A DNA stretch of 64,000 bases, taken from the NCBI GenBank assembly GCA_030770425.1, contig JASJFT010000065.1:62001-126000 (forward strand), given 5' to 3'. The position numbers and the translations under genes were made by a program. The notes beneath the pieces were generated by a model. It did not search any database and was not told the DNA's origin. It saw only the letters and a program-made list of their open reading frames with translations. This DNA is from Darksidea phi. Its lineage: Eukaryota > Ascomycota > Dothideomycetes > Pleosporales > Lentitheciaceae. Positions within the stretch are counted from its first letter, which is position 1. Every line of letters begins with the position of its first letter. Below, piece after piece: positions 1 to 64,000 of the stretch.

Positions 1-217
1 GTTGAATCAAGAAGAGGCAAGACCTATCGCTACTTGTGACTAACAAGTGCCGCTTTTTCCGGAAGACACTTTTTGTATGTCTTCATAACCACGGAGTTGA
101 ACCTTTTTGTCACCTTTCTTTTTTTTCCAAGGTAATTCCAAAACGCCTCTTCTTTCCTCAACCAAATTACTCGCTTCCAAGACCCCCTTCCCTCTCCAGT
201 AGAAACCCTTCGAGCTG
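1..217. other. Sequence downstream of PRO1, no gene seen
   Basis: This stretch lies 3' of the glutamate 5-kinase stop codon. Open frames here overlap each other on both strands and match no family I recognise. It probably holds the PRO1 3' UTR and terminator. Confidence 0.5.
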
Positions 218-1874
218 TCAGTGCGTATCAACACCCACCCCACCTCCCTCCTGCCCCCCGAAGTTTGAGCTCTTCCCAAAACTCGGCGTACTGGGCCTAC
301 TCCTCTCGATACCAAAGAAGGCAATATTCTCTCTGAGTGCCACATACTCGCTATCCGCGTACCCTAACGCTTCGTGGATCTGTGTACTGTGCAATCCCTT
401 GATCCTCCGAATTTCGCTGGCAGAGTAGTTGATGACCGCTCGACCAATCTCAAACGGCGCCGGATTATGAAGTTCGTATTGAGGGGGGTGTATAATGTTG
501 GAAGAGGAATGTGAGTGGAGCAATGTGGGAGGTGTGTAGTGCGCTGTTCGGTTGGGGGTTGGGGGGGTAGTGAGGGGATGTTGGGGGTGGGATTGTGGTT
601 GTGGTTGTGCTTTTGGACTGGTAGATGCAAGGCGTTTTACGACGACGAGACGGACAGCTTCTTGTTGTGCAAAGTGACCTTCTACGTCTACGATGCCGAC
701 AGGAAGTAGACCCGCTTTGTCGCTGAGAGCCTGCCATGCGCCGTGATCGATGTAGATCGTCCCATGGGGCGCAAGACCGTATAAGATCCAGAAGTAACGG
801 TCTCGGATGGGGTGCGCTATAGGGAGGAAGCGGGTATGTAGTGGGGGCTGTGAGAGGTCTAGAAGGGGAGATGGCGTTCGCGCCGGGGTATCATGCGGCG
901 TGGTTGACGGAGTGAGGTCGTGGTGCGAGCCATGGAGTTTTAATGCTGCTATTTGCGCGAGCGGCACGCCGTCATCTTGAAAGTTGGATACACTGTTTCG
1001 ACTCGAGATCCGAGCCGCCTTCTGTGCTTCCGCATATCTGATGATCGCCCCGATATTTCCTGGTTTGCTACTCTTCGTAATCACCGTCGTAACGCCCGCA
1101 CTTGTCGCTAACCTTGCAGCCACAATCTTCGTGCTCATCCCGCCCGTTCCCAGCGAAGACCCAGCACTACTAACATCCGCCTCCAACTCTGCAATATCCT
1201 CCACGACTTCAATAGGCTTCGCGTCCGGATTCGTGCGGGGGTTCTTATCGTACAGACAGTCCACATCCGTCATCAGGAATAGATAGTCTGCTTGCACCAT
1301 TGCCGATGTGATAGCACTCAATGTATCGTTGTCTCCAAACTTGATTTCCGTGACCGCCAAAGTGTCATTCTCGTTGACGATTGGGATGACGCCCATGTTT
1401 AACAGTTCGAGGAACGTGTTCTGCGCATTCTGGTACTGCGTCCGATCCGCAATATCGTTTCTTGTCAACAAAATCTGCCCGATCGGTTGCCGCATATGCC
1501 CAAACAGCTGGTCCCACAGACTCATAAGTCTACACTGCCCAATGGCTGCTAGAGCCTGTACTTTCGGCAAGTGTTTCGGGCGTTTGTCAAGGTCCATACG
1601 GCGTAGACCGACGCCGATGGCACCAGAGGACACAAGGACGACGCGGTGCCCATCTTGGTGCAACTTGACGGCTGTTTCGACGATGAGAGAGAGGATGGAG
1701 AGGAGGGGCTGGTGCGTGATCTCGTCGACTATGGAGGATGTTCCTATATAGTTTCATTATTAGTTATTCCAGGTTCGACGCTGGTGGGGCGCGGGTACAA
1801 GCCGTTGGTGGTGTGTTACCGAGTTTTATGACGACGGTGAGCTGGTTTGGATGTTTTTTGAGGTGGAACGCCAT
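218..1874 (-). CDS. PRO1: Glutamate 5-kinase with C-terminal PUA domain
   Basis: Glutamate 5-kinase phosphorylates L-glutamate with ATP in the first step of cytosolic proline synthesis. Two exons, 1820-1874 and 218-1743, with a 76 bp intron (GTAACA...TAG), give 526 residues. The start ATG at 1874 lies just before the N-terminal strand TVVIKLGTSS, which is split by the intron. The amino-acid kinase domain shows VVLVSSGAIGVGL, the substrate loop VNENDTLAV and GTGGMSTKIVAA. The C-terminal PUA domain is recognisable by IYIDHGAWQAL, the VGIVDVEGHF strand and AVINYSASEIRRIKG. Fungal homologues are usually about 420-460 residues. The extra length is a Pro/Thr/His-rich insertion inside the PUA half (about residues 390-450) plus another low-complexity stretch before it. 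The gene is divergent from ATP23, with 311 bp between start codons. The family call is secure; whether the insertion is all translated is inferred from the open frame. Confidence 0.94.
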
Positions 1875-2185
1875 GCTGCCTCGCTCTTGGCATAAAGGGA
1901 TAGCTTTGGGCGAGGTGATTGAAATCGTTTGCAAAGCTTTCCTTGCCGTCTGAGCATGACTGTATTTTATTAAATTCCAACTCGGACACAAGGATACACG
2001 GGCCATCCTCTCTTTCAGCCAATCAGAAATCCCGCTCCTCTCCGCATTCGCGAAGCCTCGCAACTGCCATCTTTTCGCGGTCAAGAAACGCGCCCTACGC
2101 CAGCAGCTTCCCCACAATCCACGCACTAGCATTATTATCCCACGACGTCGACATCTCCCGAATCGCACGTGTGTACACATCCCCA
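1875..2185. promoter_or_regulatory. Divergent promoter PRO1 / ATP23 with CCAAT box
   Basis: The 311 bp between the two start codons must hold both promoters. A good CCAAT element in the context AGCCAATCAG lies at 2019-2023, matching the binding core of the fungal HAP/CCAAT-binding complex. No clear TATA box was seen. Confidence 0.5.
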
Positions 2186-2998
2186 ATGTCCAGATCCGAA
2201 CAAGCGCCGGACGGCGCACCCGTTCCCAAAACCTCCGCTACCACACCCACAGCTGCCAAAGAAGCGAGAGACCCCAAAGTCGACCCCGTATACTACACCT
2301 GGAGCAACACCTTCTCCATCCTCCTCGGCCGCATGACCGGCTCCCGCGACGTCGCCCTCGAATCAAACTATTTCGCCGAACAAGACAACATAAAAGCCGA
2401 GTCTTTCTGCAAACGCTGCGAAACAAACCGCGATTACCTACTGCAATACTCGCCCATCATAACGTTCCTTCGAGATGAGGTGGGGAAGCTGGGCGGTGAT
2501 CTGAATGCGCGGAACGTGCATTGTAGGATGTGCACGGCGGAGCAGAGTGGAGGCTTTCATGTGGATCATGGGATCATGCTGTGTGCGAATAAGTTTAGGA
2601 ATAGGGGACATCTGGAGGATACGTTGGCGCATGAGATGGTTCATGCTTGGGATCATTTGAAGTTCAAAGTGGAGGACACTAATTTACGACACCAGGCATG
2701 TCTAGAGGTATGCACATGGCACTCTTACTTTCTAGTGTAGAAGCATGCACTAACGCGATGTTATCTCTAGATCCGAGCATCAACCCTGAGCGGCGAATGC
2801 CGCTTCACCCGCGAATTCTTCACGAGGGACCAATGGCGCATAACCGAGCAACTCCAACGCTGCGTGCGTCGACGCGCTACATTGAGCATGATGGCACGAC
2901 CAGGCATTAAAGACGACGTACATGCCGCCAAGATAGTGAATGAGGTGTGGGATAGCTGTTTTAACGATACGAGACCCTTCGACGAGATATATCGGTAG
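2186..2998 (+). CDS. ATP23: Mitochondrial inner membrane metalloprotease ATP23 (M76)
   Basis: ATP23 is an intermembrane-space metalloprotease that matures mitochondrially encoded Atp6 and also acts as an ATP synthase assembly chaperone. Exons 2186-2707 and 2771-2998 flank a 63 bp phase-0 intron and give 249 residues, a normal size for the family. The zinc-protease motif HEMVH sits at about residues 149-153. The cysteine-rich segment before it (FCKRCE, HCRMC) and the C-terminal run [14 protein letters not shown] and [11 protein letters not shown] are typical of peptidase family M76. The start at 2186 was chosen because the sequence upstream in this frame looks like promoter and because MSRSEQ gives the expected short leader. 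Substitutions in the zinc motif are absent, so the enzyme should be active. Confidence 0.95.
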
Positions 2999-3329
2999 AC
3001 AGCCCCATGGGGCGGGAAGAAGAAATGTAAAGACTAGGTGTACAAGACAAAACGAGGAAGTGGGTATAGAAGGCTTGCATGCATAGCGATGGCGTTAGTA
3101 TACCGATTTTTGAACGCATACTCTTCACTCCAAGTATCGTGCCTCAGCCGATGGGATTGATGTATTGCATTCATCATTAAGACGTTCGTCAAGAAAAGCT
3201 TGTATCCCCACAAACGCCGGCCAATGCTGCTGTACCGAAGACAGACCATCCTAGATCACCTCACACATTAGACAAATCAACGCCAAAACATAGCAACATC
3301 ACATGGTTTCATCCATGGTGATGCCTCGC
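2999..3329. other. Convergent 3' region ATP23 / Aurora kinase
   Basis: This 331 bp gap lies between two convergent stop codons. It contains no supported gene and presumably holds the two 3' UTRs and terminators. Confidence 0.5.
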
Positions 3330-4624
3330 TCAGCTCTCCTGCTCCGAGCTGCTTCGGAACTTGCCTCCAGAAGCACGGTCGAAGGCCCGCTCACTGCCTT
3401 TGCAGTGCTTGATGATCCAAGGGTGTCGCTCAACATCTTCCAGAGCAATGCGCTTCTCGGGATCAAGGACAAGTAGCTGAGCGTCCGTCAGTATGCTTCA
3501 AAATATTATCATCCAATCTGACTCACCCTCTTAATCAGGTCCTTGGCCTCCGGACTGACAAAGTTCGGCACGGTGTACTCTCCTCTCGAAATCTTCCTCT
3601 GTGTCATGACCTGTGTGTCCTCAAACGGCGCTTCTCCAACCAAGAACTCATACGCCAATACGCCCAAACTCCACAGATCAACCTTCTCAGAGTAAAAGTT
3701 GTCCTTACCGCCACCACGAGTAAGCATCTCCGGCGGAAGATAATCGAGAGTTCCGCACATGGTGTTGCGCCTGTTGTTGGGAGCGTGCACTGACCAGCCA
3801 AAGTCGGAAATTTTGATCTCGCCATGCATGCCGACAAGGATGTTCTCGGGCTTGATGTCGCGGTGCATGACGTGCTTCTTGTGGAGGTACTTGAGCGCTG
3901 CCGCCATTTGGGCAATGTATTGTGCAGCTTTCCACTCGGGGAAGCGCTGTTCGCGGCGCAGGTGCTTGTAGAGCTCGCCCTTGCCGGCGAATTCTAAAAT
4001 GAGAAAGATGCGCTTTGCGTCGTGGAAGTGACCGTATAAGCGTAAGACGTTGGGATGTGCAAGGTGCGACTGGATCTCGATTTCTCGGCGGACCTGCTTC
4101 TCGACCTTGCCTTGTTGTATTTCAGACTTGTGCAGCACCTTGAGTGCGCACACGAAGCCGGTAGCGCGCTCCTTCGCCAGGTACACACGGCCGAATTTCC
4201 CTTTCCCGAGGGGCTTGCCGATGTCGAACATGCCGAGGTGCCATTGCTTAGGAGTAGAAGGTACAGAGTAGATGGCGGACTCGGTGAGGGTGCGGCGATG
4301 TGACGAGTTCCCAACAGCACCGCTTTGGGTGACTGTGACTTTTGCGACGTTCGCGTTGACGAGCTTGCTCGCGTTTGCAGTAGCCAACTTCTGGAGGGGG
4401 GGCAGTTTCATGCGGTTGGCAGCCGAGTTGGACGACGAAAGGCCGGTTAATGATACTGCGGTGGAGAGAGAGCCCTTTGGCGGCGTTAGATGGGCTTCTA
4501 CACAAAGAAGGACAAGCGGAGTATCGTGTACTTTTGATTTATGATAGGTAGTAGTAGTGACAAGCTGGTCATCATTTTCGTCTGTCACGACGATGCGCTC
4601 GAAGGCGGCCTCGAGATTGTCCAT
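3330..4624 (-). CDS. ARK1: Aurora-family serine/threonine kinase (Ipl1/Ark1)
   Basis: Aurora is the chromosomal passenger complex kinase that corrects kinetochore attachments and drives mitotic chromosome behaviour. Exons 3527-4624 and 3330-3476, joined across a 50 bp phase-0 intron, give 414 residues. After a Ser/Thr-rich N-terminus the kinase domain runs from about residue 130 to 390. It shows the glycine loop [11 protein letters not shown], catalytic Lys in ALKVL (about K162), HRDIKPEN (D256), DFGWSVHAP (D274) and the Aurora activation segment [16 protein letters not shown] with the phosphorylatable Thr near 288. The tail encoded by exon 2 ([17 protein letters not shown]) completes the C lobe. 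A stretch near residues 20-45 looks intron-like in composition, but splicing it out breaks the frame, so it was kept. The gene is divergent from TIP41. Confidence 0.95.
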
Positions 4625-4938
4625 GTTGTCTGCTGAGATGAAGATGGATGGAAGGGGGGTAAAAGAGGGGATTTGATGCAAAATGCAAGAAAGAAACAAG
4701 CCGTAAGAGCTGCAATTGCCTGTGGACGATGTCCTGCGTCGACCTGTCGGATGTGCAAGTTGAGGTGGGAGCAAGCGGGAGGTAGGTGTTTGGACCAATA
4801 CAATCGTCGTTGCCCGAGTGACGTGCCGGCGCAACGATTTTCCAGAACATCCCCCACGTCCCCGCATCGTTAGTGCAACTGCGACCTTTTACGGCACCCT
4901 TCATTAGTCCACGTACACCCTTTTCATTGCACTCTTCG
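4625..4938. promoter_or_regulatory. Divergent promoter Aurora kinase / TIP41
   Basis: About 314 bp separate the two start codons. A CCAAT sequence lies at 4795-4799. Nothing else specific was identified. Confidence 0.4.
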
Positions 4939-5848
4939 ATGCGATCAGCGACTATGATGTCGTCGTTCAACGGTGCACCGGTCGATACCCCCGCCCCCGG
5001 CCATGCCGACACGTCAATTACCAAAGATGGCTTCAAGATCACCACGCGGAAGCTACCAATCCTGAAGGCCGGCCCAATAGAAGACATGACGAAGAAGCTG
5101 GGGATCACGCCGCCGGAGATGATATTTGGAGACAACTTTGTGCGCGTCGAACACTCGCCTAGCCGCTGGCACATTGAGTTCAACTCGTTCGATGCGCTGG
5201 ACCGGGTAGACAAAACGGGGGATTCCATGCTGAAGGTGTCATACTCGAAGGAGTGGCAGCAGAATCGGTAAGGATGCTTTGCCGTGGATGACCTATACCT
5301 GCATATGTGCGCATACTGTCGTGCAGGACGGCTGCTGACCCTCCACCAGCCAGAAGCAATTTGAGGACATCAAGGAGGTGGTCAAGCCCTTCGACTGGTC
5401 CTATAGTACCGATTACAAGGGTTCTACTGCGGAAACCCCCACGTTAGAACCTACCGAAAAGCCGATACCGCTCGCTCTCCTCAAGCGTCCCGACCCTATA
5501 CAGTTCTTCGACGACGTCATGCTCTACGAAGATGAGCTGGCAGACAACGGCATTGCGATGTTCTCAGTCAAGGTCCGCGTCATGCCCGCCAGGCTCCTGC
5601 TCTTAGCGCGCTTCTTTATGAGGCTTGACGATGTCGTATTCCGGATAAGAGATACAAGAGTGTTTGTTGAGTTCGCGACTGGAGAAGTGATCAGGGAGTA
5701 CACTGCGAGAGAAGAGAAGTACGAGACGGTCCGAAAGCTGCTGGCGGGGACTAGAGAAGATGTGCTCGCGATAATGAGAGATCCAAACCGGCTGGCAGAG
5801 TATATCTCGGTTGTGGAGAAGAGTTCGGATAGGGTAGTGTTGAAGTGA
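4939..5848 (+). CDS. TIP41: TIP41-like TOR signalling regulator
   Basis: TIP41 (TIPRL family) binds PP2A-type phosphatase catalytic subunits or Tap42 and modulates TOR signalling. Exons 4939-5267 and 5350-5848, with an 82 bp intron splitting an Arg codon, give 275 residues. Family features include FKITTRKLPILKAGPIE near residue 30, the core HIEFNSFDALDRVD, KPFDWSYSTDYKG, the IQFFDDVMLYEDELADNG block and the following MPARLLLLARFFMRLD segment. The start is uncertain: in-frame ATGs at 4954 and 4957 also fit, and all three precede the conserved domain. The length is normal for the family. Confidence 0.93.
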
Positions 5849-6644
5849 GTCTGTCGAGGCAGGCATGTCGGAGATAAGTCGCCCCAAGCGGGAGTCGACG
5901 AGGCGCGGTACTGTGAATTGAACAGTACATGTGACGCTGTGCCGTAAACGACGGTCGAAGGACAAGTATCGACGCCTGAATATACAAGAAGCAGCCTCTC
6001 ACAGCAAGATCTGAGTAGCACTCTAAGATCCTGCGTAAGTGCGAGAGGCGAAAGTGCAAGACCACGTCTTTCTAAGAGGATGGGCTAATCAAATACTCCG
6101 TCTTGGTACGGATTATGTATGGGACTGTGGCTACCCTTGATCGAGCTACGTGTCCGGCAACAAGTTCGCCGTCAACAGACGACCAAAAAGCCGTATGCAG
6201 CTTTGAGTACGCCTATAAGTGGCCTAGGTATAGAGAATTGTATAGTAACAAAATAGCGACCCATGACTATTGCGTTGGGCACTTCGGCAGTACACGAATT
6301 TACAATCGTTCCCCAGACCACTACAGAATACAAACAATCAATATGGACGGCGATACTTGCTCTTCACATGATGCCGACAGCTATACACCATAGCGAAGGT
6401 AATCAGCGGTTCGTCCTCGGCCCAACCCGTCGCACCTGCGTCATTCGTGCCCCGCCTTCCCTGCCGAAACCCACCCCACCATTAGCATCAGGTGCTCTCA
6501 ACCTCAACAAGCACCCGCGCAAGCGCAAAATCTTCCCCTCCCCTCAACCCTCAACCCTCAGCCCTCAGCCCTCACCCTCAAACTGCACTACACTACACCA
6601 CACTACACCACACCCCCATCAACCCACGCACACGCAGAATCGCC
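5849..6644. other. Intergenic region upstream of ACBP
   Basis: No gene is supported in these 796 bp. The first part should contain the TIP41 3' UTR. The last 100 bp are pyrimidine-rich and serve as the acyl-CoA-binding protein promoter and leader. Confidence 0.45.
6541..6614 (+). repeat. Low-complexity CCCTCA / ACTACACC repeats
   Basis: Tandem CCCTCA-like units (6541-6580) are followed by ACTAC and ACCAC repeats up to about 6614, ending 30 bp before the ACBP start codon. Such C-rich, purine-poor leaders are common upstream of highly expressed fungal genes. Confidence 0.7.
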
Positions 6645-7142
6645 ATGCCGTCCGCCAAATTCGACGAAGTCTACAAGAAGACGCGCGAGATCAAGACGGG
6701 TCCTTCCAACGACGACTTGCTAAACGTACGTCTACATACATCCCCCTCTCGCCCTCTCCATCTCTCTGTGGAGAGGGAGGGAGAGAGAGAGAGAGCACAG
6801 CAAGCGGCGGTGCAAACAATGGCTGAATGAATGGATGCTGACGGAAGATATAGCTCTATGCCTATGCTAAAGTCGCGCAAGGCGAGGACATCGACAAGGC
6901 TGCTAAGCCTGGGATGATGGACTTCACTGTGAGTTCTCAACCCCGCTATCGCTGCTGCCTTTTCCATTTTATATCGGAGAAGGTTGCGATGGTACGGCGA
7001 AGAAGGGCAGGACTGACGATGGGAATAGGGCAAGGCGAAGCGCAAGCGGTGGCAGGAGGTCGTCGACGCGGGCACCTCGCAAGCCGACGCCGAGAAGAAG
7101 TACATTGAGTTGGGCGAGGAACTTATCAGCAAACACTTGTAA
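6645..7142 (+). CDS. ACB1: Acyl-CoA-binding protein
   Basis: This small cytosolic protein binds long-chain acyl-CoA esters and buffers the pool used for lipid synthesis and beta-oxidation. Three exons, 6645-6725, 6854-6928 and 7029-7142, all with phase-0 junctions, give 89 residues, the usual size. Family hallmarks are the LYAYAKVAQGED helix, KPGMMDF, then GKAKRKRWQEV and the final KKYIELGEELI helix. The first intron (128 bp) contains a CT/GA-rich microsatellite at about 6750-6795. It lies in the same window as OLE1 and a long-chain acyl-CoA synthetase, which act in the same pathway, but the genes are not contiguous. Confidence 0.94.
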
Positions 7143-7386
7143 ACGTTACAACGACTGTCATACATCCACAGCCAGAATAGCGGGGGTTATGGCACGGCAC
7201 GCATGCTCCAGCAACACGCAATGATCTAGCAAGGACATGGCATGAATATATACTATTGAGATGGCAGCTATCTAAGTACCTATCTATAAGATCCAGACGC
7301 TTTGTAAAATGCTGTGGTGTGTGAAACGTGCATATTGTCACATATATATTGGCATTTGCTCTTCAGCCATGGCCCCTCAGAGAAGC

Positions 7387-9413
7387 TCAATACCCAGCCC
7401 AAGTCCTGCCCATCCAGTCCGGTTCAGTTTGAGGAAGAGTCGCACACCAGGGTACTTCGTCCATGAGGTAGGGGGTGAGCGGCAGGTCGTACGGCATACG
7501 GAACCCAACGACGGTCTTTCCGTTCTCCTTCCCGCCCACTTCGCCCCTTACCTTCGATTCATCGTCTGGACTCGGCATGTCTTTGCCGAATACGGGCACC
7601 ATGGTCGTTTTATTCGGGTCACCGTAGAGAGCGGGCCAGACAACGACACCCGTTTCCCAGCTCTGAATCCACACCTCCCCTTTCTTGTTCTCCAGCTCAC
7701 CCCATGCCTGTTTGCTCAAGTTTGCGCTCGTCACCATAGCCCAGTCGATGCTTGACTTGTTCGCGTTACTGAAGCGAGTGTATGTCTTGATGTGTGGGGC
7801 TGCTGGGCCGCGGTATGCTTCTCGTCTAGGAATGCTTGGTTCTTCTCGAGACACAGAGTCTGGCGTTGAATACTTCCAGTGGCAGAGTAAAGGGCGGAGG
7901 TATTCTAGTTGTTTCTGTTGAGCAGCAGACTGAATCTTAGTATGAATTGAGCCGCCGGATGCATAGCCATCGAGAGAGGTGCGGATCTCGTGCGGCGTGG
8001 GAAATATGATGTTTAGTGTTGGTTCCAGCTCCTTTGTTTTAGTCTTAGACTGGGAAGACGCTTTGGTGAAGAAGCCCGCCGTGTCTGATGATTGTAGGCC
8101 AAGTCTAGTATCGTAGCGACTCAGCACAGATTGAAAGTGCGAGAGCCAGGTAGGATTCTGTCCTAAAGTCGCTATCGAGGAAATTTGAACAATGATGTTG
8201 GGCGGTGAACCGACGGGCATGCTATGTTGGATAGGAACAGTGGAAAGTATTTCTTGGAGGCCAAGCCATCCAAATGAAGTTTGAACCAAAGGTCTTGCAG
8301 CAGTTGGCTTCTGTCGAGAAGGCGCACTCCCTATGAAAGCTGCTCGTACGCTGGAAAAGTCATAGCCAAGAAGCTGCTGCGTCAAGCCGTTCAACCGTTT
8401 CTCGTACATTCCGAGGTAGCGAAGAAGGTCCGTCTTGAAACGCTCTCCGCTTCCAATTGGATGCATCTGAGTGCCTGATAGACTATCTGCAGGGGTGGCG
8501 GCTAGAGCTTTTAGTGGCAGGAGAGGAGACCGCCATACCGCTTGCGTCATATTGCGCCAATCTCGCTCGATCATGTTCGCCGTGTGGATGACCACCTGGG
8601 CAAAGCCGTCGTGCCGGAAAAGTATGAGCATTTTGGAGTGGTGAGTCCCAAAGGGGTCAGGTATGTAAGCGGTCTTGAGCTCAACGTTTGGATATGGCTC
8701 TGCGGCCTCCTGTATAATCTTAGACTTCGCTCTGAAGCATCGCGAGAAGAAGTAGAGTACTGTATGCGCGAAGAATCACGTGAATCGAGAATGTAGGGGC
8801 CATCCCTAGACTGTGTACACATGCACTTACCATCAAGGCAGTCCTCCTATCGTCATCCCTCTTCCAAAAGCCATGCACGATCTTGACTTTCACCAGATCT
8901 TTGACATCGGCATCAAAATGCTTCCTGTATCCGTTAGCCGCATACTCTATATGCTCAATTGTGGGCCACACACATGACAAAATTCACGTCGAAAAGGAAG
9001 TTGAAGTTCCAGCATTCCCTGATCATTGGATCCCCCAAGATGTCGCTCAATCCCACAGCATCCACGTTCTGGTGCGGCGCCAGATCTTGAATCCTCGTAA
9101 GTTGGAATGATGAGCTGATATACCGGGTGGCATTATCGTCCTCTTGATGTATAGTAGATGACGCCGCTCCTGCTGTCGCTATTTGTTGGGGATGGGGCCC
9201 GTGCGCATCTGCCTCAACTCGAGGTGTGGAGGGTGTCGGTGTACGGGATCTCTTGCGTCTGGCGAGCGGCGGGCTAATCGGCCTGTCCAAGCCTTTGCCA
9301 GCATCTTGGGGCTTCGAAGAGGGTGGTGGTGTACAGCCTGTATCCGCAGCAAAATCGGGATCTAGCTTTCGGCGTTTGGCAACAGGGCTACCGTCGCGTT
9401 CTCGCCCAGCCAT
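7387..9413 (-). CDS. TDP1: Tyrosyl-DNA phosphodiesterase 1
   Basis: TDP1 hydrolyses the bond between DNA 3' ends and a topoisomerase I tyrosine, repairing trapped cleavage complexes. Exons 8974-9413, 8831-8924 and 7387-8709 give 618 residues. The N-terminus (about residues 1-110) is a disordered basic region with a likely nuclear signal (KRRKLDPD). The two HxK catalytic motifs of the phospholipase D superfamily are present: GTHHSKMLIL (H202, K204) and PHIKTYTRF (about H484, K486), the second followed by SSIDWAMVTSANLSKQAWG. Conserved strands VKIVHGFWKR and FAQVVIHTANMIERDW also match. The intron after residue 146 splits the Met codon in FVMKHFDADV. The gene reads in the same direction as OLE1, which lies upstream. 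Confidence 0.95.
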
Positions 9414-9878
9414 TGTTAGTAGAGCAGCGCTGCAAAGGGAGTGTCGGGTGGCAGGCACCGCTCCGGCAACGCGAGAGTTGAGTTGAGGGAGGCGAAGATT
9501 AAGATGGTCGGATATAAGCGAGCGTTGTTAGGCGTTTGGGCAAGGCAACTACGAGGTCGAAGGCATACGTCCCTCCCCAACAAAAGTGACAAAGTAATAA
9601 CCAACAACCCAAATCATCACACATGCAAGCAGTCTCGAAACGTGATTGAATATCATCATTCATTCTAAGCAGTCGAGGCTAGGTCTAAAGAGTTTAATTT
9701 TTCGGCTTGATACCTACCAATCGCTGCTCTAATAATCCACAATCATACTCAGTCTAAGCGTGTCGAGGTTGCAGATGTCCTCCAACGAATGCTTGAAATG
9801 AAATTACGTCACCACCATGGTAGGAGCTGCCCAAACGCCTGAGTCGCCCACGATTGAAAGGAAAGCAAAGGGAAACCA
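9414..9878. other. Gap between OLE1 3' end and TDP1 start
   Basis: This 465 bp stretch holds the OLE1 3' UTR and the TDP1 promoter. No further gene is visible. Confidence 0.45.
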
Positions 9879-11379
9879 TTATGCCGCGGTCGCGCTGACG
9901 ATGGGTTGCTGAACCTTGGTAACTTGGTTGCCTGCCCGGATAATGGCGTTACCAGAGCTATCCTTGGCGTACTGGACGTCCTTGTTTTCGCGCTGGGCAC
10001 GCTTCCAGATCTCGACTTCGCAACCACCACGGATGACGCCCACCCTCATGGTGGAGAGCAGGTTGTGCGCAGCGTTCGAGTGCAGGTAAACACCACCGTT
10101 GAACATGGCAGTGGCATCCTTGCCAACACCGCTCTTGATCAGAGACTTGCCTCCAGGGTGCTCGTTGATGAAGTCGGTCACATCGTGGACTACACCAGCA
10201 ACAGCGATGAGACCACGACCGTTCTTGGCTTGCTCGACATAGTCGTCCCACTCGATGACAGGCAGCTGGTCAAGAGGAACGCCCCAGTCCAGCTTGGAGC
10301 GCTTCTGGTCGAGCTTCTTTTGGAGCTGCTGAACGCGGCCCTTCTCGATCTCGTTGGAGCGGAACTGCTTGAGATTGTGGGCGAGGCCAAGCTTGCTCCA
10401 GAGCCAGATGCTCCACTTGGTGGGGTCATACTGATGCCATTCGATGGCGTTGCGGTAGTCCGAGGGGAACTCGTGGTGGAAGTTGTGGTAGCCCTCACCG
10501 AGAGTGACGAGCGCAGTGATGACGTGGTCCCTGGGGCTGTTGCGGTCGTCGAAAGGCTGATCGCCGAGCCAGTGGGCGAGGGAGTTGACGCAGAAAGTGG
10601 CTTGCTGGACGAAGAAGATGCGGAGGATACCGGCGTAGATGTAGCCACCCATCCAGTCGCCCCAGCCGATTCCAGCGACGAGAGTCGGGAAGACCAGACC
10701 CATGAACAGAACGATCTTGATGTAGTGGCGATGCTGCCAAACGACGACGGGGTCTTCGTTCAGATCGGTAATGTCGGTGCGGCCGATACGCTTGGGGTTC
10801 TGCCTCATGACCATCCATCCAAGATGGCTGTAGAGCAGGCCCTTGCGGACGCTGTAGGGATCCTTGGAGGTATCGGTGTAGCGGTGGTGGGCGCGGTGGT
10901 CACGGCTCCACCAGCGGATGGAGCCTTCGACGGCACCACCGCCGACGGCGGCGAGGAAAACCCTGAGCGGGACGCTGGCCGAGTAAGACTTGTGTGCCCA
11001 AAGACGATGATAGCCCGCCGTGATGCCCAGACCAGTCCAGAAGTAGTATACGACAGCCCAAACGGCCGTCTTCCATTGCAAGGGGGTCCAAAAAGCGGCG
11101 ACGCATCCCATCAACGGTATCCCAATGATGAAAAAGACCTTTCAAACGGTCAGTTGACAGGCCCTGGTACGGGAGTGGCCGGATATGGGGACTTACATTG
11201 AGCCAATTGACGTGCTTGTACCAGTTTTGCTTTGTGATGGGAAGATCTGTAATGTGCGGCTTCTTCGGATCGTACTTGGGATTGCGGTTGGGCTCGTCGG
11301 TGCTCGCCATTGACGACGGCTGCGAGACGAACTTGGGGTCCACGGCGGACATGCCAGCGACGGGTTGGTGCGAAGGCAT
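9879..11379 (-). CDS. OLE1: Stearoyl-CoA delta-9 desaturase with cytochrome b5 domain
   Basis: OLE1 is the ER-membrane di-iron desaturase that introduces the first double bond into palmitoyl- and stearoyl-CoA; the fused C-terminal cytochrome b5 supplies electrons. Exons 11197-11379 and 9879-11138, with a 58 bp phase-0 intron, give 480 residues. The three histidine boxes are visible: HRLWAH (H105), HRAHH (H142) and HNFHH (about H279). Four hydrophobic segments fit the usual topology. The b5 domain near residues 350-435 has HPGG (H388) and the second ligand in YLHSNAA (about H414). Codon use is strongly biased to G/C in the third position, consistent with high expression, and this creates a long antisense open frame over the gene that I do not regard as real. 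Confidence 0.97.
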
Positions 11380-13574
11380 GCTGGGCGGTGAAGATACAGG
11401 AAAAGCGAAGGTTGTCGTGTAGGGTCAGGAAGGTGCTGACTTCTACGACGACGCTCCAGGCGACCGAAGGCTCAATGCTTCAGTGGCGACGGGGAAGGTG
11501 TACCACGCTCGCTGGTGGTTGGGTGGGGAGGAAAGAGAGTGGGTGAAGACTGAGAGGAAGGCGGGACACAAGCGAGGGTTGTTTTAAAGGCGGTGGGAGC
11601 GGAGGCGTGAGCGACCGGGATGATTTGTGGAAAGTGTTGAACCCCAATAGCGCACCTCGGCTTCGGGGCCAAGCGAATAAATCGGGACCTTGCAGTGCGC
11701 CTCCAGACCCTTACTGCGATAGCGCCCTCTGCCATTCGCCCTCTGCCCTTCGTTGACCTCATCCCTCACGGCCAGTGAGTGGCTCCGGCGGTAACAGTGT
11801 GAAAAGAATTTGTGGAACGCGGTGATCGCTTGCCGAAGACAGTGCTGATCGCTGTGTCGAGAATGCTCCAGGCGAGAGTGGCGGTGCAGGAATTATGCAG
11901 CGAATCCAAAGTTCTCACTAATAGCCCGTCGCGCAGAGGTTAGGCCCTTCCGAGCTTCGGCGATACTCAGGCCACATCCGAGCCGGATGCGAAGCCGTCG
12001 TCCGAGTCAGCAGCAAGAGAGCTCTGACGTCTAAAACACTCGTCCACAAATCACAGATCGCATCGTCTACAAGACGAGCTACCTTCGTAGTTTGCGAACA
12101 GCCTCGTCTCGCTGCGCCACGTGGAGAGAAACGCCACCGCTACGCCTCAGACCCTCTGCACGCTTGTCTCTTTTCGGATAGTGTAGACCCTGAACACCAG
12201 CCCTACAGCTAGCGCTATCGCTCTGCTCCACCAAAGCAGACACCTATGCTGAACGCGAACGAATGGACCGACTGTTCGCACCGTCATTACGCCTTCTCCA
12301 GGCAGCTGCTTGTCTGCCGCCTCGGTATCAGATGACAGTCGTACGATGGCGTATTCGTACAGGGTCCAGTCGATTGTGTTGGGAGCCTTGTTGGGCGAAC
12401 AAACATGTGTTGACGGGTTAGGGTTACGATTCCGTGGAATGACGTCGCTGTGCAAGTTAGGACTATGCTCATACCATCCGCCACTTGGCTGCCATACACA
12501 TGCTCAGTCTCATAGAAGTGGCCTGGCCCGTTCTTCGACATCGTTTTATCGGTTTCCGATATCACCTGAGACGACTCCGGACGCCAGTACCAGCTGTAAG
12601 ATGAATGACTGGCATGTTGTGTAGGCTTCAACCATGCATCGGTTATCGACTGGACAAGGCTCCACGGAGCACGGGAGCAATGCCATAGAGGCCAGCTCCA
12701 AGAGGGCGGCAGTCCGCGCGACCAAAGTGGTAGATGAGCAAGCAGCTGAGCAGCAACAAATACCTCCCCGCTGGAAGAACATCGGCATCCGGCGACGATG
12801 CGCTCTCGAAATTTTCTAGCACCAAGCCTAGACATACCTTCGCCTCTTCAAGTGTGTGGGGTGTCGAGGCGGACGACGAGGGGCTCGTCGGAGGCGACCG
12901 GCTCACGTGCCTCGGACCCGCTACTAACCAATTACACATTCAGCTGCCAGCTTATCAGTAACCTCTATCGTGACGCCCTTAGCAAAACCATGTGTGGCCG
13001 CCCGGCGAGCCACACGTCTCCCACTTCAGTCATCCAATGCCGGGGATAAGTAACGATGCTCCCGGAGGCCAACGATGCATCGGTCGCTTCCACCAGACGG
13101 CTTTCACGAGTCGGGCTTGGGACATGGACCCGTACCTGATGCAAAAATTCCGCATCGCAGGCGTTGGCAAAGACAAAGCATCTATCAGTTCAGCAGCATA
13201 AAGCCCGACGAGCCAGCAATCAACGAGCGTCATCACCGGCTATCAGCCTCTGCATCGCTTTTGCAAGCAACTCCTCAATTGGCTATCCGCAACACATCCC
13301 CGCATTATCAAAGCACAAAAAGCATTCCCGTGTCCAGTCCCCTGCTAGCGCACACGACCATCATCCGAGCCGATTCGCGACTTTTTGCTCATCCACGCAT
13401 CTGAACCTCTCAAGCCATCTACTTCATAGCTCTCAAGTCCACCCCATTCTCTTATCAGGCGCTCGGCGATCTTTCTGCGCCCCGCGATCCATCTCAAGCG
13501 CATGAAGGGTTGAAATAACGCGACAGGTTCCACCAAACCCTGGTCAAAAGTGACATCCTTCAAACTTCGACAAA
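11380..13574. other. 2.2 kb intergenic region upstream of OLE1 and permease
   Basis: This long divergent region separates OLE1 from the purine permease. Several short open frames exist on both strands but overlap one another and show no family motif. It most likely carries extended promoters for both genes. The final 150 bp before the permease are C-rich. Confidence 0.45.
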
Positions 13575-15429
13575 ATGGCTCAAGATCGTATTGGCCCCGA
13601 CCACGGCCCGAAGCGCAGCTTTGGAGACAAAGCACGTCGCTCCATGAAGGCCCTCACAACACGGTAAGAACCCAATACTCAAACTAGCTTGAGACTAACA
13701 GCACCAAGGGAGGGCCTCGTCGGCTCCTACGACTATGTATTTCTCTTCAAGCCCAACCTTCCTTTCATGAAGAAGGAACGACTAGCAGCGCCCTTCTTTG
13801 GACTCCACGACAAGATGCCCGTACTCCTCGCTCTACTCCTTGGGTTTCAACATGCTTTGTCTATGTTGGCTGGTGTCATCACTCCACCCATCATCCTCGC
13901 AAACGCTGCCCATCTAACCCCGAATGTGCAACAATACCTCGTTTCGACTTCGTTGATCGTTTGCGGCATTCTCTCCTGTGTCCAGATCACAAGATTCCAC
14001 ATCTACAAGACACCTTACTATATTGGGACCGGCTTAATCTCAGTCGTAGGGACATCGTTTGCGACGATCCCCGTGGCGACTGGAGCGCTCTCTCAGATGT
14101 ATGCCACCGGGTTTTGTCCTTCTGCCGCGGACGGTACTCCTCTCCCTTGCCCGGACGGCTACGGCGCTATCATTGGCACCGCATGTGTCTGCGCTCTCCT
14201 CGAAATTCTCATGTCTTTCACCCCACCCAGGATCTTGAAGCGCATCTTTCCACCTCTGGTTACAGGTCCCACCGTCATGCTTATCGGCGTCAAACTTATC
14301 CAATCCGGCTTCCAGAACTGGGCCGGTGGTAGCGGCGACTGCAAGAGCAGGCCCACATCCGGTCTCTTCCAGCTCTGCCCGAATATCAATGCCCCCCGTC
14401 CTCTTCCCTGGGGTAGCGCTGAATTCATCGGCCTCGGCTTCTCCGTCTTCATCACCATTATCATTTGCGAACGCTTCGGCGCGCCAATTATGAAGTCTAC
14501 TGCTGTTGTTATCGGTCTTTTGGTTGGCTGCATCATTGCCGGCGCGACCGGCTACTTTGACCGCAAATCCATTGATTCGTCGCCTGCTGTGTCCTTCATC
14601 TGGGTACACACCTTCAAACTCAGCGTCTACGGGCCTATAGTGTTACCCCTGCTAGCCGTGTATATGGTGCTTGCTATGGAGGCTATTGGCGATATTACCG
14701 CGACTTGCGATGTCTCCCGTCTTGAAGTCGATGGCGAGCTTTTCGATAGCCGTATCCAGGGTGGTGTGCTAGCAGATGGTCTCAATGGCATCATTGCTGC
14801 TCTCTGCACCATCACGCCCATGTCGACTTTCGCCCAAAACAACGGTGTTATTGCACTCACTCGCTGCGCGAATCGCAAAGCGGGTTATGCGTGCTGCTTC
14901 TGGCTCATCATCATGGGCATCTTCGCCAAGTTTGCTGCCGCGCTGGTAGCTATTCCTTCCGCGGTACTTGGAGGCATGACAACTTTCCTCTTCTCAGCTG
15001 TTACGGTCTCCGGTATCAGGATTATCAGCACGATGCCCTTTACCCGCCGCAACAGGTTCATCCTCACTGCCGGCTTCGCCCTTGGCTTCGGCGCTACCAT
15101 GGTTCCCAAGTAAGTCGATCCTTTCTCCGACATCTGCCACAACGCTAACATCGCCTAGCTGGTTCTCCTACGTCTTCACCTACAGCGGTGACAACCGCTC
15201 CCTCACTGGCTTCTACAATGCCATCGAGCTCGTCATGGAAACTGGCTTTGCACTCGTCGCGCTCGTCACCGTCATCCTCAATCTCGCCCTCCCCGAGGAA
15301 ATTGAAGACGAAGAGACGCCGGAGCTTACAGCCAACGATGCAGACGAGGTGAAGGATGAAGAGGAGTGGAACAGGATCCGTGGTAACAAGATGAGCAATG
15401 AGGAAGCTGTGCCTGCCAAGGCGGCTTAG
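13575..15429 (+). CDS. Uric acid / xanthine permease (NAT/NCS2 family)
   Basis: This is a plasma-membrane H+ symporter of the nucleobase-ascorbate transporter family, closest in type to Aspergillus UapA and UapC. Exons 13575-13663, 13709-15109 and 15159-15429 give 586 residues, matching the family. The cytosolic N-terminus leads into YDYVFLFKPNLPFMKKERLAAP and KMPVLLALLLGFQHALSMLAG, followed by about 12-14 membrane segments. The NAT signature QNNGVIALTRCANRKAGY lies near residue 405, and the preceding helix has ITATCDVSRLEV. The first intron uses a CCAAG acceptor, chosen because it alone keeps the conserved REGLVGSYDY frame. The C-terminal tail is acidic. Substrate choice between urate, xanthine and both cannot be read with certainty. 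Confidence 0.93.
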
Positions 15430-16410
15430 AGTGTTGATTGACATCCATGGGGGTTGGAAATGACGAGTAATGAATTTGATGATTTGAAAAGCTTCTGTAC
15501 ATGTACTTTTAAGCACACAGCGCCGTCATACTTGGGAGAGCCGCGTTAACTATACCCTCATTATTCAATATACCATGGTTACCACCACAAGCTCACGCCA
15601 TTATTCTCATATACATTTCTAGTCCGTAGTCCCTTCTCACCGTCCCGCCAAGGACCAAGTATACCTCAAAGACAATCAAGGCCCCCATCAACTCCATGTA
15701 CTATCCACCCCACACAAGACGCAAACCCGCCCACTCCGTTCGGTATACGTTCAATTTCTCCCCTCTCTTCCATTCAATCAAGATTATATCTTACAAGTCC
15801 ATGTATACACCATAAAATGCTAGCCCGAAACCCATATAGCAACAAACAATCTTCCCCTCCACTAAGATGATACAGAAAATCACTCGGCTTTTAATCTACT
15901 AGTGTTGTCGAGGTGGTACTATTGTAATAGGTAGCTATCTATACAGAATACTAGATATACAGGGACTTGTACTCTGGTGCTGTAATTAAACTTGGGAAAG
16001 CTTGCAACTAGTCTAGAAAGCGCATACTACGGTACGGTCAAGTATTGGACTTATTACTTCTCAGCGGACCTGGTTAAGAGGTCTTTCTATTATTGGGCGG
16101 GCTTGGAAGCATACGTTTTGTCATCCGAGCAGTATAATATATGTTGATATTAATTTTTCGCCACCGATTGGGAAAGTGCGAATAGGATCCTTGCGGGCGT
16201 GATTGTATTGTATATATATATTGCTATCTCTGGCGGGATGTAGAAATATTATAGACTATACCGTATGTCACTTTGTTCGCTGGCTTCTAGACGGGGGCTA
16301 CTCGTGCTCCCTCGACTTGCAACCAACACCCAATTCCCGTGCTTTAATGCCTCCTTTATCATCCCTTTTCAAACATAGATTGGTAAATCTCTCTCACCAC
16401 ATACCCGCCA
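15430..16410. other. AT-rich convergent intergenic region
   Basis: This 981 bp segment lies between the convergent stops of the permease and EED. It is clearly richer in A+T than its surroundings, especially around 15780-16250, and has no supported gene. It should hold the two 3' UTRs. Confidence 0.5.
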
Positions 16411-18318
16411 TCACTCTGTGCCTTCTTTCCTACCGACGCTCGTCTCGGGGGGTGGCACACCGTGCTCCCACCGATGCAGCACATTGATCAGACTGAAATC
16501 TCCAACCCCAACGCACCACTGCCCATCTCTGCTCCATGCAAACTGACGAAAAACGAAACTGTACTTTTGCACCGTAATCTCTCTGTGCACCTCGACGGAA
16601 CAGAATGGATCGCCGATGCCACGAGTGGCTTTGGAAGGCTTCCCGTTTTTGCCCTTTGTAGACACTGACACGGTGGATTGCGCACCAGAAGTACCGGAGT
16701 TGTTAGAGCCAGAGCTTCCTTCGCGAATATGGCGAGGGAGGCTTTTCTTATCCTTGTTGTCGGCAGCAGCGTTGTCACCTATACCAAGATCCTCTAGACG
16801 CTGCAAGTCCCACAGGAAAATCTTACTCTTTTCGTTCCCGGCCACGAGGATGGGATGAGCGCCGAGTTCGTGGAAGAGACCGAAGCGCACGTAGAACTGA
16901 TGGTGATCGGGCAAGTCGAATTTGATGAGTCGTTGGAAGCGGCCGCCCCATGCGGAGCGCGTGCCTGGGATGGAAGATGAGGCGATGGTCACTTTGGTGT
17001 GGCTGTTCACGGCTGTGGAGATAGGTACTGGGGCTGGGCCTGGAGGCGGGCGGTCTGAGCTGAAGTTGTCGATCTTCCACAACTCGATATTGTCTTCTCG
17101 GGCTGCGTGGGAGATTATGAGGTCGTTGTACCAGCGGACACTGGACACTGGTTAGCACGAAGTTGCTTTTCGGAGTACTGGGATACCATCTACCAGTCAA
17201 CGAAGTCGGTATGAATTTCAGTTGTAGAAAAGTGCGGGTAATGAACTAGCGCTGGTCTGTCGGTTCCCATGCGTTCCGCCAGATCATCTGGGATCATCCA
17301 CTGAACCCGTTAGTGCGTCGCTCCGCTGGGGACGGATGCAAGCGTACTGACTAGGTTTACTTTCGTATCCATACCTGCCGAAAGAATGTATTGGCCTTTT
17401 CGGTGATAGGCCTGGTTGACGTTAGGTTTTGTTGGCTTGGACGACGAAGTTGTACCCACGATGGAAAGAATCTGATCTTTATGACCCTGTCCGAAGCATA
17501 TGGCTGCCGTTGGCTGCTTCTCGTGGGCAGGATTAAGGCTCCATATCCGGAGGCTGTGATCGGCTGAGCAGGAGGCGAGTATGGTTGGATCCAGTGGTGA
17601 GATGGCAAGGTCGTTCACGGCCTAGAAGCCGTTAATTCACGTGGAGGAAGCAGCGTAAGCCATCCGTCTTGCTTACAGCTCCATGTCCTATAAGCGTCTG
17701 GTATCGAGTCAGTACGGCACTCGCTTGGATGCACATCGTCTTACCGTCACCAGGGCTCCTGTGACGACGTTGAGGACCTTGATTTGAGAGTTTCCAGTCA
17801 CACAGACAAGCGGATCTCCATTCTCAGCTTGGGACCATTCAACGCTGTTGTAAGCCAGCGGCTATGGCGTGAAGCAGAAACATTAGCAAAGTGATACATC
17901 ACACCCAGCTCAAGCAGGCCGTACCTCGCCGTCTGCGTTACTTTCCTGCTCGTCCTCGAACATTCGCAGCACGTCAATTGTGGAGTTGGCGTCGAGGACG
18001 CATCGGCAGATGACGGTCTGGAGATATCAGCAGAGGTCACAAGAGAGCGCGGAGAGCACGCACATAACGACCACCCACGGCAGCAAAAACAGGATCCTCG
18101 CCAGGGAGTGTGTATGGGTAGAACTTCACATCGTACCATTGAGCTGGCAAGTCAGTCGGCGATGCGGTGGCTGGAGATGGGTTTCACTCACTCTGCTCCA
18201 AGGCTGCCGTTCCCTGTATGGCAGTTAGCGGGATGGTTCAGGAGGCGGCTTGTCCCGAGAGGCGTACTTGGAGCCTGATGGATGCTCGCAGCGTGGGCAG
18301 CTCGCCGTGTGTATGCAT
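16411..18318 (-). CDS. EED: Polycomb PRC2 subunit EED (WD40)
   Basis: EED is the WD40 propeller of Polycomb repressive complex 2. It reads H3K27me3 and supports the methyltransferase in facultative heterochromatin. Nine exons were deduced: 18268-18318, 18192-18213, 18064-18143, 17925-18017, 17745-17861, 17677-17697, 17352-17621, 17194-17300 and 16411-17140, giving 496 residues. Diagnostic segments are WYDVKFYPYTLPGEDPVF, GHGAAVNDLAISPLDPTILA, the blade HSLRIWSLNP, GQYILSAGMDTKVNLW, and FVDCVRWYNDLIISHA with ENIELWKI-like repeats after it. The DCVRW motif is restored exactly by the last splice. The C-terminal blade carries a Ser/Gly/Lys-rich insertion (about residues 380-425). Two exons are only 22 and 21 nt. 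The start is tentative; a longer N-terminus spliced from further upstream is possible. Confidence 0.88.
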
Positions 18319-19616
18319 GCCGTGGTAGGATGAGCTGTGCGGGCAGCCAACTAATGCAAAGGGAACCCTTAGTCCGGGAGCCGTGCCAGGACCCCGTCTC
18401 TCGGGCATGGAGCTTACCGAAAAGGGTGAAATGCAATGTGATTGGTGGCTAGCGGAGGAGCTCAGCGCTGGATACGAGGAGGGTGCGAGCAAGGAAGACA
18501 CTGTGTTGATGCCCAAGTGCGGTCACTGTGCAGGGCGTTCCTTGCGGTGGGGCATGCATGGGCACACTGGTTCTGGTGTCTGGGAGAGGATTTGCGTCCA
18601 ATTGAACGTGGGAGGCAGCGGGAATGTGTGAAGCAGCTGCACGCAAGATGCTACAGGCTTGGCACCAGGCCGCTAGCGCGAGGTGGATCGTCGATGGCAG
18701 AACCACAAGCCGACAGTTGAAACTGTGCCACCGGGCACTTGTCAAGTAATTGTTTGCAGAAGATGTTGGACAGACTCCAGCGGGGACGTCTCTTCGGTGA
18801 TTACAGCAACGGCCCTCGGACCGTTCTGCACGCCTCCGTGGCCTGTGGCGAGGCCGCCTGTCCCGGGGGGAAATCATCACTCGGCCGTGACAGCCCGTGT
18901 TCTGCAACGCCCTGTGCGACGAGGAACACGGGGGCGTCTGCCGATGCTTGCTTTCGCGCAGGTTGATCCCGCTGGTGTCGACAGCGGCAGAGCATCAAAC
19001 GCTGAGCTGGGGTGCATCGCCCGCTAGCAGCACACCAGTGGCTTCTTCGCCCGGCCCGAGCTACGTCTGCTACCTTGACACCAACATAGCCCTCTGCAGA
19101 TACGGTTGCTCTTCTGACAGCGCCTTTGGCAGCTCGCGGACGGTGTGGCGTTGCCGTCCCGCTGCCGCCCCCCCTGTCTACGCATCCTGGCCTCGCGCCT
19201 GCAGCAATTCTGTCTGCTCCCGCTGTCATGCAGCATGGGCGTTTGACTGCCGCCACCCCAGCCGGACGGGAGATGCCAAATCCCCATATATGACTTCGTC
19301 GAATGGTCCTGTCTCTCTTCTCTCCTCGCCTGCTCGAGCGTCGCCTAGCAGCCGCTACCTCGTACGCGTGAGCCCTCTGTGACCCGCTACTACGTCGAGC
19401 CTTTCTGTGCCTCCCAACCTTATCCGGACCGTTCCACTGTGCGTCTAACGACCCCTAGTGGAACCCTGCGTCCGCCTACTTGTACAAGTGCCTGTCTTCC
19501 CCCCCGACTCGCCTCTGAGTCCCCTCTCCAACGCCGGCCCAGAGCGAATTGCTAGATTCGACCTCCCCGGCCAAGCTAGGAGAAAAAGACCATATCGCCT
19601 GCTCCCCATTCAAACC
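18319..19616. other. GC-rich divergent region between EED and PAS gene
   Basis: About 1.3 kb separate the two putative start codons. The part from roughly 18,780 to 19,560 is GC- and C-rich with overlapping open frames in several phases, which looks like a long promoter and leader. A CCAAT motif (minus-strand CACCAATCAC) lies near 18,445. An additional EED N-terminal exon could be hidden in the first 300 bp. Confidence 0.4.
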
Positions 19617-21164
19617 ATGGATACTACCTTCATTACCATCCATGGTATGTCGACATGTCACGTCAGCCTATGACCTGCAACTGACGCCACTAGACCTCAC
19701 CGAGGACGCCCATATCCTCTACTCTTCCGACTCCATTGTCGACATCCTCGGCCACACTCCGGACGAGGTCGTCAATCGATCTTGCTGGGAGTTCTTCCAT
19801 CCCGACGAAGTCCCAGTTGCAAAGCAGCTCCACAGTCGGGGCGTGAGGCTCGACAAGGCTGCCGTGCTGTCCTACTGTCGTATCAAGAACCGCCAAGGCG
19901 ATTGGGTCGGCTGCGAATGCTGCTTCTCCATCGTCTACGATGTTATGGTCTGTTGTACCTCCATCTATCGCCAGGGGATGAACAGCCAGAGTGAGTGGCC
20001 TGTCATGCAGTCCTCGCACTTGCTAACACCACCTTAGAACGAGCTATCGATGCCCCGCTGGTTCGTAAGCTGTTCTCGAGCTCGCCCAAGGATCCTCGCT
20101 ACCACATGTTGTCCCATCTATCCAGCAAGTTTTCTCTTGGCCCCGAAAATCAGACGCATGAGCCTCGAGCCGCTCTCTTCCTCAACCGTTTCACGCGGAC
20201 TCTGACCATCATGTATGCCACTAGTGGTATTGAGCAAATCATCGGCATCCCAAGCGAGGAAATAATAGGAAAGAGCTTCTATTTCTGCATCGAGCAGAAT
20301 TGCCTCGAGGGCGCCGTCAAGTGTGTCGAGTCTGCCAAAGGCAACGACTCCATCGCTTACTTACGTTTTATCTTCCGCGATCCACGCCAGCCTGATGCCT
20401 CCGACGGACCAACTTCCGATAGTGAGGATGACATTATGACCGACATCGCTTCCGAGGATGAGCCCGAGTCTAGTGTGGAGGCTGGTGGGCCCTCTTCTTT
20501 GCGCCATGAGTCTTCCAACGAGCATTCACACTCATCCACCGACATGAGCGTTGGCGGCGGCGAAGGTGCTTCAATTTCTCATGCCGCCTCGAACAACAGC
20601 GTGCATCCCTCCAACAGAGCTTCTGCCAATCGCACTTCGTCTTCGGCACTGTCACCATACTCCGAAGCACGTGACGAGCCCATCGAGCTAGAGGCTGTTG
20701 TTTCTTGCACGTCCGATGGGTTGGTCGTCTGTCTGCGCCGTGCCCGCCCCATGGTGCCTACCGCGCAACTGCCAACTATCGAGACTCCTCAGCATACCGG
20801 CGTCTTCGCTGCTCCTTGGGCACCGCAGCCGATTTTCCAGCCTGCATTGCCACAGCCACCCCCATACCCACTTGGTGCCCAGCATCCTGCAATGGCGCAG
20901 ACGGGACCCCCTTCGGTATTTCAGAATGCTTTCATGCAGAGCATCCGCGATGTCGCCGTGTTTGCATGGGCCCTTGTCGGCATCAACGGGAGCCTCACGG
21001 ACTATTCTCGTGGCAAGCCTATCGGCGAGAGTCAGCCGCCAGGTGGCTTTCCTGTCTGGGATCCTTCACCTGATGATAAGTCGTCTGTGGTACCCTCAGG
21101 CTATATATCGGGTTCAGGAAGATCTTCAAGCAATGATCCCTTTGGCGATCCAGGTCTTAGCTAA
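19617..21164 (+). CDS. PAS-domain protein, conserved in filamentous fungi
   Basis: PAS domains sense ligands or mediate protein contacts; the role of this family is not known to me. Exons 19617-19644, 19694-19990 and 20038-21164 give 483 residues. The first PAS domain (about residues 8-110) has AHILYSSDSIVDILGHTPDEV and NRSCWEFFHPDEVP. A second PAS-like unit (about 140-235) has RTLTIMYATSGIEQIIG and EIIGKSFYFCIEQNC. Between residues 255 and 335 there is an acidic then Ser-rich linker, and the C-terminus is Pro-rich with a short hydrophobic helix (DVAVFAWALVGING). There is no DNA-binding or kinase domain, so an adaptor or co-regulator role is only a guess. The first exon encodes just nine residues, but they fit the conserved start of PAS-A. 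Confidence 0.85.
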
Positions 21165-22135
21165 GGAACCAGCACGAAGCCGACATCACAGCACCGCAAT
21201 GACGTGCTCCGAAGCTGATGGATTCGTGTAGAGCTGACTTTATGGAGCAAACACGGCTATTAGATTGCATACTCAACACACCAACAGTCTCTGGACTGGC
21301 AGATGGGAGATATACCGATACTGGAGTACGGCAATGAGCAAAAGGGCACAGATTGTCATGAAATCTTGACACCACATGTTCCAAGCACACTATGATCATC
21401 ACCACGAAGATATAGTAATGAATCTTTTCGCACTAAAAAGATAGCGAATCAAAAGCAACAAATACTATACATAGTTTCAGTCGCTCATTTTTTCATCCTG
21501 TGTAGCTATTGACGCCGATCATTCTCAGCCAGAAATGCCGTCCTAGAGGTATCAGAGTAGCGGCCGCGCCCGCGACCTAGAAAATGAGTCTCTCGAAACA
21601 TTTTACGCACCGCATTCTTTACCGGAGTCGCTGCAGTACCGCATTTACAGCGTCGCAGATAGACAAAGTCTCGCTAAATTGGCGACACATTATTTCTAGT
21701 GAACACGAGGTAAGACGTGTACACCTCTATCAACTTACGACAATATGTCACTCACATCTATTCCGAACATGAAGGCGCCTGCTTCTACCTTGCTCGTACC
21801 TACTTCGGTCTCGAACACAATATCGACGAGTGAATGTGCTTATGTTTGTTCGATACCGTAGCAGCAGGGTTTGCTTTCTTGTTCTCTTTGTCTTCGCGAG
21901 CTTGGACATCGTACTCCACCTTGGTTCGGGCATCTTGTTTGTTACATGCCGCAGTTCTTTGTCCCTACATGGGGCGGGCTATGATGCTTCCGACGCGCCA
22001 TTTCTTGTGGCCTTCTCGCTTTACTGCTGATATCTCAGTTCTTGCCTTCCTCTTGTCTTCCTGAGTTTGACCCAAGGTCCACGCATATCGCGCCTTCGAT
22101 ACGCAGCAAAGGTGATACAAACATACTCCGACACC
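21165..22135 (+). other. Intergenic region between PAS and cupredoxin-like genes
   Basis: This 971 bp tandem-gene spacer contains the PAS gene 3' UTR and the promoter of the next gene. It is moderately AT-rich around 21,400-21,500. Short open frames here have no recognisable features. Confidence 0.45.
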
Positions 22136-23786
22136 ATGATCTCCCCTCGAAGGATGTTTTCCTCGAAGGCATCTCCGTTCTGGACACTTATTCTTTTCAC
22201 CATCTTCTCCCTTTTCGCGTCCTTGTCTCCGTCGATGTCGGCTCAAGCCCAGTCGACGAGGCCAGCGAAAACGCCTGACCCGTCTGCTACAACAAATAAG
22301 CCGAGTTCGTCGATACCAATCCCTTCGTCCGCAAGTTCGACAAGTACCAGTGCAAAAGCAGTCCAAACGCACAAAATCCAAGTCGGACTGGCGGATCACA
22401 AGTTCAAGCCTGATAGTGTGCAGGCGGCTGTCGGTGATGTAAGATGCCCTCTACATATCTCCCCTCCCATCTCCAGTATAATAGCGAGAACCAATAGTTC
22501 AAATGTGGAACGTGTCCGACTGACTGGCTTTTCTGATAGATTGTCGAATTTTTGTTCTTCCCCCGAAACCACTCCGTCGTCCGTGCCGAATACCAATACC
22601 CCTGCATTCCCTACGAGATGACGGGCCCCAATAAGCAAGGTTTCTTCTCTGGCTTCCACTACATGGACACCGTATCAGAAAAGGTAAGTCCAGCCACCTT
22701 CTATCACAACTCCCCTCCTACTAGCCCTCTGCTCGGTCTCATAGCGATATAGACATGCACTTGCTAACCCACACCAACAGCCTCCCACATACCGACTCCT
22801 CATAAACGACACGACGCCACAATTCTTCTACTGCTCCGCCCCAGGCTCCTGCACCAAGCACGGCATGGTCGGCGTCATCAATCCTAACTCAACAACTACC
22901 CTCGAAACGCAGCGCAACCTCGCCCTCACCGCCGACTACGCACTCAGCCCGGGCGAACCCTTCCCCACAGAATCCACTCCACCCACCCACTCCAACACCC
23001 CCTCTGCTTCCCCGCCCTACACCTCGCCCAAACTCACAACAGGCGCTATCGCAGGCATAGCCATCGCATGCGTAGGCGTCGTCGTCCTAGGCGGACTACT
23101 AATCTTCTTCTGGGCCAAGTTCAGAAGCCTCCACGACGAGCTGAAACGCAAAAACAGCACCGTAACCCGCACCTCTTCACCCCACAGTCCGCCCATGGCC
23201 TTCTGGAGCACAGCCCCAAGTCCCTCCTCGTACACGCAGACACCCCTGTCCAGCCACGCAAAACCTGGCCTGGGCACCCTACCACCCGCATACTTCCCCT
23301 ACTACCCACCGGGCACAGCGACGTCGACGAACGGCTTCGCCTCCAGTGGGGGAAGAGTGAGCCGGAGTGCCAGCTACAGAAGCATGGGCGGTACCTTGGA
23401 CGCATCGCCCGACGCCTCAGACACGTATAAATTAACCCATACCTCCGATATGACGTCGCCCACCGATCCTAGTATCGTTCCTGTGGGGCCGTATGGGAGG
23501 CAGATGCAGGATTTACAACGGATGGCTGGGCCGGATGCGCGGTAAGCCTTCTCTCTTATTGTTTTTTGCCTCTACCCTTGTATCTTACCTCTCTCTTTCT
23601 ACCTCTTTTTCTAGTCTGTGAGTAAGGCAAGTTTGCTGACGTGAAAGTAGATCACCGGATAGTAGGCTCGTAGAAAGAAGGTACTTTAAAACTGAGAGCG
23701 GACGGCCGGTGACGCTTCATGTGAATCAGGAGTATGGGCCCGTGGAACTGGAGGATACGAGTGTAAAGCCGGGTAGTCCCACATGA
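22136..23786 (+). CDS. Extracellular serine-rich cupredoxin-like membrane protein
   Basis: Four exons, 22136-22438, 22540-22683, 22781-23541 and 23651-23786, give 447 residues. A signal peptide (about residues 1-38, hydrophobic WTLILFTIFSLFASL) is followed by a Ser/Thr/Pro-rich linker. A plastocyanin-like fold spans about 78-200, recognised by QVGLADHKFKPDSVQAAVGD, VEFLFFPRNHSVVRAEY, PCIPYE and FYCSAPGSCTKHGMVGVIN. The His, Cys and His-x-x-Met arrangement suggests a type 1 copper site. One transmembrane helix (GAIAGIAIACVGVVVLGGLLIFFW) and a Pro/Ser-rich cytosolic tail of about 190 residues follow. This architecture is common in filamentous ascomycetes and is usually annotated as an extracellular serine-rich protein. 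Its biological role is not established. Confidence 0.87.
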
Positions 23787-24484
23787 AACCCTTTTGCTGT
23801 TCTCAAATGCTCTATGTACATGATGTAAATGCAAGATACCCTTTCGTAAACAATTTCTTCGCACGCATTTATTGTGTGAAAGATGGTATAAGCGTGGGCT
23901 GGGGACGCGTCGATTCCACCAACCCACACAAGAACATCAAAAGGGTATAGTTAGTAGTCATGACAACACCATGAAAGATAGATAGCTGTAAAACTCTGAA
24001 CTCTTTCCCATTTGGGTTTGTTCAATTCCGCATCTATCAACCACCCTCTGCCGATTCGCAGCAACAGCCATCGCCTGCGACCCGTTTATTTTTGCGCCTT
24101 TCATCAGGAACAAGAACGCCGATCGGATGCTGTACTAGCAAACCTTCTCAGCAACGCCTTCATCCCACCGCCTACAAAAACGCCGCATCCTTTCCATGTC
24201 CTTGTGCCAAAGGTTACTCAGAGGAATGATCAGCGTAAACGCCCACATCCATCCTGGAGAGAAGCAGAAGTCCTCCCCAAGCAGAGATCATAGCGTGACC
24301 CGAAAACGCTCAGCACAAATCGTTATAAAAAAGGAAAACAAGGCCCATCGAAGCATTATATAATGTACACCGGGAAGAATTCCCCGAAACGTGGGTATAA
24401 CTTGGAAAGAAAGCGTGCTCAGCGTAAACCCCGCCGAGCACCTCGTTGAACATAGCAAATAGAAGGAGCTGAGATAAGTAGCGC
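23787..24484. other. Convergent region, cupredoxin-like gene / SET3
   Basis: This 698 bp gap lies between two convergent stop codons. No supported gene was seen; it should contain both 3' UTRs. Confidence 0.45.
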
Positions 24485-27400
24485 TCAGGTCGAAGTAGAA
24501 GTAGAAACGGCGGTGGTCGTGACAGGTTGGGGCGAACTCCTGTCCTCATTCACGGGTGGCAGGCTCGACTCAGCACTCTTTTTGTTTGGCGATGCGTTGT
24601 TCGGGAGGCTCGAGTTGGTCAATGTGGGCGAGCTTGTCAACTGCGAGTGCGCAAGCGAAGGCATAGTCCCCGAATGCGACGTCTGTTGCGCCAACTTCGC
24701 GCGTCTACTGGTGTAGGCACTTAGACTGAGCTTTTTGCGTGCGGGCCCGGGGGTGACCGCGTTGGTAACCGCGGGAGAGAAGGGTGAAGGGAGGGGTATG
24801 CCGACGGGAGATTGTGCGGTGGCACTACCGGTGAGAGGGCACGGACCGGGCTCAGGCGTGACGGCGGTGTTTGCGGATTGCGGAGGGTCCGCTAGATTAG
24901 GTTTAACTGGCATTTCCAATCGCATGCCTACAGGCTTCTGCGGCGGTGCGTTGGCTATGTCAGGTGCCGTTTGTGCCTCCGGGATGGAAGAGGGCCACGG
25001 CGGCGGAGGGGGCTGGATAGGTAGATGCGAAGTTCCCGAGGTCGTTTCCTCAGTGGGCGCATCTGGCATTTCCTCGACCTTGGGTGAGGGTGGTTTTGGG
25101 TCCGTTACCTCTTCTGTATCCTGCATCTCCACATCTGCCGGTAGGGTTGGTGTAGGTTCCCTGGCAGGAATCGGTTTCTGGTCTTTGGGTTCCTCTATGG
25201 CGGTGTCTGTTGAGATGTCCATGACAGAGGGTTCTTCGAAGGCTGCTGTTGGCGTAACCGGAGAAGGCTTGCCGGAAACGACGTCCACCAAAGCAGGCGA
25301 CTTGACTTCTAGCTTGACAGACGCAGACCGATTACGTTCCCTCCGCATTTTGTCTTCCTGCGCTTGCAGCAACAGCTTCCGCTTGAAGGAAACTAGGGGT
25401 CTTATCACTCTCGCTTTGATAGGCGTCGGATCCTCTATGCCAGTTTTGTCACCTTCGGTCTGTGTCGAGCTGTCAACGTAGAGTGGTTTTGGCTTTGAGG
25501 CCACACGACCATTCGTCCTGGTCGAGCTACCCGACGTCTTTCGTGCAATGCCATTGCTGTGTTCACGAGGAGTACGTAAAGAGGGCGAAGGTTCTGCGTA
25601 TCCGAGCTGTCTCTGCGTCTTTGGATTAGCGTGGGAAATGGAAACTCGCGAAAAGCGCCTTACGGTGGATGAGAGGCTGGGTGCGTTAAGCGTTGACCCA
25701 GCGCTATTCCTCTTCCCCCGTTTTCCTTTGTGCTGCTCTTCTTCGAGCTGCTCAAACAGTCGTTCTTGCTGTTGCAACTTTCGCCTCTCGCGTTCCGACA
25801 GTTTCGCATTGCTATCGTCCACCGAGAAATGGGTCGCAGGTGTGATATCACGGCTGCTCGACTTGTGCGAGCCAGATGTCGACCGACCATCCATATTGTC
25901 ATCGTCCTGGGCATCGCGGTGGATGGCTTCGCTACCGGCGCGGCTGTTCGTCGCATGACCTGTACTTAGTGGCGAAAACTGGCCTTTCTTCGTCTTCCTG
26001 CCCTTCGTGGTCTTGAGCGGTTGTACTGGTTCTGCGTAGGTGGTTGCATTACGACGTGCACGTTCCAGGAGACATTCGTAGCCCGTTGACGTGTCGCAAG
26101 CGCATCCACCGAAATTGGCAAGTACGCATGCCACCCAAGGCTGGATCTTTTTGAAGCCTTCCTTCTTGATGTCACCGTTGGTGACGGCCTTTTGAAGATG
26201 CTGTTGGATTGAAGTGTCAATATCCCAGCCGACAGTGAGCTCCTCGCCCGGATCAATATCGCGCGTCGCAAGGAAGCAAAAGTGATATCCGCTCTCAGGA
26301 CCCTGGGTCAAGATCTTCATCACCATGTTCGGGTTGCAGCTTCTTCGTGCATAGCGGAGTGTCGTCCCTTCGGAGCGTGTATCAATGTATATGGGCAAGT
26401 GGGGAGGAAAGAAGATGAATGGCTCAGGATGCCGCAGTAGCTCCCAGCGATTCATGGGATCGGAATAATAGTCTTGTTTCCGGCCGATGCGGCCTTTGAG
26501 TTCGCCGATGAATCCTCCATCGGCGACTGGACTCTCTACCATGAGAAAGCGCCACTGCGGATGGAGCCCATGTGCTTTCAGGCTGGAATCTACTTCTGTC
26601 TGCTTGGAGATGGTGGGTGCATGAGAGGCTTCCATAGCTTCTATCGATTGGTCGATGCGTTGGAACACTTCGGCAGGAGTCATGCCGCCAGTGGCCTCAG
26701 CCAGCGCATCTCGGTCGTTGAGCCAGGATGCAATGTCGTTGGCGACTCGCAGGTCCGTATAGGAATTGGAGTCTGTCGAAGGTCGCTCCGGTTGCCGATA
26801 CAGATTCATAAATTCGAACGAGAACTCTTCGATCGGACCGTCCGGATCTGTAGGCGATTTGACGGGACTGTGCCCATTGAACATGACGGAACCGGTTCGC
26901 TTACGCGACCCTGGAGTAAGAGCCGGAGCCTGGCTGACTACGTTGACAGAGTTAGACGGGCGGTGGCTAGTCTTTGGTCGCTTAGCGGGCGGTGGTTGGT
27001 CTCGAGGGCTGCCGCTCTTTCGTTCCGAGCTGTAGTGTTGGTCGGGATTCGAATGGACGGCCCAGCCATTGGGTTGGACTAAGCCGAGAGGATCCTTTGC
27101 CCTCTTCTTGTGGCTCTTGGTCGATGTCCTCGGCCTGCCTTTGCGCTCACCAACGTGCAGTTCTCGGCGTTGTCGCTGCTTCTCTACGGCGCTTTTGGTA
27201 TCGATGGACCGAGGAAGGCAGTCTGTGCACTCATGCACTTCTGGCACGAGGGCTGTTGACTCGTAGTAGCAGACGATGTGTTGCCAGGTATCGCATTTCT
27301 CGCACAAGACAGTGTTTCCGTCATCGTCCGAGAAGCCGCATATGCACTTGATGGTCGACGACTCTTCTTCTTCGATGGTTCCGTCCAGCGCAGGAGAGCC

Positions 27401-27493
27401 GTTGAGGAAGGCGGGGGGTGGAGGACCACCGTAGAGGGCGACGGGAGCCGGCTGAGGATCAGCATACGCCGTGACTGACGAGACGTCAGTCAT
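24485..27493 (-). CDS. SET3: PHD and SET domain protein, SET3 complex subunit
   Basis: This single-exon gene encodes 1002 residues. An N-terminal PHD finger (about residues 48-92) has the pattern CICG-x-C-x-C-DTWQHIVCYY-x-C-x-DC. A SET domain follows at about 310-425 with GFIGELKGRIG, YIDTRSEGTTLRYARRSCNP and DIDPGEELTVGWD. This PHD-SET order matches yeast Set3/Set4 and animal MLL5. Set3 scaffolds a histone deacetylase complex that represses meiotic and inducible genes and is thought not to methylate. The rest is disordered: a basic region, a Gln/Glu/Lys-rich predicted coiled coil near residues 555-600 (SERERRKLQQQERLFEQLEE), and a long Pro/Ser/Thr-rich tail. The start ATG at 27493 is the first in the frame. 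It is divergent from the carboxylesterase. Confidence 0.93.
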   Translation of the reverse strand: MTDVSSVTAYADPQPAPVALYGGPPPPAFLNGSPALDGTIEEEESSTIKCICGFSDDDGNTVLCEKCDTWQHIVCYYESTALVPEVHECTDCLPRSIDTKSAVEKQRQRRELHVGERKGRPRTSTKSHKKRAKDPLGLVQPNGWAVHSNPDQHYSSERKSGSPRDQPPPAKRPKTSHRPSNSVNVVSQAPALTPGSRKRTGSVMFNGHSPVKSPTDPDGPIEEFSFEFMNLYRQPERPSTDSNSYTDLRVANDIASWLNDRDALAEATGGMTPAEVFQRIDQSIEAMEASHAPTISKQTEVDSSLKAHGLHPQWRFLMVESPVADGGFIGELKGRIGRKQDYYSDPMNRWELLRHPEPFIFFPPHLPIYIDTRSEGTTLRYARRSCNPNMVMKILTQGPESGYHFCFLATRDIDPGEELTVGWDIDTSIQQHLQKAVTNGDIKKEGFKKIQPWVACVLANFGGCACDTSTGYECLLERARRNATTYAEPVQPLKTTKGRKTKKGQFSPLSTGHATNSRAGSEAIHRDAQDDDNMDGRSTSGSHKSSSRDITPATHFSVDDSNAKLSERERRKLQQQERLFEQLEEEQHKGKRGKRNSAGSTLNAPSLSSTVRRFSRVSISHANPKTQRQLGYAEPSPSLRTPREHSNGIARKTSGSSTRTNGRVASKPKPLYVDSSTQTEGDKTGIEDPTPIKARVIRPLVSFKRKLLLQAQEDKMRRERNRSASVKLEVKSPALVDVVSGKPSPVTPTAAFEEPSVMDISTDTAIEEPKDQKPIPAREPTPTLPADVEMQDTEEVTDPKPPSPKVEEMPDAPTEETTSGTSHLPIQPPPPPWPSSIPEAQTAPDIANAPPQKPVGMRLEMPVKPNLADPPQSANTAVTPEPGPCPLTGSATAQSPVGIPLPSPFSPAVTNAVTPGPARKKLSLSAYTSRRAKLAQQTSHSGTMPSLAHSQLTSSPTLTNSSLPNNASPNKKSAESSLPPVNEDRSSPQPVTTTAVSTSTST

Positions 27494-29088
27494 ACTCCGG
27501 CGATCGCGCTGAGGTGAAGTGGTGTTCGAGTAGTGGGTGGCTCAGGTTCTCGGTGCTTTGGATCGCATGACGCCCGATGCGCAAACGACCGAAGCAGAGC
27601 CGCCAACGTCTTTGCGAGACGAATCCGACGGCGGATATCCGCAGGTGATGTGCTTTCTGGAGCGCGTTTAGTGGTTATCGCGGCCTTGTGGCCGAGGAGA
27701 AGAGGCTTTCGTGGCCGGTGGGCGAGAGGACAGCACTGGGCAGCGGCGTCGATACGGGCAGCGGGACGTCAGAAAACGGACTGGGTCGAAAGCCTAGCAT
27801 GAGAAATGGGTATTGAGGTCGAGGAAGGCCGAGTCCATGCAGCGCGCGGGAGGTGAAGGGGCGGAGAAGAGGAATGGAGATCGGAGGCGGCTCTCGGGGC
27901 GTTGGCTGAGAGCCTCAACAAAGGAGATGGCGCGCGCAACGAGAGCGCGGGGCTGCAGGCAACACAGGACTGCACGGTTAGGCGAGCTGGACTGTCTTGG
28001 GCGGGCGAGAGGGCCGTCGCAGTGGAGTTGGAGTCAGAGGAGCAGTGGGTGTGCGGGTTGTGAACGAAGGAGAGCGCGAGAGAACGAAAGGCGACGCTAG
28101 GATGGAAGCAGTTTGGGGGCATGGCGCACAGGCCAGCCAGCTGCTGTTGGAGCATTCGGGCAGAAGAGTGCCGCTACACGAATTAGCGGGGGGGCAGTCA
28201 GTACAGCGGTAATCAAGCTCGGGGCTCGCTCGTGGCGGGCGGTGACAGCGGGGCACCGGGCTGTGCAGAGATACGGTCTGGGTGCGAGGGCCTCAAGGAC
28301 GATGGAGCGCGTCGCAGAGCACAAGAAGGATATGGACGATGCGAGAGACTCGGTCGGGGCTGAGCGGGCGATGAGACGACGGCCACCAGCATCAAACCTT
28401 GGAAGCCGTTGCCTCCTGGTCGCGCGCGGCCAATGGGCGGCCGCGGGTCCCCTGCCAGCAAGAGAGGATGCATAGGGACGCGCCGAAAAGGGCCTAGCCA
28501 CGTAAGCGCGTTCCAGGAGCAGCAGATCGGGTTCGCGGCCGCCGCGGTGCCGTTCTCGAGGTCGCAGTCAACACGCGTCGCGGATCCCAATGTTTTGATA
28601 GAGGCCCTCGCGGCCGGACGGTGCGCGCTGCAAGGGCGAGGAGCGGAAGAGGGGAAGAGCGCGGCCGCTGCTGCTGTTGTTATTTGGCGAACGGCGCGCC
28701 CCCTCGCGCCTGCCTGCCCGCCTGCATGCAACCACGCCGCGCCTTCCCTGAAACACCACTTGGCTATCCCGCTATGAAGTCATCCCCGCACCCGCGCCCT
28801 TCTCTTCGACCTCTCCCCCCGAACTGCCGCGACCTCGTTCTGCCTTGTATAATAGATAACAGTGGCGCCGTTGTCGCACTCGTCGACATGGCAGATCCAA
28901 AGTCACCCCCAGGACGCGGATCGCCCGGCGCACACGGAGCCGCTACGTGTCCTGAGCAGCGTTCGCGCGTGGAGACCCTTTTGATTCAACGGCGCGCCCC
29001 CGTGTGCGATCAAACAACCACCGCCAGCATCTTGCCTCTGTAGCCGGTCCAGCATGTATACTCTACTAAAAACCCATAGACCCCGACA
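27494..29088. other. GC-rich 1.6 kb divergent region
   Basis: This region separates SET3 from the carboxylesterase and is strikingly GC-rich from about 27,550 to 28,900, with several NotI-like GCGGCCGC motifs. Open frames of 90-170 codons exist in nearly all six phases, as expected from base composition alone. A CCAAT box lies at 28430-28434. It is probably a long promoter or leader region. AT-rich patches near 28,850 (TATAATAG) and 29,055 may be core promoter of the esterase. Confidence 0.5.
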
Positions 29089-31646
29089 ATGCGCGCTGCC
29101 CGGTCGATCCTCGACCCAGTCCTCCGTCCACGGCGTCCGGCCCAAAATACCCCCCCATCAATTTCACACGCGCAGACGCTAAGGACCAATATAAACCCAC
29201 AAATGAAAGACGTGCCCTGGCCTCCGCTATGGCTGGATAAAGTGATGCGATCTCCTGTAAATAGGCGTGAACGGTATCGGTCTGAGAAATCTCGTTCAGA
29301 CCTCCCTGGTCCTATCGGCATCGCAATGGCTATCCTCGTTGGCGTGGTCGCCTTTGTCCTGTTCTTCGTGCAGGCAAGCCGTGTTGCTGCTGTATTTAGT
29401 GCGCAGGCGATTGGAAGCGATGTAGCGATTCTCACTCACAACGACTTGTACGGTTCGTGCGGTGTCTCTTGACGTGAGCTGTATCCTCATATTACCAGGC
29501 AACACGAGTACCAGGCAGGCCTCCGCTGCAATCGTCCTGAGCACCTGGCAGTCGCGTGACGATTCTCAAGCCGGATGTAACGCGCTTCAAGAGACATTGT
29601 GGACCGTGAGTAGCGGGATAGATCGGGGCTTCCTCCGGTACTTGGACTACGACGAGGAGACGGACGAGGTCGGACTGTATTGGATCGGAAGTCGGGGTAC
29701 TGCGGGATGCACGGCGATAACGACGCTGGGCAAGGTGCGGGAGGCCGATTGTAACCTTCGTCTCCCAGCTCTGTGCTCCCAATCCGCATCCTTGAGCTCG
29801 CCTTCGAACACAGATGTTGCTCCGAGGTGGCAGGCATCAGTAAAGACCGGCAACGCAACTATTGTGGGATATCGCGACAGGCTGTCCTTCCGATTTCTAG
29901 GCTTGAAGTATGCACCTAGCCCCGTACGGTTCGGCTACTCCAAATACCAGGCGCCTAGCGGCAACCTCTCGGCGTTGACATATGGTGCTGGCTGCGTCCA
30001 AGCTAAGTGCAAAGAACCGTCGTGCAGTGAAGACTGTCTTTTCCTGAATGTTTGGACCCCATATCTACCTACCAGAACTCCGGCAACACACAAAAAGGTA
30101 ACGTACAAGAAGGCGGTGATGCTTTGGATTTACGGAGGCGGCTTCACCACTGGCTATGGCTCTGACACAACTTTCGACGGCGGCAATATGGCGTCGAGAG
30201 GTGATGTCGTCGTTGTGACCATCAACTACCGATTGTCGACGCTCGGGTTTCTGGCCTTGGACAACAACACGACCAGGGGCAACTACTGGCTATCGGATCA
30301 AATTGCTGCTTTAGACTGGGTGCGAGCTCACATCGAGGATTTCGGTGGAGACAAGGATAAAATCACGGTCTTTGGACAAAGTGCCGGGGCGGCGTCAGTA
30401 AGAGCGTTGCTCGCATCGCCGCTTGCGAAAGGCAAGTTCTCACGGGCTATACTGCAATCCGTCCCGGCAGGAGCAGGCTATGCCAACACATTCTCGCACT
30501 ATCTCTCGCTTTCTGAAGCCGCAGCTGTGACCAAGGCGATACTAAACGAGACGAGCTGTGCGCGGCCGGACGGTTCAATGCAGCTGGCGTGTCTCCGAGC
30601 GCTAGATCCTATGACGCTCGTAGGCGGTCGGAATGGTCAATGGACAGGGACCGTGGCAAGGTGTGTGTGGAGGAAACCACCAGGTGCCGCCTGAATGCTG
30701 ACGGTGTCTAGGAACCCAGTGGTGGATGGCACGTATCTGACTAGTGAGGAACTGCTGCTGGACGGAAGTGGTCCAGCATTGGATGTGGCAGTCATGACTG
30801 GTGTCATGCGAGACGATGGCAGTCCTTTTTCTGCCTTCTCCAAAAGCCCGAACGTCTCTCAAGCACTTACAGACCAGGGGTTCAATGCGACTGACATACT
30901 CGGTTCAAAAAAGTTCCCGATCCCCCATGGCCTGAACTCGACCCTGGACATCTTCAACCTGACTTCGCGAGTTGCAACCGATGGTACGTCAATCTATAGT
31001 ACAGCCCGACCATCTCGAATCGTAATACGCGTCGAGTTTCGGCAAAACTGTGCCGCTTCCATTGGAACAACAGGCACTGAACCCCCTTTGAATGAGCTTT
31101 ACTGACTTTGTCCCTCTGTGTGTAGCTATGTTTCGATGTCTGGCCCAATCCACCGCGTACTCCTCGGTGACGAACAGCATCTTTCCAGCAGTATACTCGT
31201 ACGAAATCGACCGGGGCTACCAGATCAGTGAATGGAGTCCAAACCCGCCGACATGTGAGGCACCCATCGCTCCCGGTCATCCGTACGGCGACCCGGACGC
31301 ACCGCACTTTCATTGTCACAGCGGCGAGCTATATGCTGTCTTCGGAACGACCATTCGCCAGGGCCGTCAGCCGCGTGACGAACATGACATTCCCTTCTCT
31401 CAATATCTCCTCGATAGCTGGACTGCGTTCGGAAGGACCAAGAACCCAAACCCCGCCTCGGACTTCCTGCGTGCACGAAGCTTCACCAACACTTCTGCCA
31501 TAATGGAGAAGACGGCACCTTGGCAGGCAGTGGAGGCAGGTAAACCGAGCCTCCGAGCGCTAAATGTGGAACCGAGGAACGAAGGGTTTAGGGAGTTGGA
31601 ACAGTGTGTGGTGCTCGGCTTCCCGCTCGATTACTATTTAAAGTAG
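29089..31646 (+). CDS. Membrane-anchored type B carboxylesterase with lectin-like N-terminus
   Basis: Exons 29089-29452, 29499-30660, 30712-30983 and 31126-31646 give 772 residues. A hydrophobic helix near residues 82-108 (IGIAMAILVGVVAFVLFFV) predicts a type II membrane anchor. Next comes a segment of about 90 residues with spaced Cys, Trp and LYWIG/LPALCSQ, resembling the degenerate C-type-lectin-like module found in front of some fungal esterases. The alpha/beta hydrolase follows, with SCSEDCLFLNVWTP, the oxyanion loop MLWIYGGGFTTG, the nucleophile elbow FGQSAGAAS (Ser about 414) and the His motif HCHSGELYAVFG. Substrate is unknown. An in-frame ATG at 29203 would give 734 residues and may be the true start. 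The first intron's exact ends are uncertain, since three nearby donor and acceptor pairs keep the frame. Confidence 0.84.
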
Positions 31647-31846
31647 TTTGGTCTCGCCGTACATTGCATAGGCGCGTCCACCGGAGCAGCCTCTTGACAG
31701 TATTACCCTTTGAAGGTGGCCAGGTTGCGCAGTCCAATTTGCGGGACAAGTCAAGCTTTAGCTGTTCTGTCGGGCGCGACTACACGACGTAAACCTAAGG
31801 CGTGGCACATTGTAGTAGAGAGACCCCGATCAAGCACAATCCGCTG

Positions 31847-32845
31847 TTATCGTGCTAAACCAATATGAACGATGAAGCCAGAATTCTCCCACAGCTCTTT
31901 TGTTAAGACTTTGTCGGGGACCTTCCAGACGTGAAACAACCGATGAAAACTTGTGAGCCAGGACTCAAACACGTCTGGTGAACGAAGTTGCTGAGCGATC
32001 AGACAAAGTGTAGGTTTGTGATGTTGCGAAGAGCGAAGACGGCAAATCTGCGCGCAGGTACTGTTGAGAGGTTCAATCAGCGCTTCGTTGTATATGCAAT
32101 CGCAAGCAATGACAAGATCCACGCCCCGGTCATCAGTGCTGGAACCATTCTGGCCGAGCAGAGCGGGCAAGGACGATACCGAATCGAGCTCCCAGTCCAG
32201 CTTAAGCGTCTCTATGTTGGTGGCATGCTGCTCGGTGGCTGCTTGCGATGCTTTCTTCTTCGAGCTATGCTTCTTGTGGATGTTTTTGGAGGGAGTTGGT
32301 AAGTTGTCAGAGATGTTCTGCTTCATGAGTCGAAGGACATAGTCTTGATCCGTAGCAATGTACCTCTTGATGTTAGGTCCCAGAGTCAAGGCCATGATGC
32401 CAGAGATGCCAGCGCCAAGCTCTATAGCAATAGAGTCTGGGCTCAGGTAGCCGGCTTGGTAGAGAGGGTTTGGGGAAGCCAGCCATTCAGCGAGCAGCGG
32501 CGTGACTTTCCAGACTACTGTCGTTCAAGTTAGCGAGTCAAGACAGCCGAGAGGTGGAGGCTGGGGCACTGTGCCAGCTCCAGTTGTTCCCTGCTTCCGG
32601 TCTGAGGTAAGGAGACCTCGGGACTGGCGGATCATGAGATCGCGGCCGCTGACGGTGATGGCTATCTGGGTTGCCTGGGCGTCGATGAAGCCGAGAGATT
32701 GCGAGGGGATAGACTGGGAGAAGACCACAAAAGCCTCTGCAGTGTGAGGCCACAGTCAGCACCTGGGCGGCGAGCGTGTATTGGCCACAAAACCTTCTTC
32801 AGGGTCGGTCACGGGACCGCCCAGGACGTGCAGGAGATCGTCCAT
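31847..32845 (-). CDS. RKM5: Ribosomal lysine N-methyltransferase 5
   Basis: Rkm5 is a class I SAM-dependent methyltransferase that modifies a lysine of ribosomal protein L1 in yeast. Exons 32794-32845, 32575-32736 and 31847-32517 give 294 residues. Diagnostic segments are QSLGFIDAQATQIAI, the conserved TTGAVVWKVTPLLAEWL, SAM motif I IAIELGAGISGIMALTLG, RYIATDQDYVLRLMKQN and LVIACDCIYNEALIEPL. The second intron has to start with GC, not GT, to rebuild the TTGAVVWK motif; the branch site CTAAC and acceptor CAG are normal. The first intron's ends are also tentative (donor GTTTTG at 32793, or GTGGCC nearby). The C-terminus is a normal motif-containing helix-strand end. The gene is convergent with the esterase, with 200 bp between stops. 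Confidence 0.87.
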
Positions 32846-33365
32846 GCTGTGCTGAGCAGCGAGGCACACCCTCGGCGTTTGACAGGGCGCGGCAATCGGT
32901 GCAATTAGCGGAGTTGTAAAGAGGGGATAGATGTAGAACGCCGAGCAACGTGGAGCTGAGGGCTGCTCGTTCCTTTTTCTTGGAGACGTCGAACCCGGCT
33001 CAGCCCGCCGTGTACAAACCCGTTGGCAGGTGCGACGACTCAGCTTCGACGTTGGAGTCGGCTTTGAAGGCAGTCGGGTAGCTTCAGCACCTGAAACGGG
33101 GTGCCTGGTCGTAAGAATAATCGGCATTTGAGTGTGTGGATCGGGCGCACCCCAGTTTGGTGGCTGCGTCACTCTTCAACACACGTCGTGCGCCAAGCAC
33201 GTCGAGAGCTTTGACCAGACCACCAGAACACGCCCAACGACTTGCAAGATTCGGACTCCGCTGGCGGCTTCACACGATCAACTAGCAGTCCTATATTAGT
33301 GCTCTCTGCCATCCACTGCCCATTCAACTTTCCTCTCCCAACTGCCATCCCCCACACCCGCTACC
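32846..33365. promoter_or_regulatory. Divergent promoter RKM5 / acyl-CoA synthetase
   Basis: 520 bp separate the two start codons. The last 100 bp before the synthetase are C- and T-rich, typical for a strongly expressed gene. No specific factor site was identified. Confidence 0.4.
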
Positions 33366-35609
33366 ATGACCCAAGATCTCAAGAAGCTCATGCCCCAGGC
33401 GAGGGCGACCATCACTCGGCCCGTTGCCGTCGAAGCGCCTGGCTTCACCAAAGTCGAAGGCGAGACCATACCGCGCCGGAATGCAAAGACAGCCGATGCC
33501 CTACAGATGACGCCCGAGGCGGGCATCAGCACGCTCTACGATGTCCTGCGCCATTCGGCGAAGAAGTTCGGAAACGCAAAGGCCGTCGGCACGCGCAAGA
33601 TCATCGACGTCCACACAGAGACGAAGAAGATCAAAAAGATGATCGACGGCAAGGAGCAGGAGGTGGACAAAAACTGGCAGTACTTTGAGCTCAGCCCTTT
33701 CGAGTTCAAGAGCTTCAACGACGTAGAGCGGCTATGCCTGGAGGTCGGTTCCGGCCTGAAGCACCTGGGATTCGCACCCCAGGATCGGCTGCACCTGTAC
33801 GCCGCCACCAGTGCGCAGTGGCTGTCATCGGCACATGGTACGTGTTTCCATGGACTCGTGTGTTTCGACATGGTGCACTGACATGTTCCAGGCGCCTGGT
33901 CGCAGTCCATGTCTATTGTAACGGCCTATGATACCCTAGGGGAAGAGGGGCTCAAGCACTCTATGCTGCAGACCAAGGCAAAGATCATGTTCACAGATCC
34001 CTACTTGCTCCCCAAGCTCGTGAATCCCTTCAAGGAAGCCAAAGACGTGCAGGTCGTGGTCTACAGCACCAAGGACAAGCCCGAGCAGAAGGACATCGAC
34101 AAGCTCACAAGCGCACACCCCCACCTGAAGGTCATCAGTTTTGACGAACTGGTGGAGTATGGCAAGGCACACCCCGTCGACCCAGTCCCTCCCAAGGCCG
34201 AGGACATCGCCTGTGTCATGTACACATCTGGGTCCACAGGAACACCCAAGGGTGTCCTCATTAAGCACAGCAACATCGTCGCAGCCAGTAAGTGCCATTC
34301 CAAGCGGCAGCGAGGAACACCGTTAACAGAGCGCAGTTGCTGGTGTCAACGTCATCGTCGGCCAATACATTGGTCCGGGCGACTCCCTCCTCGCATACCT
34401 CCCCGCTGCGCACATTCTCGAGCTCGTTTTCGAAAACGCAACCCTCTACTGGGGTGGAACCATGGGCTACGGCACAATCAGGACGCTCTCGGACACTTCG
34501 GTGCGAAATTGCAAGGGCGACATTCGCGAGCTCAGACCGACCATCCTTGTTGGTGTGCCACAGGTCTGGGAGACGGTGAAGAAAGGCATCGTCACCAAAG
34601 TCGAGGCAGGCAGCGCCCTCACGCAAAAGGTCTTCTGGGGCGCCCTGGCCGCCAAGAGCTTCCTGTTGGGCTCCGGACTGCCCGGCAGCGGCATCCTCGA
34701 TTCAGTCGTCTTCAACAAGGTCAAGGACGCTACTGGGGGTCGCCTGCGCATCTGCATGAACGGCGGTGGCCCCATTGCCAAGGAGACGCAGCGCTTCATC
34801 TCCATGGCTATCACACCCATGATCAGCGGTTACGGTCTCACCGAAACTACTGCCATGGGCGCGCTGATGGACCCCCTGGCCTGGACTGATGCAGCGTTGG
34901 GTGAGATGCCCGCGTGTATCGAGGTTAAACTGGTCGACTTCGCCGATGCTGGATACTTCTCCACAAACAATCCGCCCCAGGGTGAGATTTGGATCCGTGG
35001 AGGGGGTGTCACAGCCGGCTACCTCGACCTAGAAGAGGAGACCAAGGAAGCCTACACCGATGACGGATGGTTCAAGACCGGCGATATTGGCCAGTTTGAC
35101 ACCAAGGGCCAACTCAAGATCATCGACCGCAAGAAGAACCTGGTCAAGACTCTCGCTGGTGAATACATCGCGCTTGAGAAACTGGAGTCTGTCTACCGGT
35201 CTGCCCCCATCGTCGCCAACATCTGCGTGTATGCCGCGCAGGACCAGATGAAGCCCGTGGCTATCATCGTCCCCGCTGAGCCCGCTCTCAAGAAGCTCGC
35301 AGCAGAGAACGGCGTCCAGGGTGATCACCTAGAAGAGCTTGTACACAACGAGAAGCTGAAGAGCGTTGTGCTTAAGCAGCTCCAGTCTGCTGGTGTCAAG
35401 GGCGGCCTCGCAGGCTTTGAGATTATTGCAGGTGTCGTTATGGCGGATGAGGAGTGGCTACCCCAAAACGTGAGTATCCCAGTCTTACTTCCCTGTAAAG
35501 TATTCAGCTGACCACGGCGTAGGGAATGACTACCGCCGCCCAGAAGCTTAACCGAAAAGCGATTCTAGAGAAATATCAGAAGCAGGTCGACAAGGCTTAC
35601 GGCAAATAA
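33366..35609 (+). CDS. FAA1: Long-chain fatty acyl-CoA synthetase
   Basis: This enzyme activates long-chain fatty acids with ATP and CoA, feeding lipid synthesis, beta-oxidation and protein acylation. Exons 33366-33837, 33892-34287, 34337-35469 and 35523-35609 give 695 residues, the normal size for yeast Faa1/Faa4-type enzymes. The AMP-binding P-loop VMYTSGSTGTPKG lies at about 266-278. YGLTETTAMG, the linker DGWFKTGDIGQFDTKGQLKIIDRKKN (about 530-555) and the catalytic-lysine region near the C-terminus (GMTTAAQKLNRKAILEKY) are intact. There is no N-terminal signal peptide and no clear PTS1, since it ends AYGK, so the location is probably ER, lipid droplet or plasma membrane. Which Faa paralogue it matches cannot be settled here. 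Confidence 0.95.
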
Positions 35610-36782
35610 GTGTGTTGCATAGTTTGGTTTCTATTCTCCCCTCCTCGTAAATGGGGTAAGCGATGGTGCAAGTCGGCGTTTTTGCTTCTCTGGCTTTCAT
35701 CACGAATGGGTGGGTCTTACTTTGAAAAGGGGGTTCTTTGTACGAAGGATTAAAGGGTATCAGGTACATTGTTCTTGAGCAGATACTAGGCCATCCGTGG
35801 CTGGAAATTGTGATTATAGTAGTTTTGTAATGCCCTGGAGATAGATATTGCTATGTTCAACCCTATGATAGAACACTTCCCGCTGCGACCCCGTTGAGTT
35901 TTAGAGCAACACAATTCGCCTTGATCTGTCCCATGCCACTCTCAAGCTCATGATTTATCCTCGTCGTATCTGTTTTACGTCCCGCACTAAACCACAAGTT
36001 CTCATCCGGATAGTTAAAATATCCAGTCTTCCATCATGTATCATGGAGTCATCACATTGGTGTACATGTTCTCAATCGGCTACCTGATATTACGCAGACG
36101 CGCGGGTTGTAGCAGCTTCCGGGACCCAGACTGTTCGATCTCCAATGTTTACCAATAGTCATTAGAATAGGGAGGTCGTTGAATGTGTTGCGCAGTCTAT
36201 TTATTCACCTTGGAGTAAGCTGATGGTCTGCAGGACAACATCCTCTACGAACCATTTTATTTTATTTTTCCAGTTAAGGCTATGGACTGATCTCTTCTGA
36301 ATGTAAGAGTGTAATAGGAATTTGGGAGAATTTGAACCAGGTTCGTTCGACATCAGGAACAAAGTCTCTAAGCTGGGTGTACTAGCCCCTATACAAGCGC
36401 GTCTTCTCTTGATAGAAGCAGCACGAACAAGGCAAGCTTCATCGCTTCAACACTGCACGGGGCACTGCCGGTCTCACTTCAGATGGCCACTTGAAGCCTC
36501 GACCATACATCCGCACCTCTTGATCCAATTCGTCGCGAACCATCTGGACGATGCTATGGTGCAAAGCTCGGTCACGCTTGGATATCAATGGTCATCAGAA
36601 ATAGTAACGGGGAACGGCAGTGTATGCACAGCGAGATGCGTACAATACGTTAATAGATGCTAAGCTAGTTCCCATATTTGCAGAGCGGTGGGGTTTCTAG
36701 TTACCTTGTGTGAAGGCGTTGCTTCGTTGTGCCAAGTGCAAGTGAGGAATTGGCGCGGAAAAGGTGTTTGGTAGCGCTGAGC
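35610..36782. other. Intergenic region downstream of acyl-CoA synthetase
   Basis: These 1173 bp hold the synthetase 3' UTR and AT-rich sequence (about 35,800-36,300). One open frame near 36,322-36,663 lacks features and a good start. No gene is supported. Confidence 0.45.
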
Positions 36783-37490
36783 ATGTTGATCCAAGGCGCG
36801 GCTCCCACGAGGACAGAACACCGTCCAAAGGGTCACGATCTACCACAACAAGCCGCAGTTCAGGGGTTCGGTTACGATGCAGCAGTCGAGGGCTCTGGCC
36901 CAAAACATGTTATCCCTATTACAGTCTGCCGGATTGGCACTGGTGCTCCATCTCTATACATCCCTTCCAACATGTTCAGAATCATTCTTTCGAACGTGGT
37001 GATTGAACTACTCCCCTTATCTGAGTATCCCCGGCAGAACGGCGATGAAACCACACTCGCGCACGCCCTTGGACTATGCGCAAAGCTCAACAAGGTGAAT
37101 CCTCGACTATGGAAACCCGACAGCGTCACTGCTTCTCTTGAGCAGACTTCAGCAGTGACCGCCGACGACAGCAACAGTAAACCGGACAAGTCATTGCTGA
37201 CTCTGCACATGACAAGCAGCGTTCATTTTAAACGCGTAGAGTTCTACAAGCCAACGCGCGGAGTTAGAGCATACTCAGACCATCTCCCACCTACATGGTG
37301 CAGGAATTATTCCCCATTGCCCATTCTTACCTTCAGTAGGACAAGTAACACACTAGCACCAAACCCGCCAACCCAGTTTTCCCGTTCTCCTTCAATGCTC
37401 CGCCGACGGCCAAAAGTCCTCCCAGGCTTTACCTTTAGCGACCCCGTCTCCTTTGATTATTCCCCGAAAATGCGACAAAAGCTCCCTTAA
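36783..37490 (+). CDS. Doubtful hypothetical ORF, 235 codons
   Basis: An uninterrupted frame from an ATG at 36783 to a stop at 37488-37490 would encode 235 residues. I recognise no domain, signal peptide or membrane segment. Codon use in the first 140 codons looks plausible for a gene, while the last 90 are rich in Pro, Ser and Arg and resemble the leader of the next small ORF. It could be an orphan gene, the exon of a larger gene, or chance. Confidence 0.22.
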   Translation: MLIQGAAPTRTEHRPKGHDLPQQAAVQGFGYDAAVEGSGPKHVIPITVCRIGTGAPSLYIPSNMFRIILSNVVIELLPLSEYPRQNGDETTLAHALGLCAKLNKVNPRLWKPDSVTASLEQTSAVTADDSNSKPDKSLLTLHMTSSVHFKRVEFYKPTRGVRAYSDHLPPTWCRNYSPLPILTFSRTSNTLAPNPPTQFSRSPSMLRRRPKVLPGFTFSDPVSFDYSPKMRQKLP

Positions 37491-37528
37491 GCGGCGCTTC
37501 AACCGCGTAGCCAACGCTCCCGGAAGAG

Positions 37529-37849
37529 ATGGCTGCTGTTCCCCCGCAACCTTTCCCTACTTCATCCAGCTTTTCGTCACGTCTACGGCACCACCAACTA
37601 TCTTCTCTTTCTCCTACTTTCGAAAGTATCCACGGTAGTAGCAGGCCTGTCGATACGGCATTCGAAGGAAGTGAGGCTAAGAAGTCGCTGCGGACGTTTG
37701 GCGGGAATAAGAAGAGGAAGAGGACGAATGTATTTGACGGAAGTGGGGAGACGAGGAGTGATGCGCTCCAGCGGGAGACATTGGGCGCGACGGGAGGGTA
37801 TCAGAGGAGGCGAGACGGTGAAGCTATGAAAGGGATGAGGATGGATTAA
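37529..37849 (+). CDS. Small hypothetical basic protein, 106 residues
   Basis: An ATG in reasonable context (GAAGAGATGG) at 37529 opens a 106-codon frame. The N-terminal half is Ser/Pro-rich; the second half contains a basic patch GGNKKRKRTNVF that could be a nuclear signal, then a charged tail ending KGMRMD. The preceding 100 bp are C- and T-rich like the promoters of real genes here. I do not recognise the family. The composition favours a true short protein over chance. Confidence 0.42.
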   Translation: MAAVPPQPFPTSSSFSSRLRHHQLSSLSPTFESIHGSSRPVDTAFEGSEAKKSLRTFGGNKKRKRTNVFDGSGETRSDALQRETLGATGGYQRRRDGEAMKGMRMD

Positions 37850-38341
37850 GAAGACGAAGCTGGAAGTATTTACGATATTCGTGTTGGATTGTATAGTGTG
37901 TTATCTTTGACTTAGACTGCGGAAGTCCCATGACATTTTGTGTCAATTGGTATCTCGTTTTGTTTTGGCGCCTCGGCCTATACTGTTACAGTGGATGGAT
38001 GGACTGGGAAGCTTAGCTTCATTCTCAAGCGAACTGGGCAGCTCAAACCACGTTGTATTTGGCTAGACATAGCGCCTTCAACCTGAGATAAGAGGTACTA
38101 GAACTCTACTAGGTGAGTATTACTGATTTTGTTCATCTACGTAAGGCGGCAACCGAACGCTCACGCTTACCCAGCTTCTTCGGCTCATATTTTTGCCTTG
38201 GCTTGTTCAAAACATTTTTATCTTCCAGCCATCTCTCAAAGTGAAATGTCTCCTCAAAATCGGTGTTCGTTTGATACATGTCGAATAAAATTCCTTTCAT
38301 CCTGTCCTATTTTGTGTTCTCGAAGACCGTGCACAATCTTC
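37850..38341. other. Convergent intergenic region before TIM21
   Basis: 492 bp of mostly AT-rich sequence between a small ORF and the TIM21 stop codon. No gene is supported. Confidence 0.45.
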
Positions 38342-39140
38342 TCACCACCATCTTGCCCCAAAGATCTTAGGCGCGACTTTACTCCCCTTCCCCTCCTCTG
38401 CATTCTCCAAGTACACCCTCTGATGTCCCTTAACGTCCACTGCCAACGTATGATATTCATACTCATTCTGACTGGGCCTCTTGGTCAAATGCACATGCAC
38501 TACACCCTGGCCCTTTGGTCCCTCCACATAGAATCTGAACTTGAAATGCTCGGTGCCCCATTTATCCGTTTCGATGGTCGACGCTATATACCTATTGCGC
38601 GCCCATCGCGACCAAGAGCCTTCGCCGTGCGCCGAGATTTGATTGCCTGGGCCGAGGAGCGACTGACATTCGGGATGCGATCGGATAAGGTCTGTGGCGC
38701 GGTTGAAGTGGGCGGTTTTGGAGGATGGGGAAAATACGTCGGCGAAGAGGAAGTAGCCTACTGCGCCCTGCATCGAGTTAGCAAGATCCTTCTATAACCA
38801 GACGACGGTACTAAGGGGAACTCACGGTTAATACCACACCAACCAGCACTATGCTCAGATTGAATGATTGTTGCACTGTTCTCGCAGCCTTTTCGCCCGG
38901 AGAAAGATCGGTCCAGCGGACGGTTCCGGTATCATTCGTTACTGTTATCTGGCGTCTTGTCGGTCCTGGGGGCGGAGGAGGATTTGGAGTACTGGAACTG
39001 GAGCTATGTGTAGCTTGTGCGGCCCGGGATGTTGAGAATGTGAATCGCGCTGTCGTTCTTTTACGAGGAATCGTAAGGGGACGTCGCGTGCATGGCCTCA
39101 ATAGCTGGATCGCTTCGATGGGTTTGTAAGTCGCTGCCAT
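38342..39140 (-). CDS. TIM21: TIM23 translocase subunit TIM21
   Basis: Tim21 is an inner-membrane subunit of the TIM23 presequence translocase. Its intermembrane-space domain contacts TOM and respiratory complexes. Exons 38826-39140 and 38342-38767, with a 58 bp phase-0 intron, give 246 residues. The N-terminus is basic and Ser/Arg-rich, consistent with a mitochondrial presequence. One membrane helix lies at about 92-112 (FNLSIVLVGVVLTGAVGYFLF, split by the intron). The IMS domain is recognised by FNRATDLIRSHPECQSLLG, GEGSWSRWARNRYIAS, WGTEHFKFRFYVEGP and KGQGVVHVHLTKRP. It ends PKIFGARWW. It is divergent from MSP1, another mitochondrial membrane protein. Confidence 0.95.
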
Positions 39141-39373
39141 TGTGCTGCGGTTCGAGCTTGTATGGTACTACTTAGATGGAAGTGGAGAAGCGGAGGTTCA
39201 ATTCACTGGGTGCCAAGACCGAGGCCCGAGCCACATGCAAGTGGCGTTGAACGTGGAAGCGTGCACGCTAGCTCCTCGACGAACAACGCATTCAGACACC
39301 ATCTACACCACCAAACCATACATTTTTGCACTCGATTCACGCGCGTAGGCGACTGAAAACCACAAAGAGCAAT
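39141..39373. promoter_or_regulatory. Short shared promoter TIM21 / MSP1
   Basis: Only 233 bp separate the start codons of two divergent nuclear genes for mitochondrial membrane proteins. Shared regulation is plausible but inferred from position only. Confidence 0.45.
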
Positions 39374-40968
39374 ATGAGTGGAAATAAGAAAAGTAGCCTC
39401 ACGGGCTACATCCCAGATATCCTTATGGCAGCCGCCGCCGTACGTACCCAACCCCAGTCGTACATTCCTTCGTTGTGTTGCTTCCTTTACAATTCTCTTC
39501 GTAAAGTATATTTGCTACAGTGACTAACAGTCTACCAGCCCCTAATAGCCTATTTCGTAATCCGCAACCTCTTGTCGCGCCTCGACCCCGAAGCACAACA
39601 AAAAGAAGAAGCGCGACAAAAAGCGTCTGCTGCGAACCGGAAGCTGGGCGCTATTCTAGCAAACAAACAGATGGATGGTTATGACAGTGAGGACGAGGAA
39701 GATGGTGGCAGGTGGAAGAGGAGTAGTAGTAGGCCACGGATAGAGGATTTGGGGTTGACGGCGTATGAGCAGACGATTGCGATGGAGGTAGTTGCGCCAG
39801 AGGAGATTCCGGTTAGCTTTGATGGTATGTGGATATTATTATTTGTGAATAGAAGGAACGTGGAGGGATTGGTTTTGAGGCTCGAGATGTTTAAGAGAAG
39901 GACGAATTTGCTAACAAAGTCTAGACATCGGCGGCCTCGACTCTATAATCGAAGAACTAAAAGAATCCGTCATCTACCCGCTCACACTCCCCCACCTCTA
40001 CTCGCACTCTTCCTCACTACTATCGGCTCCCTCTGGCGTGCTGCTCTACGGCCCTCCTGGCTGCGGAAAGACTATGCTTGCGAAAGCACTAGCACACGAG
40101 TCCGGCGCCTGCTTCATAAACCTGCACATATCTACACTCACAGAGAAATGGTACGGCGACAGTAATAAACTTGTAAACGCCGTCTTTAGCCTGGCAAGGA
40201 AACTACAACCAACAATTGTGTTCATCGATGAGATTGATGCTGTGTTGGGACAGAGAAGGAGCGGAGAACATGAGGCCAGCGGTATGGTGAAAGCTGAGTA
40301 TGACTCCCTCTACCCATCCTCCTATCAGATACCCGTTTCTACAGTTATACTTACAAATGCGTAGATTCATGACACATTGGGACGGCCTCGCTTCTACCTC
40401 ATCTACCGGCTCCACAACCCCCCAGCGAATATGCATCCTCGGCGCCACAAACCGCATCCAAGACATCGACGAAGCCATCCTACGCCGCATGCCCAAAAAG
40501 TTCCCTGTCGCACTCCCCTCCGCCCCGCAACGCCACAACATCTTCTCCCTCATCCTGCGCGGTACCAAAATCGACCGCCCAAACTTTGACATCAACTACC
40601 TAGTCCGCGTATCTGCCGGCATGAGCGGAAGCGATATCAAAGAGGCGTGTAGAGATGCGGCAATGGGGCCGGTGAGAGAGTACATCAGGAAAATGAAGAA
40701 GGAAGGCAGGTTAAAGAGCGGAAGGGGCGTCGACCCAGATGCAGTCCGCGGACTGAGGACTGAGGATTTCTTCGGCCGGGGAAGGGGTCTGCGAGAAGCG
40801 GATTTAGACGATGTCAAAGACGAAATTGTCAACGCGAGGGATGGCGGCAGGAGAATACACACCACTGAAGAAAGTGAGGACGGGAGCAGCAGCAGCAGCA
40901 CTGAAAGCGGCGACGATGCGTTTAGAGATAGTGCGTATCAAGACGCCGAGTCCGCGCCCGTGAGGTAG
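39374..40968 (+). CDS. MSP1: Mitochondrial outer-membrane AAA ATPase MSP1
   Basis: Msp1 (ATAD1) extracts mistargeted tail-anchored proteins and stalled precursors from the mitochondrial outer membrane and peroxisomes. Exons 39374-39439, 39539-39824, 39925-40297 and 40365-40968 give 442 residues. The N-terminal membrane anchor spans the first splice ([10 protein letters not shown] then [12 protein letters not shown]). After a charged linker the AAA domain begins at [18 protein letters not shown]. It shows Walker A GPPGCGKT, the pore-loop region [11 protein letters not shown], Walker [13 protein letters not shown], and the second region [20 protein letters not shown]. The last exon begins EFMTHWDGL, restored exactly by the splice. 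The C-terminal tail after about residue 370 is longer than usual, basic then acidic and Ser-rich. Confidence 0.95.
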
Positions 40969-41425
40969 TCGTCGGGATTTGCTATTTGATATTGTACATG
41001 TCGGACTGCTTTTGACATCCTTTGCGCATATATATGGTTGGGTTGGTGTACCGGATAGGTCGGCTGCTTTATGATGTTTATGCGCGCGTGGCACTCTCAG
41101 CTTCGGATGGTATGACAGGAAAGGGGGTGTACCGGAGTTACGTTCGCGCCCGGTAGGCGATCAGACATATGGATATGGCCTTGGGATTGCCAAGTACAGT
41201 GCATTGAAGCAAGTCTGGATACCCCTTACAGCGAAAATGTCAACAAAACTTTTGGCCAAATGCTCTATGTACAATTCACCTTGAGAGTTTCTGGTTCATA
41301 CTTAAAGGCCATCATTCTCATTTTCATGTTCCTGCTCTGTCTAAGGTGAAAGAACCAAGCTTAAGCAAATACATCAGACATTAGCCACCTAGCAGTGCCG
41401 ATACAACCCCCGCCCATGCACGCCG
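40969..41425. other. Convergent 3' region MSP1 / SEC27
   Basis: 457 bp between convergent stop codons; no gene supported. It should contain both 3' UTRs. Confidence 0.5.
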
Positions 41426-44391
41426 CTACTCTTCATCCTCGTCATCCTCCTCTGCATCCTCTGCATCCTCGGCAATTTCCTCCTCCACCCCCTCTGCATC
41501 ACCCTCACCATCGTCTTCCCGTACCAAAAGATCTTCTACCGTTCCACCTTCACGCTCCAACCTAAGAAATTCATCCCACTCGGGGAACATGTCCTCATCG
41601 CCTTCCCCGTCTTGTGGCGGAACCCCCAACAACCTTCCCACCTTCCCCCTGTTCTCTTTCTCCAAGCTAGCTTTCCACTGTTTGACCAAGGCATTGGTCT
41701 GACTCGGTTTATACGTTTGACTGAACAACACCGCCTCAGCAAGTCGGTTGGTCTTCACAAGGAGATCAATGCAGCCCTGTACATCGCCGATTTGCCAAAG
41801 CGCGCTGAAAGCGATGTTGTTCGCAGAGGCGGCAGTGGCGAGGGAGGCGAGATCGCGGAGACCGGAAGAGTCCGAGGTGGCACTGTAGACGAGGAGGAGG
41901 GAGCCCAGATCCTTGGCTTTGACGAAGCATTCTTGTGCGAGTGAGACATTCCAAGCACTGAGCGCGGCGTCACCGACGGTTTTCCACTTATGCTCCGTAT
42001 CCTGCTCACGGGCAATGTCGACAGCTTGTTGCAGGTCGCCCAGCGAGAGGGCGAGATCGAAGCGGTGTTCTGGATCCGTGGCAACCTTGAGCGCAAGTTC
42101 CTTGTACCCCTGGCCTTCAAGGAAGCGTGCGATCTTGTTGTTTTGGTCTTTTGGGACGGAAGGTAGGACTTCTTCGGCAGCCTCGAGGTCGCCGCGGAGA
42201 ACAAGTGTTTGGTATTCAACAACGGCTAGCGAGAGGGCGAAAGAGACAACGTTGACATCCTTGTCGGCAACGTAGATCCTCGAGTCGCGAGGAAGGTAGC
42301 CAAGCACGTAGTGAGGAGCGTCGAAATGCGAAATCGTGTAGGTTTGGTCTCCGACCAGGTAGTTCAGGCGGTTGGTGCTATTTGTGTAGATGAAGCAATC
42401 GCCGACCCAGGTACCAGTTCGCACACTATATCATAGTTAGCCACTGCGTCATCTCCGAAGTGGGTTGTTCGTACCTCTCGTTGATGTCGCATACAACCTC
42501 GAAAGCTGACTCGGCACCATCCTCATCAATGTCCCCATTTTGTAATGCCTCGAGATAGTTCTCCCGTGAATATCGCAGAACATAGAATGTATCTTCCGTT
42601 GCCAGCGTGACAAGCTCACCACTCTCAGACCAGTAGACATCCTTTGGCTCAACCTCTATTCTCCGAACGAGAGCGCCGCTGTCCCAGTCGAACAAGCCAA
42701 TGCCACCCTGGCCCTTAACTCCAAGAAGAATGCCACCGCTAAGGCCGTCAGCTGAGAAGCCAACATTCAACACACTTCTCTCTTTGAAGTTACGGAAAAT
42801 CTTGACGCTGGTAGAGGATTCCCGGATAGCGAAGTCCTTGTCGTGCTCCTTGGACGCCCACGCAAAGTCCAGAGCAGAGCCGAAGGCTTGGTTTCGGAGA
42901 GCGAGCGCAGTGTAGATGATGTATTCGCCATCACCGCATACAGCTACGAATCGTCCGTTCGGCGAGTGTAGCAGTGACTGCGGATAGATCTCGGTCGATC
43001 CCAGATCCTTGATGGGGAGAGTGAGACGTTCAGAATCCTTTAGCTTCTCATTTCCTTTGATCACCGTGGTGAGAATCTCGTTGTGCCTAGCCCAGAGCAG
43101 TTTGCCTCCCGAATCCATACTGACTGCCGGCTCCTCGCGACCCATTGAAATAACAACAGCTCCATCGTCGAAACCGAGCGCGACACCATTTTTGCCCTTC
43201 TGGTAGGCCACACACCATGCCCGCTCGAGTCCGTAATTCAGTGATTGTTCTAACCGGTACGTCGAGGAGTGCCAGATCTTGATTGTGCCGTCCTCGGATC
43301 CGGAAATGATGACTGGGAGTTCGGGGTGATACACGGCAAAGCTGACATTCGATGTGTGTCCCTCCAATGTAGCAATGAGGGCCTTTGTGGTGTAGTCCCA
43401 CACCTTGACGGTTCGATCGTCGGATGTTGTGAGGAGGTACGGCTTGTCGGACTGTGGATAGTAGTCGATGAAATTGACGCCCTTGGCTTCATGCGCCTCG
43501 AGAGTGAAGTTAGGGGTTGAGCTGCCCAAAGACCATATCTTAACTGTCCTATCGAGACATGCCGAGGCGAATGTATTGGGGTCTTTTGGGTTAATGGCAA
43601 TGCCCATAACGTAGTGTCCGTGGCCCTCGAATACTTGGACGCCTGCGAGCTGTTAGCGCCGATGCGCCTAGGGAGGCTGTAGTGCGCACATTTCCACGAC
43701 TTGTCCCAATCCCACAGCTTAATGGTCATGTCATCCTGTAATTGCGTCAGCTCCGTCTTACGCTCGTGTTCCTGTAGGTACTCACGCTTGCGGTCAAGAC
43801 GAACGGCTGCGTCGGGTGCACAGCGATCGCACGAATGTAGTCCGGATGCGCCTCAAATTCCGTGATCTTCTCCGAGGTGTTGTAGTTGTACACTCGCAGT
43901 CTAAAGTCGTCCGAGCCTATATTGAGCCCTGTCAACCTCCTATTCAATAGGTACAAAGCCTGGGTCTCCCACCAGCGACTATCCAGTTTTTCCGCGCAAT
44001 GAAACGACCTGCTCGTACAGGCACATCGGTGAGTTCGAACGTCTTAACAATCGATTGCGAAACATAGGACCATATGTGGACGTGACCTGCCCTCATCAGC
44101 ATGCTCCCTCACTCCATTGCTCTGGCTATGCATACCGCTATATAACGTCGTGAGGATCCATGGCTCAGTAGGATGAAAGTCTTCGGAGCTCTTTAGCATG
44201 CATCGAGGTGTCTAGCGTCGCGGATCCTACCAATTCCTATCCCAAGTTAGTTCATCATCCTTGATATCGTGGGCGCCGCAAGCTCACCTTTGACCCTCTC
44301 CGACCGCGCAAAAAGTTGCCTCTATATTTCATACTATATTAGCCTTGCCTCTGGAATAGGCGTGCTCTCGTACCTTTACGTCCAAACGCAT
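41426..44391 (-). CDS. SEC27: COPI coatomer subunit beta' (SEC27)
   Basis: Beta'-COP is a coat subunit of COPI vesicles and binds dilysine cargo signals for Golgi-to-ER retrieval. Nine exons were deduced: 44374-44391, 44288-44321, 44231-44236, 44136-44180, 43973-44086, 43786-43916, 43690-43735, 42475-43642 and 41426-42425, giving 853 residues. Exon 1 encodes only MRLDVK. The next splices build [20 protein letters not shown] in the conserved family order; residues GI come from a 6-nt microexon. Two N-terminal propellers follow ([61 protein letters not shown]), then the alpha-solenoid (about 600-800) and a very acidic tail. All introns are 47-56 bp with GT-AG ends. Confidence 0.96.
44231..44236 (-). 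other. SEC27: 6-nt microexon of SEC27
   Basis: On the minus strand the order is intron ending GGGATAG, exon GAATTG, intron starting GTAGGA. With flanking phases it encodes Gly-Ile inside the conserved [12 protein letters not shown] motif. Skipping it also keeps the frame but deletes those two residues. The flanking introns are 51 and 50 nt. Confidence 0.8.
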
Positions 44392-45347
44392 TTCGTGGTT
44401 AGGCGCGTGTTTCTAGGCGGAGGGGTGAAGTAGAGAACGTGGCTACTCAAAGCCCGTCCACGAGCGCAGCTTTGCGAGCCTCACGAGCGCACAAAAACGG
44501 GAATGGGGTCCGAGGAAAGGAAACAAAAATCGCCGCGAAGGCAGAAGCAATTAGACGTGCCGTGCAGTGAACAAGTTGCTGTACCAGTCATGTAAGTCGG
44601 CCGTAGTGGGCTCAGTGTTGCCTGCCAAGACTTTCGGAGGGCTTGAGTGGATCCTGCCCAAACAGGCAGTTTCGAGGTCGGCCATCGAACGCAGACGAAT
44701 GGGGGGTGACGCAGAGTGAAATTGTGAAATTCACCCGCCTTCGCTAGCTCAAGACCGCAGTCCGTCGCTGCATGTTCATCTCAAGATCTCGAGTTGAGTT
44801 TCCGAGAAGGAGTAAGGCACCGCACCAACTCATTGCAGACATGACAGCAGTATAGCAAAGGTCATGATGTTTAACTTTTCTTCGTCTCCTCTACTATATA
44901 CTAGGACCTCCCCACAAGCAAATCGGCCCACGACAATATCCGCTCTCGTCAAATGCTCATCAAATGCACGTCTTCCACAGCCGCATCCATAAACACCCAC
45001 GATCGGAAGAGAAATAAAGCCTAGCATGACCGCAAAGGCAGGTATCTAAGAACTAAAAATACTAGGAAAGGATCCAAGACATGGAGAGACACTAAAACAT
45101 GTAAAATATAAGGTCCTTGAAGGAGAGTGTCGAACATTAGAAATGTGGGCTGCGATGACCTCCAAGCCAGCTTAGACAAGCGTGGTTGGTTAGCTCGCGA
45201 GGACTGAAAATCGGGAGGTAATTACACGTGGCAGGGACGACGAGCATCCTCGCATGTCGTAGAGCAGTATGCGTTAACATCTCGCTCAAGATATGATACA
45301 GTGACACGTAAAGTCGTGTATGGGGCGACGATTCCTGGGCGGCCACC
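44392..45347. other. Intergenic region between SEC27 start and MSB2 3' end
   Basis: 956 bp holding the SEC27 promoter and the MSB2 3' UTR (the two genes read in the same direction). Open frames here are short and unsupported. Confidence 0.45.
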
Positions 45348-48300
45348 TCAGTTCCAGCCAAGAGAGTTCTCCGCCATGACTGGAGCGGAAATCTGCTGGG
45401 TCCGTACACTGCGGCCGTTGCTGCTGCTGCTTCCTCGGCTACCGCGACTGCCGGGCAACCCAGGTGTCAAGCGTCCATTGCGAGCACCAGACATCCAGGC
45501 ATTGCCACCCAGGCCGCCTACAGAGCCATAGGTGTATCGGCTGCTACTTGGAATGGAGCTGGACCGTTTGTGCGACATCTTCTTCTTCCGGTACCTGCGC
45601 GCGACGAAGAACATGGCGGCACCATATGCGAATGCACCGATAACAGCACCGGTAGCGATACCGACACTGGTTCCATTGATAGGTCGGCTAGCACCCATGT
45701 CACCGCCCAATGCGCCGCCTTGGGCAGGCCCATTGGTGGCAGTGGCTGCCGGGTCGTTCACGTTATACGAGTTGCCAATCTTGTGGGAATTGTACTCTGA
45801 GAATGTAGTAGGGTCCACCAGCGAGGTGAGTGTATTGACTGTTTCGTTCTTGTTGTTGTAGAACGTGCTGGCTGGTTGACTCACTGCATTCGCCAGAGTG
45901 TCGTTGAGAGGGCGAGGGATCATGAACACGGCCAGGGTCTGTCCCCAACCAAGCTTGTTCCATGTATCCGCAGATGTCAAGCCATAATTGACAACGTCTG
46001 CCTCTTTCAGTTGGAGCGTATCAGCAATAGCCATCTTCAAATATAGGAAGATTTGGTTGCCGCCGTCGTTTTCGGCTACGAATTTGTAGTTGAGGCCTCT
46101 CCGGAATCCAATCTGGCCTAGGAACATGTCCTCGGGTACAGATGTCGGCATACCCCCAGGGGGCTCAATCCATGCTGCCAATTCGGAAGGGACCGCAGTC
46201 ACCGATGCCGTTGTCGCTGACGAGGGTTGGACGATGATGCTTGTGCCAACATCGTACGAGGTCTTGCTGTCAGTCCCTGTCGGCAAGATGGAATGAGGGG
46301 GTCCCGTTGGCGACGGAGGCGGCGTGAATGGAATCTCAATTGAAGTACTTGGCTCAACAGTGGTGCTGATCGGCTGTTCCGTAGGCGTCGCAGGGACAGT
46401 GGCATTCGCAAGAGTGGTCGGGAGACTCTGGGAACTGGACACGTCCGACGTGGGAACTACACTGGTTGTATCGGGAGATTCTGATGTTGGGATTGCAGTC
46501 TCTGTTTCTGAGGTGATAGAGCTGCCATCGCCGGTTGAAGTGGTGACGCCAGTTCCACTCGGAGTACCAGCTGTCGGAGTGATGCCAGAAACCGTGTCAG
46601 AAGGTGACGTAGGCGTACCTGTGGGGATGTTTGTGGTGGGATCTGTGGTGTCCGACGTAGGAATGGGGATGGTGCTACTCGGTGTGGAAATGGGGATGCT
46701 GGCATCCGTAGTTGGCCCCGTTATTCCGGTAGGAATTCCTGTCGGAGTGGGGATGGTGGCGTCTGTGGTTGGTACTGTTATTCCAGTGGTGATTCCCGTC
46801 GGAGTTGGAAGCGTGTTGTCCGAGGTTGGAATGGTGGGGGTAGGGAGAACAGTAGTGACATCTGTGGGAGGTGCAGTGCCAGTAGGCAATGAGATGGTAG
46901 GAATGTTCGTGAGAGAAGTCGGGATAACAGTGGATAGATCCGGCAGAGATGTTGGCAATACGTCAGAGGTGGGAATCAAAACAGTACTCGGCAGTTCAGA
47001 GGGAAGCGTAGCGGAGGGGATAGTGAGGGTAGGCGCCGTCGGCCCAGTTACTGAATCCGTGATACCAGTTGGGGGCAAGGTCACAGTCGGTAGCGCTGAA
47101 GTCACGTCCGAGGCGACAGAGGAGACGTCTGAGATTACAGATGATACAGCAGAAGAAACTCCCGGCAGGAGCTCAGTGGTCTCCGAAGTTGGGATTGCCG
47201 TTGGATCAACAGTTGGGCTTGCACCAGACTCGTTCGTGGTAGGCGCCGTCTCGGTTCCTAAAGCTGTCGTGATTCCCACTACGATTCCACTGGAGGGAAG
47301 CGTGACAAGAGGAGACTGGGTCGGCAAGCCTTCGGTTACATCCGTGCCGGACGGCAGCGCAATAGAAGTTGGTAGACCACCCGTCGAACCAGGGACAATG
47401 AATGGTCCTTGGAACGCTGTTGAATCGCCAGATGTCGTGGGCTCTTCGACAACGGCAGTAGAAGGGTTGGGCGAGACAATTGACGGGGGCACTTCACCAG
47501 TCGGAGCTACTCCCGAGCTAGGAGCCGTTGTGGGCAACACAACGGTTGCGGGAAGCTCGCCTGTGGAAACACCTACCGACGGCTCTGAAGTCGACACGAT
47601 GAATGGGGGAATCACGCCACCCGTCGAGGCTGGGGTCTCGCTTGTTGTTGTTGGCGCAGAAGACGGGACAACTGTATCGGGAATACCGCCAGTGCTACCA
47701 ACAGGCGGGGCTTCGGTCGGCTCCTTCACGCTTGTTGTCGCAGACGGTGGGATGATGGTATCTGGAAGACCACCAGTGCTGCCAACAGGCGGGATTTCAA
47801 CCGGTTCGTTGACGCTTGTTGTCGGCGCAGGCGGGATGATGGTATCTGGAAGACCACCAGTGCTGCCAACAGGCGGGGCTTCGGTCGGCTCCTTCACGCT
47901 TGTTGTCGCAGACGGTGGGATGATGGTATCTGGAAGACCACCAGTGCTGCCAACAGGCGGGATTTCAATCGGTTCGTTGACGCTTGTTGTCGGCGCAGGC
48001 GGGATGATGGTATCCGGAAGGCCACCAGTACTGCCAACGGGCGGGACTTCAATTGGCGCCTTCACACTTGTTGTCGTCGCGGAGGGCGGGATAATCGTGT
48101 CTGGGAGGCCGCCAGTGCTGCCAACATCTGGAACGCCGGTCTTATCGGTCACGCTCGTTGTTGTGGGGAGAGTGGGGACCACGATTGTATCTGGGATGCC
48201 ACCAGTGCTGCCAATCGACGGGACGTTGGTCGGTTGCACCACAGTGGGTGGTTCAACGTTGGTTGAGGGAAGAACAATCGTGTCTGGGATACCCCCGGTG

Positions 48301-49064
48301 GTTCCTTTGTTTGGTACATTCGTCTCAGCCGGTTCGGTTTCGACTATCGTGGTAGGCAAGACGACGGTGTCTGGAAGACCTCCAGTAGAAGCAACGCTCG
48401 TCCCCTGAACGTCAGTGGACGGCTTTGTAGCAGGCTCGGTCGTTGAGGTAGTGGGCAGGACGATAGTGTCCGGTATCTCTCCAGTCGGCGCGACCACTGT
48501 GGTTTGGACGGTTGAAGTTGTTTGAGCAGTGGTGGGCTGAACGGGGGATTCTGGCAGACCGTCCGTTGAGCCAACCACTTCGCTGGTCGATGTTGTATCT
48601 GTAGATGGGGCCGGGGGCGCCGGAGGAGGTTGCAAGCTTGTTGTCACAGTCGTGAACGTGGGGTCTAGAACATTCCCAGTACCGGTAGTGGGGAGCTCTG
48701 ATATCGGGACGGGTTTGGGTCCTAGATCATCCTCTGTTGTTGTGCCTGCTACATTGGTGGTGTCTTTTGAGCTTGGCTGGAACAACGACGAGAAAAACCA
48801 CGATGTATCTCCCTCCGACTGCCGCAATTCCAGGCTGGATGTGCTTGTCGAGGTTTCACTTGATGTTGTCGATGTCGTCGCCTCGGTCGACGAGTTGGTC
48901 ACAATCTGGCGCTTGACGTGCCGCGGGAAGTAGTACTTTGGACGCATTGCGGTCTGTTGCGGCCCCGGTGCTGGTAGGGCATCCGCAGTCGTCAGCATCG
49001 GTCCAGAGCCAGACATGCTGGCGAGGAAAAGGGCCGCAGCCCATATCGTCGTAGATCGCGGCAT
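45348..49064 (-). CDS. MSB2: Signalling mucin MSB2-like, single-pass membrane protein
   Basis: MSB2 is a heavily O-glycosylated surface sensor upstream of Cdc42 and MAP kinases in filamentous growth, osmo-sensing and plant infection. This single exon encodes 1238 residues. A signal peptide covers about residues 1-28. A Ser/Thr/Pro-rich mucin domain spans about 55-960 and includes tandem repeats of the unit PPVGSTGGLPDTIIPP. The conserved extracellular domain follows (SELAAWIEPPGGMP, MFLGQIGFRRGLNYKFV, QIFLYLKMAIADTLQL, WNKLGWGQTLAVFMIPRPL). One membrane helix lies near 1135-1157 (VGIATGAVIGAFAYGAAMFF), then RRYRKKK and a Ser/Gly-rich cytosolic tail ending APVMAENSLGWN, an ending I recall as conserved in MSB2 orthologues. 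A dibasic HVKRQ site near residue 50 may be processed. The family assignment rests mainly on the C-terminal half. Confidence 0.87.
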   Translation of the reverse strand: MPRSTTIWAAALFLASMSGSGPMLTTADALPAPGPQQTAMRPKYYFPRHVKRQIVTNSSTEATTSTTSSETSTSTSSLELRQSEGDTSWFFSSLFQPSSKDTTNVAGTTTEDDLGPKPVPISELPTTGTGNVLDPTFTTVTTSLQPPPAPPAPSTDTTSTSEVVGSTDGLPESPVQPTTAQTTSTVQTTVVAPTGEIPDTIVLPTTSTTEPATKPSTDVQGTSVASTGGLPDTVVLPTTIVETEPAETNVPNKGTTGGIPDTIVLPSTNVEPPTVVQPTNVPSIGSTGGIPDTIVVPTLPTTTSVTDKTGVPDVGSTGGLPDTIIPPSATTTSVKAPIEVPPVGSTGGLPDTIIPPAPTTSVNEPIEIPPVGSTGGLPDTIIPPSATTSVKEPTEAPPVGSTGGLPDTIIPPAPTTSVNEPVEIPPVGSTGGLPDTIIPPSATTSVKEPTEAPPVGSTGGIPDTVVPSSAPTTTSETPASTGGVIPPFIVSTSEPSVGVSTGELPATVVLPTTAPSSGVAPTGEVPPSIVSPNPSTAVVEEPTTSGDSTAFQGPFIVPGSTGGLPTSIALPSGTDVTEGLPTQSPLVTLPSSGIVVGITTALGTETAPTTNESGASPTVDPTAIPTSETTELLPGVSSAVSSVISDVSSVASDVTSALPTVTLPPTGITDSVTGPTAPTLTIPSATLPSELPSTVLIPTSDVLPTSLPDLSTVIPTSLTNIPTISLPTGTAPPTDVTTVLPTPTIPTSDNTLPTPTGITTGITVPTTDATIPTPTGIPTGITGPTTDASIPISTPSSTIPIPTSDTTDPTTNIPTGTPTSPSDTVSGITPTAGTPSGTGVTTSTGDGSSITSETETAIPTSESPDTTSVVPTSDVSSSQSLPTTLANATVPATPTEQPISTTVEPSTSIEIPFTPPPSPTGPPHSILPTGTDSKTSYDVGTSIIVQPSSATTASVTAVPSELAAWIEPPGGMPTSVPEDMFLGQIGFRRGLNYKFVAENDGGNQIFLYLKMAIADTLQLKEADVVNYGLTSADTWNKLGWGQTLAVFMIPRPLNDTLANAVSQPASTFYNNKNETVNTLTSLVDPTTFSEYNSHKIGNSYNVNDPAATATNGPAQGGALGGDMGASRPINGTSVGIATGAVIGAFAYGAAMFFVARRYRKKKMSHKRSSSIPSSSRYTYGSVGGLGGNAWMSGARNGRLTPGLPGSRGSRGSSSSNGRSVRTQQISAPVMAENSLGWN
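47680..48130 (-). repeat. 84-nt tandem repeats in the MSB2 mucin domain
   Basis: About five copies of an 84-nt unit (28 codons) lie in frame inside MSB2. Units alternate between two types (SATTSVKEPTEA and APTTSVNEPIEI), forming a 168-nt higher-order repeat; for example the same 21-nt start recurs at 47710 and 47878. Two 168-nt copies differ at only a few bases in the stretch I compared, which implies recent duplication or conversion. More diverged copies continue to about 48,500. Confidence 0.88.
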
Positions 49065-52000
49065 GTTATTATTATCTACAATTGCTAATTCGTAATGGTT
49101 CCCGGGGTATCGAAGCCAAGGTCAGAAGCTGAGATTCTGGGCGCGTTAGGAGAAGTGCAATCTAGGCAGGAGGCACGTACTGTCAGGGTATAGGTTCAAA
49201 CGAGTGTACTTGACGTGGTCAAGGCAATAAAGTAATGAGTGGACCTGCACACGGCGGATTAGCTGGCCGCTCCGTGCGGGACATTCGTCGGGAAAACGCA
49301 CTAGGCTGTCGAGCAGCTAGAAGATACCGGTGCTCCGGGTAATGCAGATGCAGCGTCGTTGCAAGAAGGATAAGAGTCGAGCGGACCTATGCCGTCATGT
49401 TGCGAGACGACGTTTCGGATTTCGCGAGGCAAACGTTCGCCAAACCCAAGATGGCGGGCTGTAGCGCGATCTGGACAGGTACCCGACACACACGCCTAGC
49501 TCTCAACAGATGCGTGTCGCAACAAAGACGTGCGCGGTGGCTGTCGCGCTTAAAGAAGTTGTTCCTGGCCTGCGATGGCAACAAGCGCGCACAGCGGGCG
49601 TGGCTGACGGCGGAGGCTTTGTTCCTGAGCGGCGGGTCGGGACGTGGCGGTCGTGGTGCGGGCAGGCGGGGAACGAGCGACTCAAGGGGAGCACGCTGCA
49701 CGATGGGAAAGACGAGGAGGTTCGCGGCCGAAGGAGTGTGTGCCCGGGGGCGTCGTGGCGGGTCGTAAAGGAGGGCGGGCGGGAGGAGATACTGCGACGG
49801 CGGCGAATTGCACACAACACACGGCCGTGCTGTATGCGTTCCCGGTCGAGAATTGTCGAGAGAGATGGGGTGGGAGGAGGGCGCTGGCGAGGCGGAGCGG
49901 TGGTGAAGGAGGAAGAGCGTCTTACTCTACGACGGCGAGCAACGCCCAGGCCGGGCGGGAGAGGTTCGCCAAATGAGCAGCAGGGGGCACAAGAGGGCAG
50001 CGACTCGTGCCTGGCGGGCGTCGCGCTCGATCGGGCGCCCTAGCCGGCCCACGCACTGAAAAGGAGATGTCGGTGCGCGGCGAATCAATAGCGGCAAAAT
50101 CGGAATAGCAGGACGCAGCAAGCGCAGAGATGGCCCGCAAAACAACGGATGGCGATGGCGATGCAGAGATGGCGACGCAGAGAGGGCGACGGGGCAGCGG
50201 TGTGTTCTGTCGCGCCCCTGTGTGCGATGGCCGTCCTTTTGCCGTGCACCGTCAATCACCACCTGCTCACAGCCTGCCGGCTCGCAGCTCAATGTTGTTT
50301 CGCAGGCTAGGCTGTGTCTTCAAACAGCCAGGCCGGGGGGAGCCCTGGCCGCAATATCAATATCGCCGGCAGGCGAGAGCAACGGCAGCAGGCCTCCTCG
50401 CCCGCCGCCGCCGCCGATGCTCATCGACGCGCACAACGTCGCGGCCTGTGTTCCTCGATGGACGAGAGCATCGTGCCAACGCGCGCTTGCCTGTGCTCAC
50501 GGCCTGCGATGCGTCCAGTCTGGCAGGCGCGGGCGGCCGGTTGGTGTTGCGCCGGTCGTCCCTGCCCCGCCGGCCCTCCCCTGCCGTTCATTCCGGGAAG
50601 GCGCCGTGCTCCATCCCGTGCAGCCTCCCCTCCCCTCCCATCCCATCCCATCCCCCCACATGCACTCTCGCCGGCTGCCGCCCTATATTCTTTGATTGCC
50701 CTGGCCTCTCAGCCCCGCTGCAATTCACCCGCAGCCTCTCAGTGGCCCTCCAACGGCCGTCCAGTGCTGCTCGCCCTGCTGCGCACCTGTCCCGTGGCAG
50801 GCTGACAACCGCTTTATTGACCTGCAGCCACCAATCCTCGTCGCTCCCGCTCCACGAGCCACCCTGTACTGCCGGAGCCCGGGAGAATTCGACCAGCACG
50901 CTGTGACGAGCTAACGCTCCTCAATAGTTCGTGCATCTATCGATTCCTGTCGCATGCGTCGTCTATTTTCATAAGGCGACACTTGCTGCGACACCGACCC
51001 CTAGGTTCAACGCTTGTGCTTCAGGAACCGAGACGTTGCTAGAATCGCCCGTCTGTGTCGCAGCGAGCGCCAGTCTTGGACGCTTCTGCGCACCTTGTAC
51101 TCGACCGCTCCCTTTGCTCATCTGCCCACTTACCCATCAAAGCTCCGTTCCACAATTCTCAGCGCGGAAACAAAAGTCCGGCTTTGTTTCACGACCGCTC
51201 CTCATTTGAACGCCTTCACGTTTCATATGGTTGCCCCGGGAGTATTGTCCTCTCAGCGTGGTCCAGACATGGCCAGGAGACTCCAAGATTGCCATTGCTC
51301 TGCGCCTCTGTGGCGCTCGACCATGGATCCTATGCAAGATCCACGTACTACATGGGCAGTGGAGATGGCTGCGATAGGTGGGAAGGGATTTTTTCTAGAC
51401 GATTTTGACACCCCAGTCTTCTCCGTCTGTCAACGCCTTCATAGTCGTTTGTGACTGTGGCTTTTCATTATCAACTCATATTATTCGACAGACCATCTTG
51501 GTATAGGCCTCTCTGCAAGCACGTCTCTCAACTACTCGTTGCACTCGGTAGTGGTAGACGTTTATTCGAGCGCTTCCACGATTCAAAGTATGTCCGCCAA
51601 AAGCGGACTCCGCATGTCGACATCCGTTAGGCACTCATAGCATACTCAGAATCCGTCAATGAGAACCACGACGGCGATGGCTAGACATTTGGGAGTTAAT
51701 GGCGGCCGATGTTTCGTTTCCACCTGTCGTCGGCACGCTTCGCGGTACCTAAGACCAACCTTGGAGTCATCACAGGACAGTGTATTTGCATTACATTTCG
51801 CGAGTTCTACGCAACCATCCACCCTGCCATAGATGTAAACGTTCCGTCTCTACAAGCATGGTCATCGCAAGAAAGCTTGTAGTGAGGTCCGCTTTGACTC
51901 GAAACATCCATAGCATGAACGTTTCAAAACACAGTCAATCTACAGCAAACACCTACCATACGGCGCGATTCTATACCATCCGCCGCTCCCACTCCTAAGT

Positions 52001-54668
52001 CCGCAGTGAGTTGGTCTCAGGTCGCTCCAATGCTTATCCTCTCCCTCATCGCTCCTATCCTGCATCTCCGCCAGTTGCTTCTTTACCGCAGCACTTGTCA
52101 CCTCACTCCTGCCCCTCTTCTGCTTTCCCGAATGTTTCGTTTGGCTAGGTCTGCATTAACTACAATCCCAGCTACCGTCCCACTACCGCGAAACATGATC
52201 CACTCTGGCCGTTCATGCGCTGTGCAGATCTTCGAGGCCGCTGTTCAGAGCTTGGCTAACGTGGAGAAAGTGACCACGCATTGGAGATGCCGGTGTGATT
52301 AAACCAGCGGCCCCGATATTAGTTACGGTTCGTTACACAAACACAGAAGTGGGCTTGGGACCATAAGGAGTCAGCATCTGACTGTCGTGATGTTGTACGC
52401 TACGCGAAAAATGACCCGTGGGTTTTTCGCAGCACGTCGCTCGGGCACCCAAGCGCAAAAGAGACCATTCACAGGAGACCACGGTTCTAGAAGGCCGAAG
52501 CATTTGCTGATGAGCCGTAGGGCTCAGATTCGCTCCAAGTTCTCACTCCCAAGCTTCCGAGAGTGCCCCATTTCTAATCTCGCTTTTCCACTCTCGTGCC
52601 AATCGTACTTTGCGCAAATCGATTCAACAGGCACGATTTCTCGCCCACACGTTATGATAAACCACGCCGCAGCGCTTCGCCGCGTTGGTGGCCCTCATTT
52701 CTCACCAATCACATGGCCTCACCACTTGAATAAATTGTTGGGGCAGCGAGTTATATCGCAATACGGAGGCTGACGTGAGCCTAACTGTGTGTACCGAGAT
52801 ACCACACGTGTATGATCCCATAACCAACGACCGACAGCCGGGGCCACGTAAGCGTCATTGTCAGATAGGGTAGGCGGAAGGATGCCTCGGGCGTAGAATT
52901 AAAGTGTGTACGGGTGGTTAATTAAAGGAACGTTTGTTGGGTCTGCTGGCTCCCGGGATCAGGGATCGCTATGGATGCTTCGAGTGGTGAGAATTATTCG
53001 TGAGAATATTAGGTGTTGTTGCTGATGATGAGAGAGATTATTGAATCATTTCGGTGCTATGGAAGGTATTAGGATTAGGAAGTCTGGTGGGTGTGGATTT
53101 GTAGTTGCTGCCGGATCATGCAGTGCTGACGGTTCTTCTGAAGTGCTTGTAGGCTGTGCACGAATATTTAGAGAAACAATACTTGAAGAGGCATGACGTT
53201 AAGATATTTGGATCTTGGTAGGCATCTCACGTGCCCCATATGACTCGAGCCGGAAGCACCACTTAGGGCGCGACCTTCATCCCAGCGCTACGTACGTCGA
53301 ACGTACACTTTTCCCTATTCACTTTCTCTGCCATGTCCACATTAAAGAAAAATTTCCATGCGTCTACACAGCCCGTGCCCAGCTTACGCATCCATTCTGC
53401 AGATCCCGTCTTGCACCTCTCACAACCACGCACGTGCATGCATCTGCATACATCTACATATCTGCATGCGTCGTCAAACACCTAACACTTACCCTATCCG
53501 TCATCTCACAGCTGCTGTGCTTTATTTGAAGAGACAAGTGACCGACCCGGAGACCCGGCCGCTTTCCGCGTCTTCAAACACCGAAGTCCGCATCAAGCCC
53601 GTCGCTCACGATCGCCCTCCGGTCTCCACCCATGCCGCCGCGGAGCGGAATATCACCACGCGCTTAGTGCTTCTCCGGGTAGGTGCCACACGAGAGATAA
53701 ATTCCCTACCGATCTTTTTTCATCGGTATCCCCGCTTTGCATATCTTTCTCCAATTGGCAAAATGAGTCTCCGACGTATGCATCGGACTTTTGCGGTTTG
53801 AAACGCGAGTTGGGTGTTTCCGCTGCAAGTCATGCCGTGCACGGTGGGATTTGTTAGGGTTGCGACGAGCTTTGCGGAGCCGAGTTTGCGGGTTTGTAAA
53901 TTCGTGGGAGCGGGTTCTTGGGTAGGGGATAGGGAGCGGAGTTTTGGTGTGGAGAGTCGAAGAGGTTTGGGGGGGACGTAGTGGTTTCTGGACGGAGGAG
54001 GCTAGGATGAGTTACCAGTGTTGAAAGTGTAGTGCTTAGTGACGTCTAATACCACTCTAGCCATTCGATCCTGTGGGAGCTCGACGAATGGCAGGATGTT
54101 CAGCTGCAAGGGGTTTAGCATGTTAATTGCAGGGTCTCCTGCTGTTCCACCGCATTCCTCACTATGGTAGGCTGTTCGTTTTGGGGTTCAACGGCGCAAG
54201 GCTTCTTCGGTGGTGGTTCTTCGTGGGCGTAGTGGCGGTACCAAGTCGGTAAAGCTCATCTCATCCCAAGGTGATTTGACATGTGTATCGTTTCAGTTTC
54301 TATTGTGGATTGCTAGAAGGACAAACAGCAGTACACGGTATAAATCTCACGCGGTAGCAATGGGGATGTACGCCCACACTACATGCATGACGAGAACGAC
54401 GAGGTTCAGTATTGCTAGTCGTGAGTGAATAAGGACTTGACATCGGCCGAGGTGGAAGTTCGAAGTGAGAAATAAGAGCTTCAGTATATATTGTTGTAAA
54501 CTAGAAGTGGGTCTGCTTTTTTAATTTCAATGGTAGCAAGGCATGTTCTCAGGCAGGATTTATACCGCCAGATTAGAGCCCGATCTTAGCGGAGACGCTT
54601 CTTGACAAGGAGCCTGCAGAGCTATGTCACTGGTGAGACTCTACAGAGTTATGCTTATTGAGTTCACT

Positions 54669-54671
<3 letters not shown>
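49065..54671. other. 5.6 kb region without a convincing gene
   Basis: This long stretch lies upstream of MSB2. The part from about 49,400 to 50,900 is very GC-rich and full of overlapping open frames in all phases, a composition effect. From about 51,000 to 54,650 base composition is mixed, and open frames are short with no recognised domain. I found no terminal repeats, transposase or reverse transcriptase motif. It may include a very long MSB2 promoter and leader. Confidence 0.45.
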
Positions 54672-54712
<41 letters not shown>

Positions 54713-54859
54713 AAATAAAAACCGGACAAAGGTTTGGGGTTTTTTGAGGCTCAAAAATTTTTTTACAAAACGGGTTNNNNNNNNNNGTTTTTGTAATCTC
54801 GCGTGCCCTTGTTTTTCCCTTTTTTTTTTTTTAAATATTTTTTTTTTTTTTTTTTTTTT

Positions 54860-54893
<34 letters not shown>
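54672..54893. repeat. Poly-T tracts flanking a 10-N assembly gap
   Basis: A run of 34 T (54672-54705), an A-rich patch, poorly structured sequence, then ten N at 54777-54786 and further T runs to about 54893. This looks like a low-quality contig join. Continuity between the left and right parts of the window depends on this join. Confidence 0.9.
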
Positions 54894-54894
<1 letters not shown>

Positions 54895-55077
54895 AAATAC
54901 TAATTCAAAGCCTGCAACAGGTTTGTGGAGTTGAGAGAGCGAAGAAGGTTTGTAGCAACAGGGATTTATTATTATTAATCATCTCTCGTGCTACAATCCT
55001 TGCTAGATTTGAGATAGCGAGAAGGACAGTATCGGGAAAGAAAGGGTTGCATTGAAAGACTATAAGAAAAGGAATAT

Positions 55078-56530
55078 CTATTCTGCAAAAGGAGTAGAGG
55101 AGTTCGAAGATACAGGCGTATCGCTAGAACCGGAAACTGCGTCCGAAGTCGATGTGCTCACTCGCAGCTGCCGTTTCGAAGACGATACCGAATATGTCCC
55201 CGTCTGGGCCCTCTTCCTTCCAGGATGCTTCGGCTTTTCTATTTTATTCTTCTTTGCGTCGCCCTTCCGCCGCCTCATAGCTTTGTTTACAGTATTCATA
55301 GCTTTCGCAACTTTGAGGAAGCCATCCGTGTCCGCTTTCGCCGTCTCCATCTTTACCCAGTCAATTCGTCGCACGGAGATTCGAGCTTCGTCACACGCTG
55401 CTGGTAGTCGCTCAGCAAGCGTCTCTATATGTCGCCTGGACAAGTCATCGACCTTCAAAGAGAACCGCAGGGTCAAAGATGCCTTCTCGGGTTCCCTATG
55501 CTGAAAGGATGCACTTCGCTCTTGGGTAGAGTCAAGTCGAGCCAGTTGCAAGTAGCGGTTAAAATGCTGGAGGCGGTCCCACAGGACGGAAGATTGTGTT
55601 CTTCTCCTCAGATTGATTCTTTCGGAAAGCTTGGTGACTGTAAAGTTTGCACCCTTGGATTCTAGTAAGAGCTCCTCTAGTGAATCGCTTAGTGCTCTCG
55701 TGAAGGAATTCCCGCCAGGCCCTTCAGTTGGACTGTCCGGTGAAGATGCGGCTAGCAACTGGTAGATCCGAAATTCTTCGCTTCTGCTCTTCAAGGCGGC
55801 ACTGCTTGCGAAGCAGCAGTCGAGGATAGACAGCACATCACCCTCGGCCAGTGTGAGGAGCGGCTTTTCTGCTTCGTCCCAGAACGCCGTGGGTAAATAA
55901 GAGCCTCGCTTCTCTACCCATTTCCGCGTTGTACTAAATGGCGTTAGATGTGGGGGCTCGACTGCTGGGACAGACTTACGCTGACAACTCCAAGCGTTGC
56001 TTATTATCCATCTCAACTTGGTTTCCATGACCGGTGTAGTACACGACTAGCAGGTTGTTCGGTCCATCATGCTTATGCACGTGCTGCAATATTGCAAAGT
56101 TCAAGTCAATCTGCGGCTTTTTCAAGTTCGTGATTTTCGCGATACTGCATTCGTAGCCAAAATCTTTGGTAAATATCAAATACAGCCTGTTGATCTGAAG
56201 AGACTAGTCAATGAAACTGCAATCGATTCTAAAGTAAACGTAGCTTACTTCTTCATCGTGGCCTTTGAACTCATCGATCTCGTCATGCCATCGGATGATC
56301 AACACAGCCACCTTGAGATAGCCATTGGGAATCTTCATAATATCGTTGGATACGTTTTGGAACCACGCTTGCCTTTCTGATTCACGTTCATCACCTGGTT
56401 GTAACACGGAGCTACCTGAAGTCGCAACAAGTGGACCTGTACGAGGCATATCGGATGGTGGAGTGCTTCGACAAGGAACGGAACATGCAGGAATATTAGG
56501 CCTCGCAGCTGACGGACGCTGTGTCGCCAT
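55078..56530 (-). CDS. Caspase-like (peptidase C14) protein
   Basis: Exons 56249-56530, 55980-56194 and 55078-55933 give 450 residues. The caspase-like fold shows a first strand with YLKVAVLIIRWHDE, the linker FTKDFGYECSIAKI, the catalytic His motif LLVVYYTGHGNQ (about H150) and the catalytic Cys motif LSILDCCFASSAA (about C205/C206). The following SFTRALSDSLEELLLES and FTVTKLSERINLR match the downstream helices seen in caspase-like domains of fungal incompatibility and NLR-type proteins. The C-terminus (about 350-450) is basic then Ser/Thr-rich, with no NACHT, ankyrin or WD repeats. It differs from the house-keeping metacaspase, which has a Pro/Gln-rich prodomain. A role in regulated cell death or nonself response is inference from family context. 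It is divergent from a 95-residue gene. Confidence 0.82.
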
Positions 56531-57055
56531 TTTGTGAGAGGTAAACGGGGCTGAGGTTTACTGGGGCAGCCCATCAGCGCGTCGTCCTCTTATGAAGCCC
56601 TATGGGTCTTCTGTCACTGTTACAGCCCATTGTCCTGAAGGACCTCCAAAGGCTGAGCGTACGGCTGTGTTCAAGGCGCTCTTTCTTCATAAGGAATATC
56701 TGGTGGCGGTTTGCTTTTGGCGGTGCTTTACTGACGATTGGGTCGGCGTGCCGAGCCCAAGCCCTCGACCCATAGAGTCGGCGCTGCCATGCATATCTTC
56801 CAATCGAATCCCATGTCGACCCTCCATCTCGGAGCACGGCAAATTGCCCGTTGGCCGAAAATGGGCAATTGAGCCTCATTTCAATGAGCAGGAGCGGAGG
56901 GCGCTGCCTCCTAGAGGCGGCTTCGCAAAGGCTGTCAGCCTTCTAATTCCTCCCTTTAAGGCGCAATCTCTTCTCTGTGACGACTGCGCCTTCATTTCCG
57001 CCTTGCTGCCTGGTAAGGCATCGTCACATTCCACATTGGCAACCCACTCATAAAG
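56531..57055. promoter_or_regulatory. Divergent spacer, caspase-like gene / small gene
   Basis: 525 bp separate the two start codons. Open frames on both strands have no recognised features. The spacer presumably carries both promoters. Confidence 0.4.
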
Positions 57056-57478
57056 ATGGCGAATACTGTATGCTCACCGGAAAGCGACTCCCCATGCAGC
57101 CGTGTTAAGCGACTACTGACCGGTTTGCTTGGTTGTAGGAAACGGTACCAGAGAGCGGGAAGAAGAAGTCGGGCGTAGTCCAATCGCAAAACCCAAACAA
57201 GGTACATGCGCTAGCAAGCCTAGAAAGCAAGCCTAACTGAGAGGTTGCTGCTGACATAAATCTAGAGAGACCCTGCGTTCGAAATTGGGGATGCAGTGAA
57301 AATGGTTGTACGAGAGACGTGGGTTGACGGTATCACGCGCCTGTTGAACAAGGAGTTTATCGTCGACGATAGACGTTGCGCTCGGGGTCATTGGGAGTAT
57401 CGACTGCGCATTGCGCCTAACGCTGGCCTTTGGGACGGCGGGAACTGGTTTCTCGAGACGAGTCTGAAGGCGGGTTGA
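57056..57478 (+). CDS. Small hypothetical protein, 95 residues, three exons
   Basis: Exons 57056-57067, 57139-57201 and 57266-57478, all with phase-0 junctions, give 95 residues. Exon 1 encodes only MANT. The second encodes a Lys/Ser/Gln-rich linker (ESGKKKSGVVQSQ). The third encodes a compact beta-rich domain: FEIGDAVKMVVRETWVDG, FIVDDRRCARGHWEYRLRI and GLWDGGNWFLETSLKAG. Its pattern of a measured surface loop, then WEYRL, then a final W-x-x-E-T-x-L recalls small SH3-like or Tudor-like folds, but no function is known to me. Clean splice sites (GTATGC...GTAG and GTACAT...CTAG) support a real gene. Confidence 0.72.
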
Positions 57479-57670
57479 TCATATGCAGTCTGGTGCATAC
57501 CTGGGATGCCACATCATATGGGGCCGTTCGCCTTTTGCCCGCTTTATAGCCTCTCCATCGTGGCCCTCCAGCCTTGTATGTAAGGCTGGTGTATGAGCCG
57601 AGGACATATTTATGACCTCAACAACACCAAATTGAACATTTCCTTCAGCCTACTCAAAAACTTTCGTACG

Positions 57671-58941
57671 ATGGCATCTAATGATTGTGATCTAAAGAAT
57701 GGTTCCAACAACTCTGCAGGCTCAGGCGATGTTATTATTAACATCGATAGCCGATCACCGACCCTCGTAGATGAACCTGACCGTATGTACTTCGCCTCCA
57801 CATTGATAAGCATTAGCATAGACTGATCCTCTTAGCCCCAAATTTAAACCCTGCCCAAATCGACGAAGAGATATCAAAAACGATAACAATACCGTGTAAG
57901 CTGCGCTGCAATTCCTGCGCTGCAATTCTCAAACGGGACTAACATAGCGAAGTGCAGGACTATCCGAGAGGATATCCTAAGCAGGCAGCGTTTCAATCCA
58001 GCGACCCAAGTTGGTCCATCTACCGCGCGTTTGGCTATCTCCATTCACGTGTCCTTCTCGAGCTGCAAGATGAGCTTCGTATTATGGAAGAGGAACTCAC
58101 CGACCTGGACCTAATGGATTTGGAGAATGGAAACGGAAAACGTTTGAGGTCGCGAAAAGATGATCGCCAGCAGGCAAAGCGTGAAAAGACGGAGAGCAAT
58201 CGCGCAAAGCTCATCGCTGCGATACGGGGCAAGCTTGTCGATTATGGTAGGTGGCCGTAGCTCCAGTGATGAAAGGTGTACATGAGGCTGATCTGCGGGA
58301 AGACGAAATCTTGGTCAAGACTCATGAGCTCAACGGCTTTCAACGCCCGTCGAAGCGCGACTATCGTAGCTTTCGGACGTGGTTCTGGAACGTTAAGCCT
58401 TTGAACTACGAGCTCGAAGAACAGTTCATAAAGCGGAAGGAGGATTTGATCACCTTGCGGCATGGGCGAGAATGGGCGGGATTCGATGGGTGGGTTGAGA
58501 CTTGTATCAGGAAGCTCCACTGTGGGCTTACGCAGGTAAGTCGTCTTCGACCCGCAAACGGACAAAGCGTCTGACGGCCTTTTGCAGAGAATCTTCGCAA
58601 CCCCCGAGCTCCGGGCAAAGACTAACGACAAGTGCATATACTACTACTCGCCATCCCGCATCGAAAAGCTGGTTGGCCTCATCATCACTCTTGTAGTATT
58701 CATCTTGCTTGTTCTTCCGGTCGTTGCAATGTATAAGTTGACTTGCATTGGAGATCGTAATTCGACGTTTGACGCGGTAGGTGTTTTGGTTGTCTTTACG
58801 CTGCTGTTTTCCGCGGCAATGTCGCTTCTTACAAAGGCGAAGAGGCATGAGCTGTTTGCTGCGAGCGCAGCATATTGTGCGGTGCTCGTGGTTTTTATCA
58901 GCAATTTCAATTCGTCAAATGGGCAGGGGGGTCGCGCTTGA
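57671..58941 (+). CDS. DUF6594-type membrane protein
   Basis: Five exons, 57671-57786, 57836-57895, 57948-58246, 58303-58535 and 58588-58941, give 353 residues. The N-terminus is Asn/Ser-rich. The DUF6594 domain starts at VQDYPRGYPKQAAFQSSDPS, with SIYRAFGYLHSRVLLELQDELR next, then a charged helix and RSFRTWFWNVKPL. Three C-terminal membrane helices follow (LVGLIITLVVFILLVLPVV, AVGVLVVFTLLFSAAMSL, AASAAYCAVLVVFISNF). This domain order is typical of a large family in filamentous ascomycetes whose role is unknown. Ends of the first two introns are the only combination I found that avoids stops (donor GTACTT at 57787, GTAAGC at 57896), so that part is less certain. Confidence 0.84.
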
Positions 58942-59465
58942 GACATTAACTTGGAAGCGTATGGGCAGGAAAGATTTTCGGCTCTGTGAAAAGTTTGGCG
59001 ATCTGTAATGGTGTGCGAGTGGGTGTCGTTCAAGGGAACTTTACACGCAAGTCTTAGTTATGGTTCGAGATGATGAAATTTCTGCTTGATGCGTTTTGAC
59101 GGCACACGCTGTGCCATCCATTGGTTGCTTGTGCTATTTTATATCATGCTTTCGTCTGTACGTGTCCAGGACGGTATAGTATTCTAGAAGGAGCCGTAAT
59201 GGTTCATTTTGGATGTTAGCCTTTTCATTGGCATGTCTTCAGAATTATATGGTTGGCCCCACCCAAAACAGCCGGCGCTTAAGATAGCGGTCCAATCGTC
59301 GCCCAATAGTTACAGGGTCTTTGCGTTACCGAGATCTGCCCCGCTCCGCACAAAAGACGACTAATTTGGCAACAAGGGCTTCCATGTCTTCTCTCTTGTA
59401 CTCTTCTAAACCTGGTATATAATGTTAGTTATTATTCCGAATCTTCATATTCAATACAAACAACA
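58942..59465. other. Intergenic region before tRNA-Glu
   Basis: 524 bp holding the DUF6594 3' UTR and the tRNA 5' flank. No gene supported. Confidence 0.45.
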
Positions 59466-59612
59466 TCCGATATGGTCTAGTGGCTAGGATTTGCCGCTCT
59501 CATCGCAGAGTAACTACACTTGTAGTGCCGGCAAGGCCCGGGTAAGTGACTCTAAGTCATTGCCTTGATCTATCCAACTAATTCCTGATAGGTTCGATTC
59601 CCGGTGTCGGAA
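59466..59612 (+). tRNA. tRNA-Glu (CTC) with two intervening sequences
   Basis: The exons match fungal tRNA-Glu: acceptor stem TCCGATA with TGTCGGA, A-box-like TGGTCTAGTGG, anticodon arm TGCCG-CTCTCAC-CGGCA with anticodon CTC at 59499-59501, and T arm ending TTCGATTCCCGG. The first insert (59503-59527, 25 nt) lies after position 37, the normal site for tRNA introns. The second (59542-59591, 50 nt) interrupts the 5' strand of the T stem. It starts GTAAGT, contains CCAACTAAT and ends GATAG, so it looks like a spliceosomal intron. Removing both leaves exactly 72 nt with all stems intact. The B box GGTTCGATTCC survives across the second junction because the insert ends in AG. A pseudogene interrupted by an insertion is possible, but the precise boundaries argue against it. 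Confidence 0.88.
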
Positions 59613-59623
59613 TTCCAGTATAC

Positions 59624-59632
59624 TTTTTTTTC
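59624..59632 (+). terminator. Pol III terminator of tRNA-Glu
   Basis: A run of nine T starts 12 bp after the discriminator base, as expected for RNA polymerase III termination. Confidence 0.8.
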
Positions 59633-60297
59633 GAGTTTTTCCCTTTTGCTCGGAGGATGTTAAGGATCAAAGTCTTTATTTTATGCCAATTTCCATCAGA
59701 GAATAAAACCTCCCTATCCAACACATATTTTTAAAGCTTCAAGGCTAGTAGAAGGCATAAGCAACTCAATGAAGATGAACAGCGAAAGTGTGCGCGTGAA
59801 ATGCTGTGTCTTGGCACAATACCTCTTGAACAAATGTGAGCAGCGCATAGAGCGACTTTAAATACTAAACCAATCGTTAAGACGTGGAAAGCTGCTGCAT
59901 AGAAGGTAGCGACCAGCGCGGAGCCGGCTTACAGGCAATGAGCTCCGACCGCATCGTTCCCGGCCTCCTTCTGCAGCGATATTTTTTTGTAGAACATCAA
60001 TAGACGCTGATAGCTTCAGGAGTAGGTCGTTTTGGTTGCTTTGTCGAACGCCGGCACAGAGTGTCCTTGACAGGCGCTACGAGGTCACTCATTCCATCAA
60101 CATTGTCAAGCTGGGACACCAAATTTTGATACAGATCTGGTCGGCTGAGAAACCCTCCATTCGACTGCCCAACTATGGAACTAACATTACCTACCGATTC
60201 CACTCTCTGTCTCGCCGATTGCTGTACCTTCACGGCCCACTACTCCACAGATGCTGTTCCGTCGGACGTGGAAGGCCGGCGTATAGTATCTACCTCT
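59633..60297. other. Intergenic region between tRNA and SDR gene
   Basis: 665 bp with no supported gene. Short open frames near 60,000-60,300 overlap the SDR 3' end. Confidence 0.45.
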
Positions 60298-61178
60298 TCA
60301 CCAAGGCTGTACACCAGCGCTGTTTACTACCTTCCCAGAATCCTCATCCCTCGCCCCCTCTACCACATCCTTAATGAAAGTGCCACCCAAACTAGCATCC
60401 CCAGCGCCCATCTGCTTCATCCTTTCCTTTCCTAAGCCTGCCAGCCCCGTCGCCAAAAACCCCGGACTAATACAAAACACCTTCACCCCGTCTTCCTTCA
60501 ATAGATTCGTCCACTCCAACATCAGCATATTGAGCGCAACCTTGGAGCTGCGATACGCGATCGCACTGACCGACGTCGGCTTGGGCCAGCCTGCTGGGAT
60601 GGGACCAGATGATAATGCTGGAGTGAGGCCGCCGGAGCAGGTCGCGAGGGACGAGAGGCCGGATGTCACGAAGAGCAGGCGGGGTTGCGAGGATTTGAGC
60701 AGGAGAGGTGCGAACATGCGAGTAAAAACTTCCGTGGACGTTACATTGATGCTGTAGGTGTGGTCCCAGGCTTCACGGATGCCCTTTGCGCCGGGTTTTT
60801 GAAGCATGACAGGGTCATAACTTGCACCTTAGGATAGATCAGCGGCTGTGCGACGTCTGGGGCTAAGAAATAGCTGGAAATTTCGTGCGTACCTGCGTTG
60901 TTGACAAGCGCATCAACCTTCCCATACTTAGATTCCACCTCTTTGAAAACATTTTCTATCGAAACGTCGTCTTCGATGTCGATCTGCAAGGGCACAATTT
61001 CGGACTTTGAGACTGGGACCTCGGATTGGATAGTTGATATGGCGGCATGAGCTTTGTCGAGCGAACGACTGCCCATAAGAATGGTGTGTGCGCTTTGAGA
61101 GGCGTAAAGGGCTTTAACGCTCTCGTAGCCAATCCCGGTATTCCCACCTGTGATGAGGACGATGGTCTTGTCAGACAT
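60298..61178 (-). CDS. Short-chain dehydrogenase/reductase
   Basis: Exons 60893-61178 and 60298-60827, with a 65 bp intron, give 271 residues, a classic SDR size. The Rossmann start IVLITGGNTGIGYESVKAL carries the TGxxxGIG cofactor motif. IDIEDD marks the adenine-contacting Asp, NNAG the central strand, LLFVTSGLSS the catalytic Ser and AYRSSKVALNML the YxxxK pair. An Arg two residues after GS in MGSRSL suggests NADP(H) preference. Substrate is unknown. A loop insertion before the Tyr (TPALSSGPIPAGWPKP) is longer than usual. It stands alone, with no biosynthetic cluster partners in view. Confidence 0.9.
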
Positions 61179-63329
61179 GATGAAAGGTATAGTGATGTGA
61201 GGAAGAGGAGTTGGAACTTGGGTTGGTTGGGAGGTACGGAGCGAAGGTGGTGGTTATCATATGCTTCGACTATGCTGCCTTACGTCACTTTATATTTCCC
61301 GGGCATCTGGTTGTTAGCACTCTCTGAAACTCTTATAATAGATCACTATTATGTTTAACTTTACGTATTATATATGATCAATAACTGTCCGGCCACATAT
61401 TGTGCCCAACTAGTAGTTGCGGGATCGGAGGACTGCTCACCCGTGCAGGCAAACGCTTGAATCACCACTCGGCCGAGTAGGGACACGAGTCGGCAATATG
61501 GCCTCTTTAAATCCTTTACCCTCTTTAAATCCTTTAACTCCGGACCGAGCTTCAGATTTCAGCGACTATTATATACGTAATGAGACACCTGTAGTATTCT
61601 ATGATTGGCTAGACGGATTTAAAGAAGCGTTTGAATAGCGCAGCGTCTCTCGGAGCCGAAAAGGAGCATGGCTCGGGTCCGAGACATGTGGCGAATGTGT
61701 GAGAAGGAGGCCTAACTAAATGTGTCAGAAAAGAAGAGCTATGGAGGTTCAACATAAGAAAAAACCCCAAATCATAATACAGCTGCACCGGTGAGCGGTT
61801 AACGGTTAAGGTAAGATCTACTGTTGCCAAGCTCATGCTCATGATATCGTCCAAATCATTCAGGTGAGTTCGCAATGTAGAACTTTGGGAAGCTCATTGA
61901 GGTTGGTGCTTCCTGTTAGAGAAGCGGGCCATCGAAATGTACCCAGCTCATCTTGTCCCCAAGAATCTTCAAGTTTATGACCTGTCATGATAATCTCAGT
62001 GGGTTAACACTTTTTGAAGGCTATTGAGTTGGACGTGGAATATGTGTATCTTCTAACATCTCCGCCTTTGACACCTCACATTCACATTGCTTCATTCAAT
62101 GGGATAGAGTTCAAGTGAATACCTTGCCCAGAAGCTGTAAGCAGTCTTTCTCTTTTGTTTCGGGGGTTCCCCCAGAGAAGGTGCATGAGGCCGTAGGCGT
62201 GAATAAGCTACAGCCCGGATAAAACCAGTGGAAACAGCAAACTTAGACCACAGGGCCGAGTAATGGCCACCTAGCACAGTAGGTTCCTTTTGCGCAAGAG
62301 TGAACTCTCTGGTAATAAAAAAATACCCAGGTTAATCTTGACGCAGGATCGATCATCTCAATGGCATACGTGAAGTGGAGCATGTTGTTCCATCTCGAAG
62401 ATGTCCATTTCGTTGGGCTGCTGACGGCACCGAAGCAGATGGTATCTGGTCGGCCTCGTAAGCGCCGAAAGCCCAGTAGGAAGAATCACAAGAACGACAT
62501 CGGCGAATATGTTTTCGTTCACAATATGAGCCGAAACAATTGTTCCAAGAAGACGCCAAGCGATCCTCAAACCCCTGCTCTTCCCAAACACGGGCGAAAA
62601 CCGGCCTAAATAGCACTTCGTCTTATCTCAGCGGCTCTCAGTTAGATTACAGTAGCGTTTCTGCTTCGAGCCCCATGACGCATGTTCCCAGCTTGGAGTC
62701 CGACCGGTCTTCTTATTCGGAAGGCGTTCATTCCGCCAGCTTGCTGTCGAACAGCCTAATGGCGCCTGGTAACGGTGAAGGTGGATGGATTGGAGCGAAA
62801 GTGCAAAGGGTCAGCATGGAAGGTCTTCTGATGATGGAGTAGAATACGTCATGGGAGTGGGATGAACTAAGGTACGAAACTCCAGTGTCATAGGATAGAT
62901 TAAGGAAGTATTGAGCATATTACGACGTTATCTGCCAAGTCCATTATCATTTACAGGTGTCTGAGTTCCGATATTTCGATGCTCTTACGTTTACAGGAGA
63001 AGCTGGACTCCTGAGACTTTCGTACAGCTTGGCTCTTAGTCGATACGAGTTCCACTGCACTATCTTCGTCACTGATGAGAGAACAGGACTTGCCATTTGT
63101 GTAGACCAGGTTCGTTTTCCCCTCCACAGAACCGCTCCGGGGGGTATCGCAAAAAAAGCTTTGGTCGCTAAGCTTGTGATGGTACTGTACGCGAAAACGA
63201 GAGTGCACAGAAACTGGGAGAGCAAATCCGCCTAAAAATGTTAGAGGCTGTCCTGCTAACCGGGCTTCCGAGACGTACCAGGAAATATATTCAGAGATGG
63301 CTTTTTTCGATATTTTGCGGGCCCTTTTT
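61179..63329. other. Unresolved 2.15 kb region with short open frames
   Basis: No gene could be modelled with confidence. An AT-rich patch (about 61,280-61,640) contains a 46-codon frame starting at 61498 with an internal duplication of the motif SLNPL. Between 62,353 and 62,842 frames on both strands look partly coding: a plus-strand Ser-rich frame ending at 62842, and a minus-strand hydrophobic segment ENIFADVVLVILPTG. They may be pieces of degraded or multi-exon genes. I see no transposon hallmark. Confidence 0.35.
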
Positions 63330-63975
63330 CACGCAAACGTGTACGAAAAGCCTGCTCCAGCAAGATGAAAAGCCGCTGCTAATATGTTTGTGGCGATGGA
63401 GCATTTCAATAGGTTGATGCATGCTTGATTAACCTCTATGAATCTTTCCTGGTTACGAAGCTTCAAGCCCAGAGGGACTGAACATACGAGCAGGGCTATC
63501 CCGAGGAAGGGAGGAACATATGCGTATACGTAGAGCATGTCTTGAGGCCTGCTGCCTAATCAGAAAGGCATATAGAGCGACGCACGTAGAGTTGTATTAC
63601 CGTTAAGCATGTTCGGTGATGGTGCACGTTATTGGAGCAACGAAAGCAAGGAATGGGCCGTATTGTATCCATTTAGCCCAGCCTCCGAAGAACAAAAGCC
63701 GAAGCGAGCGTGAAGACTATTATCTCTCATATTAGCAAGCTCAGAGCACATACGGTATTGCAGAGAAGGAGTTGCATGGTGCAGGACGTTGCGACTTCGA
63801 CCCAGTGCAGCTGGCTGTTTGCGTGAAGGGCCTCCGCAGTTGCATAGATGTCAGTGATAAGGGTCGCTAGGAGGATGGCGTTGGGTATAATTGCTAGACG
63901 AATTTCTCAGGGAGTGATACCAACTTCTGTCGCGGGTCTGTTCCTCGAGTTTGCTGCAGTTGGGAGTTGTACATT
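63330..63975 (-). other. Fragments of an integral membrane protein at window edge
   Basis: Minus-strand segments encode hydrophobic stretches LAIIPNAILLATLITDIYA (near 63,890) and LYVYAYVPPFLGIALLVCSV (near 63,530), with a further ILAAAFHLAGAGFSYTF that ends at a stop near 63,330. They look like membrane helices of one protein, but no single frame or clean splice connects them, and an ATG at 63974 leads into a stop. It could be a multi-exon gene that starts beyond the window or a decayed copy. I do not recognise the family. Confidence 0.3.
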
Positions 63976-64000
63976 GCGATAATTAAGTCCAGACTCAAGA

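Follow-up and report, generated by a model that had tools for sequence, protein, structure and literature searches.

A tRNA-Glu(CTC) gene of Darksidea phi is interrupted in its T stem by a 50-nt insert (59542-59591 of the window, the whole 64,000-nt stretch of DNA that was analysed) which, judging from its sequence, is very probably a genuine U2-type spliceosomal intron in a working Pol III tRNA gene. It is one of at least 22 such inserts in 20 of 58 parsed nuclear tRNA genes; the feature extends genome-wide, beyond the single gene visible in the window. The anatomy of the introns, the restoration of a tRNA on their excision, the promoter and terminator context and the presence or absence of inserts among paralogues are all read directly from the DNA.

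Anatomy of the tRNA-Glu(CTC) gene

The first-pass annotation described a 25-nt insert after position 37 and a separate 50-nt insert in the T stem, and both are present, at 59503-59527 and 59542-59591. The gene and its surroundings are laid out below.

59416..59422, plus strand: TATA-like element TATATAA, about 50 nt upstream (sequence)
59466..59612, plus strand: tRNA-Glu(CTC), complete gene (direct reading of the sequence and parsing)
59466..59502, plus strand: exon 1, from the acceptor 5' strand to A37 (identical among three paralogues)
59473..59483, plus strand: A box (TGGTCTAGTGG) of the Pol III internal promoter (motif match)
59503..59527, plus strand: ordinary 37/38 intron of the tRNA-endonuclease type, 25 nt, after A37 (parsing; ARAGORN)
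59528..59541, plus strand: exon 2, comprising C38, anticodon 3' strand, variable region and T-stem 5' strand to CCGG (parsing)
59542..59591, plus strand: T-stem intron of the spliceosomal type, 50 nt, GTAAGT...CTAAT...GATAG (sequence, signal counts)
59542-59547, plus strand: donor GTAAGT (sequence)
59578..59582, plus strand: branch-point-like CTAAT, second A at 59581, 10 nt from the intron end (sequence)
59589-59591, plus strand: acceptor TAG (sequence)
59591..59601, plus strand: B box GGTTCGATTCC, rebuilt over the 3' splice site (motif match)
59592..59612, plus strand: exon 3, comprising G53, T loop, T-stem 3' strand, acceptor 3' strand and A73 (parsing)
59624..59632, plus strand: T run, presumed Pol III terminator (sequence)

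The A box (TGGTCTAGTGG) and B box GGTTCGATTCC were assigned by their motif consensus. The T-stem insert follows the 51st mature nucleotide, that is 52/53, off the canonical 37/38 position where the separate 25-nt intron lies. The GTAAGT donor, CTAAT element and TAG acceptor ascribed to it can all be read in the sequence, and the B box stands in the DNA at 59591-59601, restored by the insert's final AG as had been proposed. Taking both introns out leaves the expected 72 nt, read by ARAGORN as tRNA-Glu(CTC); on the unspliced gene ARAGORN made no tRNA call, and the Rfam tRNA model gave 26.9 bits against a cut-off of 29. A hairpin reported just after the donor (59547-59559) does exist, but the intron of the paralogue described below as copy B has, by eye, no counterpart at the matching place, so the hairpin is given no role and was rejected as a functional element.

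Paralogues with and without the insert

A whole-genome search with the window gene (51.35 Mb, 477 contigs) recovered two further tRNA-Glu(CTC) loci in the same genome; the window gene is copy A.

C335:189362-189514, minus strand: copy B, 51-nt insert at the same site, GTAAGC...CTAAT...TAG
C198:22059-22155, minus strand: copy C, anticodon intron alone, no T-stem insert

The exons of the three copies are identical over 72 nt, and their 37/38 introns measure 25 nt (A), 30 nt (B) and 25 nt (C). The inserts of copies A and B agree in donor, branch and acceptor, whereas their interiors, with the donor hexamer and last 15 nt excluded, show no similarity beyond that of shuffled sequence, a score at least as high being reached by 385 of 500 shuffles; the anticodon introns of the same two genes match in 23 of 30 columns. 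With the splice signals shared and the interiors unrelated, either the signals have been kept or they were gained twice at one site. The genome search returned no second close copy of the window gene's T-stem intron.

Similar arrangements are found in other families. Of three Ala(AGC) genes with identical mature sequences, one has the insert after nt 51, another after nt 57, and the third lacks it; for iMet there is an unsplit copy whose mature sequence is the same, and for Ile(AAT) one whose sequence is nearly so. The unsplit counterparts at insert sites are Glu copy C and the genes on C429 (Ala), C334 (iMet) and C101 (Ile).

A census of split tRNA genes

Besides the 20 split genes, the 58 parsed nuclear tRNA genes include 38 without a spliceosomal-type insert. 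The split genes are Glu(CTC) (two), Glu(TTC), Ala(AGC) (two), Gln(TTG), iMet, Lys(TTT), Arg(ACG) (three, two of which are a recent duplicate), Arg(TCT), Val(CAC), Ile(AAT), Leu(TAG), Leu(CAA), Ser(CGA), His(GTG), Met(CAT) and Pro(TGG), with two inserts each in Arg(TCT) and Leu(CAA). The inserts follow mature nt 9, 18, 19, 23, 26, 29, 34, 44, 46, 50-53, 57 and 58, and so lie in the D, anticodon, variable and T regions, once within the anticodon itself (Leu(CAA), nt 34); the two tRNAs split after nt 58 have long variable arms. Introns at 37/38 occur in many of the split genes too.

Split genes came from weak Rfam tRNA matches, from one donor-plus-B-box pattern and from loose B-box-plus-T-run patterns, the last of which required no splice sites and supplied the loci for 13 of the 20. 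Of the B-box-plus-T-run searches, one gave 66 matches against 12 in a backward control and the other, AGTTC plus a T run, 88 against 77; for the donor-plus-B-box pattern the corresponding figures were 5 and 10. Pattern counts are weak by themselves, as the last two pairs show, which counts against the spliceosomal reading; genes were separated by inspection only, with intron boundaries set by eye, GT and AG in mind.

Rfam returned 59 tRNA matches, from which 17 on C304 and C417, judged mitochondrial-looking, were excluded. The remaining 42 comprise 5 split genes, 29 unsplit genes and 8 loci set aside as repeats (L022, L023, L028, L026), for a short T loop (L041, L061), as organelle-like (L044) or for a damaged B box (L047); Glu copy C was added to the unsplit genes and Glu copies A and B to the split ones. 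Another 35 loci were chosen by eye from the pattern searches for tRNA-like tails. These gave 13 split and 8 unsplit genes (L111-L114, L118-L120 and L125, the last with an uncertain anticodon); L107 was dropped as damaged, L100 as a 3' fragment and L121 as a repeat, and L097, L104, L105, L106, L110, L122, L124 and L126-L129 were not tRNA or were unparsed. A second elongator Met copy (L135) lies outside the 58. Rfam, run on 13 odd or unparsed loci, called tRNA in two, L022 and L023. The census is partial, Rfam having scored 63 of 1735 candidates and overlooked ordinary tRNAs that later searches found, and within it no gene was recognised for Phe, Trp or Gly(GCC).

Splice signals of the inserts

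How closely do the 22 inserts resemble mRNA introns? All begin with GT and end with AG, as boundaries placed with GT and AG in mind would. All 22 also have G at +5 (mean 3.7 and maximum 10 in 2000 shuffles), and 20 have a CTRAY with its A 9-12 nt before the intron end (mean 0.65, maximum 4, again in 2000 shuffles). With both signals far above shuffles over 22 inserts, the insert in the window gene is not a product of chance. Donors are GTAAGT (9), GTAAGC (3), GTACGT (3), GTATGT (2) and five single forms, and acceptors TAG (13), CAG (6) and AAG (3); lengths run from 47 to 66 nt with a median of 51, and the exon base preceding the insert is G in 17 of 22. The two inserts lacking CTRAY, in Lys(TTT), with TTTAAC, and in Ser(CGA), with CTAAA, are a point against the spliceosomal reading. 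T5 occurs within none of the 22, where 0.29 would be expected by chance; with no power in that comparison, T-run avoidance was dropped as a sign of Pol III.

For comparison, the window holds two introns in a coatomer beta' gene.

43643-43689: coatomer beta' intron, 47 nt, removal restores the protein
43736-43785: coatomer beta' intron, 50 nt, removal restores the protein

These two resemble the tRNA inserts, and their branch A lies 10 and 11 nt from the end (counted by eye). Removing four coatomer introns did not give one frame at the 5' end, and the comparison uses the two junctions above; a third, 44237-44287, is backed by just two residues. Across the window, 26 of 36 mRNA-type candidates have their branch A 9-11 nt from the end, under a pattern that permitted 8-18. 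With the tRNA intron included there are 37 candidates against 14.65 in shuffles, and with an excess of only 2.5-fold some of the mRNA-type candidates are chance. The coatomer beta' protein has database matches at 92-95%; a PHD/SET protein of the window has its best matches in Pleosporales, with Lentithecium fluviatile (Massarineae, Lentitheciaceae) at 82% and two others at 83-84%.

Ectopic tRNA introns are known in eukaryotes, and those of Cyanidioschyzon are cut at bulge-helix-bulge (BHB) sites. The inserts might likewise be real introns that the tRNA-splicing endonuclease and ligase remove from unusual positions, a situation known from Cyanidioschyzon and perhaps shared by the Guillardia nucleomorph, and the 37/38 introns in many split genes fit such a route. 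We consider this very unlikely: in a simple helix test, short of a full BHB model, the BHB central helix was found at the exact junctions of none of the 22 inserts and, with ±1 slack, at one (Lys(TTT)), where chance gives 3.75, and neither a +5 G nor a CTRAY at a fixed distance is known to serve the endonuclease.

Spliced products as tRNAs

After excision, the split genes form 138 of 140 acceptor pairs and 99 of 100 T-stem pairs, against 73 of 100 T-stem pairs when unspliced. The Arg(ACG) gene on C124 has two acceptor mismatches, was never accepted by ARAGORN and may be decaying; the Ile(AAT) gene on C177 has one T-stem mismatch. Run on the unspliced split genes, ARAGORN makes no call for 11 of 20 and misnames the isotype of 5; the 4 that it names correctly are reached via other parses. 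With 11 overlooked and 5 misnamed, the phenomenon may be commoner than has been noticed. The right isotype is returned for 14 of 20 with the inserts removed, for 17 with the anticodon introns also removed, and for 19 in at least one of these two forms.

An upstream TATA-like motif accompanies 19 of 20 split genes and 19 of 29 other tRNA genes. A downstream T5 follows 20 of 20 and 27 of 29, respectively, a comparison biased for the 13 genes that were found through T5. By the pattern used here, 19 of 20 split genes have an unbroken B box in their DNA, the exception being Ala on C132, and a strict A-box pattern is matched by 15. Because inserts that precede G53 or T54 end in AG, the insert supplies the G of the B box. 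The iMet insert (L024, C312:8150-8600, minus strand), in the T loop, splits the gene's B box and holds its own, GTTCGATTCC.

Two genes have a more elaborate structure. Leu(CAA) (L099, C85:54250-54600, minus strand) has two spliceosomal-type introns, one at C34|A35, together with an endonuclease-type anticodon intron, and as parsed it shows a T-T mismatch in the anticodon stem. In Arg(TCT) (L108, C432:65450-65820), two spliceosomal-type introns lie five exon bases apart and are accompanied by a 10-nt anticodon intron.

For nine anticodons the split gene is the only intact one found in this partial census (sole copies, ESSENTIALITY): Glu(TTC), Lys(TTT), Gln(TTG), Arg(TCT), Leu(TAG), Leu(CAA), Ser(CGA), Val(CAC) and Pro(TGG). 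Intact unsplit copies were found for Glu(CTC), Ala(AGC), iMet, Ile(AAT) and His(GTG). A DNA search for elongator Met gave two loci: one is the split gene, and the other is a copy with, by eye, TTAAT in its T loop. By the wobble rules, several of the sole-copy anticodons are irreplaceable by other tRNAs. As the census is partial, the sole-copy pattern is a strong hint, short of proof.

Could the split genes instead be inactive copies, redundant tRNA genes broken by intron-like or random DNA? Short D- or T-arm inserts in eukaryotic tRNA genes are usually read as marking pseudogenes; an unsplit copy exists here for five affected isoacceptors, and the Arg(ACG) gene on C124 has its acceptor mismatches. 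The first-pass annotation had itself allowed for an interrupted copy among intact ones, and to the extent that one of three Glu(CTC) copies lacks the insert this holds, but the 19 other split genes disagree with it. For some of those 19 no intact intron-free copy was found, and the same-site inserts of copies A and B share splice signals only, which disfavours the dead-copy reading. Against it also stand near-perfect exons, as counted above, the identical exons but differing introns of the Glu, Ala and iMet copies, the retained TATA and terminator context, the nine sole-copy anticodons, and a CTRAY at the right distance in 20 of 22 inserts, which random insertion would not lead one to expect. 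We hold inactivity to be very improbable. That the loci are Pol II parts of longer transcripts, with the tRNA-like sequence incidental and the introns those of a Pol II RNA, is scarcely credible: spliceosomal introns do normally belong to Pol II transcripts, but here the intron ends are placed so that 20 genes (one flawed) regain a tRNA on excision, and B boxes, and T runs right after the tRNA, are retained.

Discussion

The reading of the T-stem insert as a spliceosomal-type intron, which began with the window gene, fits the sequence-level tests, and splicing is what we infer from them. About one third of the tRNA genes examined are split by mRNA-type introns at unusual positions, so these tRNAs probably depend on the mRNA-splicing machinery. 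Taking the evidence jointly, we think it likely that in this fungal lineage the spliceosome has taken on an essential part in tRNA maturation. Spliceosomal introns would have invaded about one third of the nuclear tRNA genes, including the sole intact genes found for several indispensable tRNAs (Lys UUU, Glu UUC, Gln UUG and probably elongator Met), and would have been kept where the Pol III boxes survive or the intron supplies them, tying tRNA supply to mRNA splicing capacity.

From the same sequences we infer Pol III transcription, removal by the spliceosome and an order of steps. TFIIIC and Pol III would transcribe the split genes using A and B boxes that are mostly uninterrupted by the introns, the terminal AG of the intron providing G52 or G53 and the iMet intron bringing its own B box. 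The spliceosome would then join the exons after recognising GUAAGU, CUAAY and YAG in the short intron. The D, anticodon or T arm would be able to fold only once the spliceosomal intron had been removed; thereafter the tRNA endonuclease would take out the 37/38 intron, and RNase P and tRNase Z would trim the ends. If true, spliceosome-made tRNAs would depart from tRNA splicing as described and would couple translation to splicing. They would also allow intron gain into RNA genes to be studied in a natural setting, since paralogues with identical exons differ in having the intron at one site, at a different site or nowhere.

In the open-access literature, by titles and the starts of abstracts, no report of spliceosomal introns in nuclear tRNA genes was found; subscription papers fall mostly outside that range, and an earlier mention is possible. 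The comparison draws on PMC8527467, PMC6652019, PMC8450103, PMC3978253, PMC13149111, PMC11782384, PMC10484740, PMC6461891, PMC11889510 and PMC4090602. Intron type and host genes are known separately, and their genome-wide combination in tRNA genes is new within the reach of these searches.

Among the closest known cases is the U6 snRNA gene of Schizosaccharomyces pombe, a Pol III transcript with an mRNA-type intron that is spliced in U6 maturation and is thought to stem from reverse splicing (PMC10484740). Unlike that single gene, itself part of the spliceosome, 20 tRNA genes are affected here, and the genome's own U6 is intronless. Short spliceosomal introns also occur in ascomycete and lichen nuclear rDNA, where a 57-bp lichen intron in a Pol I transcript is spliced in yeast (PMC8527467); in both cases a gene for a structural RNA has short spliceosomal introns, the host being a Pol III tRNA here and a Pol I rRNA there. 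In Cyanidioschyzon merolae and the Guillardia theta nucleomorph, tRNA introns lie in the D, anticodon and T arms, at times several per gene. However, those of Cyanidioschyzon have BHB sites and those of Guillardia are 3-24 nt long with the mechanism given as unknown, unlike the inserts here, which are 47-66 nt long with mRNA splice signals and no BHB helix. Canonical eukaryotic 37/38 introns, removed by the Sen endonuclease, are common to many of the same genes and differ from the spliceosomal-type inserts in position and signals. The introner-like elements of Dothideomycetes are described as a means of intron gain, spreading as invasive introns (PMC4457414). They resemble the present case as intron gain in related fungi and differ from it in that no multiplied intron sequence is found among the 22 inserts. 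An introner origin was rejected: words longer than 10 nt are common only to the recent duplicate pair, and the genome search showed no other close copy of the window gene's intron.

As a further host gene U6 was rejected too, which is a point against the spliceosomal reading: one full-length match lacks an intron and three weak ones fall below the cut-off. The U6 gene (C179:23388-23487, no intron) has a B-box-like site downstream, and a weak partial U6 match lies at C179:22609-22648 on the opposite strand. For rDNA, the sole 5.8S match is at C368:191152-191283 (49 bits), and the 14.5-kb stretch holding it showed no SSU or LSU landmarks above chance; the rDNA array seems to be absent from the assembly.

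Other tRNA-like loci

Shortened T loops recur in tRNA-like genes, namely the elongator Met copy L135 (C1:608518-608554, minus strand; TTAAT), L041 (C51:47971-48038, minus strand) and L061 (C119:9624-9693, minus strand), the loop of the Thr(TGT)-like copy being shorter than TTAAT. At L104 (C252:31550-31900, minus strand), where no tRNA was parsed, a long near-perfect hairpin within GTATGC...ACCAG is followed by a B box and a terminator. There are two repeated tRNA-like families, one of L022, L023 and L028 (C187, C425, C158) and one of L026 and L121 (C29, C334); L022 and L023 have a long common 3' flank and resemble tRNA-derived SINEs.
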